Assembly (NCBI GenBank): GCA_009786085.1
Contig: WQTW01000006.1
Span: 1 to 36,249, forward strand
Direction: 5' to 3'
DNA length: 36,249 bases
Source of the DNA: Pseudomonadota bacterium
Lineage (GTDB): Bacteria; Pseudomonadota; Gammaproteobacteria; Burkholderiales; Casimicrobiaceae
Shown here: piece by piece, positions 1 through 36,249 of the stretch
Position numbering within the stretch: position 1 is the stretch's first letter
How the letters are laid out: each line of letters begins with the position of its first letter
Translations under genes and position numbers: made by a program
The notes under the pieces: model-generated
Seen by the model: the letters and a program-made list of their open reading frames with translations, nothing else
The model's database searches: none
Told to the model about the DNA's origin: nothing

Positions 1-112
1 GACATCTGACATCTGACATCTGACATCTGACATCTGACATCTGACATCTGACATCTGACATCTGACATCTGACATCTGACATCTGACATCTGACCTCTGA
101 CCTCTGACCTCT
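1..112. repeat. Heptanucleotide tandem array (GACATCT/GACCTCT)
   Basis: Thirteen perfect copies of GACATCT occupy 1-91, followed by three copies of the variant GACCTCT at 92-112. The array may continue left of the window. Related heptad arrays with other third-to-seventh bases recur at 10826-10888, 20106-20154 and 25621-25703, with degenerate copies near 8797, 11083, 29898 and 30127, so this is a dispersed family. Because 7 is not a multiple of 3 and the unit contains no stop in the minus-strand reading, the partial folB frame runs straight through it. Confidence 0.97.
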
Positions 113-464
113 GCCCCCGCACAATCTCGACCCCGATTTCCCTGACCCCCGGCAACAACGCCGGTTTACGCGCCCGCACCCGCACCCAGGGCGCCTGAAA
201 TTCTTGCAGGACGATCTGCGCCACCGCCTCGGCGAAACGCTCCAGCAGCGGATAATCGTGTTTCTCCGCCAACGTCTGCAAACGCTTCACCACCTGCGAG
301 TAATCGAGCGCATCCTCCAGCAGACCGCTTCCAAACGCTTTCCCCGAAACCATGCCGATGTCGAGATCAAGCAGCACCGTCTGCGGCAGCGCTTTCTCCC
401 AGGCATAAACGCCGATCAGGGTTTCGAGCTTGAGATCGCGGATCAGAATATGGTCGTTTTCCAT
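1..464 (-). CDS. folB: Dihydroneopterin aldolase FolB, 3' end beyond the window
   Basis: FolB converts 7,8-dihydroneopterin to 6-hydroxymethyl-dihydropterin plus glycolaldehyde in cytosolic folate synthesis. Reading the minus strand from the ATG at 464 gives a protein starting MENDHILIRDLKLETLIGVY. It has family landmarks: IGVY followed by a basic/acidic stretch, LLDLDI, ALDYSQVV, LLERFAEAVA with the conserved catalytic-region Glu, and the terminal RKPALLPG...VGVEIVRG-type strand. The recognisable enzyme is about 117 residues, the normal family size, and ends near 114. No stop follows: the frame continues into the heptad array (1-112), adding a repetitive tail (QRSEVRGQMSDVRCQ...) until the window edge. 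Divergent plsY lies on the other side of a Correia-like element, the usual folB/plsY neighbourhood in Betaproteobacteria. The identification is secure; where translation stops is unknown. Confidence 0.9.
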   Translation of the reverse strand, partial: MENDHILIRDLKLETLIGVYAWEKALPQTVLLDLDIGMVSGKAFGSGLLEDALDYSQVVKRLQTLAEKHDYPLLERFAEAVAQIVLQEFQAPWVRVRARKPALLPGVREIGVEIVRGQRSEVRGQMSDVRCQMSDVRCQMSDVRCQMSDVRCQM

Positions 465-477
465 GATAAATTCCAAA

Positions 478-584
478 CATAGTGAATCGCATAAATTTTC
501 AGACGAGACGGCGAACCGCAGACAGTACAAATAATACGGCAAGGCGAAGCCAACGAAGTATGAAGGTTTATGCGGTTCACTATA
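478..584. mobile_element. Correia-like repeat enclosed element (MITE-like), 107 bp
   Basis: Terminal inverted repeats CATAGTGAATCGCATAA (478-494) and TTATGCGGTTCACTATA (568-584) differ at only two positions, and the ends read (C/T)ATAGTG...CACTATA. The interior carries CCGCAGACAGTACAAATA-TACGGCAAGGCGA, which I recall as the core of the short form of neisserial Correia elements (termini TATAGTGGATTAA, about 105 bp). The size, terminal TA and core order all match from memory. The right end contains an ATG (570) with GAAGG just upstream, in frame with plsY, so the element may influence plsY expression. No transposase is encoded, as expected for a MITE. Confidence 0.8.
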
Positions 585-626
585 GACTACAATACAAAAC
601 ATTCTAATAGAAACCACCCAATTCCC

Positions 627-1226
627 GTGCTCATCGACCTCGCTTTTATCGCCGCCGCTTACCTCCTCGGTTCCATCTCGTTTGCCGTCGTCGTCAGCCG
701 CGCCATGAACCTGCCCGACCCTCACAGCTACGGTTCCGGCAACCCCGGCTCCACCAACGTGCTGCGCACCGGCAACAAAACCGCCGCCGCCTTCACCCTG
801 CTCGGCGACGCGCTCAAGGGCTTCGTCGCCGTCTGGGCGGCGTTGTATTTTAAGACATCGCTTGGGCTGACCGACTGGACAGTTCCGGCGGTCGCCTTCG
901 CCGTCTTTCTCGGCCACATCCTGCCGGTCTTTCACCGTTTCAAAGGCGGCAAAGGCGTGGCCACCGTCGCCGGCATCGTGTTCGCGCTGTACTGGCCGCT
1001 GGCGCTGGGACTGATCGCCGTCTGGCTGATCTTCGCCGTCGGCTTCAAAATCAGTTCACTCGCCGCCCTCATCGCCGCGCTGTGTCTGCTCGTCGGCATG
1101 TTTTATTTCTTCGGAAATACCCTTATCAGTTGGGTCATGGTCGCCATCGCCCTGCTGCTGATCTGGCGACACAAAGGCAATATCGAACGGCTGCTGAAAG
1201 GTAAAGAAGGAAAAATTCGGCCGTAA
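627..1226 (+). CDS. plsY: Glycerol-3-phosphate acyltransferase PlsY
   Basis: This integral inner-membrane enzyme transfers the acyl group of acyl-phosphate to glycerol-3-phosphate, the first step of phospholipid synthesis. It has about 199 residues, the normal length, and several hydrophobic spans. All three PlsY signature regions are visible: LLGSISFA near the N-terminus with YGSGNPGSTNVLR soon after; GDALKG; and the glycine-rich HRFKGGKGVAT loop. It ends in RHKGNIERLLKGKEGKI, typical of the family. I chose the GTG at 627 because homologues begin a few residues before the first hydrophobic segment. An in-frame ATG at 570, inside the Correia-like element and preceded by GAAGG, would add 19 poorly conserved residues. 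It is divergent from folB. Confidence 0.93.
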   Translation: MLIDLAFIAAAYLLGSISFAVVVSRAMNLPDPHSYGSGNPGSTNVLRTGNKTAAAFTLLGDALKGFVAVWAALYFKTSLGLTDWTVPAVAFAVFLGHILPVFHRFKGGKGVATVAGIVFALYWPLALGLIAVWLIFAVGFKISSLAALIAALCLLVGMFYFFGNTLISWVMVAIALLLIWRHKGNIERLLKGKEGKIRP

Positions 1227-1236
1227 CGACTTTTTT

Positions 1237-1423
1237 AACCGCAAAGAACGCATAGAGCGCAAAGAAAAAATCGTCATTCTGCGCGAAGTCGCAGGATCGG
1301 GAACGCATACGGGCGGCAGGTTGCCGCCCCTACACTACGATGCACCTTTCTACGGTTCTTCTCCGCGTTCTCCGCGCCTCCGCGTGAGAATTTTTCTTTG
1401 CGCTCTATGCGTTCTTTGCGGTT
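1237..1423. repeat. Long inverted repeat of 'aaagaacgcaaag' boxes with inner GC hairpin
   Basis: A perfect 33-bp inverted repeat has arms 1237-1269 and 1391-1423. Between the arms is an 8-bp perfect hairpin GGGCGGCA-GGT-TGCCGCCC (1311-1329). The arm motif (CGCAAAGAACGC...AAAGAAAAA) recurs at about 29676, 29937 and 32120, so it is a dispersed family. It fills the gap between convergent plsY and the small membrane-protein gene and could act as a bidirectional transcript end. Nothing coding is seen between 1227 and 1467. Confidence 0.85.
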
Positions 1424-1467
1424 GTTGTTTTTTCTGGGACTCGCCTCGCTCATTGCCAGCCTACGCT

Positions 1468-2001
1468 CTACAGTCTATCGCCCACAAACCGCTTGAGTGC
1501 TTCTTCTATCGACAAAGAGTGCCCGTCGCCAACATAGAACGGCGCTTTTAGGAGGCTTATCGGTAAAATATACCGCTTCCCGGAATGAAGCATAAAAACG
1601 AGCCGATGTTGCCAATCTCCTATTTTCGAAACAGTTACCTGCGAAATTTCGCCCCACGCACAATAGCGTGGCATTTGGTTGAACCAGAACCCTTTGCAAG
1701 CCATCCCTTTTTTATCGAAGGTCATGGAAAGCCTCGGAAAATAAAACAGAAAAGGTGCCTGCAGCAAACAAATCAATAGAAAAATGAGGAGAAGCAAGCG
1801 TAGTGCTTCATTGTTGTGAAAAAGAAGAAAAAAAAGCGCCACGGTGTTCAGGAAAAACAGAACGAGCAATACTATATAAAAAACAATTGCTTTTCTGAAT
1901 CTTTTCCCGAACCCAGAACGGTTAAAAACAAAGCGATATTCAGAAGGCTCGTTCTGATCGCTGTCACTAAATACTGCCCTCGCTTCTTGCAGGTTTTCCA
2001 T
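1468..2001 (-). CDS. Hypothetical membrane protein with PH-like C-terminal region
   Basis: I do not recognise this 177-residue protein by name. It has a charged N-terminal third, two closely spaced hydrophobic segments (about residues 40-60 and 68-88, ending in PFLFYFP), and a C-terminal part with alternating beta-strand character (LSMTFDKKGMACKG, YCAWGEISQVTVSK, HRLVFMLHSGKRYILPIS). That layout resembles small bacterial PH-like membrane proteins, but this is inference from pattern only. The ATG at 2001 is preceded by GCGAGG and GAGGAG; an upstream in-frame start would add 14 residues. Base composition is clearly AT-richer than the flanking genes, with poly-A runs, which suggests foreign origin. 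It lies just downstream of dnaJ on the same strand, 77 bp away. Confidence 0.7.
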   Translation of the reverse strand: MENLQEARAVFSDSDQNEPSEYRFVFNRSGFGKRFRKAIVFYIVLLVLFFLNTVALFFLLFHNNEALRLLLLIFLLICLLQAPFLFYFPRLSMTFDKKGMACKGFWFNQMPRYCAWGEISQVTVSKIGDWQHRLVFMLHSGKRYILPISLLKAPFYVGDGHSLSIEEALKRFVGDRL

Positions 2002-2078
2002 GGCTCCTCGCTTGCGAAAAAAAGGATTCACTATTCGATACAAAGCACCCCGAAATCAACCAATATCATAAAGAAATT

Positions 2079-3227
2079 TTATGCCGAAAAAAAGTCTTTC
2101 ATCTTTTCCATCCAGCCTTTGGCGCGCGGGCTGTGTCTGCCGGGGTCTTCTTGTGAGATGGATTCAAATTCGCGCAGCAGTTCTTTTTGGCGCGCGGTCA
2201 ATTTCTGCGGCGTCTCGACGATCACATGGCAGAAGAGATCGCCGGTACGTTGTCCGCGCACCGGGCGGATGCCTTTTTCTTTCAGGCGGAAAACCTGCCC
2301 CGTCTGCGTTTCCGCCGGAACTTTGATTTTGGCGTGGCCGTCGAGTGTCGGAATTTCGATTTCGCCGCCGAGCGCCGCCGCCGCAAAGCTGATCGGCATT
2401 TCGCAATGCAGGTCAGCGCCTTCGCGTTGAAATACCGGGTGTGGTTTCAGGTAAATCACCACGTACAAATCGCCCGGCGGGCCGCCGTTGATTCCCGCTT
2501 CGCCTTCACCGGACAGACGAATCCGGTCGTCCCGATCAACCCCTGCCGGAATTTTGACCGACAGCGTTTTCTGTTTCTTGACGCGCCCTGCCCCGTGACA
2601 GTCGCCGCACGGGTCTGTCACGATCTTGCCGCGACCGTGGCACTGCGGACAGGTTTGTTGTACCGAAAAGAAGCCCTGTGAAATACGAACTTCACCGCGA
2701 CCGTGGCAGGAAGGACAGGTTTGCGGTTCGGTTCCCGGCTTGGCGCCGCTGCCGTGACAGTTTTCGCAGGTTTCCTGTGTCGGCACCCGAATTTTCAATT
2801 CGGCGCCGCGCGCCGCATCTTCGAGCGACAGCTCCAGGTTGTAACGCAGATCGGCGCCGCGATACACGGCATTCGCTCGACCGCCGCGCCCTTGTCCGAA
2901 GGCTTCGCTGAAGATGTCGCCGAAAGCGTCAGCGAAGTTGCCGAAGCCGCCGAAGCCCGCCGCGCCCGCGCCGCCGAAACCACCCATGCTCGGGTCCACG
3001 CCCGCATGGCCGAATTGATCGTAAGCGGCGCGTTTGTTGGCGTCGCTCAGTATTTCATACGCTTCTTTGGCTTCTTTGAATTTTTCTTCCGCATCTTTGT
3101 CGCCGGTGTTTCTGTCCGGATGGTGTTTCATCGCCAGCTTGCGGTACGCTTTTTTGATGTCCGCCTCGGAGGCGTCGCGGCCTAATCCCAATACTGTGTA
3201 GTAATCGCGTTTGTTCGATGTGGCCAT
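2079..3227 (-). CDS. dnaJ: Chaperone protein DnaJ
   Basis: DnaJ is the Hsp40 co-chaperone that delivers unfolded clients to DnaK and stimulates its ATPase in the cytosol. The 382-residue protein has full type I architecture. The J domain (about 5-70) carries HPD at 36-38. A Gly/Phe-rich linker with [17 protein letters not shown] follows. The zinc domain holds four CxxCxGxG repeats ([32 protein letters not shown]), and the C-terminal client-binding domains come last. I chose the ATG at 3227 because AAGG lies 8 bases upstream; a GTG at 3236 would overlap that ribosome site. It is the third gene of grpE-dnaK-dnaJ, separated from dnaK by about 320 bp of palindromic repeats, which may reduce dnaJ expression relative to dnaK. 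Confidence 0.97.
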
Positions 3228-3329
3228 GGGTGACACCTTCTTTTCTGCTTCGTTTTCGACGCTCTTGGAGCGGTTTTTTGTTTAGAACCTATCCTGCAAA
3301 TCAACGATACGCCAGCGCCCTCTCGTACG

Positions 3330-3540
3330 CGTGGGGACGTTGAGAACCCCATCCCCACCCCAACCCTCCCCTTGAAGGGGAGGGAGACCCGGATGGCGCT
3401 TCGCTTATCCGGGCTACGCTTGCTCGCACGTTTTTAACCCTCTCCCCTCGCGGGAGAGGGTGCCCCGAAGGGGCGGGTGAGGGGGAAGCCGTTTTACCCC
3501 TCTCCCCTTGCCTCTCTCCCACAAGGGGAGAGGGGGGGAC
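3330..3540. repeat. Cluster of palindromic REP-like units between dnaK and dnaJ
   Basis: The 318-bp dnaK-dnaJ gap (3228-3545) contains no gene. It holds at least three palindrome families in tandem: CCCTCCCCTTGAAGGGGAGGG (near 3364-3384); CCCGGATGGCGCTTCGCTTATCCGGG (about 3389-3414), resembling widespread REP/PU units; and a composite of three GC-rich hairpins at 3437-3538. The composite is almost identical to 21210-21314 and to the start of the unit at 36155. Transcription of the heat-shock operon must cross this structured RNA, so it could stabilise or attenuate the message. Confidence 0.9.
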
Positions 3541-3545
3541 ACCCG

Positions 3546-5510
3546 TTACTCTTTTTTGTCTTTCACTTCGGTGTATTCGGCGTCCACCACTTTGGCGTCG
3601 TCGCCGGGTTTGCCGCTGCAACCGCTGTTGCCATTCGTAGCGCCCTGTGCGCACCCGCCTGCTTGCGCCGCTGCGGCTTCCGCTTGCGCAGCGGCATAGA
3701 TCGCTTCGCCGAGTTTTTGCGATGTCGTTGCCAATGTTTCGCTCTTGGACGCCATCGCTTCTTTGGTCGCTTCTTTGTCTTTCAGCGTTTCTTCGGCGTC
3801 TTTCAACGCTTCTTCAATCTTCGCCTTGTCGTCGGCGCCGATTTTGTCGCCATACTCACTCAACGATTTCTTGACGCTGTGCACCAGACCGTCCAGTTCG
3901 TTGCGCGCCTGCACTTTTTCCATCAGCTTCTTGTCTTCGTCGGCGTGCGCTTCGGCGTCTTTGACCATCCGATCGACCTCATCATCGGACAAGCCCGAAT
4001 TGGCTTTGATCGTGATCTTGTTTTCCTTGCCGGTGGCCTTGTCTTTGGCCGACACGTGCAGGATGCCGTTCGCGTCGATGTCGAAGGTCACTTCGATCTG
4101 CGGCACACCGCGCGGCGCCGACGGGATACCTTCGAGGTTGAACTGCCCCAGGCTCTTGTTGCCGCTCGCCACATCGCGCTCGCCCTGCAACACATGCACG
4201 GTCACCGCGCTCTGGTTGTCGTCGGCGGTCGAAAAGACTTGCGATGCTTTGGTCGGGATCGTCGTGTTTTTCTGGATCAGCTTGGTCATCACGCCGCCCA
4301 GCGTTTCGATGCCGAGCGACAACGGTGTGACGTCGAGCAACAGCACGTCGCGCCGCTCACCGGCCAGCACCGATCCCTGAATCGCTGCGCCCACGGCGAC
4401 CGCTTCGTCGGGGTTCACGTCTTTGCGCGGCTCTTTGCCGAAAAATTCTTTGACTTTCTCCTGCACTTTCGGCATCCGCGTCATGCCGCCGACCAGAATC
4501 ACATCGCCGATGTCGGCGATTTTGACGCCCGCGTCTTTGACCGCGGTGCGGCACGGCGCAATGGTGCGCTCGATCAAGTCTTCAACCAGCGCCTCGAATT
4601 TTGCGCGGGTGATTTTCATCGACAAGTGCTTCGGCCCCGACGCATCCGCCGTGATGTACGGCAGGTTGATTTCGGTTTGCTGCGAACTCGACAATTCGAT
4701 CTTCGCCTTTTCCGCTGTCTCTTTCAGACGCTGCAAGGCCAGCACGTCGTTCTTGAGATCGACGCCCTGATCTTTTTTGAATTCGGTGACGATGTAGTCG
4801 ATCAAACGCTGGTCGAAATCTTCGCCGCCGAGGAAAGTGTCGCCGTTGGTGGACAACACTTCAAACTGATGTTCGCCGTCAAGCTCGGCGATTTCGATGA
4901 TCGAAATGTCGAAGGTGCCGCCGCCGAGGTCATAGACCGCGATTTTGCGGTCGCCCTCTTTTTTGTCGAGACCGAAGGCCAGCGCCGCCGCCGTCGGCTC
5001 GTTGATGATCCGCCTGACTTCAAGACCGGCGATTTTGCCGGAATCCTTGGTCGCCTGACGCTGGCTGTCGTTGAAGTACGCCGGAACTGTAATCACCGCT
5101 TCGGTGACTTCTTCGCCAAGATAATCTTCCGCCGTTTTTTTCATTTTGCGCAGGACTTCCGCCGAAATCTGCGGCGGCGCCATCTTCTTGCCGCGCACTT
5201 CGATCCAGGCGTCGCCGTTGTCGTTCTTGACGATCGAGAACGGCATCAAGTCGATGTCTTTCTGCACTTCCTTTTCTTCAAAGCGACGACCGATCAAACG
5301 CTTCACCGCAAACAGCGTGTTGCGCGGATTGGTCACCGCCTGCCGCTTGGCCGGTGCGCCACAGAGGATTTCGCCGTCCTCCATGTACGCCACCACCGAC
5401 GGCGTTGTCCGCGCGCCTTCCGAGTTCTCGATGACTTTAGGCTGGCCGCCTTCGATGATCGCGACGCAACTGTTGGTCGTGCCCAGGTCAATACCGATGA
5501 TCTTGCCCAT
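3546..5510 (-). CDS. dnaK: Molecular chaperone DnaK (Hsp70)
   Basis: DnaK is the ATP-driven Hsp70 that binds exposed hydrophobic peptides, cycling with DnaJ and GrpE. At 654 residues it is full length. The nucleotide-binding domain starts [17 protein letters not shown] (phosphate loop 1), includes [17 protein letters not shown], the [15 protein letters not shown] phosphate-2 motif and [11 protein letters not shown]. The linker [14 protein letters not shown] leads to the substrate-binding beta-domain and helical lid, and the tail ends [11 protein letters not shown]. The disordered tail contains several cysteines (AGGCAQG and NSGCSG), which is unusual. GGAGAG sits about 7 bases before the ATG at 5510. 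It lies 89 bp downstream of grpE, in the same transcription unit. Confidence 0.98.
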
Positions 5511-5599
5511 AGTGTTTTCTCTCCGTAGGGATTTGCTGAAAATTCTGATGCCCGTTAAATGGGGGCGGTTTGCGCCAACGCAAGCCCCGCCGGGCTTCT

Positions 5600-6148
5600 T
5601 TACGCTGTTTTTTCTTTGGCCACGATCACCATCGCTGGCCTTAGCACGCGATCATGGATCAGATAACCTCGCTGGAATACCTGCACCACGGTATTGGCGG
5701 GCGCGTCGGATTCGATCATCTGCATGGCCTGATGCCGGTGTGGATCGAACGGCTGCCCCCGTGGGTCAATCGCCTGAATGTGCGCTTTCTCGAAAGCGGT
5801 GTTTAGCTGCTTCAAAGTCAGCATTACGCCGTCGCGCATTTGTTGGGACGTCGCGTTTTCTGTGATCAGCGCCAGTTCCAGCGCGTCCTTGACCGCCAGA
5901 AGGTCGGCGGCAAAACGTTCGATGCCGAATTTCCCCGCCTTGGCGATTTCCTCGCGCGCCTGCCGACGCGCGTTCTCCGTTTCGGCGCGCGCCCGCAGGA
6001 ACGCGTCGCGCAACTCCTGCGCTTCCGCTTCGGCCTTTTGCAACAGCGCGACCAAATCGGCCGACGGCGATTCAGCCTCCGGCGCGGCGTCGGGTGGAAC
6101 GGTCAGATCCGCCGACATGAATTCTGCTTGTTCGGGATTGTGTGGCAT
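5600..6148 (-). CDS. grpE: Nucleotide exchange factor GrpE
   Basis: GrpE is the homodimeric thermosensing exchange factor that releases ADP from DnaK. The 182-residue product has an acidic, poorly conserved N-terminus, a long helical stretch ([20 protein letters not shown]) and the conserved [11 protein letters not shown]...[12 protein letters not shown] segment. The C-terminal beta-domain carries [17 protein letters not shown] and [21 protein letters not shown], the GrpE signature. The ATG at 6148 follows a purine-rich GGAAGAAAG. It is the first gene of grpE-dnaK-dnaJ; a sigma32-like promoter lies immediately upstream (6180-6207). Confidence 0.97.
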
Positions 6149-6179
6149 TGCTTTCTTCCGTCATCAAATACAGCTTTGA

Positions 6180-6207
6180 AGATGGAGGCGATTGCGGCGT
6201 TTTCAAG
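6180..6207 (-). promoter_or_regulatory. Sigma32-type heat-shock promoter of grpE-dnaK-dnaJ
   Basis: On the minus strand, CTTGAAA (6201-6207) is followed after 13 bp by CTCCATCT (6180-6187). The known sigma32 consensus is CTTGAA then CCCCATNT with a 13-15 bp spacer, so only one base of the -10 deviates. It lies 32 bp before the grpE ATG and after the dctA stop, exactly where a heat-shock operon promoter is expected. Confidence 0.8.
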
Positions 6208-6223
6208 GGTTCGTCAGCGAAAT

Positions 6224-7621
6224 TTACGACGCGCGCGTTTCCTCGGTCACCGCCGCCGCTTCAGCCGTTGCCGGAAGCACCGCCGGTGCCGCATTGGCCG
6301 TTTCTTCGTGTTCGCCGTGAATGCCGTTGCTGCCGCTCGGGTTATCGAGAACGCGCTTCATTTTCTCGACATCCAGCGCATTTTCCCACTTCGATATCAC
6401 GACAGTCGCCACCGTATTGCCGATCAGATTGGTCAGCGCCCGCGCTTCCGACATGATGCGGTCGATCCCCAGAATCAGCGCCAGCCCGGCCACCGGAATT
6501 TCCGCGCCGGGCACCGACGCCAACGTTGCCGCCAGCGTCACGAAACCGGAGCCGGTCACCCCGGCCGCCCCTTTGGACGTCAGCAGCAAGACCGCCAGAA
6601 CCATCAATTCCTGTCCCAGCGTCAACGGAATGTCGCACGCCTGAGCGATGAAAATCGCCGCCATCGTCAGATAAATCGCGGTTCCGTCGAGGTTGAACGA
6701 ATAGCCGGTCGGCACCACCAGACCGACCACCGATTGCTGGCAACCGAGCCTTTCGAGCTTCTTCATCAACTGAGGAAGCACCGATTCGGACGACGAGGTG
6801 CCGAGCACGATCAGCAATTCTTCCTTGACGTATTTAATCAACTTCCAGAGGCTGACCCCAACGAAGCGGCAAAGGCCGCCAAGCACCACGAAAATAAAAA
6901 GCAAACAGGTCAAATAAAAGCACAGAATCAACTCACCCAGCGAAAGCAGACTGGAAATCCCCTGCGACCCCACCATGAACGCCATCGCTCCAAAAGCCCC
7001 GATCGGCGCGAGCCGCATGATGAAGCCGATGATGGTGAACATCACTTCCGCCAGGCTTTTGATGCCCTTGACAATCCCTTGCGTCCGTTCGCCTCCCGCC
7101 GTCAACGCGAACGCAAACAGAAGCGAAAACATGAGCACTTGCAAAATGCTGCCTTCGACAAAAGCGCCGACCACGCTGTTCGGAATAATCCCCAGCAGGA
7201 AATCGACGAAGGTCCGATTTTTTCCGGTTTGGGCGTATCGGGAAACCGCTTCCGCATCGAGCGTCGCCGGATCAATGTTCATTCCCGTTCCGGGTTGCAC
7301 CGTGTTGACAACGACCAGGCCGATGACGAGCGCCAATGTCGTAAACACCTGAAAATAAATCAGCGCCTTGCCGCCGACCCGCCCGACTTTTTTCAGGCTT
7401 TCCATCCCGGCGATCCCGGAAACCACCGTACAGAAGATGATCGGCGCAATGATCATCTTGATGAGCTTGATGAACCCGTCGCCAAACGGCTTCATCTTCA
7501 CACCGAGATCCGGCATGAAATGTCCTAACAGAATACCCAGAATAATGGCGACGACAACCTGAAAATACAGAACTTTGTACAACGGCTTTTTGCGTGGTTT
7601 TATTATTTCTTCTTGGCTCAC
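6224..7621 (-). CDS. dctA: C4-dicarboxylate:cation symporter DctA
   Basis: This is an inner-membrane symporter of the DAACS family importing succinate, fumarate and malate with protons or sodium. The 465-residue protein contains about eight hydrophobic segments and the family hallmarks: the serine-rich re-entrant loop [38 protein letters not shown] and [16 protein letters not shown]. The Ala/Glu-rich C-terminal tail (about 45 residues) is longer than usual. I chose the GTG at 7621 (VSQEEI) because GAGGT precedes it by 7 bases; an upstream GTG at 7669 would place 16 residues inside a hairpin leader. It is on the same strand as grpE but separated from it by the heat-shock promoter. DctA rather than GltP is inferred from the SSSESVLP and [13 protein letters not shown] motifs. 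Confidence 0.92.
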
Positions 7622-7640
7622 TTGCTGTACCTCAATACGG

Positions 7641-7680
7641 AAAAACCGTAAACGCTGATTTCTGAACACGGCGGTTTACG
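7641..7680 (-). terminator. Terminator-like hairpin in the dctA leader
   Basis: On the minus strand CGTAAACCGC (7671-7680) pairs with GCGTTTACG (7647-7655) with one bulged C, followed by GTTTTT (7641-7646). It lies 137 bp downstream of the phosphatase gene and about 20 bp before the dctA start. It could terminate the upstream transcript or attenuate dctA. Confidence 0.4.
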
Positions 7681-7816
7681 CTTCGCTTTTCCGCCTTACG
7701 ATTCGGGAGCGCAGGCGAATTGCCCCGAATTGACCACACCTTGCCCGCTCATTGCCCACACGCATTGCCCAACTTCCCCCGCCCGCAAAAAACGCGTTAT
7801 GATACCCGGTTTTGAT

Positions 7817-8596
7817 TCATTCCAGATAACGCGCTTGTAATGCTGCGCAACCGACGCCGTCAAGCCCGAACTCTCTCTGCAAATAACTTATTATGTTACC
7901 ATATTTTGACTCTATTGCATCGAGTGCCGCCTCGATAAACGCTTCGCGGGCAGAAAACACGCAGACCAGCGCATCGTATTTTTCCCCCATCCGCTGCCGA
8001 TCCACCGTCGCCAACCAGCGTTCGCGGTAGGATGCCAGCGACGTTTCCGTCATCATATAATCTTCAATCACGGCCTGCCGCGACGCGCCCAGCGCCAGCA
8101 ACAGGATGGCGCTGCCCACGCCGGTACGGTCTTTGCCGATCGCGCAATGCTGCACAAGACGCGGCGTTTCCGGCGCGCGCATCCAGTCGAACATCCGCCG
8201 GTACGCCGGATTGTCGAACGGCAAGCGCTGATACAACTCCTTCATGAACGCAAACGCCCCCGACTCGTCAACCGCATGAGAAAGCAACTGCATCGGGCCT
8301 GCGCCGTTTTCCCAGCAACCTGCCGGCACGCACTCGTATTGCACATCGCGCCAGAGCGGATCCGGTCGCCGCCGCACCTCTGCCTCATCGCGGTAATCGA
8401 GCACATGCGTCACCGGCAACGCCGCCAGCGTTTCCAGGTCTTCCGCCGTCAACTCATCCAGAACGCCGGAACGAAACAACAATCCCGGCTTGACCGTCCG
8501 TCCGTCGGCCATCCGGCAACCGCCCAGATCACGAAAATTGACACCGCCCTGTAAATGGATTTTAGAAGTTGTTTTCATCAAAGCATCACACGCCAT
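7817..8596 (-). CDS. Protein-tyrosine phosphatase-like enzyme (Y_phosphatase3 type)
   Basis: The predicted cytosolic phosphatase has 259 residues and carries the Cys-based phosphatase loop HCAIGKDRTGVGSA, matching HCxxGKDRTG of bacterial tyrosine/lipid phosphatases. The N-terminal LQGGVNFRDLGG and the FRSGVLDELTAEDL region are typical of the Y_phosphatase3 (LipA/MptpB-like) family, which acts on phosphotyrosine and in some members on phosphoinositides. The substrate cannot be told from sequence. Three in-frame starts are possible (8659, 8596, 8578). I prefer the ATG at 8596 with a weak GCGAG upstream; the conserved domain begins shortly after 8578. It stands alone between dctA and a repeat-filled gap, so no operon partner is evident. 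Confidence 0.8.
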   Translation of the reverse strand: MACDALMKTTSKIHLQGGVNFRDLGGCRMADGRTVKPGLLFRSGVLDELTAEDLETLAALPVTHVLDYRDEAEVRRRPDPLWRDVQYECVPAGCWENGAGPMQLLSHAVDESGAFAFMKELYQRLPFDNPAYRRMFDWMRAPETPRLVQHCAIGKDRTGVGSAILLLALGASRQAVIEDYMMTETSLASYRERWLATVDRQRMGEKYDALVCVFSAREAFIEAALDAIESKYGNIISYLQREFGLDGVGCAALQARYLE

Positions 8597-8751
8597 GCTG
8601 CGCTCGCCGAACCTCGTGCCCGCTGTCGAAAAGTGCGATTTTACCGTGTTCCGGCACATCCCTGCGATACTTTTACCGGATCGCTTGTGAGCGGCCTTTA
8701 GCCGCGAGCGAAGCGTGGCGGGAGCCGCAACGTTTTAACCTCACGCGGAGA

Positions 8752-8840
8752 CGCGAAGTTCCTTCCCCTTCAAGGGGAAGGTTGGGATGGGGGTTGTTCA
8801 GGAATCAGAGGTCAGATACCAGACATCAGAAGCGCGTCAT
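8752..8840. repeat. REP-like palindrome plus degenerate heptads
   Basis: CCTTCCCCTTCAAGGGGAAGG (about 8760-8780) belongs to the same palindrome family as copies near 3364, 10909, 24188 and 32205. It is followed at 8797-8830 by degenerate heptads in the opposite orientation (AATCAGAGGTCAGATACCAGACATCAG). The whole gap from 8597 to 9145 contains no supported gene: besides these units it holds 'cctcacgcgaagc' boxes and the NIME-like module at 8932-9060. Confidence 0.75.
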
Positions 8841-8931
8841 TGCGCGGAGCGAAGCGCATAGGTCGCTGGTGCGCGTAGCAAACCGCGACGGATCGGCCTC
8901 ACGCGAAGCCCGAAGCCACGAAAATTTACTC

Positions 8932-9060
8932 CGTCATTCCCGCGAAAGCGGGGGTTCAGTCATTCAAACCTCAAACTTCCAAACCTTTGCATCGGCAAAG
9001 CGCACGTTTTCCATCTTCGCAAGATTGCTTTCCTGGATTCCCGATTTCTCGGGAATGACG
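8932..9060. repeat. NIME-like 129-bp module, copy 1
   Basis: The unit runs from CGTCATTCCCGCGAAAGCGGG to CCCGATTTCTCGGGAATGACG, so each end is a hairpin with ATTCCC/GGGAAT arms, as in neisserial dRS3 repeats flanking NIME cores. A second copy of exactly the same length sits at 21351-21479 with about 80 percent identity by eye and no indels. The right-hand hairpin shows a compensatory A-T to C-G change between the copies. Confidence 0.8.
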
Positions 9061-9145
9061 GCACATTTGTGTGGCGTATTCGACTTCTTCGCGGCTTCGC
9101 GCCTTCGCGTGAGATCATCAACGCGCATTCGGCGAGCGTCTTATC

Positions 9146-10810
9146 TCAGCAGTTATCATCCTGGCAAACAAACGCTCCACTATAGGACGGGATGGGGCCG
9201 TCTCGCCCATCGTCGTAGGCCGTCCATTTTCGAACCGTCTGTCTGGCGGTTCCTGCGTAGTATCCCGTGGCTGTGCCGTCACAATAATCCACACCTGTCA
9301 CGTCTATCCAGTTTTCGTAAGGAATCCTGTACCCGCCTTGCAAAAATGTTCCGTCTGCTTTTCTGCGAACCCAGTTCATGCTGTTTTTATCCGTACTCAG
9401 CGCCCGATTCCGATCCCAGGAGATGGTGTTGTTATCACAAACATTGATGACCCGCTGATCGCCATAGCCGACACCATAGAGCTTATCGTCTTCCGTCAAA
9501 TAAAAGACTGCTTCTTTCGTCGCTCCAACACTTTTCAGTTTCCCGGCCAGCGTCCGCTTCACCGGCACCGTGCCATACACTTGAAAATAAGCGCCGCCGC
9601 CGGGCGTCCCGCCCCAGGTATAGAGCGCCTGATCGTCGTCGTCGGGAACGGCCACACCGCCCGCGTAACGAACGATCAACCTCGTGGCCCTCGGACGCGC
9701 CGGGTTTGAACCGGGCCCCATGATCACCCGTGGCTCAAAAAAACGATGGGCGTCACCGGCGCCGACGCTGGCGCCCACGCCCGTATGCCGCGACAAGCCG
9801 GACACGACCACGCGCCCATCCGCCAGCAACACCCCTGTCCAGCCATAGCCGCCGTTAATGTAAATGATATCCTTGGCGTAGGCGTCGTACTGGGTCAAGC
9901 GCTCCGGCGTTCGGATGGTCACGTCGGTTCCTCTGTTGACCAGCGCGTAGCCGAAACTTCTTCCCCAACCCCACAAAGTATATTTGCCCGTTTTATCGAC
10001 GGACACAGCGTATTGCCCTTCATAAGCGCCGCCCACCAGAATGACTTGTTCTTTGTCGCCGTTTTTGTCAACGAAGTAGTGTGTGATATTCAACGGCACA
10101 GTCTTGTTTCCGCTGCTTCCCGTGGTTTCACCAAAAGAATTTCTTCCCCAGGTGTAAACGTCTCCATCATCCGTCAGGGCAATCGCGTTGTATTCACCGC
10201 CGTCGATGTACGCCACTTTTTTCTTGACCTGTGCGGTCGGCGTCTTGATGCCAAACGTCGGACAAGGCCGCGCCTGATAATGAGGCGCCCCGCTGACGGT
10301 GCCGGCGATAGTACCGTACTGGGTTGTTTCGTAGCCGGTGTTAACACAACCGGCTGTCCCGTAGAGACTGTCGCCCCAAGCCCACAATTCGCCTTCTTCG
10401 GTTAGCGCATACAAGGTGTGGGCTGTCGTGAATAATCGGATAACTTTCTGGCCAACAAGGTATTTGTTATAGGTCGAATTTTTGAAATCCTTGACGGTTT
10501 CAAATCGGGGGTGGTTTCGTCGGGCTTCCGCAGAATTGTGTTCATACCCTCTGGGGCCATCGTACCAGTTGGAATTTCCGCTGTGACCATTGTAGCGATA
10601 GCCCCACACGATAATGTCGCCGCCGGAGCCGTCGGGTTTTTTAGGCGTCGCCATCACCGCCGTCGAAATCAGACTGCCTACCCCCAACCCTTCCACCAGG
10701 CCCCTCAGCTTGGGCCCGGGCAAAACAGGATCGTTGGCATCCGCCCATGCCGCTCCGTTCAGAAAAACGACAAGCACCGAAAACGCCATTCCTAAAATTT
10801 GATACTTCAT
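9146..10810 (-). CDS. Secreted RCC1-repeat (beta-propeller) protein next to pilY1
   Basis: The 554-residue protein begins with a clear Sec signal peptide (hydrophobic FSVLVVFLNGAAWA, likely cleaved after ADA or WA). It contains at least six RCC1-type repeats, seen as recurring 'alt.dG.vytWG.n..G' blocks: LYALTEEGELWAWGDSLYG, NAIALTDDGDVYTWGRNSFG, YTLWGWGRSFG, GVLLADGRVVVSGLS, ALYTWGGTPGGG and FYLTEDDKLYGVGYGD. Such repeats form a seven-bladed propeller. The C-terminus has paired cysteines (VCDNN, DYCDG, FVCQDDNC) consistent with a periplasmic or surface location. AGGTG lies 5 bases before the ATG. It follows pilY1 on the same strand after about 295 bp of repeats, so it may be co-transcribed with the pilus cluster. 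Its role is unknown; a pilus-tip or adhesin accessory role is inference. Confidence 0.85.
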   Translation of the reverse strand: MKYQILGMAFSVLVVFLNGAAWADANDPVLPGPKLRGLVEGLGVGSLISTAVMATPKKPDGSGGDIIVWGYRYNGHSGNSNWYDGPRGYEHNSAEARRNHPRFETVKDFKNSTYNKYLVGQKVIRLFTTAHTLYALTEEGELWAWGDSLYGTAGCVNTGYETTQYGTIAGTVSGAPHYQARPCPTFGIKTPTAQVKKKVAYIDGGEYNAIALTDDGDVYTWGRNSFGETTGSSGNKTVPLNITHYFVDKNGDKEQVILVGGAYEGQYAVSVDKTGKYTLWGWGRSFGYALVNRGTDVTIRTPERLTQYDAYAKDIIYINGGYGWTGVLLADGRVVVSGLSRHTGVGASVGAGDAHRFFEPRVIMGPGSNPARPRATRLIVRYAGGVAVPDDDDQALYTWGGTPGGGAYFQVYGTVPVKRTLAGKLKSVGATKEAVFYLTEDDKLYGVGYGDQRVINVCDNNTISWDRNRALSTDKNSMNWVRRKADGTFLQGGYRIPYENWIDVTGVDYCDGTATGYYAGTARQTVRKWTAYDDGRDGPIPSYSGAFVCQDDNC

Positions 10811-10825
10811 GACCGCACCTCTATA

Positions 10826-10888
10826 TCCTGATTCCTGATTCCTGATTCCTGATTCCTGATTCCTGATTCCTGATTCCTGATTCCTGAT
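10826..10888. repeat. Heptanucleotide array, nine copies of TCCTGAT
   Basis: Nine perfect tandem copies of TCCTGAT lie just upstream of the RCC1-gene ribosome site (start codon at 10810). Copy-number change would alter leader length in 7-bp steps. It belongs to the same family as the arrays at 1, 20106 and 25621. Confidence 0.97.
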
Positions 10889-10889
10889 A

Positions 10890-11105
10890 ACCCCATCCCC
10901 ACCCCAGCCCTCCCCTTGAAGGGGAGGGTTTCAAATGCCCTTCTCCGCGCCTCCGCGTCTCCGCGTGAGCACAAAAAGTCGTCATTGCGAGCGAAGCGAA
11001 GCAATCCAGAAAATGCGCGCAACGAAAAAACGCTGGATTGCTTCGTCACTTCGTTCCTCGCAATGACGCCTTTCTGATTCCTGATACCTGACCTCTGACC
11101 TCTGA
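10890..11105. repeat. Palindrome CCCTCCCCTTGAAGGGGAGGG and 'GTCATTGCGAGCGAAGCG' inverted repeat
   Basis: The gap between pilY1 and the RCC1 gene (10811-11105) holds no gene. After the heptads comes the TCCCCTTGAAGGGGA palindrome with its CCCCATCCCCACCCCAGCC prefix (about 10891-10928). A large inverted repeat follows with arms 10980-11009 (CGTCATTGCGAGCGAAGCG...) and 11033-11068 (ending TCGCAATGACG), a widespread bacterial MITE/REP-like pattern. Degenerate heptads occur at 11075-11103. The structures could terminate or attenuate read-through from pilY1. Confidence 0.85.
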
Positions 11106-14100
11106 TCACCGACTGATAAAGCGAAGGCTGCTCCGCCTCGCTCCGCTACCTGCGGAACCCTCTCTACCGGAAAATTCGTCTCCGACAAAACCCGTTCCCT
11201 GATTCTGTTGCCGGTTTGCCAGCAGAAGCCTGAACACATGTTTCCCGTCTCTGCGCGTCAGCCCGACGTAGTGTGCCGACGCAAGTCCGCCCATATGGTT
11301 GACCAAATGGCCGGTGTTCAGAAGCGCGCCCGTATTCACCTGCCGCTCATAAAGCATCGCTTCAAACGGCGATGTCGCGCAGATGTCCAGCCCTGCCGTT
11401 CCGCTCGGAACATAACGGTTCGCAATATAGGCGGTTCGCTCAAGCAGCGAATCCGGGTTGGTAATCACCTGATACCCTTGATCAAAGAAATGAACCCACC
11501 CTTTTTTATCGGAAGAAACGTTTTCCAACCCATCACTGACATCTTTCAGATCGGAGAGATGATAGGGAAACGATGACGTGTCGGGTTCCGGTGCATCCCG
11601 CGTCCCATCTTTGAAGGCAAACATGCCCTGGATCGTTTCGGGATAACTTTTCCCGATCCCATCGTAAAGATCCGCTTCATCGTAAAAACGACCGGTTCCC
11701 GCCATGATCCAGCGCGCCTTCTCGCTATCGCTGTAGATCACCTCTATTCGCGGCTCGGTGTTGACCGGCAGTGGCGTATCCGCTTTATTGCGCAACGCCA
11801 TCAACTTGACCGCTTTCCATTCGTCGGGATTTTCCGACGTCAAATCAAAACGCCAGAAATTCCCCAACTGATCACCGCCATAGACCGCATCCGCAAGCTG
11901 GTTTTCGGAACTCTCTACAAAAGCCCGGATGTACGCCAACCCGCTGGGTTCCGCTTTCGTCCCGGCGTTTGTAATGACTTCATGAATTTTTTTTCCTGTC
12001 GCCAGATCGACAAAGAAAATGCGGCCTTTGCCATCTCCTTTTTTAGGCTGATCGCCGCCTTCTCCGTTGTTAAGACCGGACGGCAGAATCGCCACCCATC
12101 GCCCGCCCCAGGCTTTTGTTTTCACCATCAACGCGCGACCGTAGGCATATCCCATGTTGTCGTCGGTGAACGTCCATTGGAACAACGCCTCGCCCTGCCC
12201 CGCCGGCGTGTTGTCTCCCTCCGTGACATCGAGTGCGTAATACGACGTGCCGCCTTTGCCCATCCCGCCGATCAGCAGGGTTCTCCAGCGATCACCGCCG
12301 ATATCCACATCGATAACGCGGGGCGTGGCGTCCACATAGAAATAATGCGCCCAGCCTTCTTCTCTGGAACGCAACAGATTGACAATCCCTTTGTTCGCCG
12401 CGCTGCGGAAAAGCTCGGGAGGAATAAACGCCCAGCGCTCGTTTCCATCGTCGTCAAAAGCATGCAGCATGCCATCGTTTCCTGCCGCATAAATCATTCG
12501 TTTGCGGTCTTCGTGCGCTTTCTTGAAGTCACCGTAACCCGGATTTTTGAATTCGTTGTACAGAAAACCCGGTTTATCAACCACCGCCGGAGAAGCGTGA
12601 ACGAAATCGCCCAGAAGGCTGGGTCTCTTGCGGTATTTTCCTCCGACAAGACTTTCTTCCAGACGCCTGTCACCCCGAAGATAGTTAACGACCTCCTTCT
12701 GATCGTTCTGATTCGCCCCGAGCGTTAAAAGGTATTCGGGCGCCGCGCTGCTCAACGCGCTGAACGTAAAGGGGATGCCGCCGTTTCCTTTCGCCGTAAA
12801 AATCTTTCGCTCTGTATTCCAGGGCTCATTGTTCACGCCCATTTTTTCCGCCAGCTTCACCGCTGCGTCCCACACCATCGCGCCCGGCACAATTTCAGTC
12901 GCGTGATGGATTCTTCTCTTTTGAACCGTGCCGCCCCAGTTCGGCGTAAAGCTGGCGCTATAACCAAACATCTCGTTCTCGCGCCCCAGATCTTTCGATA
13001 TCGGAAGTCCCAGTTCCGCGAACGTTCCGCCGCGGCTGATCACGTCCAGTCCCGCCATTCCGCCGTGACCGGTGTCTATGGCTTTATCGAAATCATGCGG
13101 CGCAACGCCGGTCGTGAAGACGCCGAAACCGGAAACGGTCGCGTGCCACAAGTCGTCAATCGCTGTCGGTTCGTTTTTTCTGGGCGTCGGCCAATCAACA
13201 GCGCCACTGGCTATTCTGGCAAGCGTCTGTTTCGGATTTCTGGCCGACAGGGTTCCTTCGCCCGCATAGGTTAGCGCAAGCGTATTGAGGTGTTTCCATC
13301 CGGCCGGATCGTTCGCCGTTTGATCGACATCGAATGTTGTAAAGTCTTTGCGCAACTCATTCAGCCAGGCATAAAGCGAAATGTCGGAGAGCGTATCGCT
13401 CGCGGCTTGCGCGCCTTCCCTGATGGGGCGCGGCCAAAGTGTATTGTTAGCAAGATCAACCCCCAACACATTCGCCGCCCGAGGCGGCGTCGATACAACC
13501 TTCAAATCCTGATTCCCCACGCCTGAAAATGAATCGTCGTTCCATAAACCGTCGGTCAACGCCACCAGATAGTTCCGCTGGCAAGAATGAAGAATGAGAT
13601 TTTTGTCCGCATCGAATTTTGCGCGAACCCGGTGCATCGCGGTCTTGAGCGGCGTTCCCTTGTTGGCGATGGCGTTCACTTCGTGTTCGAGCAGCGCCTT
13701 GTAAATCCGGTATTTGCCCCCCACGGTGTCCGGGTCAAATTCTTTCACCTCGGTTAATGGTTCTATGGACGTATTGCCAGCAACGCTGTTGACCGTCGCA
13801 ACGCTCATTCTCAACCAGCGATCCGGCTCGATCCCCGCCAATGCGAAGGTCGCTACCGTGCGCGTCGCTGCCGTTCGGTTGCCGTAATACGCATACCAGT
13901 TGGCGTAATTTTCGAGTTCCTCCTCATACGTCCGGCTTTTCGTCTGCAACACTCCGTTTTCATCAACGACGGTGTGCTTGACAGGTTCTCCCGTACCTTT
14001 CGAATAATCCAGAACGACCAATTCAAAAGAAGGATACTGGGTGTGATCTTCCTTGTTGGGCGACGTGTATTTTCCGTTCGGAAAATAATAATACGGGTAT

Positions 14101-14990
14101 TTGTACACCGCTGTGCGATCGTCCTGACAATCCTGCGGAGATGCAGACCCCAAATACAAAGTACCCTCATAAAACGCCGATGGCGTGACCGGATTCCCGT
14201 CCGGCGTCGGCGAAACAGACTGGTAATAACGGCACCATTTCACGCTGGTTTTAAAGTAATGCATGGGCATGATGTCCGTCAGTTGCGCGAGTTGCGAAGC
14301 GCTTGCGCCATTCATGTACCTTAACTGCAATGAAAATCGCTGATCCGGAAAATAGGTGCGCTCTTGCGGAAAATCCTTCGTCACATCTCTCATGTTGATC
14401 GTGACGGGAACGCCCTGGGGTCGCGCGATCCCGCCAAAGCTCTCCGGCCAGCCGACCTTCGTCCAGCCGTTGCTCGCGTCTTTCATCGACGGAAAACTGA
14501 TGGTATTGCCGCTTTGGTTTTCAAAGACCGGCGGCAAATACGTCACCTCCGGGTGATAAGCCATCTTGTTGAAACCGGCGGCCATCAACGGCGGCGGCAA
14601 CAATTGCACCGCTTTTTCTCTGACCTCCGCTGGATTGGTGCTGCGGTAAGGATTGGGATAAGGGTACCCGCAAACATCGATGGTCTTGCATTGCCGATCG
14701 GACGGCGAACAAAGAAAAACACCGCCGACCGTTCCATCCGCACCACGCCAACACGCCCTCTCAACATCACCAATCCCTTCCGGCGCATGCGTCCAGGTCA
14801 TACTTCCTGAATCATCGGCAAGCAACAGCACGTTCGTCGGAACAAGGCTCTTGATATCCACAAACACCGGACTGTCCGCGATCTTGACCGGCGCGTTCGG
14901 ATTGGCTGAAAAGGAAGACGCCGAGAAGGTAGAAACAGCGAACATGAGCAACGCTGCCAGAAACGGGTTCTTGAAATGTATTCGTTTCAT
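11106..14990 (-). CDS. pilY1: Type IV pilus tip/assembly protein PilY1
   Basis: PilY1 is the large exported protein that, with minor pilins, primes pilus assembly and caps the tip, mediating adhesion and surface sensing. The 1294-residue product has a signal peptide (ending about SASSFSA), then VPTNVLLLADDSGSMTW, a MIDAS-like DxSGS of a von Willebrand A-type region. The second half is the PilC/PilY propeller domain with hallmarks AAGNDGMLHAFDDDGNERWAFIP, LLIGGMGKGGTSYYALDVT and AVYGGDQLGNFWRFDLT. The Gly/Ser/Arg-rich C-terminal end (GREGSAGSGARRSSLRF) overlaps repeat DNA and may be eroded. ATG 14990 was chosen because it begins the signal peptide and GGAA lies about 8 bases upstream; an upstream start at 15026 would spoil the signal. 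It follows pilX by 45 bp. Confidence 0.95.
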   Translation of the reverse strand: MKRIHFKNPFLAALLMFAVSTFSASSFSANPNAPVKIADSPVFVDIKSLVPTNVLLLADDSGSMTWTHAPEGIGDVERACWRGADGTVGGVFLCSPSDRQCKTIDVCGYPYPNPYRSTNPAEVREKAVQLLPPPLMAAGFNKMAYHPEVTYLPPVFENQSGNTISFPSMKDASNGWTKVGWPESFGGIARPQGVPVTINMRDVTKDFPQERTYFPDQRFSLQLRYMNGASASQLAQLTDIMPMHYFKTSVKWCRYYQSVSPTPDGNPVTPSAFYEGTLYLGSASPQDCQDDRTAVYKYPYYYFPNGKYTSPNKEDHTQYPSFELVVLDYSKGTGEPVKHTVVDENGVLQTKSRTYEEELENYANWYAYYGNRTAATRTVATFALAGIEPDRWLRMSVATVNSVAGNTSIEPLTEVKEFDPDTVGGKYRIYKALLEHEVNAIANKGTPLKTAMHRVRAKFDADKNLILHSCQRNYLVALTDGLWNDDSFSGVGNQDLKVVSTPPRAANVLGVDLANNTLWPRPIREGAQAASDTLSDISLYAWLNELRKDFTTFDVDQTANDPAGWKHLNTLALTYAGEGTLSARNPKQTLARIASGAVDWPTPRKNEPTAIDDLWHATVSGFGVFTTGVAPHDFDKAIDTGHGGMAGLDVISRGGTFAELGLPISKDLGRENEMFGYSASFTPNWGGTVQKRRIHHATEIVPGAMVWDAAVKLAEKMGVNNEPWNTERKIFTAKGNGGIPFTFSALSSAAPEYLLTLGANQNDQKEVVNYLRGDRRLEESLVGGKYRKRPSLLGDFVHASPAVVDKPGFLYNEFKNPGYGDFKKAHEDRKRMIYAAGNDGMLHAFDDDGNERWAFIPPELFRSAANKGIVNLLRSREEGWAHYFYVDATPRVIDVDIGGDRWRTLLIGGMGKGGTSYYALDVTEGDNTPAGQGEALFQWTFTDDNMGYAYGRALMVKTKAWGGRWVAILPSGLNNGEGGDQPKKGDGKGRIFFVDLATGKKIHEVITNAGTKAEPSGLAYIRAFVESSENQLADAVYGGDQLGNFWRFDLTSENPDEWKAVKLMALRNKADTPLPVNTEPRIEVIYSDSEKARWIMAGTGRFYDEADLYDGIGKSYPETIQGMFAFKDGTRDAPEPDTSSFPYHLSDLKDVSDGLENVSSDKKGWVHFFDQGYQVITNPDSLLERTAYIANRYVPSGTAGLDICATSPFEAMLYERQVNTGALLNTGHLVNHMGGLASAHYVGLTRRDGKHVFRLLLANRQQNQGTGFVGDEFSGREGSAGSGARRSSLRFISR

Positions 14991-15035
14991 CACAAATTCC
15001 TTACGGCTCTTCTGTCCTGAAAACACTGAGACCGC

Positions 15036-15599
15036 CTAGTTGATAAATGCCTGCGCAAAAACCGCCGTGTTCCTGACGCCGTCAACACGAATGGAAACGC
15101 GGACGATGGGTGAACCCGCCCCGCTGCCGGTTCTGTATTCGCCATCCGTATGCACGGGCACCGTCCCCATTCCTCCCCCGTTGCTCAACATGCAGTTGGC
15201 CGGCGTCAGTCCTGCGTTCGGATCGGCGCACATCCGTTCGGCCACAAACCGCACGCTCATATCGGAGACCTCCATCGTGCCCTCTCCGGGCTGCACGCCG
15301 TTTCGGAGCAGCGTCGCCGGAATGCCCTCGGGGCTGTCCGTGTTCCGCCAATGGTCGGAGAAATAAGCTGGGCGTGTTTCTGCGTTCAGCATGTCCTGCA
15401 CCACGTGTTCCACCGCCATGTTCGCAGGCGCTTCCGCCGCCTGACGAAAAGACAGGTTGTTGACCACCTGAATGGACGTATCGCTCGAACGCAACAGCGC
15501 CGTTGAAACAAGCAACATCGCCACCAGTATGAGCAGCGTCATGATCAGCACCATCCCTCGCTCCGAGCGGTACGACACGCTATAAGCACACCGATTCAT
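15036..15599 (-). CDS. pilX: Type IV pilus minor pilin-like protein PilX
   Basis: This 187-residue protein has the PilX N-terminal pattern: a basic leader, ERGMVLIMTLLILVAMLLVSTALLRSS as the hydrophobic alpha-1 helix, then a soluble part. PilX is a minor component of the priming complex with PilV, PilW, FimT/PilE and PilY1 in the inner membrane and pilus. The leader lacks a textbook FTLIE motif, as is usual for PilX. C130-region and CMLSN cysteines could form a disulfide. ATG 15599 has GGAG 8 bases upstream; an upstream TTG at 15620 overlaps the pilW stop. Order and tight spacing (17 bp after pilW) support an operon. Confidence 0.9.
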   Translation of the reverse strand: MNRCAYSVSYRSERGMVLIMTLLILVAMLLVSTALLRSSDTSIQVVNNLSFRQAAEAPANMAVEHVVQDMLNAETRPAYFSDHWRNTDSPEGIPATLLRNGVQPGEGTMEVSDMSVRFVAERMCADPNAGLTPANCMLSNGGGMGTVPVHTDGEYRTGSGAGSPIVRVSIRVDGVRNTAVFAQAFIN

Positions 15600-15616
15600 C
15601 GCTTCCACTCCCTCTC

Positions 15617-16705
15617 TCAATTCCAGATCGTGTTTTGCAGAGGAACCGTTGTTTCATATTTACGGTACCGCCATCCATACGGCTGATCGCTTTTCGACAC
15701 CACCAGAGGAATGTCCTGAGGAGCGCTGCATGTCCAGCCGCCGGGACAATCCACGAAAAAGGTTTCCGTAATATCAGGAGCCTCCGCCAATGCGATATCC
15801 GGCTCGGCCGCGCGCACGATCAACCCGAAGCGTATCGCTCTGATATCTCGCGCCGATATCGTTCCGCTCATGATCTGATCCAGCGTCGTCGCGTCGGGTG
15901 TTATCCACGCATCGGCGACGCCGCCCGAAGTCATCGCAACACCGTACTGCGCTTTGAAAGCGACAACGTTCGAGGCTACCGGAACCGTTCTCGTCACTTG
16001 CCAGTGGTTGTTGCCTGCCGCGGCGTCAACCTGCCATATTTCCATTTGCAGTGTTTCGTTTTCATCGACAAAGAAACGGCGTCTGACGACGTTCCCCATA
16101 TCGACCAGAGAATCCCCGGCGCTCATGCTTCCCAAAAACTGTCCTGCGCCGATCGTCACATCCACCCGTCCGCTGTCGTCGGGCGGCGTGACGGTTTGCG
16201 CCGAAAAAGCTGCGCAATGGGTTCCTGTCGCCGCAAGCAGAATGCTTCCATTCGCCAACCCAAGAGGCGCCGCCAGAGAAAAACGCTGCGGCGTATGAAT
16301 CTCGGTCACGGACATCGGCAAATCGGTGAAATTCCCCGTGCCGTAAAAGACAAAAAGATCATCCGACAAGCCACCATCGGCAGGAATGATCGCCGCAGGC
16401 AGCGGATACAAAGGAATAGGCGAACTCCCTGCATCGTTGTTGGGAAAAACCGAAACCGCCGTACACGCTTGAAAGCTTCCAAAATTGCTCATGACTCCCG
16501 CGCCGGCATTGCTCAACTCCTGACTGACCGCAAAAGTCGCGTAAAGCCCCGCCATCTGCGCTTCGTTGGTCGTTTCCGTCGCGCGGTAATTTCTCTCGAC
16601 GTTTTCAAAGATACGAAAACTGGCGTACATCGCCAGCAATCCGATGATCACACCAACCATCAGCTCAACAAGAGAAAAACCGTTTTGTTGGTTGCCCCGT
16701 CGCAT
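15617..16705 (-). CDS. pilW: Type IV pilus minor pilin PilW
   Basis: This 362-residue minor pilin has a prepilin-peptidase site: short basic leader MRRGNQQNG then FSLVELMVGVIIGLLAMYASF, with Phe+1 and Glu+5. The C-terminal soluble domain is long, as in the PilW family, with IRAIRFGLIVRA (typical 'vravRi.llvRs' motif) near the end. Cys residues in FFVDCPGGWTCSAP may pair. ATG 16705 is preceded by GGA; a GTG at 16720 with AAGGA upstream is an alternative adding five residues. It lies between pilV (66 bp upstream) and pilX (17 bp downstream). Confidence 0.92.
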   Translation of the reverse strand: MRRGNQQNGFSLVELMVGVIIGLLAMYASFRIFENVERNYRATETTNEAQMAGLYATFAVSQELSNAGAGVMSNFGSFQACTAVSVFPNNDAGSSPIPLYPLPAAIIPADGGLSDDLFVFYGTGNFTDLPMSVTEIHTPQRFSLAAPLGLANGSILLAATGTHCAAFSAQTVTPPDDSGRVDVTIGAGQFLGSMSAGDSLVDMGNVVRRRFFVDENETLQMEIWQVDAAAGNNHWQVTRTVPVASNVVAFKAQYGVAMTSGGVADAWITPDATTLDQIMSGTISARDIRAIRFGLIVRAAEPDIALAEAPDITETFFVDCPGGWTCSAPQDIPLVVSKSDQPYGWRYRKYETTVPLQNTIWN

Positions 16706-16771
16706 TTTTTTCCATCTCACTTTTTCTTATCCTTCTCCGGCGCTTGCGCATACGCGCTTGATGGTTCCGCT

Positions 16772-17236
16772 TCAGTTATTCCCGATAACGCTGGTCTGCG
16801 TGTATCGGCGGATTGCGTTTTCCCCCGGCGTCTGCCAGGTCACCGTGATTTCAACCAGCCTCGTTTCTCCCGGAAGGTTGGCGTCCGCCATGAAATGGAC
16901 GACAGGCGCACCCGCTCCCGGCAGTTTCTTCGTCAGTTCGTTTTCAAAAAGACCGAACTCATTTCCTCCTGACTCGAAGAGCGACGCCACCTGACCGGCG
17001 CCGCCCGACATCGCCGCAGGCGTCATCGCCTTGATCTTTCCCACGTACGCGTTCACCAGATGAATGGCCTCCGCCCGATACTGCACGTCCCCCGTATTTT
17101 TAAAAGACACCGCCTGCAATCCGGCCATCGCCAGCATCCCGCAGGAAAAAATCAGCACGGAGACCAACACTTCCACCAACGAGGAACCTTGCATCCTTCT
17201 AATCAGTTTCCAGGGTTTTTGTTTTCGACCTTCCAT
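16772..17236 (-). CDS. pilV: Type IV pilus minor pilin PilV
   Basis: This 154-residue minor pilin has a 17-residue basic leader ending RRMQG, then SSLVEVLVSVLIFSCGMLAMAGLQ. Glu+5 is kept, but position +1 is Ser rather than Phe/Met, which is seen in some PilV proteins. FxxGxLAMAGLQ is a PilV hallmark. The soluble domain ends with VEITVTWQTPGE, the conserved 'v.V.W..' strand of the family. It sits in the order fimT-pilV-pilW-pilX, with 79 bp to fimT upstream (a gap with a 'cgccttcgcgtgag' box). Confidence 0.92.
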   Translation of the reverse strand: MEGRKQKPWKLIRRMQGSSLVEVLVSVLIFSCGMLAMAGLQAVSFKNTGDVQYRAEAIHLVNAYVGKIKAMTPAAMSGGAGQVASLFESGGNEFGLFENELTKKLPGAGAPVVHFMADANLPGETRLVEITVTWQTPGENAIRRYTQTSVIGNN

Positions 17237-17315
17237 CTTTTTCTCTTTTTCTCAGAAACTTCTTTGATATCTCTTCGCGCCTTCGCGTGAGGCATTCATT
17301 TTTCATTCCTCGCCT

Positions 17316-17888
17316 TCACTTGCACCCCTTCGGATCGGATGAAGGAAGCTGCGGATCGCACACCCGCACACCGCCGCCGCCATCCACCACAACACGAAAC
17401 GCCCTGCTCCCGGATCGCCCGCTGACATCAAACCGATTCGGCGGCGGGATCGCAGGCGACTCCGGAAACACCACCCTGCCCATGCCGTCAAACGTCACCG
17501 CTGCGCTCGCTAGCGTCGCGCCGCCCGACACCGCCGCGACAGAAACGGAAGACCAGTTGTTGTTCCCGCCAACGCCCCAATCAAACGTTTCCAATGGCGG
17601 CGTTATCGGGGTCAACGTCGCCATGTCGAGTTGCGATACCGTCCATCCCGCTCCTGACCACACGAACCGGGTTTGGATATTCGTCTGCACCGCCTGCCAT
17701 CGCGCTTTTTGCATTCCATAAAAAAGCGACTCGGCAACGTTTCTGACTTTGCGATCCTCCAGATACTGACCGATGGACGGCGCAGCCAACAGTAACGACA
17801 ACGCCAGGACAGCCAGCACCGTCATCAATTCAACCAGTGTCAACCCTTCAGAGTACCGGCGCGTTTTCACGACTTCGCTCATGTCCAT
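17316..17888 (-). CDS. fimT: FimT/GspH-type minor pilin
   Basis: This 190-residue pseudopilin-like protein has leader MDMSEVVKTRRYSEG, then LTLVELMTVLAVLALSLLLAAPS (Glu+5, Leu+1). The GspH/FimT soluble region includes YLEDRKVRNVAESLFYGMQKARWQAVQ, the usual 'nrl...l..al..AR.eAi.r' motif. VTFDGMGRV and FRVVVDGGGGVRVCDP at the C-terminus match FimT ('i.f...G', 'rrivvs..Grvr.c'). In some bacteria FimT also binds DNA during natural transformation. It lies 29 bp after the pilE-like gene. The ATG at 17888 is used; an in-frame ATG two codons later is possible. Confidence 0.88.
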   Translation of the reverse strand: MDMSEVVKTRRYSEGLTLVELMTVLAVLALSLLLAAPSIGQYLEDRKVRNVAESLFYGMQKARWQAVQTNIQTRFVWSGAGWTVSQLDMATLTPITPPLETFDWGVGGNNNWSSVSVAAVSGGATLASAAVTFDGMGRVVFPESPAIPPPNRFDVSGRSGSRAFRVVVDGGGGVRVCDPQLPSSDPKGCK

Positions 17889-17917
17889 TCGTCAGACATC
17901 CCATCACAAGAGGAGTT

Positions 17918-18361
17918 CTAACAACTCCCATCCCTTTTCAACACCCAGCAAGATAAAGGCGTCGTGACGCCCCATCCCGCTCCGACGCCCGTCGTCTGCT
18001 TGAGGCCAGCTTGATCTATCGTGTAAGTGAAGCCTGCCATGCTGCCGATACCGCTCGCCTGCAAGGTGTACGTTGTAGGCGTTTGCGTACCGGTGCACGC
18101 CACGTTGAAATATTTTGTCGCCACCGGATAACGCGTACATGCGTGCGCCCCTCCCGGCGCGACGTGATACGCACGGTTATCCGCGAGAAACTTTTCCATC
18201 GCAATCCGCTCGTTCGACAACAACGCCAACCCCTCGGGGATTCGCCCGCGAATGATGTAGTCCCTGTAGCTCGGATAAGCGAGCGTCGCAAGGATTCCGA
18301 TAATGGCGACAACCGCCATCACCTCAATCAGCGTAAATCCTCGCTCTCGCCCATTTTTCAT
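17918..18361 (-). CDS. Type IV pilin PilE/ComP-like
   Basis: This 147-residue type IVa pilin-like protein has leader MKNGRERG then [32 protein letters not shown], with Phe+1 and Glu+5, followed by [23 protein letters not shown]. This pattern belongs to the minor pilin PilE/ComP group, whose neisserial member binds DNA during uptake. The soluble domain has two cysteines near the C-terminus ([12 protein letters not shown]) forming the D-region loop, plus CTRY and VACTG. The ATG at 18361 has a G-rich stretch 6 bases upstream; longer frames back to 18508 would break the prepilin leader. It is the first gene of the pilus cluster. Whether it binds DNA or only primes pili cannot be decided here. Confidence 0.88.
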
Positions 18362-18532
18362 TTGATGCCCCCATCGTCGAAACACTTTTTTTACGCGGCC
18401 TGTGCCGACCGCTTCAAAATCACTTGACATACCTTTGGACACCTCCCATTGGCATAGGTTCCTGAAAATCTTTTCCCAGCAATTTATGCTTCCCAATGCA
18501 CGAAGCACCGAAGAGCCGTTCCTTTAGTCCGT

Positions 18533-18538
18533 TATAAT
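18533..18538 (+). promoter_or_regulatory. Possible -10 element for rimO
   Basis: A perfect TATAAT lies 31 bp upstream of the chosen rimO ATG, in the divergent gap with the pilus cluster. No convincing TTGACA is found 16-18 bp upstream, so activity is uncertain. Confidence 0.4.
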
Positions 18539-18569
18539 GGGCGCGTTTTTCTTTCGAGAAAAAGCCGCC

Positions 18570-19991
18570 ATGATCTTCACCCGCATACCTTCCTCCCCCC
18601 GCATCGGCTTTGTGTCGCTCGGCTGCCCCAAGGCGCTGGTCGATTCCGAGCACATTCTGAGCCGCCTGAAAGCGGAGGGTTACGATATTGCCGAGAGTTA
18701 TCAGGGCGCTGATCTGGTCGTCGTCAACACCTGCGGCTTCATCGACGCGGCGGTCACGGAGTCTTTGGAGGCGATCGGCGAAGCGCTTGCCGAAAACGGA
18801 AAAGTCATTGTCACCGGCTGTCTGGGCGCGCGCGACGGCGGTTCTTTTGTGCGCGAGGTTCATCCGAACATTCTTGCCGTCACCGGCCCGCACGCGACCG
18901 ATGAGGTGTTGCAAGCGATCCACGCGCATCTGCCGCGCCCACATGAACCGTTCGTCGATCTCATCCCGCCGCAAGGCATCAAGCTGACGCCGCGCCATTA
19001 CGCTTATCTGAAAATTTCCGAAGGCTGCAACCACCATTGCACGTTCTGCATCATTCCCAGCCTGCGCGGTTCGCTCGTTTCTTTTTCGATCGGCGATGTC
19101 GTCAGTGAAGCAGAAAAATTGTTGAACGCCGGTGTGCGCGAGTTGCTCGTCGTCTCGCAGGATACCGGCGCTTACGGTGCCGATGTTCGTTACCGCACCG
19201 GCTTCCATCAGGGGCGGCCATTGAAAACCCGCATCGCCGTTCTGGCGCAGGAACTCGATGCGCTGGGTCGCGCCCATCAGGCCTGGGTGCGGCTGCATTA
19301 TGTTTATCCTTATCCGCACGTGGATGATCTGGTGGCGCTGATGCGCGGCACGGCGGAAAGCGAGGGCGGGCTTCTGCCCTATCTCGACATGCCGTTGCAA
19401 CACGCCAGCCCGCGCATCCTGAAAGCGATGCAACGGCCGGCGGCGCCGGAGAAAGTAATCGACCGCATTCGCGTCTGGCGACACGCTTTGCCGCAACTAA
19501 CTTTGCGCAGCACGTTCATCGTCGGCTTCCCGGGAGAAACCGAAGAGGATTTTTCAACGCTGCTGCAATTTCTTGAAGAGGCGCAACTCGATCGTGTCGG
19601 TGCTTTCCCGTATTCGCCGGTGAACGGCGCTGCCGCCAACGCTTTGCCCGACGCCGTTCCCGAAGAAGTCAAACAGGAACGTCTGGCGCGTTTCATGGAA
19701 ACACAAGCCGCGATCAGCGCCCGACGCCTGCAAAACAAGATCGGTCAGACGATGACCGTGCTCGTCGATCAACTGGCAGAAGCTAAACAGCTAAAGCAAG
19801 CCAAACAGCCAAAGCAGGCTAAACAAGGCCGCAAAAAAACCGTCATCGCGCTGGCGCGGTCCGCCGCCGACGCGCCTGAAATCGACGGCCTCGTACAAAT
19901 CGCCGATGGTCACCGCCTGCTTCCGGGAATGTTCGTTCAGGTCAACATCGAAGCGGCCACAGAACACGATTTGATTGCGCGCGTGAGCTGA
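18570..19991 (+). CDS. rimO: Ribosomal protein uS12 methylthiotransferase RimO
   Basis: RimO is a radical-SAM enzyme with two [4Fe-4S] clusters that methylthiolates the conserved aspartate of ribosomal protein uS12. The 473-residue protein has the N-terminal MTTase domain ([31 protein letters not shown] supplying three cluster Cys). The radical-SAM motif CNHHCTFC is near residue 152 with IIPSLRG after it, then [11 protein letters not shown] and a C-terminal TRAM domain (DAPEIDG...[19 protein letters not shown]). The protein is about 25 residues longer than usual because of a Lys/Gln/Ala repeat inserted near residues 402-423, inside TRAM. ATG 18570 begins the conserved part; upstream Shine-Dalgarno is weak (GAG). 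A terminator follows the stop. Confidence 0.95.
19776..19820 (+). repeat. 18-bp in-frame tandem repeat inside rimO TRAM domain
   Basis: About 2.5 copies of an 18-bp unit (GCTAAACAGCTAAAGCAA, then GCCAAACAGCCAAAGCAG, then GCTAAACAA) encode [15 protein letters not shown]. The frame is kept. The insert lies between the VLVDQL and IALARS strands of the TRAM domain, where other RimO proteins have a short loop. Confidence 0.85.
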
Positions 19992-19999
19992 CGCTGAAT

Positions 20000-20026
20000 C
20001 GCCCCGGTTTCCCCGGAGGCGTTTTT
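20000..20026 (+). terminator. Rho-independent terminator of rimO
   Basis: CGCCCCGG (20000-20007) pairs with CCGGAGGCG (20013-20021) with one bulged A and a TTTCC loop, followed by TTTTT. It starts 9 bp after the rimO stop. Confidence 0.8.
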
Positions 20027-20105
20027 GCTCTAGTCAAGCAGCATACTGCGGGCATACTGCGCTACCCTCCGGGTTTCTGATGATACATGGCGAGTGACCT
20101 ATGCG

Positions 20106-20154
20106 CTGACTTCTGACTTCTGACTTCTGACTTCTGACTTCTGATCTCTGACCT
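20106..20154. repeat. Heptanucleotide array CTGACTT upstream of yhbY
   Basis: Five perfect copies of CTGACTT are followed by variants CTGATCT and CTGACCT. The array ends 30 bp before the yhbY ATG, within the presumptive promoter/leader region. Confidence 0.95.
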
Positions 20155-20184
20155 CTACCCCCCTGAATCAGGTAAACTTACCGG

Positions 20185-21186
20185 ATGTTGACCTTGACCC
20201 CCACCGAACGCCGCGCCTTGCGCGCTCAGGCGCACACGCTTACCCCCGTTGTCATGATCGGCCAGCACGGGCTGACGCCCGCTGTGCTGCGCGAGATCGA
20301 CAATGCCCTGAACACCCATGAACTCATCAAAGTGCGCATTTTCAACGATGACCGCGCCGAACGCGAAGCCTTGCAACTCGCCGTTTGTCATCAACTGGCC
20401 TGTGCGCCGGTACAACACTTGGGCAAATTGATCGTTCTCTGGCGTCCGGCGCCGCCGAAGAAGGAAGCAGCGCCAAAACCGGCCAAGCGTCCCGCGAAAA
20501 AAGCCGCCTCAAAAACCGCGAAAAAGGCAGCGCTCCCCGGCGCGATCAGCCGTCATGGGCAGGCGATCAAACCGCTGTCGGCTCGGCAAGCCAGAGAGCA
20601 GGCGCAACAGCCGGAATGGCAACCCGCACGGCAACCGCGCCCATCCGGCAGGAAAACTTTTTCCAACGCTCATTCTGACAGACCCAGCGACGAAGCGCCC
20701 ACCAACCGCCGCCGTTCACCGCAGCCTGCGGGTCGCGGTTCACGCGGTTCCCTTGCGACGGGCGGTTCCTTCGGCGCCCATAAAACGGGCGGGAAATCGC
20801 CGTTCCCGCAGGAAAAACCTTCGGCGCGGCAACCGCGTCCATCCGGCAGGAAAACTTTTTCCGACGCTCATTCTGACAGACCCAGCGACGAAGCACCCAC
20901 CAACCGCCGCCGTTCACCGCAGCCTGCGGGTCGTGGTTCACGCGGTTCCCTTGCGACGGGCAGTTCCTTCGGCGCCCCTAAAGCGGGCGGAAAACCGCCG
21001 TTCTCGCAGACAAAATCATTAACAAAACCATCGGCGCGGCAACCGCGCGGCGCTTCCGGCGTATCGCATTCGGCCAGCCGACAACCAACCGGTCGGCAGT
21101 CAACCGCTCGGCAACCCACCAGCCAGCCGTCAACCCGACCGCCATCAACCCACCGGCGGCGGCTCGGCGGTCGCGGAAAGACATGA
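20185..21186 (+). CDS. yhbY: YhbY-family (CRM domain) RNA-binding protein with long basic repeat tail
   Basis: Residues 1-95 form a typical YhbY/CRM domain, associated with the pre-50S ribosomal subunit: LTPTERRALRAQAHTLTPVV, the GxxG RNA-binding loop as IGQHGLT, then IDNALNTHELIKVRI and LGKLIVLWRP. Normal YhbY ends there at about 97 residues. This one continues to 333 residues with a low-complexity Lys/Arg/Ser/Pro/Gln tail (KKEAAPKPAKRPAKKAASKTAKK, then two 66-residue near-identical repeats and an Arg/Gln/Ser/Thr-rich end). The tail is strongly basic and probably disordered; similar but shorter basic tails occur in some betaproteobacterial homologues. It is separated from rimO by a terminator and a heptad array. 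The ATG at 20185 has no obvious Shine-Dalgarno. Confidence 0.88.
   Translation: MLTLTPTERRALRAQAHTLTPVVMIGQHGLTPAVLREIDNALNTHELIKVRIFNDDRAEREALQLAVCHQLACAPVQHLGKLIVLWRPAPPKKEAAPKPAKRPAKKAASKTAKKAALPGAISRHGQAIKPLSARQAREQAQQPEWQPARQPRPSGRKTFSNAHSDRPSDEAPTNRRRSPQPAGRGSRGSLATGGSFGAHKTGGKSPFPQEKPSARQPRPSGRKTFSDAHSDRPSDEAPTNRRRSPQPAGRGSRGSLATGSSFGAPKAGGKPPFSQTKSLTKPSARQPRGASGVSHSASRQPTGRQSTARQPTSQPSTRPPSTHRRRLGGRGKT
20631..21026 (+). repeat. 198-bp tandem duplication inside yhbY tail
   Basis: The segment starting GCAACCGCG at 20631 recurs at 20829 with the same 198-bp period (66 codons) and only scattered substitutions. A third, short start of the unit (about 24 bp, TCGGCGCGGCAACCGCG) appears near 21035. 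The period is a multiple of three, so the frame is kept. Each unit encodes RQPRPSGRKTFS, a DRPSDEAPTNRRRSPQP segment and a Gly/Ser-rich end. Confidence 0.92.
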
Positions 21187-21209
21187 TTTTACCAGCCGAC
21201 GAAATATCC

Positions 21210-21314
21210 ACCCTCTCCCCTCGCGGGAGAGGGTGCCCCGAAGGGGCGGGAGAGAGGGCAATGGTCGTTTTACCCCTCTCCCCCTACCCCCCCTCTCCCA
21301 CAAGGGGAGAGGGG
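21210..21314. repeat. Composite REP unit, full copy
   Basis: Three consecutive GC hairpins are seen: CTCTCCCCTCGCGGGAGAG, TGCCCCGAAGGGGCG and CCCTCTCCC-ACAAGG-GGAGAGGG, joined by CGTTTTACCCCTCTCCCC. The order and spacers match 3437-3538, and the first two hairpins match 36155-36219. With the following NIME-like module it fills the yhbY-moaA gap (21187-21523), which holds no gene. Confidence 0.9.
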
Positions 21315-21350
21315 AGCAAAGCGCAGCCGCGAGGCCACGAAGAGCGATTC

Positions 21351-21479
21351 CGTCATCCCCGCGAAAGCGGGGATCCAGCCATTCAAAACGCAAACGCCCC
21401 AATCGTTGCATCGGCGAAACACGCTTTTTCCATGTTCGCGAGGCCGCTTTTCTGGATTCCCGCTTTCGCGGGAATGACG
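21351..21479. repeat. NIME-like 129-bp module, copy 2
   Basis: Same length and ends as 8932-9060: CGTCATCCCCGCGAAAGCGGGG at the left, CCCGCTTTCGCGGGAATGACG at the right. It lies 44 bp before the moaA ATG. Confidence 0.8.
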
Positions 21480-21509
21480 CCACACTTGCATAGATACCTA
21501 TGTGCTGGC

Positions 21510-21523
21510 GGGAGCAAGCTCCC
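21510..21523 (+). promoter_or_regulatory. Hairpin covering the moaA ribosome site
   Basis: GGGAGC-AA-GCTCCC is a perfect 6-bp hairpin ending immediately before the ATG at 21524. Its left arm contains the only plausible Shine-Dalgarno (GGAG), so the site would be masked when the hairpin forms. Confidence 0.5.
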
Positions 21524-22630
21524 ATGACGAAAACGATCCCTCTGCTCGACGCCGCGGAATTCGCGCAGCAACAATTTCAGCAAACCCTGCGCAACATGCG
21601 CCTTGCCCCGCCCGAAACCTTGCCGTCTCCCCTGCTCGACCAACGGCAACGCGCGCTGCACGATCTGCGCATTTCGGTGACCGATCGCTGCAATTTTCGC
21701 TGCACGTACTGCATGCCGAAAGATGCGTTTGGCCGCGACCATGCTTTTCTGTCGCACGACGAAGTCCTGCGTTTTGAAGAAATCGCCCGGCTGGCGCAAC
21801 TGTTCACCCGTCTGGGCGTGCGCAAAATCCGGCTGACCGGCGGCGAACCGCTGCTGCGCAAAAACATCGAACGGCTGATCGAAATGCTGGCGGCGATTGA
21901 CGGCATCGACCTGACGCTGACCACCAACGCTTCGATCCTCGCCAAAAAAGCGCAAAGCCTGCGCAACGCCGGACTGCAACGAATCACCGTCAGCCTCGAC
22001 GCGATCGACGACGCCACGTTCCGCCGGATGAACGACGTGAATTTTCCGCTCGCCCGCGTACTCGAAGGCATTGACGCCGCCGCCCGCGCCGGACTGACAC
22101 CGATCAAAATCAACACCGTCGTCAAGCGCGGCGTCAACGAAAACGCGATTCTGCCTTTGATCCGCGCGTTTAAAGGCAGCGGCCACATCGTGCGCTTCAT
22201 CGAATTCATGGATGTCGGCGCCACCAACGGCTGGCGAATGGACGACGTGGTTTCCGCCGCCGAGATCGTTGACATCATCAACGCCGAATTCCCGCTCGAA
22301 CCCGTCGATCCCAACTACCAGGGCGAAGTGGCCGAACGCTGGCGCTTCAAAGACGGCAGCGGCGAAATCGGCGTGATCGCCTCCGTCACACAAGCATTTT
22401 GCCGCGACTGCACACGAATGCGCCTGTCCACCAACGGCCAGTTGTTCACCTGCCTTTTCGCTGACCGAGGTTACGATTTTCGCGCATTGCTGCGCGACGG
22501 CGCCGACGACGACACCCTGATCCGCGCCATCGCCGCGCTCTGGCAAAACCGCAACGACAACTATTCCGAAATACGAACCGCCAACACCCCGCGCGTCAAG
22601 AAGATCGAGATGTCGTATATCGGGGGTTGA
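21524..22630 (+). CDS. moaA: GTP 3',8-cyclase MoaA
   Basis: MoaA is a radical-SAM enzyme that, with MoaC, makes cyclic pyranopterin monophosphate, the first step of molybdenum-cofactor synthesis. The 368-residue protein has the N-terminal cluster motif C56-x3-C60-x2-C63 in [24 protein letters not shown] (SAM binding) and VSLDAIDD. The second [4Fe-4S] site is in the C-terminal half ([19 protein letters not shown]), and the essential C-terminal Gly-Gly is in SYIGG. It has an N-terminal extension of about 40 residues before the core, common in Betaproteobacteria. The ATG at 21524 is next to the hairpin at 21510-21523. It leads the Moco gene group moaA-mobA-(brnTA)-moeA. Confidence 0.97.
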
Positions 22631-22737
22631 AGTGTTTTGCGATGATGGGCGATACCGTATTTCAAATGACCGACAGGGAATGTGAATTCCGATGCTAACT
22701 GCGGAAAACAACCCTTTTCCCACCACCCTCTCCCCCA

Positions 22738-22763
22738 CCCCTCTCCCGCAAGCGGGAGAGGGG
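22738..22763 (+). repeat. REP-like palindrome providing the mobA ribosome site
   Basis: CCCCTCTCCCGC-AA-GCGGGAGAGGGG is a perfect 12-bp-arm palindrome. Its right arm, GGGAGAGGGG, ends 3 bases before the mobA ATG and is the only Shine-Dalgarno candidate. The same palindrome family is found at 3437, 21210, 23102, 30017 and 36155. Confidence 0.85.
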
Positions 22764-22766
22764 AAA

Positions 22767-23558
22767 ATGGCTATCACCGGCCTCATTCTCGCCGGCGGTC
22801 AAGGCCGCCGGATGGGAGGCGTGGACAAGGGGCTTCTTCTGCTTGGTCACCGCACCCTGACTGCGCATGTGATTGAACGTTTGCGTCCGCAGGTCGGCGC
22901 GCTTCTGATTAACGCCAACCGGCATCTGCCGCGTTACGCCGCTTTCGGTTATCCGGTGATACCCGATTCTTTTAGCGTTGCTTCGGCTCAAGCGCAACTT
23001 CCTCTCCCCCCGCGCGGGGAAGGACACCCCGACAAACCCCCGTCCGTCTCCAACGGACACCCCCTTTCAAAAGGGGGCACGGCAGGAGCTGACCATCTTC
23101 CCCTCTCCCGCTTGCGGGAGAGGGTGGCCGAAAGGCCGGAAGAGGGAGGAATTAAACGCCCACCCCTTCAAGGAGTGAGGGGAAAATATCCCGGCCCGCT
23201 CGCCGGTCTGCATGCGGGGCTTTCCGAGGCGCGCACACCCTGGGTCGTCACCGCCCCCTGCGATTCACCGATGTTGCCGCGCGATCTCGTCGCCCGTTTG
23301 TACGTCGCCGCGCAACAACACGACGCACCGCTGGCCGTCGCCAAAACCGGTGACCGCCTGCACCCTGTTTTTGCGCTGGCGCACCGTCGCGTATTGCCTG
23401 ATCTCACTGCTTATTTGCAGGACGGCGAACGCAAAGTCGCGCTGTGGTTTGCCCGCATCGGCGGTGTTGAAGTATCCTTCGACGATCAACCCGACGCTTT
23501 CCGCAATATCAACACGCAGGATGAATTGGATGCCATCGCCTCTTTTCTGGCGTCTTGA
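22767..23558 (+). CDS. mobA: Molybdenum cofactor guanylyltransferase MobA with in-frame repeat insertion
   Basis: MobA transfers GMP from GTP to Mo-molybdopterin, forming the guanine dinucleotide cofactor in the cytosol. The 263-residue product has the N-terminal nucleotide-binding signature LILAGGQGRRMGGVDKG (GGxGxRMGGxDK), RLRPQVGALLINANR and, later, GPLAGLHAGLSEARTPWVVTAPCDSPMLP with the metal-binding Asp, plus NINTQDEL near the end. Usual MobA length is about 200. The excess is a stretch at about residues 70-140 (22975-23186), translated from palindromic repeats (LPLPPRGEG, PLSRLRERVAERPEEGG, PPLQGVRGK), exactly between PVIPDSFS and GPLAGL. The start ATG 22767 begins the conserved domain; the frame also extends upstream to 22692 through repeat sequence. 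Whether the enlarged loop is tolerated is unknown. Confidence 0.9.
   Translation: MAITGLILAGGQGRRMGGVDKGLLLLGHRTLTAHVIERLRPQVGALLINANRHLPRYAAFGYPVIPDSFSVASAQAQLPLPPRGEGHPDKPPSVSNGHPLSKGGTAGADHLPLSRLRERVAERPEEGGIKRPPLQGVRGKYPGPLAGLHAGLSEARTPWVVTAPCDSPMLPRDLVARLYVAAQQHDAPLAVAKTGDRLHPVFALAHRRVLPDLTAYLQDGERKVALWFARIGGVEVSFDDQPDAFRNINTQDELDAIASFLAS
22975..23186 (+). repeat. Mosaic of palindromic repeats inserted in frame in mobA
   Basis: The insert contains, in order, CCTCTCCCCCCGCGCGGGGAAGG, CCCCCTTTCAAAAGGGGG, CCCCTCTCCCGCTTGCGGGAGAGGG with a TGGCCGAAAGGCCGG hairpin, and a CACCCCTTCAAGGAGTGAGGGG unit. At least four different palindromes are joined. No stop or frame change results. Confidence 0.88.
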
Positions 23559-23583
23559 CGCACAATATTATTGTGCATACAAT
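23555..23583 (+). promoter_or_regulatory. Sigma70-type promoter with palindromic operator for brnTA
   Basis: TTGACG (23555-23560), a 17-bp spacer and TACAAT (23578-23583) form a near-consensus promoter overlapping the mobA stop codon. The spacer holds the palindrome GCACAATA-T-TATTGTGC (23560-23576), overlapped by TTATTGT-GCAT-ACAATAA (23568-23585). These are likely binding sites for the BrnA antitoxin, which is known to autoregulate. The expected transcript start (about 23590) coincides with the brnT GTG. Confidence 0.75.
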
Positions 23584-23590
23584 AAGTGCC

Positions 23591-23863
23591 GTGAAAATCG
23601 CATTTGATCCCGCAAAAAATGTCGTCAACATCGAAAAGCACGACGGCGTGTCGCTTGCCGATGCCAAAGCGTTTGAGTGGGACAGCGCCGTGATTTGGCT
23701 CGACCATCGCAGGGACTACGGCGAAAACCGCATGATCGGCTTGGGCTATATCGGCGAACGCCTTTTCAATGTGGTGTTTGTTGACCGTAGTGACGGAGTC
23801 CGCCGCATCATCAGTCTGCGAAAAGCCAATTTGAGAGAGGTGAAACGCTATGCCGAAACTTAA
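23591..23863 (+). CDS. brnT: BrnT-family type II toxin
   Basis: BrnT toxins are small RelE-like ribonucleases that inhibit translation. This 90-residue protein begins VKIAFDPAKNVVNIEKHDGVSLADA, the family signature ('f.wDp.Ka..N..KHgvsF.ea'). It continues with DHRRDYGENRMIGLGYIGERLFNVVFVD ('d...y.e.R....G...g.ll.vv...r') and ends RRIISLRKANLREVKRYAE, the R-I-IS-AR-A-..E...Y motif, with Lys in place of the usual Arg/Ala. The GTG at 23591 gives the normal N-terminus and would be leaderless given the promoter at 23555-23583. The stop overlaps brnA by 14 bp, typical for the pair. It sits between mobA and moeA and is unrelated to Moco synthesis. Confidence 0.9.
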   Translation: MKIAFDPAKNVVNIEKHDGVSLADAKAFEWDSAVIWLDHRRDYGENRMIGLGYIGERLFNVVFVDRSDGVRRIISLRKANLREVKRYAET

Positions 23864-24140
23864 GCCCGAAACCATGATTCCCACCGCAGAGGAAGATGCG
23901 GCCATTACCGCTGCGGCAATGTCGGATCCCGACGCAACGCCGTTGACCGATGAAGAGTGGGAAGCCGTTAAACCGCTGGTTCGTACAGGCCGCCCGAAAG
24001 CAGAAGTCACAAAGGAGCGCATTTCCATCCGCTTGTCGCGCGATGTGGTGACGCAATTCCGCGCAACAGGCAGCGGCTGGCAAACGCGCATGGACGCTGC
24101 TCTGCGACAATTTATCACCGAGCACCCGCTGTCCCGCTAA
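23850..24140 (+). CDS. brnA: BrnA-family antitoxin
   Basis: BrnA is the ribbon-helix-helix antitoxin that binds BrnT and represses the operon. The 96-residue protein has an acidic N-terminal toxin-binding part (EEDAAITAAAMSDPDATPLTDEEWEAVKP, matching the 'd.dapplt.ee.....' pattern). A C-terminal DNA-binding region follows (KERISIRLSRDVVTQFRATGSGWQTRMDAALRQFI, the 'v..rld.dvv..fka.G.gwqtrin..Lr' motif). AGGTG lies 8 bases upstream of the ATG. It overlaps the end of brnT. Confidence 0.93.
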   Translation: MPKLKPETMIPTAEEDAAITAAAMSDPDATPLTDEEWEAVKPLVRTGRPKAEVTKERISIRLSRDVVTQFRATGSGWQTRMDAALRQFITEHPLSR

Positions 24141-24164
24141 AGCGGTTTTAAATGTATACGACAA

Positions 24165-24210
24165 ACACCCCCCATCCCCACCCTAACCCTCCCCTTGAAG
24201 GGGAGGGGAC
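24165..24210. repeat. REP-like palindrome upstream of moeA
   Basis: CCCTCCCCTTGAAGGGGAGGG with the CCCCCATCCCCACCCTAA prefix, the same family as 3364 and 10909. Confidence 0.85.
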
Positions 24211-24273
24211 AAAGCGACGCGGAAGCGTACATGGCCAAACAGAAAACCCTCTAACCTGAAACACAAATACATC

Positions 24274-25566
24274 ATGAACGCCTCACCCCACACGCTCGAT
24301 GCTTTGAACACGCTCTCTCACGCAACGGATTACGATCCCGATTCGATGTCGGTCGATAAAGCGCGCGTGTTCATCCGTCAATGTCTGGCGCCGGTGTGTT
24401 CCATCGAGCGCGTTCATTTGCGCGAAGCGCTCGGTCGCGTGCTGGCCGAAAACATCGTCTCGAAGATCGCCGTTCCCGGCTTTGATAATGCCGCGATGGA
24501 CGGTTACGCGTTGCGCTTCGCCGATGTGACGCCCGGCAAGGAAACGCGCTTGCAACGGATCGGCGTCTCGTTCGCCGGTCATCCGTTCGACGGCGAAGTC
24601 GGCGCAGGACAATGCCTGCGCATTTTCACCGGCGCGGTGATGCCGCGCGGCGCGGACACGGTGGTGATGCAGGAGCACACGCGCGAAGAGAACGGCGTTG
24701 CCATTCTCGCGCCCGATGCGGTCACGTCGGAAGGACAAAATCGCCGCTTCGCCGGAGAGGACATCGCCCCCGGCGCAACGGTGTTCACCTGCGGCCAGCG
24801 CCTTCACGCGGCGGAATTGGGCATGCTCGCTTCGCTGGGCGTTGGCGAAGTGTCGGTGTACCGCAAATTGCGCGTCGCCTTCTTCTCCACCGGCGACGAA
24901 CTCATCAGCCTCGGCACACCGCCCACTGCCGGAAAAATCTACGACAGCAACCGCTACGCGCTCTACGGAATGCTGCAACAACTCGGCGTCGAGACAATGG
25001 ATTTGGGCGTCGTCGCCGATCAACCGGAGGCGCTCGAAGCGGCGCTGCTGTCCGCCGCCGATACCGCCGATGTTGTCATCACCACCGGCGGCGTGTCGGT
25101 CGGTGAAGCGGATTTCATCAAAGCCATGCTCGAACGACTGGGCAAAGTGTTGTTCTGGAAAATCGCGATGAAGCCGGGGCGACCGCTCGCTTACGGCATG
25201 ATCGGCGACGCCCATTTCTTCGGCCTGCCCGGTAATCCGGTCAGCGCGATGGCGGTGTTTTATCAGTTCGTCCGCGAGGCGTTGCTGATCCTGCAAGGGC
25301 AAGCGCTGGTGACGCCGCCGCCAACCTTCCGCGCTACGCTGACAGCACCGGTCAAAAAAGCGCCGGGGCGCACTGAATTCCAGCGCGGAACTTGCGAGAT
25401 CAAAGACGGTCAATGTGTCGTCACGCCGATACCGGCGCAGGGTTCCCACATTCTGTCGTCGATGTCGCGCGCCAATTGCTTCATCGTGTTGCCGATGGAT
25501 TCGGGTTCGCAACCCGTCGGCGCGGTCGTTGATGTGCAACCTTTTCATGGCTTGATGACGGAATGA
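24274..25566 (+). CDS. moeA: Molybdopterin molybdenumtransferase MoeA
   Basis: MoeA inserts molybdate into adenylated molybdopterin. The 430-residue length is normal. Visible motifs: VPGFDNAAMDGYALR (active-site region), IFTGAVMPRGADTVVMQE, the domain III substrate loop TTGGVSVGEADF, KIAMKPGRPLAYG and GLPGNPVSAMAVFYQF. The C-terminal domain IV has RTEFQRG and GSHILSSMSRANCFIVLP. No good Shine-Dalgarno precedes the ATG at 24274. It follows brnTA, with a palindromic repeat in the 133-bp gap, so it is probably transcribed partly from brnTA or its own promoter. Confidence 0.97.
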   Translation: MNASPHTLDALNTLSHATDYDPDSMSVDKARVFIRQCLAPVCSIERVHLREALGRVLAENIVSKIAVPGFDNAAMDGYALRFADVTPGKETRLQRIGVSFAGHPFDGEVGAGQCLRIFTGAVMPRGADTVVMQEHTREENGVAILAPDAVTSEGQNRRFAGEDIAPGATVFTCGQRLHAAELGMLASLGVGEVSVYRKLRVAFFSTGDELISLGTPPTAGKIYDSNRYALYGMLQQLGVETMDLGVVADQPEALEAALLSAADTADVVITTGGVSVGEADFIKAMLERLGKVLFWKIAMKPGRPLAYGMIGDAHFFGLPGNPVSAMAVFYQFVREALLILQGQALVTPPPTFRATLTAPVKKAPGRTEFQRGTCEIKDGQCVVTPIPAQGSHILSSMSRANCFIVLPMDSGSQPVGAVVDVQPFHGLMTE

Positions 25567-25589
25567 TTGCCTGAACGCCACGAAGCCGT

Positions 25590-25703
25590 CATCCCCGCGA
25601 AAGCAGGAATGACGAAGTTCTGATCCCTGATCCCTGATCCCTGATCCCTGATCCCTGATCCCTGATCCCTGCCCCCTGATGCCTGATGCCTGATGCCTGA
25701 TGG
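25590..25703. repeat. dRS3-like hairpin and heptanucleotide array upstream of paaK
   Basis: A hairpin CGTCATCCCCGCGAAAGCAGGAATGACG (25590-25617) resembles a single fused end of the NIME-like module. The array follows: seven TGATCCC copies (25621-25669), one TGCCCCC, three TGATGCC copies (25677-25697) and a partial unit. It ends 46 bp before the paaK ATG; TGGTATTAT (25701-25709) at its edge resembles an extended -10. Confidence 0.93.
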
Positions 25704-25749
25704 TATTATTCTGCCTTTAACCCGACCAACGCAAACCGGCTGAGGGCTT

Positions 25750-27057
25750 ATGATTTTTGATGTCGATAACGAAACGCTGCCGCGCGAAGATTTGCAAGCC
25801 CTGCAACTGCGGCGCTTGCAAATCACTGTAGAACGCTGTTACGAAACTGTCCGCTTTTACCGTGAAGCGATGGATGAGCTGGAAGTCAAGCCTCATCACA
25901 TCCAGTCTTTGCGCGACGTGAAACTTCTGCCGTTCACCAAGAAAGAGCAATTACGCGACAACTATCCTTTCGGGATGTTCGCCGTTCCGACCGATCAGGT
26001 GGTTCGTGTCCATGCTTCGTCGGGCACTTCCGGAAAACCCATCGTTGTCGGTTATACCCGCCGCGATGTCGCGCATTGGGCGCATATGATGGCGCGTTCG
26101 TTGAGCGCAGCAGGCTTGCGCCCCGGCGACCGTCTGCACAACGCTTACGGCTATGGGTTGTTCACCGGCGGGCTGGGGTTGCATTACGGCGCGGAAGCGT
26201 TGGGCGTGATGGTGGTTCCGGTGTCGAGCGGACAAACACAAAGACAGATCATGCTGTTGAACGATTTTGAAGCAACGGCCCTAAGCTGCACCCCGTCTTA
26301 TGCGCTCAATATCGCTGAAGAAGCCGAAACGCTCAACGTCGATTTGCGCAAACTCCCGCTGCGGGTCGGCCTGTTCGGCGCCGAACCCTGGAGCGAGGAG
26401 ATGCGTTACGAGCTGGAATCCCGCCTTCACATCGACGCGCTCGATATCTACGGCCTGACCGAGATGATGGGACCCGGCGTCGGCATCGAATGTCTGGAAG
26501 GAAAGCGCGGCTTGCATCTGTGGGAAGATCATTTCCTGGTCGAGTGTGTCGATGTCGATACCGGCGAACCGTTGCCTTACGGCGAGCAAGGTGAAATCGC
26601 CATCACGTCGCTGACCAAAGAGGCATTCCCGCTTCTGCGTTTCCGCACCCGCGACATTTCCGTGCTGGACGCCGCGCCCTGTAAATGCGGTCGCACCCAT
26701 GTGCGCATGCGCCGGGTTTCGGGACGTTCCGACGACATGCTGATCATTCGCGGCGTCAATGTTTTCCCGACGCAAGTCGAAGCCATTTTGATGCGCACCG
26801 AAACGCTCTCGCCGTTCTATCAAATCGAAGTCGCCCGAGAAGGATTCCTGGATTCGATGGTCGTCAACGTCGAAGCCAGCCCGCCGCTCTACGCCAAAGG
26901 CCAGGAATTCATGGATCGGGTCGCCGCCAAAGTGCAGAAAGACCTGAAAGACTTTATCGGTGTCTCCTGCCGCGTCCTGATCCATCCGACCGGTACGGTC
27001 GAGCGCTCGATGGGTAAAGCCGTGCGGGTCATCGACCATCGCAAGAAAATGGCGTAA
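25750..27057 (+). CDS. paaK: Phenylacetate-CoA ligase PaaK
   Basis: PaaK is an ATP-dependent, AMP-forming ligase that activates phenylacetate (or related aryl-acetates) to the CoA thioester. The 435-residue protein has the short PaaK-type AMP-binding fold: SSGTSGKPIVVGYT (P-loop-like), DIYGLTEMMGPGVGIEC, TSLTKEAFPLLRFRTRDI, then the C-terminal lid domain with SGRSDDMLIIRGVNVFPTQVE. Its placement 46 bp before iorAB suggests it activates aryl-acetates generated from indolepyruvate or phenylpyruvate, or works in the reverse context. GAGGG precedes the ATG at 25750. The IorAB context is more like anaerobic aryl-amino-acid metabolism than the aerobic paa operon, none of whose epoxidase genes is present here. 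Confidence 0.95.
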   Translation: MIFDVDNETLPREDLQALQLRRLQITVERCYETVRFYREAMDELEVKPHHIQSLRDVKLLPFTKKEQLRDNYPFGMFAVPTDQVVRVHASSGTSGKPIVVGYTRRDVAHWAHMMARSLSAAGLRPGDRLHNAYGYGLFTGGLGLHYGAEALGVMVVPVSSGQTQRQIMLLNDFEATALSCTPSYALNIAEEAETLNVDLRKLPLRVGLFGAEPWSEEMRYELESRLHIDALDIYGLTEMMGPGVGIECLEGKRGLHLWEDHFLVECVDVDTGEPLPYGEQGEIAITSLTKEAFPLLRFRTRDISVLDAAPCKCGRTHVRMRRVSGRSDDMLIIRGVNVFPTQVEAILMRTETLSPFYQIEVAREGFLDSMVVNVEASPPLYAKGQEFMDRVAAKVQKDLKDFIGVSCRVLIHPTGTVERSMGKAVRVIDHRKKMA

Positions 27058-27103
27058 GCACGATTCGCTCACATTCATCCAAAACTGATCAAGGGAAAAA
27101 ACG

Positions 27104-29023
27104 TTGAATCCGAAACTGTTGACTCCTCCTGCCGCCGGCTCGCGTCTGCTGATGTCCGGCAATGAAGCCGTCGCTCGCGCTGTCTGGGAATCCGGCGCGC
27201 GTGTCGCCGCCGCCTATCCCGGTACGCCCTCGACGGAAATCCTCGAAAACCTGGCGTTCTATCCCGATCTCTACGCCGAATGGTCGGTGAATGAAAAAGT
27301 GTCGCTGGAAGTGGCGATCGGCGCTTCACTCGCCGGTGCGCGCGGATTTTGCGCGATGAAACACGTCGGTCTGAACGTCGCTTCCGACGCGCTGATGACG
27401 CTGACGCTGACCGGCGTTGTCGGCGGTCTGGTGATCGCCGTGGCGGACGACGTTGGCTTCTCCTCGTCGCAAAACGAACAGGATTCGCGTTACTGGGGAC
27501 GCTTCGGCCATCTGCCCGTTCTCGAGCCTTCCGATTCCCAGGAAGCTTACGCGATGACGCTCGAAGCGTTCACGATTTCGGAAACCTACAACACGCCGGT
27601 GATCCTGCGCATGACCACGCGGATCAACCACGTCAAATGCCTGATGACCGTCGGCGAACGCAAACCGCATCGCGTGGCCGACAGCTTCACCAAAGACCCG
27701 CGCCGTTGGGTGATGGTTCCCGGCAACGCGCAACACCATGTGCCGAAAATGCTGGCGCGTGACAAAGCGCTGGCCGCTGCGACCGCCAACAGCCCGCTCA
27801 ACCGTTTTGAACCGGGCAGCGATGCCCGTCTGGGCTTCATCACTTCCGGCGCCGCGTACATGCACGTTCGTGAAGCCTTCCCGAACGCGCCGATTCTCAA
27901 GCTCGGCTTCTCCCATCCGCTTCCGATTGATCTGGTGCGCGAACTGGCCGGCAAAGTTGAAAAACTGGTCGTGGCCGAAGAAACCGAACCTCTGGTGGAA
28001 ACCGAAATCAAGGCGCACGGTATCGCTGTTCACGGCAAAGATTTGTTGCCTGCGCATGGCGAACTCTCGCCGACGGTTTTACGCAAAGGATTGGCGCCTT
28101 TGCTCGGCCAGACAACGGAAGCAGAGGCAGCCCCGAGCATCAGTCCACAAACGGGACAACGCGCGGCGCTGGACGTCTTCCCGCGTCCGCCGACCATGTG
28201 TCCCGCCTGTCCGCATATGGGCGTGTTTTATACACTTTCACAACTGCGCAACGTCAACATTGCCGGCGATATCGGCTGCTACACCCTGGGAGCAGGCCAC
28301 CCCTGGAAGTCGCTGGACACCTGCATCTCGATGGGCGCTGCAATGGGCGTCGCGCTCGGGATGGACAAAGCGCGCGGCCCTGGAGACGAGGACAAAAAAA
28401 TCGTCGCGGTGATCGGCGATTCCACCTTCCTCCACATGGGCATGCAAGGGCTGCTCGACATTGCCTACAATCGCGGCAACGTCACCGTTCTCCTTCTCGA
28501 CAACCGCACCGTCGGCATGACCGGCGGTCAGGAAAACCCGGGCAGTGGCCGCAACCTTCATGGCGCCCCCACACCGCGCGTCGATTTTCCCAAACTGGTC
28601 GAAGCGTTGGGCATCGCGCCGGATCGCATTCACGTCGTCGATCCCTATCAATTGCCGGTGCTCTTCAAAACACTGCGACAAGAAACGAAAACACCGGGGC
28701 CGTCCGTCATCATCACCAATCAACCCTGCGTGTTGACCGACTACTACAAAGTCTTGACGCCTTACGAAGTCGATGAACCGCTGTGTACCGGCTGCGGCAA
28801 CTGCGTCGAAGTCGGCTGTCCGGCGATCCACGTGACGCGCCGCGAAAAAGCGATCAAACCGTCAGGCAAAGAAGTCGAACTCGCCTTCGCCCGCATTGAC
28901 ACCGTCGCTTGCACCGGCTGCGACCTCTGCGAAAAAACCTGCGCGCCCAAAGCCATCCGCCACGTCCCGACGTCTCGAGCGCCCGTAAAAACCGTCGGGC
29001 TCGTCGATGTCTCCGGAGAATAA
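27104..29023 (+). CDS. iorA: Indolepyruvate ferredoxin oxidoreductase, alpha subunit IorA
   Basis: IorA is the TPP- and iron-sulfur-containing large subunit that oxidatively decarboxylates aryl-pyruvates (indolepyruvate, phenylpyruvate) to aryl-acetyl-CoA, reducing ferredoxin. In the 639 residues, the N-terminal pyruvate-ferredoxin-oxidoreductase-type domain (YPGTPSTEILENL, WSVNEKVSLEVAIGAS) precedes the TPP-binding domain. That domain has PPTMCPACPHMG near residue 361, GDIGCYTLGAG, GDSTFLHMG and LLDNRTVGMTGGQENPG. Two ferredoxin-like [4Fe-4S] motifs close the protein: CTGCGNCVEVGCP (about 560) and CTGCDLCEKTCAP (about 603). The start is TTG with AAGGG 8 bases upstream. It overlaps nothing and lies 2 bp before iorB. 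Confidence 0.96.
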   Translation: MNPKLLTPPAAGSRLLMSGNEAVARAVWESGARVAAAYPGTPSTEILENLAFYPDLYAEWSVNEKVSLEVAIGASLAGARGFCAMKHVGLNVASDALMTLTLTGVVGGLVIAVADDVGFSSSQNEQDSRYWGRFGHLPVLEPSDSQEAYAMTLEAFTISETYNTPVILRMTTRINHVKCLMTVGERKPHRVADSFTKDPRRWVMVPGNAQHHVPKMLARDKALAAATANSPLNRFEPGSDARLGFITSGAAYMHVREAFPNAPILKLGFSHPLPIDLVRELAGKVEKLVVAEETEPLVETEIKAHGIAVHGKDLLPAHGELSPTVLRKGLAPLLGQTTEAEAAPSISPQTGQRAALDVFPRPPTMCPACPHMGVFYTLSQLRNVNIAGDIGCYTLGAGHPWKSLDTCISMGAAMGVALGMDKARGPGDEDKKIVAVIGDSTFLHMGMQGLLDIAYNRGNVTVLLLDNRTVGMTGGQENPGSGRNLHGAPTPRVDFPKLVEALGIAPDRIHVVDPYQLPVLFKTLRQETKTPGPSVIITNQPCVLTDYYKVLTPYEVDEPLCTGCGNCVEVGCPAIHVTRREKAIKPSGKEVELAFARIDTVACTGCDLCEKTCAPKAIRHVPTSRAPVKTVGLVDVSGE

Positions 29024-29025
29024 CC

Positions 29026-29625
29026 ATGACCAACAACCCACAAATCGTCAATATTCTCGTCGTCGGCGTCGGTGGACAAGGCGTGATGACCGCCTCCGAA
29101 GTTTTGTGCGAAGCGGCAATCCTGCAAGGCTTCGACGCCAAAAAAACCGAAATGGCCGGCATGTCGCAGCGCGGCGGCGTCGTGTCTTCCCATGTGCGTT
29201 TCGGCCCCAAAATTTACTCGCCGGAAATCGCCCGTGGCGAAGCCGATGTCCTCGTCGCCTTTGAGGCCGCCGAAGCCATGCGCTGGTGCCATTACCTGCG
29301 CCCGAACGGCGTCGCCATGGTCAACCGCCTCCGGCTGGAACCGCCGATCGTCTCGCTCGGGCTTTACCCCTACCCGCACCACCCCGTCGAAGACATCCGC
29401 AAAAACAACGTGCGCGTTTACGACTTCGACGGCACCGCCATCGCCCTTGAACTGGGCGACAAGCGACTCGTCAACACCGTGATGATGGGCGCCATCTCCG
29501 AAAACCTGCCGTTCGCGCCGGAAGTCCTCAAAGAACGCATCGTCGAACGGTTCCGCGCCAAAAAACCGGCGCTCGCCGAACTGAACGCACAGGCGTTCGA
29601 TCGTGGCCGCGCGGCAGCGTGTTGA
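29026..29625 (+). CDS. iorB: Indolepyruvate oxidoreductase, beta subunit IorB
   Basis: IorB is the small, POR-gamma-type subunit that pairs with IorA. The 199-residue product begins VNILVVGVGGQGVMTASEVL, the conserved gamma-domain glycine-rich motif, followed by KKTEMAGMSQRGGVVSSHVRFG. Then come DVLVAFEAAEAMRW and NTVMMGAISENLPF, all standard for IorB. The ATG at 29026 has GGAG 7 bases upstream inside the end of iorA; the stop-start gap is 2 bp, so translation is coupled. A strong terminator follows at 29719. Confidence 0.96.
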   Translation: MTNNPQIVNILVVGVGGQGVMTASEVLCEAAILQGFDAKKTEMAGMSQRGGVVSSHVRFGPKIYSPEIARGEADVLVAFEAAEAMRWCHYLRPNGVAMVNRLRLEPPIVSLGLYPYPHHPVEDIRKNNVRVYDFDGTAIALELGDKRLVNTVMMGAISENLPFAPEVLKERIVERFRAKKPALAELNAQAFDRGRAAAC

Positions 29626-29675
29626 TGTGGGATTTATAGGTCGTGGTGAGTGCAGCGAACCGCGACGGTTCTTAA

Positions 29676-30160
29676 CCGCAAAGAACGCAAAGAAAAAAAT
29701 CATCATTCTGCGCGTGTAGGGGCAGGTTTCAAACCTGCCCTTTTTTTTGGCCTCACGCGAAGCCGCAAAGCCGCGAAGAAACGGCAAGCCCGCTTTCCAA
29801 AGGGGGTGCCCACCGAAGGCGGGCGGGGGTTTGAAACCCCTTCCCCCGCTTGCGGGGGAAGAGCCTGTCCTCGCGAAAGCGGGGATTGGGATGGGGGTAT
29901 CAGGAATCAGAGGTCAGGGATCAGAAAAAATTTGCAACAAAGAACGCAAAGAAACGCATAGAGCGCAAAGAAAAAAGCCACCATCCCGCGCGACGCGAAG
30001 CGGCGTCGCAGAATCCAAACCCTCTCCCCTTGCGGGAGAGGGGAACATTTTTCTCCGCGTGAACGTAAGAAGGGCGGGTTTGAAACCCGCCCCTACAAAA
30101 CCATGGCTTCGCGTGAAGAGGTTTTTCTGATACCTGATATCTGACCTCTGATACTTGACA
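29676..30160. repeat. Repeat-filled gap between iorB and orn
   Basis: The 538-bp gap holds no supported gene. It contains 'ccgcaaagaacgcaaag' boxes (29676-29697 and 29937-29972), 'gggtttgaaaccc' palindromes (29823-29839 and 30071-30095), a CTCTCCCCTTGCGGGAGAGG palindrome (30021-30040), and degenerate heptads at 29898-29925 and 30127-30160. Confidence 0.85.
29719..29748 (+). terminator. Rho-independent terminator of paaK-iorAB
   Basis: GGGCAGGTTT (29720-29729), a C, then AAACCTGCCC (29731-29740) followed by eight T. Strong stem plus U-run, about 94 bp after the iorB stop. The stem itself belongs to the local GGGTTTGAAACCC repeat family. Confidence 0.8.
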
Positions 30161-30163
30161 CCC

Positions 30164-30706
30164 CTACCTGATAAAATGCTCCCGATAATATTTCAACTCA
30201 TCAATGGATTCATACACATCGGCCAGCGCTTCGTGTTTGGAATCCTTATTAAAGCCGCGCGCAATCTCCGGCTGCCAACGGCGGCACAGTTCTTTCAGCG
30301 TTGAAACATCCAAATTGCGGTAATGAAAGAACGCTTCCAGTTGCGGCATCCAGCGCGCGAGAAAACGGCGATCCTGACAAATGCTGTTGCCGCACATCGG
30401 CGAGGTTTGCGCGGTGACGTGTTCGTTCAAAAACGCCAGCGCCTGCGCTTCGATATCGGTTTCCGACAGCGTGGATGCTTTGACGCGATCGATCAACCCC
30501 GAACGCCCGTGCATGCTCTGGTTCCAGGCATCCATCGCCGCCAGCACGGCATCGTCCTGATACACCGCCCATACCGGCGCTTCCGCCACGACGTTCAATG
30601 CAGCATCGGTCACCACCATCGCCACTTCCAGAATCCGGTCGGAATCAGGTTGCAAACCGGTCATTTCGAGATCCAGCCAGATCAAACGGTCATCGGCAGC
30701 CGCCAT
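30164..30706 (-). CDS. orn: Oligoribonuclease Orn
   Basis: Orn is the DEDDh 3'-5' exoribonuclease that degrades di- to pentaribonucleotides, including pGpG, the end product of c-di-GMP breakdown. The 180-residue length is normal. It begins [20 protein letters not shown] (first Asp/Glu of DEDD), with [32 protein letters not shown] and the DEDDh end [29 protein letters not shown] lies 6 bases before the ATG at 30706; the frame upstream to 30793 has no such site. It is divergent from the M48 peptidase, a typical betaproteobacterial arrangement. Confidence 0.97.
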
Positions 30707-30821
30707 GTTTGCCTCCCGCTCGCTTTTTGCCGCCTCTTTTCGTCCCCCATACCCACATCGCGCCGCCTCTTCAAGTACAATGAATGTTTTCATTGTCGCA
30801 TATTCTTCCGGTCGTTACGTC

Positions 30822-32081
30822 ATGTTGTGGTTTACCGTTGTTTTTCTTGCTGCGTTGTTGCTGATGCTGGTGCTGCGTCATTGGCTGTCGCTGCGCCAGT
30901 GCCGCCATGTCGCCGCGCACCGCGGTGCTGTCCCCGCCGCGTTTGCCGAGCGCATCGCCCTGCCCGCCCACCAGAAAGCCGCCGATTACACGCTCGCCAA
31001 ACACGCTTTGGGGCGTATCGAGGTTTTTGTCGATGCGGTGATCCTGCTTGTCTGGACGCTGGGAGGCGGCCTGGCTTTGTTGATGACCGTCACAGGCGAA
31101 TTGCCCATCGGCGCACTGTGGCAGGATGTCACGCTTCTTCTCGCGGTCACACTGATCGGCGGTATTCTCGGATTGCCGTTTTCTTATTACAGCACTTTCG
31201 GGATCGAAGCGCGTTTCGGTTTCAATCGCACCAGCCGCGCCCTGTGGTTTGTTGATCTCCTCAAAAGCACGCTGTTGTCGCTGCTCATCGGCGTCCCGCT
31301 GATCGCATTGCTGCTGTGGCTGATGCGCGTGTCGGGGTCGTTGTGGTGGCTGTGGGCCTGGTTCGTTTTCATGGGATTTCAGTTGTTGATGCTGGTCATC
31401 TATCCGACGCTGATTGCGCCGCTGTTCAACAAATTTGAGCCGCTTCCCGAAGGCGCGACGCGCACCCGCATCGAGGCGCTGCTTGCCCGTTGCGGTTTCA
31501 CCGCCAGCGGTTTGTTCGTGATGGACGGCAGCCGCCGGAGCAGCCACGGCAATGCGTACTTCACCGGCCTCGGCCGCGCCAAGCGCGTCGTGTTTTTCGA
31601 CACGCTGTTCAATCGACTGGACGAAGATGAAATCGAAGCCGTGCTGGCGCATGAATTGGGACATTTCAAACGCCACCACATTAAAAAACGCATCGTTTTT
31701 TCGGCCCTGTTGTCGCTGACGTTTCTGGCGTTGCTGGCCTGGCTGATGCAACAGCCCTGGTTTTACAACGGCCTCGGCATTCCCGCCGATCAAGTGAGCG
31801 CGGCCATGTTGCGCCCGGGCGTCGCGTTGGCGTTGTTCATGCTGGTGTTGCCGGTATTCATCTTTTTGCTGACACCGCTGGGCGCGGTTTACTCACGTCG
31901 TCACGAATTTGAGGCCGACGCCTATGCCGCCACCCATGCTTCCGCCGCCGCGCTGGAACAGGCGCTGGTGCGTTTGTACGAGGACAACGCCGCAACATTG
32001 ACGCCCGACCCGATTCATTCGGCGTTTTACGATTCGCATCCGCCGGCGGCGATCCGGATTGCGCGCCTGCGCGCCCTGTAG
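30822..32081 (+). CDS. M48-family membrane metallopeptidase (Ste24/CAAX type)
   Basis: This 419-residue inner-membrane zinc peptidase has about six to seven hydrophobic spans. The zinc site is HELGHFKRHH (HExxH), with the third ligand in EFEADAYAA. NAYFTGLGRAKRVVFFDTLF before it is typical of Ste24-like M48A peptidases, and GNAYF aligns the substrate strand. The N-terminal M48_N region includes FSYYSTFGIEARFGFNRTSRALWFVDLLK. Homologues are thought to act in membrane-protein quality control; the bacterial substrate is not known. I chose ATG 30822 (MLWFTVVF); ATG 30780 is an alternative adding 14 residues. Orn upstream and rsgA downstream match the conserved order. Confidence 0.93.
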   Translation: MLWFTVVFLAALLLMLVLRHWLSLRQCRHVAAHRGAVPAAFAERIALPAHQKAADYTLAKHALGRIEVFVDAVILLVWTLGGGLALLMTVTGELPIGALWQDVTLLLAVTLIGGILGLPFSYYSTFGIEARFGFNRTSRALWFVDLLKSTLLSLLIGVPLIALLLWLMRVSGSLWWLWAWFVFMGFQLLMLVIYPTLIAPLFNKFEPLPEGATRTRIEALLARCGFTASGLFVMDGSRRSSHGNAYFTGLGRAKRVVFFDTLFNRLDEDEIEAVLAHELGHFKRHHIKKRIVFSALLSLTFLALLAWLMQQPWFYNGLGIPADQVSAAMLRPGVALALFMLVLPVFIFLLTPLGAVYSRRHEFEADAYAATHASAAALEQALVRLYEDNAATLTPDPIHSAFYDSHPPAAIRIARLRAL

Positions 32082-32241
32082 GGTGGGCAAAGCGAAGCGT
32101 ACCCACCAAAAACAATCAATCGCAAAGAACGCAAAAATGTGTCAACAGACCTTAGCGCATTCTCGGTTGGGTTTTGCACGCTCCCGTGCGACGCCGCCTT
32201 GTTCCCTCCCCTTCAAGGGGAGGGTCAGGGTGGGGATGGGG
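32080..32241. repeat. Repeat fragments upstream of rsgA
   Basis: GTAGGGTGGGCAAAGCGAAGCGTACCCACC starts at 32080 across the peptidase stop codon. It is followed by an 'atcgcaaagaacgcaaa' box (32119-32136) and the CCCTCCCCTTCAAGGGGAGGG palindrome (32205-32225) with its GGTGGGGATGGGG suffix. These occupy most of the 198-bp gap before the likely rsgA start. Confidence 0.85.
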
Positions 32242-32279
32242 TTGCTTGCCTTATACATCTTAGTCCAAACCGCGCTGAC

Positions 32280-33170
32280 GTGACCGCTCCCAAGACATTG
32301 CACGGCTTGGTCGTCGAAACCTTTCGACGCCATTACACAGTGATGCTCGACAGCGGCGACCGTCTCGACTGCGTTTTGAAAGGACGAAACACGACACTGG
32401 CCTGCGGTGATGAAGTGGAAGTCGAACACATCCGCGGCGGCGGCGTCATCACGGCGTTAAAGCCTCGGCAAAATCTTTTTTACCGCTCCGACGCCATTCG
32501 TCAAAAACTGATCGCCGCCAACGCGACCCAGATTCTCGGTGTTGTCGCACCCGATATCGCGCTCGACGAAATGCTGCTCAACCGCTGGATCGTCGCCGCC
32601 GAAGCTGCGCGTTGCCGCTTCGTGCTGATCGCCAACAAGCGCGATCTTTCCGGCTTTTCCTCTCTGCGCGAACGCCTCAAACCGTACGAAGCACTCGGCT
32701 ATCCGGTCGTCGAAACCTGCGCCAAAAACGATGTGACCGCGCTTTGTCCCTGGCTGGAACAACAACAAAGCGTTCTGATCGGTCAATCGGGCATGGGGAA
32801 GTCAACATTGATCAACGCGCTTTTTCCCGACGCACGCAGCGAAACCGCAGCGGTGTCGAAAGCACTCGGCAGCGGCAAACACACGACGACCTCCGCAACA
32901 CTGTACCCGTTACCGCTGCCGTTGCCATCATCCCGCTCCGGCTGGATCATCGACATTCCGGGCATGAAAGTTTTTGGACTGGCGCACCTGACGCCGGATG
33001 AACTGACCGCCGCCTTCAAAGACATCGCGCCGCTCGTCGCGCATTGCCGCTTCCGTGATTGCCGACACGACAAAGAACCCGGCTGCGCCGTGCAGAAAGC
33101 GTTGCACGAAGGCGGCATTCACCCCAAGCGCCTCGAACTGCTGCAAACGCTGATTCGTGAGTCGGCTTAA
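32280..33170 (+). CDS. rsgA: Ribosome small-subunit GTPase RsgA
   Basis: RsgA is a circularly permuted GTPase that aids late 30S assembly. About 296 residues from GTG 32280, the usual betaproteobacterial length. An N-terminal OB fold (GLVVETFRRHYTVML, DSGDRLDCVLKGR) precedes the permuted G motifs: NKRDL (G4), GQSGMGKSTLINAL (G1, about residue 167), GSGKHTTTSA (G2) and DIPGMKVFGL (G3). The C-terminal zinc region is HCRFRDCRHDKEPGCAV. The start is uncertain: an open frame extends to 32139 through palindromic repeat DNA, but those residues (PPLQGEGQGGDG) are repeat-derived. No Shine-Dalgarno is seen before 32280. Confidence 0.93.
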   Translation: MTAPKTLHGLVVETFRRHYTVMLDSGDRLDCVLKGRNTTLACGDEVEVEHIRGGGVITALKPRQNLFYRSDAIRQKLIAANATQILGVVAPDIALDEMLLNRWIVAAEAARCRFVLIANKRDLSGFSSLRERLKPYEALGYPVVETCAKNDVTALCPWLEQQQSVLIGQSGMGKSTLINALFPDARSETAAVSKALGSGKHTTTSATLYPLPLPLPSSRSGWIIDIPGMKVFGLAHLTPDELTAAFKDIAPLVAHCRFRDCRHDKEPGCAVQKALHEGGIHPKRLELLQTLIRESA

Positions 33171-33178
33171 AATCGTTT

Positions 33179-33348
33179 TAACCACGAAAAACACGAAATT
33201 CACGAAAATTTTTAACCGTAAAAAGCGTGTAGGGTGGGCAAAGGCCATTAGGCCGTGCCCACCGTTTCGTTGATGGTGGGCACGCTACGCTTTGCCCACC
33301 CTACGCACGCTTTCGTGTTTTTCGTAATCTTCGTGCCTTTCGTGGTTA
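33179..33348. repeat. Nested inverted repeat between convergent rsgA and the SulP gene
   Basis: Outer arms 33179-33208 (TAACCACGAAAAACACGAA...) and 33319-33348 are complementary with a few mismatches; the right arm includes the SulP-gene stop codon. Inside, GTAGGGTGGGCAAAG (33229-33243) pairs with CTTTGCCCACCCTAC (33290-33304), and GTGCCCACC (33255-33263) with GGTGGGCAC (33275-33283). The whole could fold into one long hairpin and serve as a bidirectional transcript end. Confidence 0.85.
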
Positions 33349-35085
33349 TAAAGGAAGTTTCTTTTCTTCCGCCGCGATCATGTCGCGATACGCTTCGAGC
33401 GCCAGTCGCCGGTTCTGGAACAGCCGCACGGGCAATGAGGTGTTGTCGCCTCGCTGCATCCGCATCCATTTCATGATTTTTTCGGAGCGTCCGGTCAACG
33501 CCAGAACAACGCCGCGTGCCGCCAGCGTTTTGCTCAGGTCGTACAGCATCAACGCGCCCGTCAGGTCGATGTTATTGATCGAGCGCCCATCAATCACGAC
33601 CCAGCGAACGGGCGTTTCCGAGGTTTCGATCAGGTCGGTCACGCGCTGCTTGAAGTAATTGGCGTTGAAGAAAATCAGCGATGCTTCAAAACGGTAAAAC
33701 AGCAAACCGGGAATTTCTTTCGCGTCCGGATAATGTTCAAGTTCATAAAAATCGCCCTGCGATTCGATCAAGCCGAGACGAAAATCCACCGGTCGCGCTG
33801 TCCGCATCAAAAAACGCAACAACGCCAGCAACACCGCCAACAGAATTCCCTGCATCACGCCGATGAGCACGACCGCCAGCAATGTCGCCAGCGCGATTCG
33901 GAATTCCGAAACGCTGGCTTCACGCAGTTTGGTGTATATCCTGAAATCGGTCAGCTTGATGGCGCTGAAGATCAGGATGATGCCGAGCGCCGCTTTCGGC
34001 AGGTGTGCCAACGGCGAGGTCAACACCAGCAACACCAGCAAAATCGCCAACGCCGCGAATATTTGCACCATCCGCGTTTTGCCGCCCGCCGCGTCGTTGA
34101 CTGCGGTTCTCGAATCTGCCCCGCTGATCGCAAATCCCTGCGACAGCGCCGATGCGATGTTTGAAGCGCCGAGCGCATAGAGTTCTTTGTTGCTGTCGAT
34201 GTCGTAACCGTTTTTGGCGGCGAAACTGCGCGCGGTCAAGGTGGCGCTGCTGAAGCTGATGAACGCCAACGCCGCCGCCGCCGGTAACAAGGTTCCCCAG
34301 GACTCGGGCGGCAGCGCCGGCCAACGTAAGCTCGGCAGCGCCGACGGTATGTCGCCGATCACCGCCACGCCCATCCCCGCCAAATCGAGCGCGAAACTGA
34401 CGGCCACTGCGACCACCGCCACGATCAACGCCGACGGCCCTTTGCGCCAGAAGCGCATCAACACCAGATAAAGAAGCGCCAGTCCGAACGAAAGCAGCAA
34501 TGTCGGCCAATGCGGCCCTTGCGCTTGCTCGAAGAATGAAATCAGTTGTCTGACGACATTTTTTCCTTCAACGCCAATACCGAAAACTTTTCCCAATTGC
34601 CCGACGATGATGATGATCGCGACGCCGTTCAACAGTCCCACCAGAATGGAGCGCGACAGCAAATCGGCCAGAAACCCCAAACGAAAACGTCCGGCCAGAA
34701 TGCAGAAAACGCCGGTGAACAAAGTCAGTGACACGGCCAGCGCATGGTAATACTCCGGATTGTCGCCCGCCACCATCAACGGCGTCAGCGTCGCCATGAT
34801 CATCGCGCAAGTGGCCGCATCGGGGCCGACGATCAGTTGCCGCGATGAACCGAAGAACGCGTAAACGATCATCGGAAGAATCGTGCTGTAAAGCCCCACC
34901 ACCGGACTGAATCCCGCCAACTGCGCATACGCGATACTGACCGGCAAACACACCGCCGCCACCGACAATCCGGCGATGAGGTCGCGCTTGAGCGGTTTGC
35001 GGTTGTAGCTCAACAATTCCGGCAGCCCGGGCATCCAGCGGGCGAGCCGATCCATGATGAGCGGCGGAACAGACAGTTTTCGCAT
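33346..35085 (-). CDS. SulP-family anion transporter with STAS domain
   Basis: This 579-residue inner-membrane transporter of the SLC26/SulP family moves sulfate, bicarbonate or another anion. The N-terminal half has about ten or more hydrophobic spans, with DLIAGLSVAAVCLPVSIAYAQLAG (the family's 'aGl.vg....P.s.aya..ag' signature), GSSRQLIVGPDAATCAM and GADSRTAVNDAAGGKTRM. The C-terminal STAS domain (about 460-560) has VVIDGRSINNIDLTGALML with the usual D-x-S/T motif changed to DLTG. Substrate cannot be inferred. ATG 35085 was chosen; a TTG at 35115 and an ATG at 35055 are alternatives, and no strong ribosome site is seen. It is divergent from maf. Confidence 0.9.
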   Translation of the reverse strand: MRKLSVPPLIMDRLARWMPGLPELLSYNRKPLKRDLIAGLSVAAVCLPVSIAYAQLAGFSPVVGLYSTILPMIVYAFFGSSRQLIVGPDAATCAMIMATLTPLMVAGDNPEYYHALAVSLTLFTGVFCILAGRFRLGFLADLLSRSILVGLLNGVAIIIIVGQLGKVFGIGVEGKNVVRQLISFFEQAQGPHWPTLLLSFGLALLYLVLMRFWRKGPSALIVAVVAVAVSFALDLAGMGVAVIGDIPSALPSLRWPALPPESWGTLLPAAAALAFISFSSATLTARSFAAKNGYDIDSNKELYALGASNIASALSQGFAISGADSRTAVNDAAGGKTRMVQIFAALAILLVLLVLTSPLAHLPKAALGIILIFSAIKLTDFRIYTKLREASVSEFRIALATLLAVVLIGVMQGILLAVLLALLRFLMRTARPVDFRLGLIESQGDFYELEHYPDAKEIPGLLFYRFEASLIFFNANYFKQRVTDLIETSETPVRWVVIDGRSINNIDLTGALMLYDLSKTLAARGVVLALTGRSEKIMKWMRMQRGDNTSLPVRLFQNRRLALEAYRDMIAAEEKKLPL

Positions 35086-35258
35086 GGTGTGTGAAATAAC
35101 GATAAAACGCTTCAAATCGAATGTATGGAAACATTATCCCGCCAACGGCGCTTACCGTCTATGCCGACAGGAGCAGAACGCAGAAAAATCCGCGCGCCTT
35201 CTGATAGCGTCTGAAAATCTGGTATCGTTCTTTCTGACGGAAATGTAAACCTGAAAAC

Positions 35259-35890
35259 ATGAACACCCCGCCCGCCACCCATCTGGTTCTCGCTTCGACT
35301 TCGCCGTATCGGCAGGAGTTGCTGAAACGTTTCAATCTGCCGTTCAGCGTTTGCGCGCCGGAAATCGACGAAACGCCGCTGCCGGGAGAAACGCCATCGC
35401 AACTGGTTTTGCGGTTGTCCGAGGCCAAAGCGAGAGCGGTCGCGCGGCAAAGTGATTGTCCTTCTCGCTCATTGATTATTGGCGGCGATCAGGTGGCCGA
35501 TTGCGATGGCGTCGCCATCGGAAAACCCGGCGATTTCGACAACGCCCGCAGGCAGTTGCGGAGCTTGTCGGGAAAAACCGTCCTCTTCCGAACCGGTCTG
35601 GCGCTGTTCAATCCGCAGGCGCGGCGCTGCCGCAGTGTGCGCGTCGATATCGCCACGACGTACCGAACGTTGACCGATGCCGAGATCGAGGCTTACCTTC
35701 ATGCCGCGCAACCTTACAACTGCGCCGGTTCCGTTCGCTCCGAAGACCTCGGGATCGCGTTGTTCGAGCGCATCGACAACGACGATCCGACCGCCCTGAT
35801 CGGCCTGCCGCTGATCGCGCTGGCGCGGCTGCTCCGCGCCGAAGGCGTCAATCCGCTGTTGCATCAGCCGCTTGTTTCTCATCCCGCGCC

Positions 35891-35894
<4 letters not shown>
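35259..35894 (+). CDS. yceF: Maf-family nucleotide pyrophosphatase (YceF-like)
   Basis: Maf proteins hydrolyse non-canonical nucleoside triphosphates; the YceF branch prefers 7-methyl-GTP. The 211-residue protein begins LVLASTSPYRQELLKRFNLPF (nucleotide-binding loop S-x-S-P-x-R). It has EIDETPLPGETPSQLVLRLSEAKA, IIGGDQV (catalytic Asp) and YNCAGSVRSEDLGIALFERIDNDDPTALIGLPLIAL. The LASTSPYR and D-P-TALIGLPL regions and the AGSxxSExLGI motif fit YceF rather than the dTTP/UTP-type Maf. The stop overlaps the next gene by 4 bp (ATGA). Confidence 0.92.

Positions 35895-36249
<355 letters not shown>

Follow-up and report, generated by a model that had tools for sequence, protein, structure and literature searches.

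Does a secreted RCC1-repeat protein whose gene directly follows pilY1 belong to the type IV pilus, or does it merely share an operon with pilus genes? Type IVa pili have PilY1 as their tip and priming protein, and the stretch of DNA analysed here (36,249 nt, hereafter the window), which is one entire contig (G000:C6) of an assembly of 2.25 Mb in 178 contigs (97% complete), carries such a gene, which we call rcc1. Comparison of the window with related genomes, all of them draft assemblies, indicates that the protein always accompanies one branch of PilY1 in one Burkholderiales-like genus, and argues from sequence that it is likely to be a new pilus-tip partner.

The last gene of a minor-pilin operon

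The minor-pilin/pilY1 operon is complete (18508-11106, minus strand), with the gene order pilE, fimT, pilV, pilW, pilX and pilY1, and rcc1 is its last gene, after a gap of 295 nt (Table 1). rcc1 is an open reading frame for 554 aa on the minus strand (9146-10810) that begins with ATG, with pilY1 and the minor pilin genes upstream on the same strand. As the earlier note had described, it follows pilY1 and encodes both a signal peptide and C-terminal cysteines. PilB/PilT-type ATPases are also encoded in the window's genome. (Note that elsewhere in the window, a gene whose YhbY-like product has a tail rich in Arg, Ser and Pro contains a 198-bp tandem duplication, 94% alike, at 20629-21009, and the contig ends in 30 consecutive C, 36220-36249, probably an assembly or sequencing artefact.)

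Table 1. Features of the rcc1 locus in the window.
Feature	Positions	Strand	Description
RCC1-repeat protein gene (rcc1)	9146..10810	-	554 aa, secreted; signal peptide 1-23, seven repeats ~42-456, C-terminal Cys module ~450-554
C-terminal module, residues 450-554	9149..9463	-	only in pilY1-linked RCC1 proteins
pilY1-rcc1 gap	10811..11105	-	heptad array, GC-rich palindrome, long REP-like hairpin with TTTTT tail
Heptad TCCTGAT, 9 perfect copies	10826..10888	.	end ~15 nt upstream of rcc1 start codon
pilY1, 1306 aa	11106..15026	-	PF05567 105 bits; VWA-type DDSGS motif at residue 71; C-terminal PilY1 propeller
pilX-like minor pilin	15036..15620	-	position and N-terminal hydrophobic stretch; no Pfam match
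pilW minor pilin	15617..16720	-	PF16074, PF07963
pilV-like minor pilin	16772..17236	-	PF07963
fimT/fimU (GspH-like) minor pilin	17316..17888	-	PF07963; PF12019 19.6 bits, slightly under cut-off 21
pilE/ComP-type minor pilin	17918..18508	-	PF07963, PF16732

The RCC1 repeats were recognised by the Pfam model RCC1_2 (PF13540), which scored 43.1 bits against a cut-off of 22, and by RCC1 (PF00415), which scored 21.7 bits and so stands exactly at its cut-off of 21.7; the whole-domain model WD40_RLD reached 87 bits, under its cut-off of 150. Sequence matches in the PDB were to HERC2, UVR8 and RCC1. Seven RCC1-type repeats could be placed by reading (at about residues 42-78, 119-154, 197-230, 253-289, 312-346, 374-408 and 423-456), and a WxxG-type motif is present six times, compared with a mean of 0.44 and a maximum of 4 in 500 shuffles. 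An AlphaFold model, built from only two sequences (the window's and that of one relative), had a pLDDT of 29, too low to be informative about the fold or surface. No other RCC1 protein was detected in the window's genome.

The signal peptide, MKYQILGMAFSVLVVFLNGAAWA/D (ending AWA/D), is of the Sec type by eye, as all signal peptides here were judged, and its type is conserved in all relatives; the protein did not match the class III (PilD) N-terminal motif, PF07963. Nor is a pilin domain fused to the repeats, which follow the signal peptide and start at about residue 42. The PilY1/PilC propeller model (PF05567) found no match in the 554-aa protein, whereas the neighbouring product of 11106-15026 does match it. 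Cysteines sit only at residues 155, 183, 458, 510, 549 and 554, and thus the haem motif CxxCH is absent from the protein; those at 155, 183, 458 and 510 are invariant in an alignment of seven members.

Following the repeats is a cysteine-containing stretch of about 100 residues without a Pfam match, which has the pattern C-G-...-R-W-T-YDDGRDG-P (residues 450-554). Among the loci compared, this module was matched only in pilus-linked RCC1 proteins and was absent from the other RCC1 proteins met. A model of the module built without the diverged member from genome G004 retrieved that member (E 4.9e-6) and no further protein among the compared loci, and in 369 genomes of the class no copy was found except the window's own. 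Other RCC1 proteins of the genus carry other partners, for example in VWA7-VWA-Ig-RCC1 chains. Two genomes of the genus encode proteins of about 1200 aa (L052 10039-13638 and L053 9809-13465, both on the minus strand) that combine VWA7_N, VWA, galactose-binding-like, Ig and RCC1 domains; this VWA-plus-propeller layout recalls PilY1, but the families are different.

Association with one clade of PilY1

Among 60 related genomes, full-length homologues of the RCC1 protein were found only within the genus, in G003, G009, G008, G002 and G007 and, in diverged form, in G004. Had the gene lain mostly away from pilus clusters, the pilus link that the earlier note had proposed would have been refuted; instead, in 7/7 full-length members, the window's included, rcc1 comes immediately after pilY1, in the same orientation and at the end of the cluster. 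The clusters of the window, G003 and G002 are flanked by rimO and the grpE-dnaK region and the others lie in different neighbourhoods, and the pilY1-rcc1 pair has therefore stayed together despite a change of surroundings. Most member genomes hold further pilin/pilY1 clusters that lack an RCC1 gene (for example on G000:C29 and C80). Across the genus (L064-L082), genomes of only about 2 Mb each contain several complete minor-pilin/pilY1 clusters, an unusually large set of alternative tips for genomes so small.

A phylogeny of 25 PilY1 proteins has a branch (SH-aLRT 99) that separates the seven encoded beside an RCC1 gene from the remaining 18, which have no such neighbour; the RCC1 label requires a single change on the tree, a value as low as that being reached in 0/500 shuffles. 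The RCC1 gene of a further species, G010, cannot be judged because its pilY1 of the RCC1-positive clade is broken at a contig end. That pilY1 (L077 86-799, on G010:C65) has internal stops at the contig edge, and the operon has decayed in this one species. (Note that G001, G005 and G006 are incomplete assemblies.)

Outside the genus, no orthologue was found in an order sample of 399 genomes in which the top candidates were scored. In the class sample, RCC1_2 proteins occurred in 44/369 genomes, 20 of which also had PilY1; among the matches listed for those 20, close linkage of the two families was not found, although rare linked cases may exist beyond them, and two RCC1/PilY1 pairs shared a contig, at distances of about 90 kb and 350 kb.

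The association extends to sequence divergence. Controlled for species distance by the single gene RimO, which is a thin proxy, and over no more than seven taxa, the pairwise distances of RCC1 and PilY1 were correlated with a partial r of 0.91 (exact Mantel p 0.001; at least 0.71 on leaving out any one taxon), compared with 0.40 for RCC1 and PilW (p 0.12) and 0.23 for RCC1 and PilX (p 0.23). The correlation may also come from joint transfer of the adjacent genes. The RCC1 proteins of G008 and G009 (0.59 and 0.65) lie closer to the window's than would be expected from species distance, the values for G007 and G002, which are closer species, being 0.52-0.56; the 3' end of the operon may therefore have been exchanged.

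Thus synteny, clade-restricted co-occurrence and distance covariation together give good support to the earlier proposal of an extracytoplasmic partner of PilY1, whereas the alternative tip adhesin proposed with it is something that we can only infer.

The region between pilY1 and rcc1

The heptad array and the two palindromes that had been noticed upstream of rcc1 are real: TCCTGAT is repeated 9.0 times with 100% matches, and the palindromes lie at 10972-11076 and at about 10907-10928, the shorter being GC-rich and 21 nt long. Folded as RNA, the whole gap has a z of -4.3, and the REP-like hairpin at 10972-11076, with its TTTTT tail, would stand on the pilY1-to-rcc1 transcript, where it could be an attenuator in the window's strain. 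Neither a promoter-like site between the two genes nor a known RNA element was found in the region.

We considered whether rcc1 might encode a phase-variable surface protein, with slippage of heptads beside the ribosome-binding site toggling the gene independently of pilY1. That nine perfect heptads stop about 15 nt short of the rcc1 start, and that a strong T-tailed hairpin separates the two genes, would suit such a switch. In the six relatives, however, only 51-84 nt separate the pilY1 stop from the rcc1 start, with no heptads and no hairpins. At this site the array occurs in the window's genome alone, where similar heptads stand at many sites of the assembly (7 arrays in 65 kb, compared with almost none in the relatives' loci) and where the gap DNA itself has more than 100 matches elsewhere, as a dispersed repeat; the failure to find a promoter-like site also speaks against independent toggling. 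We regard phase variation of this kind as very improbable, and the earlier idea that the heptads provide for variable expression found no support in the comparison. A regulatory or phase-variable gap as a general feature of the locus was dropped on the same grounds.

Because the gap DNA is repeated genome-wide and is missing from the relatives' gaps, the gap is a landing place for dispersed repeats. The DNA was acquired in the window's lineage and its repeats are not part of the conserved system, although co-transcription of pilY1 and rcc1 may be weaker in the window's strain. Arrays related to CTGATxC were seen in the window at 1-113, 10826-10888, 20106-20156 and 25620-25701, and also at L064 14475-14577 and L065 7412-7482 and 7899-7952; these scattered arrays represent a strain-level repeat expansion.

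A candidate second propeller at the pilus tip

We consider the RCC1 protein to be an accessory dedicated to PilY1, most likely a second propeller and co-adhesin carried at the tip, and rate this reading, with its supposed contact, tip location and ligand, as evenly poised. Its basis is the genes and their order, the export signal by inspection, the RCC1 repeats, the one-to-one association with a single PilY1 clade, and distances that covary with those of PilY1, though not with those of the minor pilins tested. More tentatively, and with a probability that we put a little short of even, the tip would bear two propellers, the separate RCC1 propeller being an obligate second subunit, a co-adhesin, of a genus-specific PilY1 lineage, such that the pair co-evolves while the minor pilins diverge independently. 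In this scheme the protein would serve one of the several minor-pilin/PilY1 tip modules of the genus. It would be exported by Sec and fold as a seven-bladed RCC1 propeller closed by the C-terminal module with its putative disulphides. Since it has no pilin N-terminus, it could not polymerise alone and must bind another subunit; it may dock on PilY1 in the periplasm and would most likely leave with the priming complex for the pilus tip. Its loops could then offer a second ligand-binding surface, contacting a surface or a partner cell. The missing pilin N-terminus weighs against this scheme, as does the need for some 58 kDa of cargo, next to a PilY1 longer than 1300 aa, to traverse the secretin.

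The main rival of a place in the tip complex is a periplasmic stabiliser or assembly factor that binds PilY1 transiently, aids its folding or holds its propeller before incorporation, and stays behind, as does TfcP. The type of operon position and the type I signal peptide are as in TfcP, and the covariation with PilY1 and not with the tested pilins suits this role too. The RCC1-positive PilY1 proteins also lack the canonical calcium loop DxNxDGxxD before Y(G/A)GD, which two other paralogues keep; however, this loop was also lost in the sister clade, which is RCC1-negative, and therefore the loss cannot decide in favour of a stabiliser and is ruled out as the reason for the RCC1 gene. Because the protein also has neither CxxCH nor any sequence relation to TfcP, we think a stabiliser rather unlikely, if less so than a protein that merely shares the operon, a eukaryotic-like hitchhiker of the cell surface or the extracellular space that has no physical connection with pili. 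Other RCC1 proteins of the genus, including the VWA7-VWA-Ig-RCC1 giants, do sit away from pilus genes, and the 20 class-sample genomes with both families gave no linkage among the matches listed. Against such a bystander stand the strict retention of rcc1 with one PilY1 clade across differing neighbourhoods, the private C-terminal module, and the specificity of the distance covariation for PilY1, and we judge it quite improbable.

Returning to a tip-borne partner of PilY1, the nearest published parallel is PilX2 of the T4P-2 of TM7x (Nanosynbacter lyticus), a minor pilin with a seven-bladed RCC1 propeller that is a proposed adhesin and is required for normal T4P-2 host binding (4.6% compared with 10.6% of hosts bound) (PMC12206443). 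Like the protein described here, PilX2 has RCC1 repeats (in seven blades, compared with seven repeats by reading here), is encoded among minor pilin genes and is without a predicted PilD site (PMC12206443). However, comparing the two by description and not by sequence, PilX2 is a single protein with a pilin lollipop N-terminus, whereas the RCC1 protein is separate, Sec-secreted and placed beside a full PilY1; that the precedent is a pilin fusion and ours a separate polypeptide counts against the tip model. TfcP, from the cluster_1 pilY1 operon of Myxococcus xanthus, is alike in that a minor-pilin/pilY1 cluster encodes it as an additional exported protein that is not a pilin, is clade-restricted and is tied to one PilY1 paralogue; it stabilises PilY1.1 and does not become part of the pilus (PMC8833165). 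It is a small cytochrome c, whereas the RCC1 protein would be a 58-kDa RCC1 propeller.

With PilY1/PilC (PF05567) the protein shares export, a propeller (predicted here), a type IV pilus setting and the operon itself, but it belongs to a different repeat family, has neither a PF05567 match nor a VWA domain, and has PilY1 itself as its neighbour. RCC1, UVR8, HERC2, the bacterial BLIP-II and Legionella RCC1 effectors share the RCC1 repeats (seven here, by reading), to which our protein adds a Sec signal, a pilus operon context, large loops and the private C-terminal Cys module. PilY1 sits on the minor pilins at the priming complex and the pilus tip (PMC7541494, PMC13190605), and variation in tip specificity has so far been credited mostly to its N-terminal domains (PMC13190605). 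If the tip reading is true, new tip specificities would also arise through a separate RCC1 propeller tied to one PilY1 clade, which, together with PilX2 of TM7x, would suggest that the pilus tips of distant phyla took up RCC1 propellers on more than one occasion.
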